Below are positions 1 through 32,135 of a stretch of 32,135 bases of DNA, one piece after another. Position 1 is the first letter of the stretch, and each line of letters begins with the position of its first letter. Location of the stretch: positions 1 through 32,135 of the forward strand of contig JANQFB010000205.1 of the NCBI GenBank assembly GCA_028278085.1, read 5' to 3'. The stretch is from Chitinophagales bacterium. GTDB lineage: Bacteria > Bacteroidota > Bacteroidia > Chitinophagales > JANQFB01. Position numbers and translations under genes: made by a program. The notes beneath the pieces are model-generated. The model was not told where the DNA came from, searched no databases, and saw nothing but the letters and a program-made list of their open reading frames with translations.

Positions 1-32
1 CACGGTTACTGTATTGATGTCGTCTCTACTAA

Positions 33-2738
33 TGCTGCTCCCAAACCCCCTCCAATCCGTCCATATCCCGGAATTTCACTTATAGCTGGACACCTTCGAC
101 CTCGATTTCCGAAGACACGATACAATATCCGATCGCTACACCGACCACTACCACCAAATATTATGTTTCCGTAACCTCGGATAGCGGTTGTGTGCAAACC
201 GATTCCGTGAATGTAACCATCAGTGGTAGCGCACCGGTCGTTATTGCCAGTGTTGCGCCAGACTCTATCTGTGTCGGCGATGTTGTTCAATTGAATACCG
301 CCGTTTCCTGGAATCCTCCCTGTGATACCTCCACTGTATTGTCATGTGCTTCATCTTCCTCTACCGGAACGATCGGTACGGGCGTTTTACTGGCCGCCAA
401 CTATACGCCTCATTACCTGAGTACCTTTGCCACCACCAGTAATAAAAGACAATTGGTATTCACGGTTGCGGAACTTTTGGGTATGGGCATGCCCCCGGGC
501 AGCATGATCACCGCCATCGCTGTTAACTATGATGCCGGTAATATCGGAGATGCGGTCAGCGGTATTGTTATCAAAATGGGCTGTACGGCCGACCCGGATT
601 TTAATTCATCGGCCAACTTCAAACCGGGTACCAAGTTAGTCAAGACTTCCGTACCGGCTACGCCTGTCGGTGGCTGGAATACCTATACCTTTGATTATCC
701 CTATTTATGGAGCGGTCTCGACAATCTCGTGCTGGAATATTGTACCGATGTATTGAATCCTACAGGCAACTTCTCCAGGGCTTATTATGATGTTTATGGC
801 GCCAATATGTCTTGTTACTGGGATAATTTCGTATCTCCCGGAGGGTGCGGCGTTGTTTCCGGTTTTGCCAATTCCGGCCGGGCCAATGTACAGTTTACCT
901 GGTGCATGACCACACCTCCCGGTGTATCCTACCAGTGGCAACCTGCCGGAGATTTCTCTAACCAGGATGATACCCTGCCTAACCCAACGGTCGAACCATC
1001 CGGAAATACAGTCTATACGGTAACGGTTAGTGATCCGGCTGTCCCGGCTTGTACGGGAACAGATTTTGTATCGGTTTGGGCCGGTGATTCATTCTCTATA
1101 GCCCCGACGGCTTCACCCTCGTTGATCTGTGTCGGAGAAGGCGCTCAACTGGATGCCAACCCCAGCCAAACCTTAACCTATACCTATGATTGGTCGCCGG
1201 GAGCTGGCATGAGCGATTCGACCGTTCAGGCTCCCTGGGTTTATCCCCTGGATACCACTAAGTATTATGTAGCGGTAACCGCCGGCGGTTGTACAAAATA
1301 TGATTCCGTAACCGTATTTACGAAGCCTTCACCTCCGGGCGGCATTACCGTTTCCGCGGTGGATACTTCTATTTGTAATGGTGAAACCTCCCAGCTTAAT
1401 GCAACACCGGGTTATACTTATTCCTGGATACCGGCAGCCTCGCTGAACAATGCCACGATCGCGGATCCTGTTGCTTCTCCGACTACCACGACCACTTACC
1501 AGGTTTATGTGCGAGATGGTGCTACAGGGTGCGATACGTTACTGGCACAAACCATTTTAGTCGGCGATACTTTCCCGATCGATGTTACGGCTGTGGATAC
1601 GGTCCTTTGTTCCGGCAGTACACAATTGAGTGTTACTTCCGATTCATCTTTCATATTTACCTATAGCTGGACGCCCGCCGCCACCCTGGATGATCCGACG
1701 ATCTTCAATCCGACGGCGACACCGACCGCTACGACTACTTATACGGTAACTGTTAGCCGTCCGCTTTACGGATGTCCCCAAACGGATTCCGTTACCATTA
1801 CCCTCGATAACATTCCACCCTTTATTGTGGGATCCAATACATTCGATACTTCCATGTACTTAACGGATAGCACCTTCCTGGTTAAATTATCCGAACCGGT
1901 ATTGTGCAGCACCATTACTTTTGCCGGTACCGATTTCGAATTGGATTGTGGCACCACCACGACTCCGGTATCCTGCGGCAATAATTCCATTGACGAAGCT
2001 TCCGGATTCGGATGTGTTAACGATACCACCCGGTGGATATACATGAGAATGGATAGTCCGGTACCCTTGGGGTATCAAAATGACTGGGCCGTCAGGCCAA
2101 TTGCATCGGCCGGTGTTACCGACACTTGTGGCAACGTCATTTCACCCACAGGCATCGGTGGTCCTACCGGATCTGCCATTATTCTGCCGATAGAATTACT
2201 ATACCTCACGGCAACCTTAACAGAAGCCGGAGAAGCCCTGCTGCTGTGGGAAACAGCCAGCGAGCAAAATACCGATTATTTTGAAGTGCAGCGTTCCCAG
2301 GATGGCCAGGCCTTTGAATCAATAGGTATTGTGGATGCCAAAGGCCCCTATTATAAATATTCCTTCAAAGATTTCTTCCCCTATAAGGGTATCAACTATT
2401 ACCGCTTGAAGGTTTACGATTTTGACGGGAATTATTCCTATACCTATATGGTGAATGTGAATACCACTGAATCAGGGTTCAAGTTGCTGAGTGTCAAACC
2501 CATTCCGACCATCGATAAAGTCAACGTTGTCTTTAACAGCAATTATGACGATTTCCTGAGAATAGAGATCTTCAACCTGCTTGGTGAAGTGGTGATCAGG
2601 AAAGAAATTCAGGCCAGAAAAGGAACGATGGAGTTAGATCTGGATATGGAACAATTGGAATCCGGGGTATATTACCTGAATATGTATTATACCAACAGAA
2701 GCCAATCCAAATTATTGAGAAAGCTAGTGAAACAGTAA
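33..2738 (+). CDS. 5'-incomplete T9SS type A sorting domain-containing protein with repeated Ig/PKD-like domains
   Basis: The frame is open from 33 (stop TAA at 30-32) and the ORF-track start at 192 is only an internal GTG. Translation upstream of 192 reads ...NFTYSWTPSTSISEDTIQYPIATPTTTTKYYVSVTSDSGC, clearly the same Ig-like repeat. Repeated YxWxP...PTATTTYTVTV units. C-terminal ...PIPTIDKVNVVFNS...IEIFNLLGEVV...LESGVYYLNMY...LLRKLVKQ is typical of a T9SS type A sorting domain. Confidence 0.85.
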   Translation, partial: CCSQTPSNPSISRNFTYSWTPSTSISEDTIQYPIATPTTTTKYYVSVTSDSGCVQTDSVNVTISGSAPVVIASVAPDSICVGDVVQLNTAVSWNPPCDTSTVLSCASSSSTGTIGTGVLLAANYTPHYLSTFATTSNKRQLVFTVAELLGMGMPPGSMITAIAVNYDAGNIGDAVSGIVIKMGCTADPDFNSSANFKPGTKLVKTSVPATPVGGWNTYTFDYPYLWSGLDNLVLEYCTDVLNPTGNFSRAYYDVYGANMSCYWDNFVSPGGCGVVSGFANSGRANVQFTWCMTTPPGVSYQWQPAGDFSNQDDTLPNPTVEPSGNTVYTVTVSDPAVPACTGTDFVSVWAGDSFSIAPTASPSLICVGEGAQLDANPSQTLTYTYDWSPGAGMSDSTVQAPWVYPLDTTKYYVAVTAGGCTKYDSVTVFTKPSPPGGITVSAVDTSICNGETSQLNATPGYTYSWIPAASLNNATIADPVASPTTTTTYQVYVRDGATGCDTLLAQTILVGDTFPIDVTAVDTVLCSGSTQLSVTSDSSFIFTYSWTPAATLDDPTIFNPTATPTATTTYTVTVSRPLYGCPQTDSVTITLDNIPPFIVGSNTFDTSMYLTDSTFLVKLSEPVLCSTITFAGTDFELDCGTTTTPVSCGNNSIDEASGFGCVNDTTRWIYMRMDSPVPLGYQNDWAVRPIASAGVTDTCGNVISPTGIGGPTGSAIILPIELLYLTATLTEAGEALLLWETASEQNTDYFEVQRSQDGQAFESIGIVDAKGPYYKYSFKDFFPYKGINYYRLKVYDFDGNYSYTYMVNVNTTESGFKLLSVKPIPTIDKVNVVFNSNYDDFLRIEIFNLLGEVVIRKEIQARKGTMELDLDMEQLESGVYYLNMYYTNRSQSKLLRKLVKQ

Positions 2739-2760
2739 TATAACAAACAATTGATTCGAA

Positions 2761-2795
2761 AAATGCCGTTAGCGTCTGCCAACGGCATTTTTTTT
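2761..2795 (+). terminator. Rho-independent terminator downstream of the first T9SS cargo gene
   Basis: Perfect 10-bp stem AAATGCCGTT/AACGGCATTT with loop AGCGTCTGCC, running into a T-tract, 22 nt after the stop codon. Confidence 0.88.
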
Positions 2796-3194
2796 ATGCT
2801 GAACTGCCGAACATTCCGGTTTTTGCAGCGCCATATTTGCTTCCCCTTTTTGCAGGATCCATTCGAGATTTCAGATCGACCCGGACCGGTGGTAGCAGAC
2901 TTAATTCAGGGTTAAATTCGTATTTGATCAATATAAATTAATGCATTATTTAAATGATATTAAATTGATAGCCATAATAATACAACATTATTATTTTCTC
3001 AAAATAAATAAATCAAATATAGAACAATAAATTATACATTCCGTTTATCCATCATTCTATACCGTTCACTCATTTAACCTTGACGTTCACAAATGTAATT
3101 TGTACATTGCAAGCATTATATTACTATAAACCTGGACTATTAGAAAAGACATGTAAAGATAATTTTACCGCCACCTTATTTAAACGCCACAACA

Positions 3195-6100
3195 ATGAAC
3201 AACACGACCACTAGCTTTTTTAGAACGTTAGGTCTATTAACGTTTGCTACTACCGTTTTATTTTTTGGATTTCACCAGGAGGCTAAGGCAAGTCACGCCA
3301 TGGGTGTAGACATCACTTATACCTGTGTCCCCGGTGGTAACACTTACGACCTGACCCTGAACTTTTACCGGGATTGTGCCGGTATCTCCGCACCATCCAG
3401 TGTATGGGTTGATGTTTCTTCCGCGACCTGCGGTTTCAGTACATCGGTCAACCTGACCATGTCCGGTGCTTGTACGGAAGTTTCCCCCTTATGCCCGGCA
3501 GCCCTGGCCCAAAGCAAATGTGTGAACATCACCAATCCTAATCCCGGTGTGCAGTTATGTACCTATACCGGAAATGTGGATCTGGGAACAAATTATTGTA
3601 ATGATTTTGTATTCAGCTTCGGCGAGTGTTGCCGGAATGCTGCCATTACCAACCTGAACTCACCCGATAGTTACGATCAATATGTAGAGGCTACCCTGGA
3701 TAATTCCACCGGGGATTGCGCCAATAGTTCCCCGTCCTTCTTTTCATTACCGACACCTTATATATGCGCCAATCAACCTTTCAATTATAATCATGGTGCA
3801 GTAGATATGGATGGCGACTCCTTGTCATATACATTTTGCAATGCGCTTGACAATGCCACTACACCTATATCTTATGCACCTGGGTATTCACCCACAAATC
3901 CGATCTCGTCGGTCCCCCCGGCAGTCATGGACGCCATATCCGGTCAAATGACCATGAATCCCGATATCGGCCAGTTTGCCGTGGTTACAATGTGTATCGA
4001 GGAATGGCGTTTAAGTCCTCCCGCACCTCCGACACTAATCGGTACCACCATGCGGGATCTGCAGGTGGTTGCGCTGACGACATGCTCTAATGTTCAGCCG
4101 GAGATCGATTCCATTGAAAACTGTTATGCCGACGGTGTCAGGAGTCCTACAAATCTTTATGGCGCACAGGTATGTGCCGGTGATTCGATCGCTTTCGATT
4201 TTATTGCCACCGATGCCAATGCCGACAATATAACCCTTACGTCAAATGTAGCATTTGCTATTCCCGATGCTTATTTCTCCACCACACCCGTCGGCCCGGT
4301 CGTTACGGGTACCTTCGAATGGCAAACCACAACTGCCGATGTTGGCTTTAACTCCTTTGTGGTCCAGACCAACGACGATGGTTGTCCGGTATTGGGCGCT
4401 AACTTCTATGTATTCACCATCGAAGCCATTGGCAGAACTAACGCCGGTCCGGATATTGATTTCTGTGTCGGAACCGATGTTACGTTAACCGCCTTTGGTG
4501 GTAATACTTTCTCCTGGAGAACGCTTTCCGGTGACCCGGTCAACGTCGGTACCAACTTCTCCTGTAACCCCTGTACCAGCCCCGTAGCTTCACCGAACCA
4601 AACCACGACTTACGAAGTAACCAGTGATCTTTCCGGAAGTTGTATCAATAAAGATACCATTACCCTTAACAGCGTTACGGTATTACCGAATACGATCAAC
4701 TACAGCTATAACAGGGATACCGTTTGCCGGGGCGATACCACTCAGGTGGGTGTTACCCTCGATCCGACTTCAGGTACTGCTACCTATGCCTGGTCGCCGG
4801 CCGGTGTGGTCAACAATCCTAATATACCGAACCCTGTTTGTACGGTTGATACGGATGTCAGACTGGCAGTTACCGTAACTGACGGCGCCTGTACCGATAC
4901 CGCTTCACACCTCTTTGTAGTGAATACCAGCGTGTCCGTTAGTGCAGATACCGTTGGTGTTTGTGATGCCCTGGATTCCATCCGGCTATTGGCCGATGTT
5001 ACCGGTACGCCGCTTCCGGGTGTATTGAGCTGCGGTACGAATGGAACAGCTATTGTCAATCCCGTACATACGGAAACTGTTGGCACCGGAGCCTTAAGCA
5101 CCGGAACAGGTACACCTTATGAAGGATTCTGGCATGACGGCAGGATCCAGATCCTGTACCATGCCGCTGACCTTGTTGCAGCCGGTATGACCAAAAGCGG
5201 TACTATTACGGAGATCGCATTCAATGTAGCCGTTAAAGGTAGTTCAGCTCCTTATAATACCTTTACCATCAAGATGGGTTGTACCCTCGACACTGACATT
5301 TCCACCTGGTATGCAGGATTGTCGACAGTGTTGGGACCGACAAGTATCTCCACCGTTGCCGGCTGGAACACACATGCCCTGACCAGTCCGTTCGACTGGG
5401 ATGGCACATCGAATATTGTGGTGGAAGTATGTTATGACAATACGGGATACACCAGTGATGATGATATTTACTATACCACAACGACTTACAATTCCGTGAT
5501 CTATGAGTATGCTGATTTCGATGCCGGTTGTGCTTTTGCCACGTTTGTGGGACCAACCACCAACAGGCCGAATACAAGGTTTACGATCAGTGATGCTCCT
5601 CCCGGTGGATTCTCCTATACCTGGAGCCCGACGACCGCTCTTTCCAATCCAAACGTTGCTGATCCCAAAGCCCTGGTTAATCTCGGATCGCCCGTTACTT
5701 ATTATGTAACCGTTACCGGCGGACCATGCCCGGTAGAAGATTCCGTACTGGCCACCTGCGAAACTTGCGGTGAATCGGTCAGACCATATATTATCGGTTC
5801 CGTAGCGGTAGATACTGCGCAGTATTTGTCGGATAGTACCTTCCGGATCCAGATATCCGAACCGATCCTGTGTTCGACCATCGATCCGAGTGGAAATGAC
5901 TTCATGCTGGATTGTACCAGTACTTCCACCACAGTGGATTGTAACAACAACAGTGTAATTGCTGCCGCCGGCGTAGGATGTGTGAACGATACCGCCCGGT
6001 GGATATTTGTCGAGCTGGATAATCCGACACCGATGTATACCTATGATAATGACTGGCGCTTAGCCGTTGCATTATCTGCAGGCATCACCGATACCTGTAA

Positions 6101-6701
6101 TAACCCGATCGATATGAATGGCGTTGGTGCAGCTACAGGAGCACCCATTATTCTGCCGATAGAATTGTTGACCTTTAATGCGAAATTGACGGAAGATAAC
6201 GATGTCTTGCTGACCTGGTTGACGGCTTCTGAAAAAGACGTCGAATATTTCGAAGTGGAACGTTCATTTGACGGTAAACATTTCGATTGGGTAGGTACCC
6301 GGAATGCCACAGGCAACGGATCTTCTTATAACCTGGTCGATCGCAATCCTTTTGAAGGTATCAATTACTACCGGTTGAAGATCTATGAGACCACCGGTTT
6401 CAAATATTCCGATATCATCGATATTACCGTTAATAAGAATGCCAGCTTCAATTTGATCAACACCAGGCCGATCCCGACTATCGATAACCTGATCGTTACA
6501 TTCAACACGCAAAATGCTGAATCCATCAAAATTGAAGTGATCAACCTGCTGGGTGAAACCGTTATGAACCAGGAAGTAAAATCGCAGCAAGGACCTAACG
6601 AAGTGACCTTGCAACTGAGGAGTATCGAGGCAGGCGTGTACTACCTGAATATCTATAATGAACAGCAGGAGAAGATCGTTAAAAAGTTCATCAAACAATA
6701 A
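3195..6701 (+). CDS. T9SS type A sorting domain-containing protein (SHAMG... N-terminal module, Ig/PKD-like repeats)
   Basis: ATG start, signal peptide-like N-terminus, then SHAMGVDITYTCVPGGNTYDLTLNFYRDCAG, typical of Bacteroidota surface proteins. Ig/PKD-like repeats and the C-terminus ...PIPTIDNLIVTFNT...IEVINLLGETVM...IEAGVYYLNIYN...KKFIKQ, paralogous to the preceding gene. Confidence 0.9.
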   Translation: MNNTTTSFFRTLGLLTFATTVLFFGFHQEAKASHAMGVDITYTCVPGGNTYDLTLNFYRDCAGISAPSSVWVDVSSATCGFSTSVNLTMSGACTEVSPLCPAALAQSKCVNITNPNPGVQLCTYTGNVDLGTNYCNDFVFSFGECCRNAAITNLNSPDSYDQYVEATLDNSTGDCANSSPSFFSLPTPYICANQPFNYNHGAVDMDGDSLSYTFCNALDNATTPISYAPGYSPTNPISSVPPAVMDAISGQMTMNPDIGQFAVVTMCIEEWRLSPPAPPTLIGTTMRDLQVVALTTCSNVQPEIDSIENCYADGVRSPTNLYGAQVCAGDSIAFDFIATDANADNITLTSNVAFAIPDAYFSTTPVGPVVTGTFEWQTTTADVGFNSFVVQTNDDGCPVLGANFYVFTIEAIGRTNAGPDIDFCVGTDVTLTAFGGNTFSWRTLSGDPVNVGTNFSCNPCTSPVASPNQTTTYEVTSDLSGSCINKDTITLNSVTVLPNTINYSYNRDTVCRGDTTQVGVTLDPTSGTATYAWSPAGVVNNPNIPNPVCTVDTDVRLAVTVTDGACTDTASHLFVVNTSVSVSADTVGVCDALDSIRLLADVTGTPLPGVLSCGTNGTAIVNPVHTETVGTGALSTGTGTPYEGFWHDGRIQILYHAADLVAAGMTKSGTITEIAFNVAVKGSSAPYNTFTIKMGCTLDTDISTWYAGLSTVLGPTSISTVAGWNTHALTSPFDWDGTSNIVVEVCYDNTGYTSDDDIYYTTTTYNSVIYEYADFDAGCAFATFVGPTTNRPNTRFTISDAPPGGFSYTWSPTTALSNPNVADPKALVNLGSPVTYYVTVTGGPCPVEDSVLATCETCGESVRPYIIGSVAVDTAQYLSDSTFRIQISEPILCSTIDPSGNDFMLDCTSTSTTVDCNNNSVIAAAGVGCVNDTARWIFVELDNPTPMYTYDNDWRLAVALSAGITDTCNNPIDMNGVGAATGAPIILPIELLTFNAKLTEDNDVLLTWLTASEKDVEYFEVERSFDGKHFDWVGTRNATGNGSSYNLVDRNPFEGINYYRLKIYETTGFKYSDIIDITVNKNASFNLINTRPIPTIDNLIVTFNTQNAESIKIEVINLLGETVMNQEVKSQQGPNEVTLQLRSIEAGVYYLNIYNEQQEKIVKKFIKQ

Positions 6702-6765
6702 ACCAAAGGGTCAGTTTATTGATTAAATAGGAACGGTTACCGTTTCTCACTCTCTTTAAATCATT

Positions 6766-6807
6766 AAACACAGCAGCGATTGTACAATTGTTGCTGTGTT
6801 TTTTTTT
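6766..6807 (+). terminator. Rho-independent terminator
   Basis: AACACAGCAGCGATTGTACAATTGTTGCTGTGTT is a long near-perfect inverted repeat (G.T wobbles) followed by a run of T, about 65 nt after the stop at 6701. Confidence 0.85.
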
Positions 6808-6931
6808 GACCGCCTATAAGCGCTGCAAAAGCGTTTATCCGGGCCTGGTATGAGTGCCGGGGACTCGATCTTAAGGCCGGTTAAGGAAAGTATAGGATTG
6901 CGGGCGGGTATGAATAACGCAGGGAAATCGG

Positions 6932-7432
6932 TTATTCCATGTGTAATAAGACCTGGTTCTTTTCCACGGCGTCCCCGGTTTTCACATTGATCTTTTTGAT
7001 CACGCCTTCACCGGGCGATTTCAGGATGTTTTCCATTTTCATGGCTTCCAGCACCAATACAGAATCTTCCTTTTTCAAAGCCGCACCTTCGTCGACCAGG
7101 ATGTCTAAAACCAATCCGGGCATCGGGGCTTTGATCTCTTTTACTTGTTGATCGGCAAGATTGCTAATACCCAATTGGTCAAGCAATTGGTCATACCGGT
7201 CTTTGACACTGACCTGGTAGGTGTTTTGGTTGATCCGTAAGGAAAAAGTCTTTGTGGCTGCATCATAATCGATCACTTCGGCAAGGTATGATCGGTGATC
7301 GACCAGTATATGGAAGTTACCGGGTTTCAGCGGCTTGATATCCCAGGCAAAGCTTTTGCCGTCAAGGTTTATCCCTTCGCCGGAAAGATCGACCCGGTGT
7401 ACGGTTTTATCATTTATTTTAAGCTCAAGCAT
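6932..7432 (-). CDS. biotin/lipoyl-containing carrier protein (acyl-CoA carboxylase biotin carboxyl carrier subunit-like)
   Basis: 166 aa; contains the biotinylation motif LEAMKMEN in a typical biotinyl domain (APMPGLVLDILVDEGAALKKEDSVLVLEAMKMENILKSPGEGVIKKINVKTGDAVEKNQVLLHME). Confidence 0.88.
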   Translation of the reverse strand: MLELKINDKTVHRVDLSGEGINLDGKSFAWDIKPLKPGNFHILVDHRSYLAEVIDYDAATKTFSLRINQNTYQVSVKDRYDQLLDQLGISNLADQQVKEIKAPMPGLVLDILVDEGAALKKEDSVLVLEAMKMENILKSPGEGVIKKINVKTGDAVEKNQVLLHME

Positions 7433-7445
7433 GTGAGATATTTTG

Positions 7446-7453
7446 CAAATATA
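7446..7453 (-). promoter_or_regulatory. candidate Bacteroidota -7 promoter element TATATTTG (TAnnTTTG) for the biotinyl protein gene
   Basis: The reverse complement of caaatata is TATATTTG, matching the Bacteroidetes sigma-A -7 consensus, 13 nt upstream of the ATG. No clear -33 TTG at canonical spacing. Confidence 0.3.
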
Positions 7454-7627
7454 CCAATTGCCTACCCTTCATGTTAGTGATTTGTGATAAAATATACCGG
7501 ATCGGCATCCTGTAAACCCTCCGATCCTTTGGCATAAAGTAAGGAGTCCTCGCCTTTCGATTGCTGCTATCAGAAGCTTACCGCTTTATTTAAAGCTGAA
7601 ATCATTTCAAAAAATTGTAAATTGCAA

Positions 7628-10291
7628 ATGCAAACTATCCTTATCCCGATGTTCCGAAAGTTGTTGTCTTATATTTTCTTAGCCGGCCTGGTCAGTGGTT
7701 GCGGAATATTAAAAAACACCTATGAAGAACCCATTACGGCGGTGCCTCTGGATACGGTGGAGATCGCCCCGGTAATTATTCAGCCGAAGGTTTACCGGGC
7801 AACGGAAAGAAGGGTTAACGATCTGCTTCATACCAGGCTGGAGGTAAGCTTCGATTGGGCACAGTCGCAGGTTAACGGTAAAGCCATTCTCACCCTGAAG
7901 CCTCATTTTTATCCCGTCGATAGTGTGGTATTGGATGCCAAAGGATTTAACCTGGAGCAGGTGGCCCTGTGGAGACCCGATACGCTGATCCCCCTGACTT
8001 ATCAATATGATAGCCTCCAACTGAATATCCGATTGGATACCCTTTACAACAAGCATCAGACCTATAAAATAGTGGTTCGCTATGCGGCAAAGCCGGATAA
8101 AACTGCGGAATTGCTGGAAGAGGTGGAAGAATCCGACAAGGGGCTTTATTTTATCAATCCGTTAAATGAAATTCTTAATAAACCCCGGCAGATCTGGACC
8201 CAGGGGCAAACCCAGGCCTCTTCCTGCTGGTTCCCGACCATAGATGAGCCCAATGAAAGCACCACCCAGGAAATGTATATCACCGTCGATACAAATTTTG
8301 TAACCTTATCCAACGGAGACCTGGTCTATTCTTCCCTGAATTCCGACGGTACCCGGACCGATTACTGGAAGCAGGAGGAGCCACATGCGCCTTACCTGTT
8401 CATGTTGGCCGTCGGGGAATTTTCCGTTGTACAGGATCGCTGGAGAGATATCGATGTAAATTATTACGTAGAGCCGGAATACGAATCCCATGCCATGGAT
8501 ATCTTCGGGAATACACCGGAGATGCTCGAATTCTACTCCGATCTGTTCGGTTATGATTATCCCTGGCAAAAATATGCCCAGGTAGTGGTCCAGGACTTTG
8601 TTTCCGGCGCTATGGAAAATACTTCCGCCTCCGTTCATTTTGATGGCCTGCATCAGACCAGGCGGGAGATGATCGACGGCAATAATGAAGATTATATTGC
8701 CCATGAGCTTACCCATCAATGGTTCGGTGACCTGGTAACCTGTGAATCCTGGTCGAACCTGCCCCTGAATGAATCTTTTGCCTCTTATGGCGAGTACCTT
8801 TGGATGGCCCATAAATACGGTCCCGATGAAGGCGATCTGCACCTCTACAGTGAATTAAGACGCTACCTGGCCGAAGCCAAAAGGAGCAAAAAACGCCTGA
8901 TACGCTTCGATTATGAGCACCGCGATGATATGTTCGACCGGCACAGCTATCAAAAGGGAAGCCGGGTGCTGCATGCCCTGAGGACTTATATCGGTGATGA
9001 AGCCTTTTTTGAAACGATCAAGCGCTATTTACACCGGTATCAATATAAGGCGGTGGAGATCCATCATTTAAGATTGGCTTTCGAGGAAGTTACCGGTGAA
9101 GATCTGAACTGGTTTTTCGATCAATGGTTTTTAAATGCCGGGCATCCGGAACTGGAGGTAAGCTACCAGTACATCGATTCTGCCGGCCGCCTCGATGTTA
9201 AGATCGTCCAGATCATGGAAAGTCCTACCGATCTGTTATTCCGCCTCCCCTTAGCCATAGACATTTATGCCGGGAATAACATAGTCCGCCACCAGGTTTG
9301 GGTGGAAAAAATGGAGGAGACCTATTCCTTCAAAGTCGCTGATCCGCCGGATCTTGTCAATGTCGATGGGCAAAAAGCCCTGCTGGGGGTTATCCACGAT
9401 CAAAAACCGACCGAAGCCTATATATTCCAATATGAACACGCGCCCTTGTTTTTAGACAAGCTTGAAGCCGTTAATCACTTTGGAAAGGTCCAGCAGGAAA
9501 GTGATCCGGCGAAACAAAGCTTGTTGCGGGCCATCGGCGATCCATTTTGGTTTATCCGGCGGCAAGCGATCCGTAAGGTCGATGAAAGCGACAGCCTGAT
9601 CCGTGAGCAGTTGATCAGGGACCTTATCGATATCGCCCGGAATGACGATCATCCTAAGGTGAGAGTAGCAGCCATCCAAAAGCTGAAAAAGATCGAGGAT
9701 CCCGGCATGTTATCCCTCTTCCTGGAAATGGTCGAGGATAGTTCTTATTTGGTGGGCTCAAATGCCTTGAAGGCTATCCTGACATTAGACCGGGATGAAG
9801 CTTTCCGGCTGGCCCTTGAACAGGAAAACAGCAAGGGGAAAAGAGTATTACTGGCCATTGCCGAAGTCTATGCCGAAATGGGTAACCTGGATCAGCACAA
9901 ATTTTTCGAAAAACATTTGATCCATGCAGGCGGCTCCTCGCTGTACGGGATGATCAATCCTTATACCAATTATCTGTTGAAAATGGAGAAGGATACCACG
10001 GTCCTGAACCGTGGGATACAGAATTTAAAGCATATCGCTATCCATGGGAATGAATGGTGGATCAGGTATACGGCGATGAACAGTATCGTCGATATTAAAG
10101 ATCATTTCAAGGAAATGCAACGGACAATATCCGATAATATGTCTCAAACCAATTCCAACCCCGATTATACACAGGATAAGCGAAAACTGGATAATACCAA
10201 TAATCAGATCCAGTATATCGAAGGGATTATCGCCGACATCAAAGAGCAGGAAACCAACGATAACCTGATCCGGATCTATAACAGGCCCTAA
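7628..10291 (+). CDS. M1 family metallopeptidase (aminopeptidase N-like) lipoprotein with HEAT-repeat-like C-terminus
   Basis: GAMEN motif (SGAMENTSASVHFD) and HEXXH-X18-E (HELTHQWFGDLVTCESWSNLPLNESFASY). Lipobox-like LAGLVSGC at the N-terminus. Helical repeat tail. The ORF-track start at 7622 is TTG; ATG is at 7628 (or 7649). Confidence 0.93.
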   Translation: MQTILIPMFRKLLSYIFLAGLVSGCGILKNTYEEPITAVPLDTVEIAPVIIQPKVYRATERRVNDLLHTRLEVSFDWAQSQVNGKAILTLKPHFYPVDSVVLDAKGFNLEQVALWRPDTLIPLTYQYDSLQLNIRLDTLYNKHQTYKIVVRYAAKPDKTAELLEEVEESDKGLYFINPLNEILNKPRQIWTQGQTQASSCWFPTIDEPNESTTQEMYITVDTNFVTLSNGDLVYSSLNSDGTRTDYWKQEEPHAPYLFMLAVGEFSVVQDRWRDIDVNYYVEPEYESHAMDIFGNTPEMLEFYSDLFGYDYPWQKYAQVVVQDFVSGAMENTSASVHFDGLHQTRREMIDGNNEDYIAHELTHQWFGDLVTCESWSNLPLNESFASYGEYLWMAHKYGPDEGDLHLYSELRRYLAEAKRSKKRLIRFDYEHRDDMFDRHSYQKGSRVLHALRTYIGDEAFFETIKRYLHRYQYKAVEIHHLRLAFEEVTGEDLNWFFDQWFLNAGHPELEVSYQYIDSAGRLDVKIVQIMESPTDLLFRLPLAIDIYAGNNIVRHQVWVEKMEETYSFKVADPPDLVNVDGQKALLGVIHDQKPTEAYIFQYEHAPLFLDKLEAVNHFGKVQQESDPAKQSLLRAIGDPFWFIRRQAIRKVDESDSLIREQLIRDLIDIARNDDHPKVRVAAIQKLKKIEDPGMLSLFLEMVEDSSYLVGSNALKAILTLDRDEAFRLALEQENSKGKRVLLAIAEVYAEMGNLDQHKFFEKHLIHAGGSSLYGMINPYTNYLLKMEKDTTVLNRGIQNLKHIAIHGNEWWIRYTAMNSIVDIKDHFKEMQRTISDNMSQTNSNPDYTQDKRKLDNTNNQIQYIEGIIADIKEQETNDNLIRIYNRP

Positions 10292-11817
10292 TCTACGGCT
10301 TGGATGATCAACTTTTCCCGGACCAGCAGCTCCCCTTTATCTCCTGCGATGTCCACCAAATACAAACCCTTTGGAAAACCAAGGATGCTGATGGGTTGAT
10401 TAGCCGCAACCTGCTCTTCCCTGATCAGTTGACCCATGCTGTTCCGGATCCTGATCCAAAGCGGTTGATCGCTTTGATGGCGGACGTAAACACCGGTTTG
10501 TGCGGGATTGGGGAATAACTGAATTCGTGCACCCGGAACCTGGCCGGCAATACCGACGAACACGATCGATAGCTCCATCGTTGTATCATCATTGCTGATG
10601 GGGTTGGAGGCCGTAAGCTTCACCGCATAGGTATCGGCTACACTGTAAGTATGAGAAGGTTCAAAATCGTTGGAAGTGTTCCCATCCCCGAAATCCCAAA
10701 CATAGTCGGAGGCGTTGACAGACGTATTCATGAAATCCACCATGGAATCGTTCACCATCGTAAATGAAAATTCAGCCTGTGCTAAGCCGAAAACGTGGAT
10801 GTAATCCGTTTTGACCAGGGTATCGGATCCGGAGGAATTCGAAACGATCAGCGTGACGGCGTAGTCGCCGGCTGCTGCATAGGAATGCTCGGGCTCGATT
10901 TCCGTGCTGGTATTACCGTCACCAAAATCCCAATGCCAGTTGGTAGCGCCGGCAGATAAGTTCACAAAGGAAACCGGTTCATCGATGGCCACATCATTGA
11001 CCGTCGCAAAGAAATCGGATTTGGGTTTCGGCGCTTTGTCGGCCATGAAATCGACATCGACAATTTCATAATTGCCATCCATTACCACCGTCGCTACCGG
11101 GTATCTCACGGTATCCGATACGAAATAATAAGTATGGGTCGTATCGCTGCTGATCGGTATTTCCGTAACGGGTATGCCACCGACTAATACGGCTGCCGTA
11201 TCGAAGGTCACGCTATGTTCATGTATCCTCAGCACCTCGAAGGTATCGGTACCTACATAAAAGGTCCCCCAGGCATCGATCGTGTCCACTTTGGTGGTGT
11301 GGCGCTTATAAAGCGTATCCACAAAGTCCCCGGGGTTATCGGCGATCAATTTCTCATAATAGGCATAATCATTGATGATCGCCCCATAGGTTACCGGGGC
11401 TGGGAACACCAGTTCTTTGGGATTGGGAGCTGTTCGCAAGAAATCCAGGCCTAGTAATGACAGGTCGATCGCTATGCCGTCCACAAAAATACCGGAAGGA
11501 GAATGGGAAAAGTAAAAGTAGATCCGGGCTTCACTGTCCCACTGGGCCATATCGGCTGTTGGGAAATCAGTACCGAAGGGCGTGAGCAGGGGATCGATAA
11601 ATGCAACCGTGTCATGATGGTCGATGACCAGGTTACGGAAGTCCCATATCTGTGCGTTGGCGCTGGCCATCCCCAGGTCAACGCTGTCCGTGTCCGAATC
11701 GGCTACGGAAAAAACATCTCCCATAATGGGCAGGTCGCTGTTTTGTATCGTGATCTGTGCTTGTACCGAAAGGCACGCTAATAATAAGAGGGTTATCAAT
11801 TCGAATCTGTACTTCAT
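10288..11817 (-). CDS. PKD domain-containing T9SS type A sorting domain protein
   Basis: Two PKD domains (WHWDFGDGNTSTEIEPEHSYAAAGDYAVTL; YVWDFGDGNTSNDFEPSHTYSVADTYAVKL). C-terminal IQLFPNPAQTGVYV...GFPKGLYLVDI. Likely start MKYRFELITLLLLACLSVQAQ (signal peptide) at 11817 rather than the track start 11874. Confidence 0.88.
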   Translation of the reverse strand: MKYRFELITLLLLACLSVQAQITIQNSDLPIMGDVFSVADSDTDSVDLGMASANAQIWDFRNLVIDHHDTVAFIDPLLTPFGTDFPTADMAQWDSEARIYFYFSHSPSGIFVDGIAIDLSLLGLDFLRTAPNPKELVFPAPVTYGAIINDYAYYEKLIADNPGDFVDTLYKRHTTKVDTIDAWGTFYVGTDTFEVLRIHEHSVTFDTAAVLVGGIPVTEIPISSDTTHTYYFVSDTVRYPVATVVMDGNYEIVDVDFMADKAPKPKSDFFATVNDVAIDEPVSFVNLSAGATNWHWDFGDGNTSTEIEPEHSYAAAGDYAVTLIVSNSSGSDTLVKTDYIHVFGLAQAEFSFTMVNDSMVDFMNTSVNASDYVWDFGDGNTSNDFEPSHTYSVADTYAVKLTASNPISNDDTTMELSIVFVGIAGQVPGARIQLFPNPAQTGVYVRHQSDQPLWIRIRNSMGQLIREEQVAANQPISILGFPKGLYLVDIAGDKGELLVREKLIIQAVD

Positions 11818-11855
11818 AACTGTAGGCTTTTGATCATTCATTCCGGGAACAGCAA

Positions 11856-11921
11856 TTTGTGTCAAAATTGACATAATATTGACGTAGAATTGCCGTAAAA
11901 TTGCGTCATTTTTGCTTATTG
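11856..11921. repeat. phased 11-bp tandem array (four strong units plus two degenerate flanking units), possible operator/iteron array
   Basis: TTTGTGTCAAA|ATTGACATAAT|ATTGACGTAGA|ATTGCCGTAAA|ATTGCGTCATT|TTTGCTTATTG read directly from the sequence, contiguous with no spacer. An embedded palindrome TGTCAA-AA-TTGACA lies at 11860-11873. Confidence 0.7.
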
Positions 11922-11999
11922 AAAAAAACTGTGAACTTTGTGAAGTGTGCTTGTTGGGCTAAAATTAAACATTTTAAGCACATTTAACAAGCCGATAGC

Positions 12000-13835
12000 C
12001 TAAAATGCCTGGAGCTCCACTAATTTCTTATAGACGCCTTTTTTAGCCATCAGACCGCTGTGGGTGCCTCTTTCGGTTATTTTGCCGTTTTGCAGCACAA
12101 TGATCTCATCCGCGTGCTGGATGGTAGACAAACGGTGCGCAATGACGATGGAGGTGCGGTTTTTCATCAGGTTTAACAGCGCATCCTGGACCATTTTTTC
12201 CGAGGCGGCATCGAGGGAAGATGTGGCTTCGTCGAGGATCAGGATAGGCGGATTTTTCAGCACGGCCCGCGCGATCGTAAGCCGTTGACGCTGCCCGCCG
12301 CTCAGCTTGCTGCCTTGTTCCCCGATATTGGTCTGGTAGCCGTTTTCGAGTTGAGCGATAAATTCATGAGCATTGGCTACCTTAGCCGCCCGGATAATAT
12401 CCTCCTCTTTGGCATCCGGCATGCCGAAGGCGATATTATTCATCACCGTATCGTTAAACAATATGGATTCCTGGGTTACATATCCCAATTGTTTCCGGAG
12501 ATCATTCAGCTTCACATCCTTGATCTTTTTACCATCGATCAGGATCTCTCCTTCATTGGTATCATAAAATCTGCAAACCAGGTCGACCAGGGTGCTTTTG
12601 CCGGCGCCGGAAGGGCCGAAAAGGGCGATCATTTTACCTTTGGGAATGGTCAGGTTCACATGGTCCAGTACCACTTCCTGTTCATAGGAGAAAGTGACAT
12701 TTTTAAATTCGATCTCCGATTCAAAAGAAGGCAGGGGTTCCGGCTTTTCTTTTTCTTTGATCTTAATATCTTCCTGGAGAATACTGTTGATCCGGTCGAA
12801 AGAAGCCATCCCTTTCTGGATCAGGTAAAAGGCTTTGGAAAAGGTTTTCGCCGGAGGGATCAATTGTGAGAAGATCAGCATAAAGCCAATGAAGGTCTGC
12901 GGTTTCAACTGGGCGTCGCCGATGCTGGTCGGGTCGACATTCAGGACGATCCTTGCACCGTACCACAATACGATAACCACTACGGAAATAGCCAGGAACT
13001 CGGTCAGCGGGGAAGATAGTTCTCTTCTCCGCAGCATATTGTTCATGATATTGAAATGATCGTTGTTGATCTGCCCGAATTTCCGCACCTGTATCTTTTC
13101 GGCAATAAAGGCTTTGATGATCTTGAAACCGGAAATGGTTTCTTCCATAAATGACGATAGTTCCCCCAGCTTGGATTGCGCCTTAGCCGATTCGCGCTTC
13201 AGGCTTTTGGCAATTTGGCCGATCACCAGGCCGGTCAGCGGGAGCATCACCAATACAAAAAGCGTCAATTGGGGGCTGATGAAAAACATGGCCCATAAAT
13301 AGGCAATAATGGTCAGCGGTTCTTTGAACAATACTTCAAGGGTACTCATAATGCTCCATTCGATCTCCTGGACGTCGGAGGTCATCCGCATGATGATATC
13401 CCCTTTGCGGGCCTCCGAAAAGTAAGACAGCGGGAGTGTGGTGATCTTGCCATACATGCCGTAGCGAATATCCCTGACCACGCCGTTCCTGATGGGCGAG
13501 AGGCAAAATAATGCCAGGTACCGGAAGAGGTTTTTGATGAAAAAAACGACGATCACCACCAGGCATATAAACACCAGGGCATTGATGGATCCGTAGATCA
13601 ATATGATCTGTGATAAGCGGAAATTGAAATATTTGATCATGCTTTCGATGGAAAACGTCAGTTTCGGCTCCGTCAGTACCAGCTCCTGGGTACCGAACAG
13701 CAGGCTCAGGAAAGGGATCACCATGGAAAGAGATACCAGGGAGAACAGGATCGTGATGAGATTGAATAAAAGATTCAACAGGGCATAGCCTTTGTATCCC
13801 TTTACATGCGCGATTATAGCCCAAAAACTTTTCAT
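12000..13835 (-). CDS. ABC transporter ATP-binding protein/permease (MsbA-like lipid/multidrug exporter)
   Basis: Six-TM exporter domain followed by an NBD with Walker A (GPSGAGKS), signature LSGGQRQR, Walker B (ILILDEATSSLD) and H-loop. Likely start MKSFWAIIAHVKGYKGY at 13835; the ORF-track extension to 14066 overlaps rbfA and is not needed. Confidence 0.93.
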   Translation of the reverse strand: MKSFWAIIAHVKGYKGYALLNLLFNLITILFSLVSLSMVIPFLSLLFGTQELVLTEPKLTFSIESMIKYFNFRLSQIILIYGSINALVFICLVVIVVFFIKNLFRYLALFCLSPIRNGVVRDIRYGMYGKITTLPLSYFSEARKGDIIMRMTSDVQEIEWSIMSTLEVLFKEPLTIIAYLWAMFFISPQLTLFVLVMLPLTGLVIGQIAKSLKRESAKAQSKLGELSSFMEETISGFKIIKAFIAEKIQVRKFGQINNDHFNIMNNMLRRRELSSPLTEFLAISVVVIVLWYGARIVLNVDPTSIGDAQLKPQTFIGFMLIFSQLIPPAKTFSKAFYLIQKGMASFDRINSILQEDIKIKEKEKPEPLPSFESEIEFKNVTFSYEQEVVLDHVNLTIPKGKMIALFGPSGAGKSTLVDLVCRFYDTNEGEILIDGKKIKDVKLNDLRKQLGYVTQESILFNDTVMNNIAFGMPDAKEEDIIRAAKVANAHEFIAQLENGYQTNIGEQGSKLSGGQRQRLTIARAVLKNPPILILDEATSSLDAASEKMVQDALLNLMKNRTSIVIAHRLSTIQHADEIIVLQNGKITERGTHSGLMAKKGVYKKLVELQAF

Positions 13836-13845
13836 GTGATCGAAA

Positions 13846-13853
13846 CAAAGATA
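13846..13853 (-). promoter_or_regulatory. candidate Bacteroidota -7 promoter element TATCTTTG (TAnnTTTG) upstream of the ABC exporter
   Basis: The reverse complement of caaagata is TATCTTTG, 10 nt upstream of the ATG. No -33 TTG at 19-20 nt spacing. Confidence 0.3.
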
Positions 13854-13956
13854 TTCATTTAGTTTTGTTATTTTTAGCAATAGCCTGTTGACCCGGTTTT
13901 GAATCATCCCCGGACCTCCGGAGGATCCCATTAATAGCCGGTTAAAATCAATAGTT

Positions 13957-14310
13957 TTGGAATCGAAACGACAACAACAGATCTCCCGGTTGCTGCAACA
14001 AGAATTAAATGCCATCATCACCAGGCATGGCCGGGAATTATTTCCGGATGCGTTTATCACGATCACCGGTATTAAAGTCAGCCCGGATGTATCGGATGCC
14101 AGGGTATATCTGAGCGTTTATAAACGGGATGATAAGGCATCCGTCATCAACATCCTTACCCATAATGTAAAAGCGATCAGAAAAGAGCTGGGCGACCGGA
14201 TCCGGTATAAGGTCAGGAGGATCCCGGCGCTTCAATTCTTCCTGGACGAATCCCTGGATAACGTTTATAAAATGGAGCAGATCTTCAAAGACCTGGACAA
14301 ACCTTCCTAA
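13957..14310 (+). CDS. rbfA: 30S ribosome-binding factor RbfA
   Basis: 117 aa: ESKRQQQISRLLQQELNAIITRHG...ITITGIKVSPDVSDARVYLSVY...RKELGDRIRYKVRRIPALQFFLDESLDNVYKMEQIF, typical RbfA. The start appears to be TTG. Confidence 0.92.
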   Translation: MESKRQQQISRLLQQELNAIITRHGRELFPDAFITITGIKVSPDVSDARVYLSVYKRDDKASVINILTHNVKAIRKELGDRIRYKVRRIPALQFFLDESLDNVYKMEQIFKDLDKPS

Positions 14311-14325
14311 TACGCAGCCGATCCG

Positions 14326-15555
14326 ATGTCTTTTGCCTTCGATATTGCCAGGCGCTACCTGGTATCTAAAAAATCCACCAATGCGATCAATATCATTTCC
14401 GGGGTATCGGTATTGGCGATAGGCATCATTACCGCAGCCATGGTGATCGGCTTGTCTGTGTTCAATGGATTCGAACACCTGGTTATTTCCCTGTACAATT
14501 CCTTTTATCCGGATATGATGATAACCGTCAAAGAAGGTAAGTCCTTTACACCGGATACTCAAAAGCTCCGGTCCATTGAGGAGCTGGCAGGAATAGATGC
14601 TTTTTCGCTGGTGGTGGAAGAGAATGCCCTGTTAAAATACGGTGATCAGCAATACCTGGCAACGATCAAAGGAGTCGATCCGCAATACCGGAAAGTTACC
14701 GGTGTGGATAGTATGCTGGTCAGGGGTGATTTTCTGTTGACGGATCAGGGTATAGATCACGCGGTGATTGGCGCCGGCGTCGAAGCCAACCTGGGCGTGA
14801 ACCTGGGGGATGAGTTTTCCGGTATCCAGGTATTCCTTCCCAAACGCGGCTCCAAAACCGTTCTCCGACCCGACCAGGCTTTTAACCGGAAAACGATCTA
14901 TCCGAAAGGCGTTTTTGCCATTCAACAAGAGTTCGACCTGAAGTATATGCTGACACCGATCGGCTTTGCCCGGTCGCTGCTGAATTATACCGACGAGGTA
15001 ACGGCCATTGAGCTGAAGCTTGGATCGGATGCGGACCATGACCGCATTCAAGAGCAGTTGCAGGCCATTATGGGGCCGGGCTTCCATGTTAAGAACAGGT
15101 ATGAGCAAAATGAGTTTTTGTATAAGATCATGCGCATGGAAAAGTGGGCCATGTTCCTGATATTATTCTTCATCCTCTTTATCGCCGCTTTCAATATTAT
15201 CGGTAGCCTGTCGATGCTGGTGATTGAAAAAAAGAAAGATATAGCGATCCTCAAAACCATGGGGGCCACTAAGGCGTTGGTCACGAAGATCTTTCTCCTG
15301 CAATCGATGATGATGGCCTTGATCGGCACGGGTTCCGGCTTTCTCTTGGGCGCGGGTATCTGTTTTGCCCAGCAAACCCTCGAGCTGATCAAATTACAAG
15401 GAACCGGGACTTTTGTAATAACCGCCTATCCCGTTAAAATGGAAGTCTTTGATTTTATGCTGATCCTGCTCACCGTGATCCTGATCGTTATGCTGGCCGC
15501 CTGGTACCCCTCCAAAAGAGCGGGAGAACAGTTGACCTTTGTCAGGGAAGCATAG
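14326..15555 (+). CDS. FtsX-like ABC transporter permease (LolC/LolE-type)
   Basis: 409 aa with N-terminal TM (FDIARRYLVSKKSTNAINIISGVSVLAIGIITAAMVIGLSVFNGFEHL), a periplasmic domain and a three-TM FtsX-like C-terminus (VIEKKKDIAILKTMGATKALVTKIFLLQSMMMALIGTGSGFLLG). 15 nt downstream of rbfA. Confidence 0.92.
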   Translation: MSFAFDIARRYLVSKKSTNAINIISGVSVLAIGIITAAMVIGLSVFNGFEHLVISLYNSFYPDMMITVKEGKSFTPDTQKLRSIEELAGIDAFSLVVEENALLKYGDQQYLATIKGVDPQYRKVTGVDSMLVRGDFLLTDQGIDHAVIGAGVEANLGVNLGDEFSGIQVFLPKRGSKTVLRPDQAFNRKTIYPKGVFAIQQEFDLKYMLTPIGFARSLLNYTDEVTAIELKLGSDADHDRIQEQLQAIMGPGFHVKNRYEQNEFLYKIMRMEKWAMFLILFFILFIAAFNIIGSLSMLVIEKKKDIAILKTMGATKALVTKIFLLQSMMMALIGTGSGFLLGAGICFAQQTLELIKLQGTGTFVITAYPVKMEVFDFMLILLTVILIVMLAAWYPSKRAGEQLTFVREA

Positions 15556-16540
15556 CCGCCCGGGGCTGATGTTCGAGAAAGATCTGGCAGGTTTCCATCA
15601 GGGTTTGCTGGATGGGTATAAACTCCACATCCAGCGCATTTTTGATCTTTTTATTGTCGTAGAAGAACTTTTTAGCCGTAAACAGGGAGGTTTCCCGGGT
15701 AATGATCGGCTCGCTGCCTTTAAGCCAGGATCTTACTTTTTCGAGCCGCCAGGCGATAGCCTTGATCAATCCGGTGGCTTCTTTGGAAGGTCTTTTCCTT
15801 TTTAAATGATCGGCGATAGCATTGAGCATTTCCCGGTAGCTCAGGTTATCTCCCGACAGGATGAACCGTTCATTTTTGATCGGGCTTTCCATCAGTTGTA
15901 TCATAATGCTGGCCACATCCCTGACGTCGACAAAACCATTGATACCGCTGGCATAGAAAGATAGACCGTTCCAGACCATTTGCAGGAGATGAGGCGTTCC
16001 TTTCGACCAGTCGCCGGCGCCCAGGATAACGGCCGGGTTGATGATCACCGCATCCAGGCCTTCGGCGATCCCCCGCCAGATCTCCTGTTCTGACCGGAAC
16101 TTACTTTGGGCATACTGGGAGTTGAACTTACTGTCTTTCCAGGGGGTGAGCTCGCTGATCTTTTCATTATTGCTTTTCCGGCCCAGGGCGGATATGGAGC
16201 TGACATGCAGCAGTTTTTGGATGCCGTTGTCCAGCGCGGCATTCACCACATTGGCCGTACCTTCGACATTTACCTTGAAAAGCTGTTCCTTCATCCGGGG
16301 ATTAAAGGATACCATGGCCGCACAGTGATAAACCTGGTCGACGCCTTGCATCGCTTCATCCAAGAGGCTAACATCCAGGATGTCTCCTTCGACCCACTCG
16401 ACCTTACGGAAACGGGGGTCCTTCAGCAGGTCCATATTGCTGTGGCGCCGTTTCAAAGCCCTGACCGGCAGATCTCTTTCCAGCAGATACCGTAATAGAT
16501 AACTACCCAGGAATCCATTGCCTCCGGTAACTAAGATCAT
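15542..16540 (-). CDS. NAD(P)-dependent epimerase/dehydratase (extended SDR family)
   Basis: MILVTGGNGFLGSYLLRYLLERDLPVRALKR Rossmann motif; YHCAAMVSFNP; SSISALG...YAQSKFRSEQ (YxxxK). Confidence 0.9.
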   Translation of the reverse strand: MILVTGGNGFLGSYLLRYLLERDLPVRALKRRHSNMDLLKDPRFRKVEWVEGDILDVSLLDEAMQGVDQVYHCAAMVSFNPRMKEQLFKVNVEGTANVVNAALDNGIQKLLHVSSISALGRKSNNEKISELTPWKDSKFNSQYAQSKFRSEQEIWRGIAEGLDAVIINPAVILGAGDWSKGTPHLLQMVWNGLSFYASGINGFVDVRDVASIMIQLMESPIKNERFILSGDNLSYREMLNAIADHLKRKRPSKEATGLIKAIAWRLEKVRSWLKGSEPIITRETSLFTAKKFFYDNKKIKNALDVEFIPIQQTLMETCQIFLEHQPRAAMLP

Positions 16541-16558
16541 ACCGTAAAAATAAGAAGA

Positions 16559-17668
16559 TTAGAGGGTTTTGTAGGTACCCTGGTAAATGCAGCCGCCGAT
16601 ATTATCCTGTGACGACCCGGTTACCGAACTAAGCATATTCGGCTGTTTATTGACCCTCAGGGCGCCTGCCAGGCCGATGATAATGGCTTCCTTGAATTGG
16701 ATGGTTTGTTCCTCGGGAACCACCAGCTCGATAGGGCTGTGCGACTGGATCCTTTCGACCAGGAATTTGTTGAGGGCGCCGCCACCGGTAACCAGCATCT
16801 GCTCGTCGCCTTTAAAGCTTATGTTTTCTTTGGTTTGGATATAATTGATATCCTTGGCGATCTGCAGGGCGATATGCTCACATACCGTATTCAGCTTATC
16901 TTCGGTGTTGATATTGGATCGACGGATCACGGGCATAAACACCCGGCTGACCCAACCCCCGCTTAATGATTTCGGATAATCTTTCTCGAAATACCAGGAT
17001 TGGTTCAGGTTATCCAGCAGGTCTTCATTCATCTGGCCGCTGGCCGCAAATTCACCCCCGGCATCATAGGGCGCATTCAGGTCCCTGGCCAGGGCATTCA
17101 GGGCGAGATTGGCCGCACAAATATCGAAAGCCACCTGGACGTCCTCACTTACATGACAGGAGATATTCACGATCCCGCCGAGGTTCAGGTAGAATTTATA
17201 ACCGGGGTAAAGGTATTTTTCGCCGATCGGTACAATAGGCGTTCCCTGACCGCCTAAAGCCACATCCATCGTCCGGAAATCACAAACGACCGGCAGGCCG
17301 GTTTCGGCGGCAATGGCCGATCCGTCACCGATCTGGCTGGTTAACTTGTTTTCAGGCTGGTGAAAGATCGTTTGCCCGTGGGAAGCGATAAAATCAGCTT
17401 CATCGCGTATCCCGTGCTCCTCGATAAAATCATTGACCAGGTTGCCTAAATAATGACCGAAAAAAAAGTGCGTTTTCAGGTAATTGATGGCATTCTGTAA
17501 AACCAGCTTCGAAAGTCGTAATTGCCACACCACCGGATAAGGGATACAGGCTGATTTTAAGACCTCATAACTCCATTTGCCACCGTCCTCTTTGAACTCA
17601 CAATAAGCGATATCCAAACCATCTAAGGAAGATCCTGACATTAAGCCAATTACCTTATAACTACTCAT
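16559..17668 (-). CDS. anmK: anhydro-N-acetylmuramic acid kinase
   Basis: 369 aa: IGLMSGSSLDGLDIAYCEF, ASHGQTIFH, GDGSAIAAETGLPVVCDFRTMDVALGGQGTPIVPIGE, NLGGIVNIS, LVTGGGALN. Confidence 0.93.
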   Translation of the reverse strand: MSSYKVIGLMSGSSLDGLDIAYCEFKEDGGKWSYEVLKSACIPYPVVWQLRLSKLVLQNAINYLKTHFFFGHYLGNLVNDFIEEHGIRDEADFIASHGQTIFHQPENKLTSQIGDGSAIAAETGLPVVCDFRTMDVALGGQGTPIVPIGEKYLYPGYKFYLNLGGIVNISCHVSEDVQVAFDICAANLALNALARDLNAPYDAGGEFAASGQMNEDLLDNLNQSWYFEKDYPKSLSGGWVSRVFMPVIRRSNINTEDKLNTVCEHIALQIAKDINYIQTKENISFKGDEQMLVTGGGALNKFLVERIQSHSPIELVVPEEQTIQFKEAIIIGLAGALRVNKQPNMLSSVTGSSQDNIGGCIYQGTYKTL

Positions 17669-17736
17669 ATTTCAATGGATTAAAGATGAAAACCTAAGAT
17701 ATGAAACATTGAAAAAATCTAAAAATTTATTAAACG

Positions 17737-18093
17737 TTATTTTCTGAAAGTCACGATGTACTGGGCCACCGATTCTATTTCCGCCGGGCTCAGCATATGC
17801 TTATACCCGACCATTGCTTTTTTGCCTGTTTGGATGATGCTGATCACCGAATCCAGGGGGAGTCTCGAACCCGACAGATCCGCAGCTCCACCGATAGACA
17901 GGGTACCGTCGGCACCATGACACACCTTGCAGTTTTGCTTATAAACCTTAATTCCCAGGTTCAGGCTTATCGGTTGATTAGATGGGGTTTGAGGATGTGC
18001 CTGAACCTCCTGATCATTGCTTTTTTCCGCTTGATGATTACATCCTGTGATCCATATACTGATGATCAATAAAGACCAAAAAACCGATCTCAT
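17737..18093 (-). CDS. c-type cytochrome (monoheme) lipoprotein
   Basis: Lipobox-like ISIWITGC and heme motif CKVCH (YKQNCKVCHGADGTLSIGGAADLSGSRL...MVGYKHMLSPAEIESVAQYIVTF). Confidence 0.9.
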   Translation of the reverse strand: MRSVFWSLLIISIWITGCNHQAEKSNDQEVQAHPQTPSNQPISLNLGIKVYKQNCKVCHGADGTLSIGGAADLSGSRLPLDSVISIIQTGKKAMVGYKHMLSPAEIESVAQYIVTFRK

Positions 18094-18094
18094 C

Positions 18095-18487
18095 CTAATT
18101 GAACAACAATGGTGTTTTTAAGAACGATAGTAGCACCAGGTAAATAAACAACAATGCGGAAATGATGATCATTATGCGATTGTTCTTTTTGAAGCCTATA
18201 ATACCCATTGGAATGGCGATAACGACCAGCAACAGCTTCAGGTGAAACCACCCGCCGATGTTGGTGAAACCGATCTGAACCAGCATGATCACTCCCAGAC
18301 TCAAAAAAGCCAATGCGATCAGCATTTCCGGTATCCTTGCGATCTTTTGGTATTTTTCCAGGCTCTCGTTTTTCCCGGTTAAGATCATGAAGGTTTTAAT
18401 CAGAAAACTGATCAGAAAAATGACAACTAATAAAGTATGGGTATGTTTTAGACCTGTCAATTTAAATTTCCTGCAAAGCGCCAACAA
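18095..18487 (-). CDS. small four-TM membrane protein, SirB-like family
   Basis: 130 aa, four hydrophobic segments: LKHTHTLLVVIFLISFLIKTFMIL...GWFHLKLLLVVIAIPMGIIGFKKN. One nt from the downstream cytochrome gene. Start uncertain (TTG at 18487 or TTG at 18460). Confidence 0.6.
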   Translation of the reverse strand: MLALCRKFKLTGLKHTHTLLVVIFLISFLIKTFMILTGKNESLEKYQKIARIPEMLIALAFLSLGVIMLVQIGFTNIGGWFHLKLLLVVIAIPMGIIGFKKNNRIMIIISALLFIYLVLLSFLKTPLLFN

Positions 18488-18515
18488 AGATAGCTAATTT
18501 ATCAAGAAATTCAAG

Positions 18516-19265
18516 CTACAATTCAGCCATCCGGCTTAAAAAATGTTCCTTGTAATTCCGGGATACACCAACGATCGTATCATCGACCATAACGACCTGT
18601 CCACCTTTGGCGCTGATGTATTTTTTGATATGCTCCATATTGATCAGGTGAGATTGATGGACACGTAGGAAATTGTAGTCGCCCAATAATTCTTCATACT
18701 CCTTCAGGATCTTGGAAACAGTGATCTTGTTCCCATTGGAGAGGTATAACTGGGTATAGCTGCCATCCGCTTCACACCGGATAATATCCTTGATCCGTAT
18801 AAATAATAATCCTTCGGAGGTCGGGATGGCAATTTTCTTTTGGCTGAGGTCTTTTTTCTTGAAGTTTTCTTTTAGGATCTCGTAACTCAGCTTGGGTTGT
18901 TCGCTGGAAATTTTTTCACTCACTTTGGAAACCGCAATTTCCAGTTCTTCGATATTGATCGGTTTCATGAGGTAATCGATAGCACAGGCCTTAAATGCCT
19001 GGATGGCATAATGATCGTGCGCGGTGGCGAAGATGAGCTCGAAATTGATCTTGTCCAGTTTATCCAGCAGGTCGAATCCTGTTTCACCCTGCATTTTCAC
19101 ATCCAAAAAAACCAGGTCGGGCTTGTGCCTTTTAATGGCAGCAATACCGCCTTTGACGTTTTCTTCACGGGCCAGTACTTCTACATTCGGGCAGTATTCC
19201 TCGAGAAGGTCGCAAAGGTTTTCCCGGGCTTTTTCCTCATCATCGATTATGATAGTTTTGATCAT
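18516..19265 (-). CDS. LytTR family DNA-binding response regulator
   Basis: REC domain (IIIDDEEKARENL...LVFLDVKMQGETGFDLL...FATAHDHYAIQAFKACAIDYLMKPI) plus LytTR domain (IIRCEADGSYTQLYLSNGNKITVSKILKEYEELLGDYNFLRVHQSHLINMEHI). Confidence 0.94.
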   Translation of the reverse strand: MIKTIIIDDEEKARENLCDLLEEYCPNVEVLAREENVKGGIAAIKRHKPDLVFLDVKMQGETGFDLLDKLDKINFELIFATAHDHYAIQAFKACAIDYLMKPINIEELEIAVSKVSEKISSEQPKLSYEILKENFKKKDLSQKKIAIPTSEGLLFIRIKDIIRCEADGSYTQLYLSNGNKITVSKILKEYEELLGDYNFLRVHQSHLINMEHIKKYISAKGGQVVMVDDTIVGVSRNYKEHFLSRMAEL

Positions 19266-19342
19266 TACGAGGGCTGTTTATGGATGCACGTTAGGGTTAA
19301 ATATATCCTTCTGCAAAATATGAAAATATTTTTAAAAATATC

Positions 19343-20119
19343 TTATCCGGATCGGTGAATGGCGATGAGATCGAGGAATTCAAGGAGCGCCTCCACGGTT
19401 TTTTCCGGTTCTTCGAACATGGCCATATGCCCGCTGTTGTCGAAAATATGGATACTGGCTTCCTCCGCCAGGGAGAGCTGGGTTAAACCCATGGACAGCG
19501 GAAGGGCGGTATCCTGACGGCCCAGGAGGAAAAATACCGGGTACCGGGCGGTTTGCAAAACGGCTTGCCGGTCTTTCCGTTTGGCCATGGCTATCGTAGC
19601 ATTGATGATACCCCCGGCCTTATAAGCTAAAGTCCTTTGGTAAAGGGTTTCGATCAAGCCGGGGTTCGCCCGGGCAAAATCCGGTGCAAAAAGTGTGGGC
19701 AGGAAGGCCGACAAAAATTTAGTGGTGCCGTTCTCACGGATAAAAGCCACGGCTTTGTGCCTGTTCCGGACCTTTTCCTCACTATCGGCGAAAGGATGGG
19801 AATGGCATAACCCCAGCCCGGCTATAAATGCCGGATATTTTTCGGCTAGCGCCAGGCTAACATATCCGCCCATGGAATGACCGATCACCACTGCCTTTGC
19901 CAGATCATGGCATTGATCATAAACGTATCGGGCATAAGCTTCGATCGACGGTTCAACCGAAACGTCCGCCGCACTTCCGAAGCCGGGCAGATCAGGGGCA
20001 AAGACCTTGACGCTTGCAGGCAGGTGGGGGATAAGCGGTTCCCAGATCCGGCTGTCTTCACAGAAGCCATGCAGCAAAACCAGGTTCAACGGGTCCGATT
20101 GCTTGGAATTATCGGGCAT
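19343..20119 (-). CDS. alpha/beta fold hydrolase
   Basis: LVLLHGFCEDSRIWEPLIPHL...APDLPGFG...VVIGHSMGGYVSLALAEKYP (GxSxG), FLLGRQDTALP, FDNSGHMAMFEEPE. Confidence 0.9.
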   Translation of the reverse strand: MPDNSKQSDPLNLVLLHGFCEDSRIWEPLIPHLPASVKVFAPDLPGFGSAADVSVEPSIEAYARYVYDQCHDLAKAVVIGHSMGGYVSLALAEKYPAFIAGLGLCHSHPFADSEEKVRNRHKAVAFIRENGTTKFLSAFLPTLFAPDFARANPGLIETLYQRTLAYKAGGIINATIAMAKRKDRQAVLQTARYPVFFLLGRQDTALPLSMGLTQLSLAEEASIHIFDNSGHMAMFEEPEKTVEALLEFLDLIAIHRSG

Positions 20120-20182
20120 TCTTTAGGGCTAATGGCTACTTTGGTGATATTTTTCTATATTAGCCCGGTAAATTTAGGAAAC

Positions 20183-23161
20183 ATGAATCAACTGCTGCTG
20201 TTTTTTTCTATGATGGGTATGGCGCTGTGGCTATCGGCGCAATCAACATTTCCGGTGGCCGGTATAGCAGATGAACGGGAAGGTTTCTATGCTTTTACGA
20301 ATGCAACGATCGTTATGGCCCCGGGTCAGCAAATATCCGGTGCAACCCTGTTGATCAAGGAAGGCCGGATCCGGGCGGTGGGCAAAGATGTGTCTATCCC
20401 TGACGGAGCCGTTACCATCGACCTGGAAGGGAAATATATCTATCCCTCCTTTATCGACATTTTCAGCAACTATGGGATGCCCAAAGCCAAAAAAGCTAAA
20501 AAAGAAAGCCATCAACAGCCTAAAGCCCAGGTAAACTCCCTTAAAAAAGGACCTTTTCACTGGAACCAGGCGATCAAGCCCGAAGTGGAAGCCGTCGAGC
20601 TGTTTAAAACAAGCGCCGAGGATGCGGCGGCGTTCCGCAAATATGGATTCGGGGCGGTTTTAACCCATAAAAATGACGGCATTGCCCGGGGTACCGGATG
20701 CGTAGTCTTGTTAGGCAATGACAAAGCCCAGGAGATGGTCATTAAAAACAGGGCAGCAGCACATTATTCTTTTAAAAAAGGCAGCTCCAAACAGCAATAT
20801 CCCGGATCCTTGATGGGTACCATCGCACTCTTGCGGCAAACCTACCTGGATGCAAGGTGGTATATAAAAACCGCCGGTAAGGTGGAAAGCAATGTTTCGC
20901 TGGAAGCCTGGATCAAGAATCAATCCTTACCGCAGATCTTCGAAGTTGGGGAGAAGTGGTCGGTGATAAGGGCCGATAAGATCGGTGATGAATTCGGAAA
21001 GCAATACATCATCAAAGGGGCGGGCGACGAATATCAATGCCTGGAAGAGATCCGTTCCACCGGCGCCAGGATGATCATACCGCTGAAATACCCCGCTCCA
21101 TTCGAGGTGTCCGATCCCTACCGGGCCATGCAGGTTGGCTTGAAGGAAATGAAACATTGGGAATCAGCACCCTCCAATGCCGCTTACCTGGAACAAGCCG
21201 GTATTGAATTTGCTTTGACTATGGCCGGTTTGAAAAAAAAGCAGGAATTTATCCCTAACCTGCATAAAGCGGTTGAGAGAGGGTTGAGTGAGGAAACCGC
21301 CCTGAAAGCCCTGACCACCATTCCAGCCGGTATGTTATCCATGGAAAATGAATTGGGAACCCTCGAAAAAGGGAAAATTGCCAATTTCTTTATTGCCTCG
21401 GCACCTGTTTTTGAGAAAAGGCATATTATATATGAAAACTGGGTCAACGGAAAGCGGTATGTCGTCAACAACATGTCGGTCAAAGATATCAGGGGAAGTT
21501 ATGAACTGGCTTTTGCCGGTAATACTTATCCCCTCAAAGCGACCGGTGATGTAGCCCGGCCAAAGCTCAGCATTCATCCCGATGATACCACCCGGATCCC
21601 TGTGAAATTCGATCTCAAGGGGGAATTGATCAACCTCGTTTTTAGTTTTGACCAAAAGCCACCCCGGAAAATGATCCGGCTAAGCGGCTATTTCGAGGGA
21701 CGAAACTGGAAAGGCCGCGGACAAATGGAAGACGGCCGGTGGATCGATTGGTCGGCCACCTTTAAGCAGGAGCCGGAGGAAGAAAGATCAAGGTCGAAAA
21801 AGGAAAAGTCAATCAAGCCTGGTGATATTCTCTTGCCGTTTCAGGCCTATGGCCGGAAAGCCTTGCCCACCCGGGAGCATGTGTTGATCCGGAATGCCAC
21901 CGTTTGGACCAACGAATCGGAAGATATCCTGGAAAGTGCCGATGTCAGGATAAATGATGGAAAGATCGTGGCTGTCGGGAAAAGCCTGGCTCCCCAAGGA
22001 GCGACCGTTATTGACGGTACGGGCAAGCATGTTACTTCGGGAATTATCGATGAACACTCCCATATTGCTATCAAAAGCGGGGTGAATGAGTGCACCCAGG
22101 TCGTTACGGCCGAAGTCAGGATCGGGGATGTGATCAACCCGGAAAATATAAACGTTTACCGGCAATTGGCCGGAGGCGTAACCGCCGCACAATTGTTGCA
22201 TGGCTCCTGTAATCCCATTGGTGGCCAGTCGGCTTTGGTCAAATTCCGTTGGGGCCAATCGGCCGAAGGGATGAAAATTGCCGGCGCCGACGGCTTTATC
22301 AAATTTGCCCTGGGGGAGAATGTCAAACGGTCGAGGGATAACCGCAATAAGCGTTACCCGGATACCCGGATGGGCGTGGAGCAGGTATTTTATGATGCGT
22401 TCACCCGGGCTAAAAAGTACCAAAAGGAAACGGCCAATAAACTTTCGCCCATACCCTCCCGCAAGGACCTGGAACTGGAAGCGCTGGTGGAAATATTGGA
22501 AGAGAAAAGATTTATCACCTGTCATTCCTATGTGCAATCGGAGATCAATATGCTGATGCATGTAGCCGATTCCATGGGTTTTAAGGTCAATACTTTTACC
22601 CATATCCTGGAAGGCTATAAGGTAGCCGACAAAATGAAAGCCCACGGGGTGGGCGGCTCCACCTTTTCGGATTGGTGGGCCTATAAATTCGAGGTTTATG
22701 ATGCGATCCCTTATAATGGCGCGCTCATGCATAACCAGGGTGTGGTAACAGCCTATAATTCCGATGATGCGGAAATGGGCAGACGGCTGAACCAGGAAGC
22801 GGCCAAAGCGGTAAAATACGGGGGTGTGTCCGAAGAAGAAGCCTGGAAGTTCGTTACCCTCAATCCTGCCAAGCTGCTGCACCTGGATGATAAAATGGGC
22901 AGTATAAAGGTTGGCAAAGACGCCGATATTGTCATCTGGTCCGAAAATCCCTTGTCGATATATGCCAAAGCGGAAAAGACTTTTGTCGACGGTGTCCGTT
23001 ATTTCGACCAAGAAGAAGACCAAGAACTTCGTCAGTATATCGCTGCGGAAAGGAACCGGCTGATCCAGGCGATGTTAGCGGCCAAGAAAAGGGGAAGCAA
23101 AACCCAGGCCGCAAAGCCAAAACCCGATGATAGTTACCATTGTAAGGATGCGAATCCTTAA
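20183..23161 (+). CDS. amidohydrolase family protein with two tandem amidohydrolase-like modules
   Basis: Start at ATG 20183 (MNQLLLFFSMMGMALWLSAQ signal peptide). The second module has GIIDEHSHIAIKSGVNE, FITCHSY, FTHILEGYK, YNSDDAEMGRR and LNPAKLLHLDDKMGSIKVGKDADIVIW. The ORF-track extension to 19877 is antisense to the hydrolase gene and rejected. Confidence 0.9.
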   Translation: MNQLLLFFSMMGMALWLSAQSTFPVAGIADEREGFYAFTNATIVMAPGQQISGATLLIKEGRIRAVGKDVSIPDGAVTIDLEGKYIYPSFIDIFSNYGMPKAKKAKKESHQQPKAQVNSLKKGPFHWNQAIKPEVEAVELFKTSAEDAAAFRKYGFGAVLTHKNDGIARGTGCVVLLGNDKAQEMVIKNRAAAHYSFKKGSSKQQYPGSLMGTIALLRQTYLDARWYIKTAGKVESNVSLEAWIKNQSLPQIFEVGEKWSVIRADKIGDEFGKQYIIKGAGDEYQCLEEIRSTGARMIIPLKYPAPFEVSDPYRAMQVGLKEMKHWESAPSNAAYLEQAGIEFALTMAGLKKKQEFIPNLHKAVERGLSEETALKALTTIPAGMLSMENELGTLEKGKIANFFIASAPVFEKRHIIYENWVNGKRYVVNNMSVKDIRGSYELAFAGNTYPLKATGDVARPKLSIHPDDTTRIPVKFDLKGELINLVFSFDQKPPRKMIRLSGYFEGRNWKGRGQMEDGRWIDWSATFKQEPEEERSRSKKEKSIKPGDILLPFQAYGRKALPTREHVLIRNATVWTNESEDILESADVRINDGKIVAVGKSLAPQGATVIDGTGKHVTSGIIDEHSHIAIKSGVNECTQVVTAEVRIGDVINPENINVYRQLAGGVTAAQLLHGSCNPIGGQSALVKFRWGQSAEGMKIAGADGFIKFALGENVKRSRDNRNKRYPDTRMGVEQVFYDAFTRAKKYQKETANKLSPIPSRKDLELEALVEILEEKRFITCHSYVQSEINMLMHVADSMGFKVNTFTHILEGYKVADKMKAHGVGGSTFSDWWAYKFEVYDAIPYNGALMHNQGVVTAYNSDDAEMGRRLNQEAAKAVKYGGVSEEEAWKFVTLNPAKLLHLDDKMGSIKVGKDADIVIWSENPLSIYAKAEKTFVDGVRYFDQEEDQELRQYIAAERNRLIQAMLAAKKRGSKTQAAKPKPDDSYHCKDANP

Positions 23162-23221
23162 TCGGTGTTCGATATTCCCAACGAGGATGCTGACTACTAT
23201 ACAAAAATATAATTGGCAACA

Positions 23222-24532
23222 ATGTTGAAACAAGTTACATACATCCTGAATATCCTGTTCTTAAGCTGCTTTACGCTTTGGACTGTTCAGGCCCAGGATC
23301 CCGTTCCGGCTTCTCCGCAAACAGAACCCATCCTGCTGATCGGGGGAACGGCGCATATCGGTAACGGAAAAGTCATTGAAAACAGCGCTATCATTATTGA
23401 AGCAGGCAAGATCAAAAATATTGCCAATGCTCAGATCATCAAGCTGGGTGATTTTAAAGGAAAAACCATCCGGTGTGAAGGCAAGCATATCTATCCTGGG
23501 TTTATCGCTCTGAACACCAATATCGGCTTAACCGAGGTCAATGCCGTTCGGGCCAGCCGGGATTTCGATGAACTGGGCGCCATCAATCCGAATGTCCGGG
23601 CATTGATCGCTTATAATGCCGAATCGAAGATCATTCCTACGGTTAGAAGCAATGGCGTATTGATAGCCCAATCCACACCGAGGGGCGGGCTGATCTCCGG
23701 CACTTCTTCCCTGATGATGCTCGATGGCTGGAATTGGGAGGATGCCATGTATAAAGCCGATGACGGGGTCCATATGAACTGGCCGCAATCCTATATCCGG
23801 AGAGGATGGTGGGGATCGTCAAGGGGAATGGAGATCAATAAAAAGAAAAAGAAGGATATCCAAAAGCTGGCCGATATCTTTGAAGCGGCAGCCGCCAATG
23901 CCGAGGGATCGAGATCTCCCAACCTGAGATTGGCTTCCATGGCAGGATTGTTTACCGGCCGGCAACGCTTATATATCCATACCAACCAGGTCAATGAGAT
24001 CATTGAATCGATCCGTTTCGCCCAGTCCTATGGCGTTAAAAAGATCGTGCTGGTAGGCGGCAGGGATGCCTGGATGGCGGCTGATTTCCTGAAAGAACAT
24101 GATATTCCGGTCATCCTGGCTAAGATCCATTCCCTGCCTTCCCGATCCGATGACGATATCGACCTGTCGTTCCGTTTACCCTATCTGCTGCAAGAGGCGG
24201 GTATCCTGTATTGTCTCAGCTATAGCGGTGGCGCCACCGGAAGCCGTAATTTGCCTTTCCTGGCAGGAACGGCTGCCGCTTACGGGCTGACCAAAGAACA
24301 GGCGGTTGCAGCCGTTAGCGCGAATGCCGCCAAGATCCTGGGCATCGACCAAACCACCGGAACACTGGAGCCCGGTAAAGATGCTACTTTGTTTGTTTCT
24401 TCCGGTGATGCCCTGGATATGAGAAGCAACCAGGTGGAACATGCTTTTATCAACGGCAAAGCCATCCGGCTAAGCAGTCATCATACGATGCTTTATGAAA
24501 AATATAAAGGCAAGTATGAAAGAGGGGAATGA
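23222..24532 (+). CDS. amidohydrolase-fold family protein (probable pseudoenzyme), secreted
   Basis: Signal peptide MLKQVTYILNILFLSCFTLWTVQAQ; KHIYPGFIALNTNIGLTEV in place of the HxH segment; C-terminal NAAKILGIDQTTGTLEPGKDATLFV typical of the imidazolonepropionase-like group. Follows the preceding amidohydrolase gene. Confidence 0.85.
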   Translation: MLKQVTYILNILFLSCFTLWTVQAQDPVPASPQTEPILLIGGTAHIGNGKVIENSAIIIEAGKIKNIANAQIIKLGDFKGKTIRCEGKHIYPGFIALNTNIGLTEVNAVRASRDFDELGAINPNVRALIAYNAESKIIPTVRSNGVLIAQSTPRGGLISGTSSLMMLDGWNWEDAMYKADDGVHMNWPQSYIRRGWWGSSRGMEINKKKKKDIQKLADIFEAAAANAEGSRSPNLRLASMAGLFTGRQRLYIHTNQVNEIIESIRFAQSYGVKKIVLVGGRDAWMAADFLKEHDIPVILAKIHSLPSRSDDDIDLSFRLPYLLQEAGILYCLSYSGGATGSRNLPFLAGTAAAYGLTKEQAVAAVSANAAKILGIDQTTGTLEPGKDATLFVSSGDALDMRSNQVEHAFINGKAIRLSSHHTMLYEKYKGKYERGE

Positions 24533-24540
24533 TGAAAATC

Positions 24541-25881
24541 CTACCGCAGGATATTGAACTTCCGAACGATCGCTCCGCTTTCGGAACGGATCTTTAACAA
24601 ATACATGCCTGCTTCCAGACCGGATACAGCGAGCCGGATCTGTTGCTGATTACCTGTAACCGGTTCGACCCGGATCGTTTGCCCCAATACATTGGCTACT
24701 TCCAGGTTTTCGGCCACCAGGGCGCCCATCATAATGTTCAGGGTTCCCGCAGTCGGATTGGGATAGATCTTTACGCTGGCCAGGCGATGGTCGGGATCTT
24801 TCACGGCATTGACGATGCTTACTTCCTTATCCACGGCACAAACTTCCATCTCCTGTTCATTGGGTCCGATCGCTTTTACCTCGTTGCCAAAGTTCAGCCC
24901 CAGGTAGGCAGATCCGGACAGGTCGTCTTCCATTACAATGATAAAACTGGCAATGGCCCCTCTCCCGGAAACAGCATTATGGTCGGTACGTGTGAAACCG
25001 GCTTCAAGGGTACCGGTACCCGGGAAATCCTGGATGACATCGAGCGAATTTTGTGCACCGCCCAGCCATCCGGTGAAGTCCATCGCAAAAGAACCGGCTT
25101 TGATCAGCGAGGGGTCGTAATCGATCGTAAAACCGAGGGCATAGACATTTTTAGCCGAATCAGTGGCATCCCCGTAATGGACGGTGCCCATAACGGTATC
25201 ACCCGCACTTACGGAATCGCTGGGAAAGTTGAAAAACAACGGCGGATTCCCGGGATCGCAAGGGGCCCTGCCGGTTGATTTGCTATGGGTTAAATGATAA
25301 TTTTGAAAAATAGCAGTGGTATCGTCGGCATTGATCATTCCATCACCATTGCAATCGGCGTATTTATAATCCGTGCTATCGGCGAAGCTTGTGTTCCAGT
25401 CGAAAGCGAGCTTTGGCGACCAGGAAATGTCTATGGAATCTCTCGGAACCCCCTGGGATCCAAAAGCAATACCGATAGGGAATATGTCGAGGTAATTGAC
25501 GATACCGTCGTTATTGGCATCGCCCGGCCAGATGCTGTCGCCACCGATCACGATGGTCTGGCACAGGGAGTCCGCACATCCCGAATCGTTTACCGCTAAG
25601 CATATCGTATACGTACCGTTGACGATATAGGTATGGGTGGGATTTTCAGCCGTGGAGCTGTTCCCGTCACCAAAATTCCAGGCGAAAACGACCGAGGCGG
25701 TATCGAAATTCGTGGATGTATTCGTGAAAGCAACGGTATTGGTTGAATCCATTGTATAGGTAAAGTTTGCCACACACTGCGCATTTGCGTCCCCCATGAT
25801 TACCAGGCAAAGCCCACCAAGCATTAAATAGTTCCTGCAATCACATAGCAATTTGAAAAGTTTGTTGTCAAATTCCATCAT
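24541..25881 (-). CDS. PKD, dockerin-like, cohesin-like T9SS type A sorting domain protein
   Basis: PKD: VFAWNFGDGNSSTAENPTHTYIVNGTYTICL. Dockerin-like Ca loops: GDANNDGIVNYLDI and DCNGDGMINADDT. Cohesin-like: SVSAGDTVMGTVHYGDATDSAKNVYALGFTIDYDPSLIKAG...GRGAIASFIIVMED. C-terminal VKIYPNPTAGTLNIMM...LEAGMYLLKI...KFNILR. Confidence 0.85.
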   Translation of the reverse strand: MMEFDNKLFKLLCDCRNYLMLGGLCLVIMGDANAQCVANFTYTMDSTNTVAFTNTSTNFDTASVVFAWNFGDGNSSTAENPTHTYIVNGTYTICLAVNDSGCADSLCQTIVIGGDSIWPGDANNDGIVNYLDIFPIGIAFGSQGVPRDSIDISWSPKLAFDWNTSFADSTDYKYADCNGDGMINADDTTAIFQNYHLTHSKSTGRAPCDPGNPPLFFNFPSDSVSAGDTVMGTVHYGDATDSAKNVYALGFTIDYDPSLIKAGSFAMDFTGWLGGAQNSLDVIQDFPGTGTLEAGFTRTDHNAVSGRGAIASFIIVMEDDLSGSAYLGLNFGNEVKAIGPNEQEMEVCAVDKEVSIVNAVKDPDHRLASVKIYPNPTAGTLNIMMGALVAENLEVANVLGQTIRVEPVTGNQQQIRLAVSGLEAGMYLLKIRSESGAIVRKFNILR

Positions 25882-26241
25882 TCTTGATTTAATAAATTAT
25901 TCTTTCACCTTACAAAGATGTTATGATAATCACGAAAAAACAAATACAAAATAGCCTGTTTTCCGGTAATTTTGAACATAGTAATTATAACCCTTAACTT
26001 TTAATTGGCTGATAACCAGATAATAGTGAAAATGTAATTTGTGTTATTTTGTTTTTTTTCCGAGAAAAATTCTAATTAATAAGGAGAAAAGGATATATTT
26101 ATTGCTATCCCGGTAATTTGCGGGGCTGTTTTTCCACGGCTAGGCTAGCTAAAATATTGACCAGCAAAGACCAATTACCTTAGAGAGAATAATCATATAA
26201 AAGCGGCATGATCATCGAAGCAAACGCGGAGACAGGAAAGG

Positions 26242-27657
26242 ATGCTTAACAGTAAGTTACTCGACATATTAAAATGTTGCTCGACCAAGCAATTAACGCG
26301 CTTTGGTGAGTTTGTTCAATCCCCCTATTTTAATAAGAATACCGAGCTTTCCGACTTTTACGGCTATGTCCGGCAATTCGCCCCGAAGTTCATCAATAAA
26401 AAGCTGGAACGCCAGACCCTGTTTGCAGCCCTGTATCCGGGCCAGGCCTATAATGAAAAAAAGCTGGGTTATTTGATGAGCGATCTTGTCAAGCTGCTGG
26501 AGGATTTTCTGGCCATCCATCGTTTTGAAACTGACCCGAGTAAAATGTCCTATCAATTGTTGCGGACCTACGATGAATGGGGCCTGGAAAAACATTATAA
26601 TAACACCATGCGGGAAGCAATTACCCTCCAGGAAAAACAACCCATCCGGGATTCTGAATATTTTTACAGTCAATATAAGCTGGAAGAATTGAATTCAGTG
26701 GTTTTTGACAAGCGCAGGAAAAGGGTTTACGATAATAGCCTGCAAAAAGCCATCGATAACCTGGATCTGCATTACCTGACCCTGAAGCTTAAATATAGTT
26801 GCGAGCTGGCCAACCGCAAAAATGTAATTGCCACACAATATGAGCTGCGGCTGTTAGACGAGATCTTACTATACCTGAAGGAACACCCGATGGACGATGT
26901 TCCGGCCATCGCCATTTATTACCAGATCCTGATGACCTTGCTGGAAAGTGATGATGACGAACATTTTATCCAACTTAAAGATCTGTTGAACCGGCATGCC
27001 GATAAATTCGATGTTAACGAAGCCCGCGACATGTATGCCTATGCTCAGAATTATTGCATCAAAAAGATCAACACGGGGCATTTGAATTTTCTGAATGATC
27101 TGTTCGAATTGTACAAAACCGTTCTTTCCAAAAAGCTGATCTTCATCAATGAAGAGCTCCCGCATTGGACCTACAAAAATATTGTGAGCAGCGCCATGCG
27201 TTTGCAGGAGTATGATTGGGCGGAAGAATTTATCGAGCAATACAAGCATCATTTGACTCCCGAGCATGCCGAAACGGCCTATGCCTACAATCTTGCCAAC
27301 CTGCATTTCAACCGGCAGCAATATGACGAAGCCCTGGAGCTCCTTCAAAAGGTAGAATATACCGATTATTACCAGTTGAATGTAAAAGTTTTATTGCTCA
27401 AGATCTATTACGAGCTGGATGAGATTGAGCCCTTGTATTCTTTGCTGGATGCCTTTAAGATCTTTTTGAAAAGGAATAAAAGAGTATCCGAATACCAGAA
27501 AAATATTTACATTAACCTGATCAAATTCGTGAAGAAAGCGATAAAGATCGTGCCCGGGGATAAGCGGAAAGCAGTGGAGCTGGGGGTACAGATCAAGGAG
27601 AAAAAAGAAGTAGCGGATATTAACTGGCTGCTTGAGAAAGTAGATGAGATCAGTTGA
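26242..27657 (+). CDS. conserved hypothetical protein (helical, TPR-like)
   Basis: 471 aa, ATG start, strongly helical composition with TPR-like patches (AETAYAYNLANLHFNRQQYDEALELLQKVEYTD). Long clean ORF with codon usage like its neighbours; no family recognised by eye. Confidence 0.8.
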   Translation: MLNSKLLDILKCCSTKQLTRFGEFVQSPYFNKNTELSDFYGYVRQFAPKFINKKLERQTLFAALYPGQAYNEKKLGYLMSDLVKLLEDFLAIHRFETDPSKMSYQLLRTYDEWGLEKHYNNTMREAITLQEKQPIRDSEYFYSQYKLEELNSVVFDKRRKRVYDNSLQKAIDNLDLHYLTLKLKYSCELANRKNVIATQYELRLLDEILLYLKEHPMDDVPAIAIYYQILMTLLESDDDEHFIQLKDLLNRHADKFDVNEARDMYAYAQNYCIKKINTGHLNFLNDLFELYKTVLSKKLIFINEELPHWTYKNIVSSAMRLQEYDWAEEFIEQYKHHLTPEHAETAYAYNLANLHFNRQQYDEALELLQKVEYTDYYQLNVKVLLLKIYYELDEIEPLYSLLDAFKIFLKRNKRVSEYQKNIYINLIKFVKKAIKIVPGDKRKAVELGVQIKEKKEVADINWLLEKVDEIS

Positions 27658-27711
27658 AAAATTCCCTAAGGCCTTATCTGCTCCGGGATCATAGCTTTAT
27701 CTTCCTGAAAA

Positions 27712-28371
27712 GTGATTGGTAAACTACAAAAATTTGCGGCCATCCGGGAGTTCCCCAATGTGCTGGAATTCACGGAATACCCGGATCCCGAAAAATTTCC
27801 CTATCTATCACGCTGGAGCAGGGAATTTTTTAAGAACGATCATCCCCTGGTACTGGAGCTGGCTTGCGGAAAGGGAGAATATACCCTGGCCCTGTCCAGG
27901 AAATATCCGCGGATCAACTTTGTGGGTGTCGACATCAAAGGCAATAGAATATGGAAAGGTGCCAAAACCGCGTTGGAAGAACAGATCCCCAATGCCGCCT
28001 TTTTACGGATCGAGATCGAAAAGCTGGGCGCCTATTTCGGCCCGGGTGAAGTATCGGAGTTCTGGATCACCTTCCCCGATCCCTATTTAAAACCCTCAAA
28101 AGCCAAAAAAAGGCTTACTTCTTCCCGGTTTATCCGGGTTTACCGTAAAGTGCTGAAACCCGGCGGACTGGTTCATCTCAAGACCGATTCGCCCGAATTG
28201 TATGCCTTTACGCTGGAAGTGATCGAGGAAGAAAAATGCACCTTGCTCCAACATATGCCCGATCTGTATGCCGGCGAGATCCCCGATGAAATACTGTCCG
28301 TTACAACCTTTTATGAAAAACAGCACCTGGCTGCCGGGAAAAAGATCAAATACATTAAGTTCAGTTTGTAG
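27712..28371 (+). CDS. trmB: tRNA (guanosine(46)-N7)-methyltransferase TrmB
   Basis: VLELACGKGEYTLALSRKYPRINFVGVDIKGNRIWKGAKTALEE...EFWITFPDPYLKPSKAKKRLTSSRFIRVYRKVLKPGGLVHLKTDSPELYAFT is diagnostic of TrmB. GTG start. Confidence 0.93.
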   Translation: MIGKLQKFAAIREFPNVLEFTEYPDPEKFPYLSRWSREFFKNDHPLVLELACGKGEYTLALSRKYPRINFVGVDIKGNRIWKGAKTALEEQIPNAAFLRIEIEKLGAYFGPGEVSEFWITFPDPYLKPSKAKKRLTSSRFIRVYRKVLKPGGLVHLKTDSPELYAFTLEVIEEEKCTLLQHMPDLYAGEIPDEILSVTTFYEKQHLAAGKKIKYIKFSL

Positions 28372-28469
28372 GTTGTTTGAAAGGTTGCCGGTTACCTGTG
28401 GGTAATTATCTTCCGGAACATCGGTCAGATTCCGGGCGGAGTATTTAACTTTGAAAAAAAAATCAACAG

Positions 28470-28808
28470 GTGGATAATAACGATTCCTTTTATGCTAAAG
28501 TTTATGATGTGGTGAGGCTGGTCCCTTCCGGAAGGGTAACCACCTACGGCGCCATTGCCAGGTACCTGGGTTCCGGCAGGTCGGCCCGTTTGGTAGGCTG
28601 GGCGATGAATAACGCTCACACCTGCGATCAGCCGGTTCCGGCGCACCGCGTGATCAATCGAAACGGTTTGTTAACCGGCAAACACCATTTCGAAACGCCT
28701 GACCGGATGCAGCGGCTGCTGGAGCAGGAAGGAATAGTGGTAGAAGATGACCAGGTACAGGATTTTGACCGATTATTATGGGATCCATCCATAGAACTGG
28801 AACTTTGA
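28470..28808 (+). CDS. MGMT family protein, alkyltransferase-like (ATL) with Cys to Ala at the active site
   Basis: 112 aa: VYDVVRLVPSGRVTTYGAIARYLGSGRSARLVGWAMNNAH...PVPAHRVINRNGLLTGKHHFETPDRMQRLLEQEG. MGMT DNA-binding domain with PAHR in place of PCHR. GTG start. Confidence 0.9.
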   Translation: MDNNDSFYAKVYDVVRLVPSGRVTTYGAIARYLGSGRSARLVGWAMNNAHTCDQPVPAHRVINRNGLLTGKHHFETPDRMQRLLEQEGIVVEDDQVQDFDRLLWDPSIELEL

Positions 28809-29061
28809 AGCGGGCCTGGTTCATAATCGTTGCCTTCGACGCTTACCGGTTTTCAAAAGATCGATTCCCTTTCTAAAACCTGCTTTATACAGGGTTTAGG
28901 CTAAAAGAACATAAAATTGTCTTAATTTAGTCAGACCAATGGATGGCACCGGATGATGTATTGATAACCGAATTATGGCTATTCATCCCTACAATGTAAC
29001 CAAAGCAGGGGCTCCCCGTAAATATTGCTTGCCTGTTATGCTTCATAGCTACTGTTTATCT

Positions 29062-31914
29062 ATGTTTAGCAATCATTCGGCATCCACCATCCGTGCTATT
29101 TTTCCTTCCTTGCGCTGGATAAGTCTATTTGTATTCGTGGTAACATCCGTTTTACCCGGCCTTGGCCAGCTACCGGAGCAGGATTGTATCGGGTCGATCC
29201 GGCTGTGCAACAACAGCTTCACGCAAAACAACGCCTATGTAGGTTATGGCAGTTCACAGGAGCTGATCTACCAGACCAATTCCACCTGCATTCAATCCGG
29301 GGAAACGAACTCAGCTTGGTATATGTTCACCATTACCGGCGCCGGGAACCTGAAGTTCCAGATCAATCCGCATAATCCGACCGATGACTTTGATTTTGCC
29401 CTATATGATATTTCCGGATCCAACTGTGGCAATATTGTGGTCGGTACCGCGCCGGAAGTCAGGTGTAATTTCTCCAACACAGTGGGCAGCACCGGCCTCG
29501 ACAATGGGTTCACCGGTACCTCGGAAGCCTCCAACGGGCCCAATCAATGTGCTCCCCTGGCTGTTACTGCGGGAGAAACCTATGCCCTTTCCGTCAATAA
29601 CTTTACTGCCACCATGAGTGGTTATGATGTTACTTTTTCCGGCAGCGCTTCTATCCTGGATGGCGTCGCTCCTCAACTGGATACCATTACCTTCTCGGGC
29701 TGCAATCCCGACCTGATCACTATCCATTTCACGGAAAAGCTGTTGTGTAATTCGGTCGCTACCGATGGCAGTGATTTCACCGTATCCGGCCCCGGGCCCC
29801 TGAACGTTATTGCCGCCAGCCCGGCAGGATGCAAAAACTCGACGGCTACTTCCAAGGTGTTTTTGCGCTTCGATACCCGGCCGCCGGTTGTCGGTACTTA
29901 TACCATCACGGCTCAAACCGGTACGGACGGCAATACCATTCATGATATTTGCAGTAATTCTTTGTCGGCGGGAGCTACGCTATCTTTTACGGTGAATTTC
30001 CTCGGACCTGATGTTAGTATTCCAACCTTCACGGATTCCGATTGCGGCGCCGCCACGGGAACCGCGTCAGCAGGCGTTACCGGGGGAACGAGCCCTTTTA
30101 CCTACTCCTGGAGTGACGGCCAGACAGGGCCGACGGCTACCGGTTTAAGTGCCGGAATTTTCGAGGTAACCGTTACGGATGATAACGGTTGCACCGATAT
30201 CACGAATGTTACCATAGGGAATCTTAACAGCCCTCTGGCTACTTCCACGCATAATGATGTCAGTTGCAATGGTGGCAGTGACGGGTCTATTTCGGTAACC
30301 GTTACCGGCGGAGCGCCGCCCTATACCTATTCCTGGTTGAGCGGACAAACAACGGCAAATATTTCCGGACTAAGCGCAGGCACCTATTCCTGTGGCATTT
30401 GGGACCAGAACTTGTGCGGTACTTCCGAAGTCGTTACGATCAAAGAGCCTGATCCGCTGGTGTTGACCGTTACCACTTATGATGCCTCCTGCAACGGTTC
30501 CGATGGGGGGGCGAAAGTCACGGTTACCGGTGGAACCACTCCCTACAATTATTCCTGGAACACGTTTCCGCCGGCGATAACAGACAGTATCGGTGGTGTG
30601 CCTGCGGGGATCTATTCGGTTCAGGTTACGGATGATAACAGTTGTGCGGCTTCCAAGAGCGCCTTTATCGTTACGAGCAATGCGCCCACCGCGATCATAT
30701 CGCATAGCCAGGATGCCACTTGCGGGAATGCCGATGGTACAGCAACAGTCCGCCCCTCCGGCGGTACGCCTCCTTATACCTTCGAATGGAGCACCATCCC
30801 CGTTCAAACCGATTCCACCGCAGTCAATTTATTATCGGGGTTTTATAATGTGATCATCAGGGATGCCAGTAATTGTATAGAGATCGTGAGTGTTAAGATC
30901 AATGAGTTTCCAGCGCCCCAGATCGCCGTCACCGATTCCACCGATGCTAGCTGTGGTAATCCCGACGGTACGGCTACTGCTGCGGCAATTTCCGGAACCG
31001 GCAGCTATACTTTTTCGTGGAGCAGCGGGTCCATCGGCGCCCAGGCTACCGGCTTGGACCAGGGAACTTATACAGTTGTCGTTACCGATTCGCTGGGCTG
31101 CAAGGATACGGCCCAGGTAAGTATAGATTATCTGCCGCCGACGAGTTCGATCGATGTCGCCACCACCTGTATCAATATGCCGGTCGATTTCTCCGTTACT
31201 TCCGATATGAACCCCACCAGTTGGTCGTGGACTTTCGACGATCCTGCTTCCGGATCCGATGATTCGGCGAGTATTGCCGATCCGATGCATACTTTCAATA
31301 GTGTCGGCTCCTATGATGTTACCGTTTACCTGGATGGAAATTGCGGCAAGGATACCGCCGTCCGGACCATAACCATCGATCCGGCGTTGCAGGCCGATTT
31401 TACGACTGCTCCCGACGAGGTCACCCAAAACACCAATATCACCTTCAATTATACCGGCGACCCGGTTACTTCCTATTTATGGGATTTTGGTGACGGTACC
31501 TTAACCTCTACTTCCGCAAAACCGGTCCATCTTTACAAAGACTCCGGTACGGTTTCCGTGGTGTTGATGGTAGAAAGCGCTGCCGGATGCCAGGATACCC
31601 TTACTAAAGAGATCCTTGTGCTGAAATATCCTATCATTTACATCCCCAATGCCTTCTCTCCCAATGGTGATGGGGTCAACGATAATTTCCTGGTCAAAGG
31701 CCGGGGGATCAAGGAAGTGAATTTCCGGGTGTTTAACAAATGGGGGGAAATGGTCTTTTTTACCAATGATGTGGATTTTGCCAAAACCACCGGTTGGGAC
31801 GGAACCCGCAGAGGCAAAGTCATTCAGCCGGGCGTTTATGTCTATTACATTTCAGGCGTTTACTTCGACGAACTGACCTTCGACCAAAAAGGAGCGGTTA
31901 CGTTGGTGAGGTAG
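29062..31914 (+). CDS. SprB-repeat/PKD protein with gliding motility-associated (CHU_C, T9SS type B) C-terminal domain
   Basis: C-terminus YPIIYIPNAFSPNGDGVNDNFLVKGRGIKEVNFRVFNKWGEMVFFTND...GWDGTRRGKVIQPGVYVYYISGVYFDELTFDQKGAVTLVR. Five SprB-like repeats and two PKD domains. Best start by signal peptide is ATG 29062 (MFSNHSASTIRAIFPSLRWISLFVFVVTSVLPGLGQ); the track start 28975 is also possible. Confidence 0.9.
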   Translation: MFSNHSASTIRAIFPSLRWISLFVFVVTSVLPGLGQLPEQDCIGSIRLCNNSFTQNNAYVGYGSSQELIYQTNSTCIQSGETNSAWYMFTITGAGNLKFQINPHNPTDDFDFALYDISGSNCGNIVVGTAPEVRCNFSNTVGSTGLDNGFTGTSEASNGPNQCAPLAVTAGETYALSVNNFTATMSGYDVTFSGSASILDGVAPQLDTITFSGCNPDLITIHFTEKLLCNSVATDGSDFTVSGPGPLNVIAASPAGCKNSTATSKVFLRFDTRPPVVGTYTITAQTGTDGNTIHDICSNSLSAGATLSFTVNFLGPDVSIPTFTDSDCGAATGTASAGVTGGTSPFTYSWSDGQTGPTATGLSAGIFEVTVTDDNGCTDITNVTIGNLNSPLATSTHNDVSCNGGSDGSISVTVTGGAPPYTYSWLSGQTTANISGLSAGTYSCGIWDQNLCGTSEVVTIKEPDPLVLTVTTYDASCNGSDGGAKVTVTGGTTPYNYSWNTFPPAITDSIGGVPAGIYSVQVTDDNSCAASKSAFIVTSNAPTAIISHSQDATCGNADGTATVRPSGGTPPYTFEWSTIPVQTDSTAVNLLSGFYNVIIRDASNCIEIVSVKINEFPAPQIAVTDSTDASCGNPDGTATAAAISGTGSYTFSWSSGSIGAQATGLDQGTYTVVVTDSLGCKDTAQVSIDYLPPTSSIDVATTCINMPVDFSVTSDMNPTSWSWTFDDPASGSDDSASIADPMHTFNSVGSYDVTVYLDGNCGKDTAVRTITIDPALQADFTTAPDEVTQNTNITFNYTGDPVTSYLWDFGDGTLTSTSAKPVHLYKDSGTVSVVLMVESAAGCQDTLTKEILVLKYPIIYIPNAFSPNGDGVNDNFLVKGRGIKEVNFRVFNKWGEMVFFTNDVDFAKTTGWDGTRRGKVIQPGVYVYYISGVYFDELTFDQKGAVTLVR
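30013..31134 (+). repeat. five tandem SprB-like protein repeats (about 75 aa each) within the CHU_C protein
   Basis: Recurring [DA]xxCG..DG.atv..GGt.PYtysWs.gq...[gn]L.aG.Y.V.VtD...C motif. The units are diverged at nucleotide level. Confidence 0.75.
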
Positions 31915-31986
31915 GGATGGTTTTGATTAAGCCTGTCGTTATCTGTGGTATTTCTTTTCAAACTGATATTACTTTAAATATTAAAT

Positions 31987-32034
31987 GAAGAATGATGAAA
32001 GTTGAATGATGAACTTCAACATTTATCATTCTTC
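31987..32034. terminator. large intergenic hairpin, candidate bidirectional terminator
   Basis: GAAGAATGATGAAAGTTGAA / CTTCAACATTTATCATTCTTC: about 20-bp stem with one G.T and one mismatch, 6-7 nt loop, between the CHU_C gene (+) and a partial CDS (-). Confidence 0.5.
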
Positions 32035-32075
32035 ATTCATCATTCGAAATTTGATCATCAGCGTAGAAGCTCCGC

Positions 32076-32135
32076 TCAACTCGAATGATCGTAAATGATC
32101 TTCCATTGCCCTTCGATCTTTTCCCAGACCAGGCT
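32076..32135 (-). CDS. 3' end of a CDS running off the window; possible NTF2-like/SnoaL-like (DUF4440-type) protein
   Basis: Minus strand from the window edge translates to SLVWEKIEGQWKIIYDHSS followed by TGA (complement of tca at 32076-32078). The motif resembles the C-terminal strand of NTF2-like proteins. Absent from the ORF track because it has no start in the window. Confidence 0.55.
   Translation of the reverse strand, partial: SLVWEKIEGQWKIIYDHSS

Follow-up and report, generated by a model that had tools for sequence, protein, structure and literature searches.

What reads a lattice in which TTG recurs six times at constant 11-nt steps (positions 11857, 11868, 11879, 11890, 11901 and 11912), and what is it for? 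The array lies in contig JANQFB010000205.1, the whole 32,135 nt of which form the window analyzed here, between the ATG of a PKD/T9SS gene (11817) and the stop codon of an ABC transporter gene (12000), both genes running in the same direction. An earlier note, made from the letters of the window, had pointed out the six cores and their exact spacing, and we confirmed both in the window sequence; TRF detected the array independently as a period-11 repeat at 11864–11903. The same note had described four units with degenerate flanks. While the repeat is real, a better register divides it into five units (TTGTGTCAAAA TTGACATAATA TTGACGTAGAA TTGCCGTAAAA TTGCGTCATTT; 39 bp from the PKD gene start and 88 bp from the ABC transporter stop) with a half-unit at either end, bounded at ~73 bp (Table 1). 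The array is noncoding, as had been claimed, provided that the PKD gene begins at its signal-peptide ATG (11817); a second in-frame ATG lies upstream of it, at 11874, and would add residues ahead of the signal peptide. An Rfam search gave no match at the array, and orthologues of the PKD gene, sought for an alignment of upstream regions, yielded distant PKD-domain relatives only.

Table 1. Features of the window at and around the 11-bp array.
Feature	Coordinates	Strand	Description and basis
Complete element	11847..11919	no strand	Half-unit, five 11-bp units, half-unit; column conservation of 44 arrays
Five full units	11857..11911	no strand	Lattice scan and TRF
Left half-unit GAACAGCAAT	11847..11856	no strand	Family consensus AAATGCAAWT; conserved columns −10 to −1
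Right half-unit TTGCTTAT	11912..11919	no strand	Family consensus TTGNNWWT; conserved columns 55–62
PKD-domain protein gene	10288..11817	-	With T9SS C-terminal sorting signal; Pfam PKD_4, PKD, Por_Secre_tail
ABC transporter gene	12000..14066	-	Membrane domain and ATPase; Pfam

The source genome (G000) is a MAG of 6.12 Mb in 590 contigs, 94% complete, from which 816 kb of mostly array-bearing contigs served as a detailed sample. A lattice-profile scan over 671 kb of the genome found 27 arrays at period 11, identical for all thresholds from 12 to 20, in a contig sample that is enriched for arrays and with a profile trained on those same arrays; other periods gave 0–4 arrays, none at a threshold of 18 or above, and shuffled DNA gave one at threshold 12 and none above it. 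Because the arrays at period 11 exceed both the other-period and the shuffled controls, the array is far beyond chance. Five TTG at one fixed spacing occurred three times at 11 bp and never at 7–10 or 12–15 bp (816 kb), and across the whole genome a 38-bp phased pattern matched 8 times and its three-unit version 13 times, versus 0 for the reversed control in each case. A symmetric three-unit pattern matched 190, 129 and 55 times at up to three, two and one mismatches, respectively, versus 11, 1 and 0 for the control. Extrapolation from the sampled part via pattern counts puts the genome total at an estimated 46–60 arrays. The array in the window is real and one member of a dispersed family, rather than an isolated oddity: the other phased copies on which the earlier note had let its proposal depend are many.

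When 44 arrays were aligned in phase, conservation covered the columns −10 to +62, counted from unit 1, with an abrupt end on either side. The element is ~73 bp long, with an AAATGCAAWT half-unit, five TTRNSNYAAWW units in strict 11-bp register, and a TTGNNWWT half-unit, beyond which the flanking columns are unconserved. Distances from TTGAC to TTGAC in the source genome peak at 11, 22 and 33, and those from TTGAC to GTCAA at −7 and −29, which is the identical lattice on the opposite strand; the unit is therefore a pseudo-palindrome, TTR-NSN-YAA-WW (in short, TTG-NNN-CAA), a symmetry that the earlier note had overlooked along with the two-way orientation of the units and the bounded extent of the element. 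Unit 1 is mostly GTCAA (34 of 43 arrays), unit 5 is mostly TTGAC (32 of 43), and the inner units take either orientation within single arrays. Neighboring units meet in an AAWWTT junction that recurs every 11 bp and in which the flexible TA step is not avoided (TA 25, AT 34); strong base-specific conservation is also seen at positions that do not belong to the A/T tracts, namely 2 (R), 4 (S) and 6 (Y).

Pairwise identity among the arrays is what sampling each column independently at its own base frequencies would give, they are not flanked by target-site duplications, complementary columns showed no hairpin covariation (paired 0.619 versus shuffled 0.636), and, one duplicated pair and a single 72-bp match at 75% apart, their flanks show no relationship to one another. 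For these reasons, the arrays follow the pattern of independently maintained protein-binding sites, not that of a mobile repeat or an RNA structure. Tests for a cruciform or RNA hairpin, for target-site duplication and for common descent each led to rejection. In the duplicated pair (L192:10-472 and L196:501-963, on G000 contigs C182 and C314), a left flank of ~406 bp (90%) and a similar array are held in common, and the two copies share nothing beyond the array's right edge, which marks a duplication breakpoint at the array.

The earlier note had placed the array in the promoter region of the PKD/T9SS gene and suggested a cooperative operator, and the placement of the family gives no specific support for an operator of that gene. 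Among the 38 arrays with both neighbors called, 25 lie in tandem, 8 in divergent and 5 in convergent gaps, counts that rest on simple ORF calls; L049, a three-unit case, falls inside a gene. Start codons are found within 150 bp of 19 of 30 arrays, where random placement in the same gaps predicts 20.1. The genes next to arrays include polA, uvrC, ruvB, an SMC gene, mscS, asnB, and those for a PIF1-like helicase and for TPR and secreted proteins, and no common function was found among them. Because convergent gaps are occupied, distances to starts are random and the neighbors are unrelated, a promoter-only role for the arrays is not supported. The start of the SMC (chromosome condensation) gene has one array (L126:2536-2590, on G000 contig C147) 185 bp upstream. 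Arrays are also over-represented close to contig ends, with 21 of 32 at a distance of up to 2 kb versus 12.7 expected (p about 0.0006).

A search of the source genome for ribbon-helix-helix (RHH) proteins returned, among weak matches, a 55-aa ORF at C468:12100-12267 (MAKSVKRVNVSFTTDQWDRIQLLKGELGDSDAEIIRTIVISWLLEKGYIAAPPKA), and an array ends 8 bp before its ATG. Of the arrays among the matches listed, this one alone combines three overlapping matches at zero mismatches, equivalent to five mismatch-free units, and its units are somewhat unlike those of most arrays (TTACGGTAA, TTATCGTAA). Upstream of the RHH gene are genes for an MBOAT protein and one further protein, and no partner for partition or chromosome organization is known next to it. 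The 55-aa protein has Pfam matches that fall short of the curated cut-off, to ParG at E=0.01 and to RHH_1 at E=0.15, and a four-homologue profile matches ParG (PDB 1p94), the closest solved relative, with E=0.0025 over residues 3–46. Its assignment to the RHH family is therefore a weak one, and from its position and from the homologues described below we infer that it is a supported candidate for the binder of the arrays. Residue 9 of the candidate (P0002) falls in a predicted beta-strand, KRVNVSF, with KRVQV or KRIQV in the four homologues, and this position may face DNA.

Homologues of the 55-aa protein are rare. We found two among 348 other genomes of the order (59% and 53%), one on the Methanothrix plasmid pH6Ac (51%) and one in a Methanobacteriales virus (44%), and none in viral contigs or in 394 other genomes of a class-level sample. 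In both Bacteroidota homologues (G680 and G142), the start codon is preceded, at no more than 20 bp, by a short lattice of the array unit (TTATGTCTGAT TTGTGTTAAAT TTGAGTG, and ATGTGTTTAAA TTGTGTCAAAT). Three-unit lattice scores are 14.9 in G680 and 13.6 in G142, and the highest score among 334 unselected upstream windows was 9.3; at every one of the five RHH loci, period 11 scored best. Scores before the plasmid (2.3) and virus (6.4) homologues lie within background, and no array is recognizable there. A repeat array directly upstream of the RHH gene, in operator position, is found on C468 and recurs before the two diverged homologues, and we take this co-occurrence of lattice and gene in different families as the strongest evidence for the RHH protein as reader of the lattice; its binding to the dispersed arrays is a further, putative step. 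G142 has the RHH gene yet no dispersed arrays; dispersal is therefore not general to the protein family.

Outside the source genome, a DNA methyltransferase gene directly follows the RHH gene in all four homologue loci (L227:4402-6494, L228:104-2195, L226:6001-7139 and L229:2995-4477, from the two Bacteroidota genomes, the archaeal plasmid and the archaeal virus), and in both Bacteroidota loci a NotI-like endonuclease gene converges on the methyltransferase gene. This arrangement looks like a restriction-modification (R-M) system with an RHH controller; a review names RHH regulators for toxin-antitoxin systems only (PMC3874152). In the source genome, no methyltransferase occurs in the 135 bp from the C468 RHH gene to the contig end, no NotI-like nuclease was found, and the methyltransferases present are distant (39% and 31%) and on other contigs. 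Since the MAG is 94% complete, the absence of R-M partners from it is probable, not certain.

The array family itself was not found in about 675 other Bacteroidota genomes, none of them of the same genus or family, and within the genomes searched it is restricted to this lineage. Other genomes of the same order (n=298) reached at most 6 matches each at up to two mismatches, and in a 396-genome sample of the phylum other genomes reached at most 1 match at up to one mismatch. In relatives, the matches to a three-TTGNC pattern were all chance-like, and viral contigs bearing the exact pattern carry unrelated short repeats without an RHH gene. One genome of the same order (G054, family f12) shows a mild excess of a degenerate lattice pattern (26 versus 7 for the control at up to three mismatches), which may come from a diverged relative of the array family or from an effect of composition.

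Overall, we give a probability of about 60% to the reading that the window array is one of roughly 45–60 chromosomal sites of the 55-aa RHH protein, bound by cooperative dimers, with one site being autoregulatory and the rest forming a lineage-specific network. Each pseudo-palindromic 11-bp unit would take one two-fold-symmetric RHH dimer reading the major groove, a symmetry that would explain why the direction of the units is free. The contiguity and fixed number of the units, five with half-units for end contacts, argue for cooperative assembly on one helical face: five or six dimers would sit side by side, in contact at the AAWWTT junctions, with ~70 bp coated or wrapped. What survives of the cooperative operator first proposed is a putative cooperative protein-binding array, supported by the genome-wide recurrence, the fixed phase with drift, and the lattices before RHH homologues.

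At the promoter of the RHH gene, the array would serve autoregulation, probably the ancestral role and still visible in the homologues that accompany R-M genes, partners that the protein seems to have lost in this lineage. Its candidate sites are now intergenic throughout the genome. For the dispersed complexes, the context statistics lead us to prefer chromosome organization as the most likely role, with general transcriptional control somewhat less likely, and they would not be a dedicated operator of the PKD gene. The fuller history, in which an autoregulated RHH repressor of R-M origin became a lineage-specific chromosome organizer with about 50 five-unit centromere-like sites, is a tentative proposal that we hold to be less likely than not. 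What would be new is that a DNA-binding module of a known kind is used in a lineage-specific way.

Had the RHH protein become a global transcription regulator, the arrays would be ordinary operators of a large and diverse regulon to which the PKD/T9SS gene would belong. Repression is the usual role of RHH proteins, the lattices of the homologues sit in operator position, and the many arrays close to start codons, the one in the window among them, could be read in the same way; we nevertheless find this unlikely, as proximity to starts equals the random expectation, five placements are convergent, and the neighbors have no common function. Less probable still is a different binder (OmpR/PhoB-type, LytTR-type, or a nucleoid protein) for which the RHH-adjacent array would be one ordinary target. 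The link to the RHH family is statistical, a LytTR response regulator is encoded at 18516–19265, and the 11-bp spacing also fits PhoB-type half-sites, but PhoB-type proteins bind head-to-tail whereas array units have mixed directions within one array, no pho-type neighbors were seen, and a host regulator would not explain the lattice before RHH homologues in other families. A PhoB/OmpR operator (pho box) was ruled out by the mixed orientation and by neighbors unrelated to phosphate uptake. LytTR sites consist of two ~9-bp repeats about two helical turns apart, and such a site was ruled out by the 11-bp period and by five contiguous units of different sequence; with spacing and unit both different, the LytTR regulator suggested earlier as the binder yields to the RHH protein on C468 as the better candidate.

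It is very improbable that the array is an interspersed REP/MITE-like repeat, a structural or mobile element spread by copying. The many copies, which resemble one another in length and carry terminal half-units, their enrichment near contig ends, and the L192/L196 pair with its common left flank up to the array would suit such an element, whereas the copies are no more alike than independent column draws would make them, target-site duplications and hairpin covariation are absent, and the remaining copies share no flanks, bar the one 72-bp match. We think just as little of intrinsic curvature, by which only the AAWWTT tracts, one per helical turn, would matter in bending the DNA. Tracts at every 11 bp are what it predicts, and an A-tract periodicity of ~10–11 bp has been linked to nucleoid proteins in prokaryotes (PMC3940949), yet it accounts neither for the conserved bases outside the A/T tracts nor for the sharp five-unit limit, and the TA step is not avoided at the junction.

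If the preferred reading, an RHH protein on dispersed five-unit sites, is true, it would show how a repressor that began in R-M systems or mobile elements can be domesticated to coat DNA throughout a genome, and the 55-aa protein with its 73-bp site would offer a compact model for RHH assembly on phased arrays regardless of unit direction. To our knowledge, chromosome-organizing factors in Bacteroidota are poorly known.

Among known systems, the sites of Noc, SlmA and MatP are similar in that tens of them lie between genes on a chromosome without an obvious regulon. Those sites are single 13–20-bp palindromes, whereas the array is a five-unit lattice, mapped to the contigs of one MAG. R-M controller (C) proteins are also small autoregulating DNA-binding proteins, encoded directly before a methyltransferase as are all four homologues elsewhere; behind the RHH gene of the source genome, none occurs in the 135 bp to the contig end. 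C proteins are helix-turn-helix proteins, unlike the RHH-like candidate family, whose R-M partners were not found in the source genome. With ParR/parC of plasmid R1, where parC arranges its 11-bp repeats as two clusters of five, the array shares an RHH-type candidate binder, the 11-bp repeats and an autoregulatory position beside the gene. It differs in that dozens of arrays are spread over the chromosome, no ParM-like partner was seen beside the RHH gene, whose contig ends 135 bp downstream, and the units face both ways; a ParR/parC-type centromere, with its direct repeats in one orientation, was rejected on the mixed unit direction within arrays. R1 ParR requires two 11-bp repeats (PMC9426499). 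ParG of TP228, the RHH centromere-binding protein to which the candidate is closest among solved structures, has an N-terminal extension that the candidate lacks (the match begins at ParG residue 32 of 76), and no ParF partner was seen. The omega protein, the RHH ParB of pSM19035, has a 7-bp rather than an 11-bp unit, and the arrays differ further in being dispersed over the genome, with no ParA-like partner seen. Contiguous heptads are bound by omega whichever way they face, and fewer than four do not suffice for its function (PMC9499535); omega is an autoregulator as well (PMC3874152). The arrays resemble its sites as contiguous short repeats of mixed orientation, of which a minimum contiguous number matters for omega.
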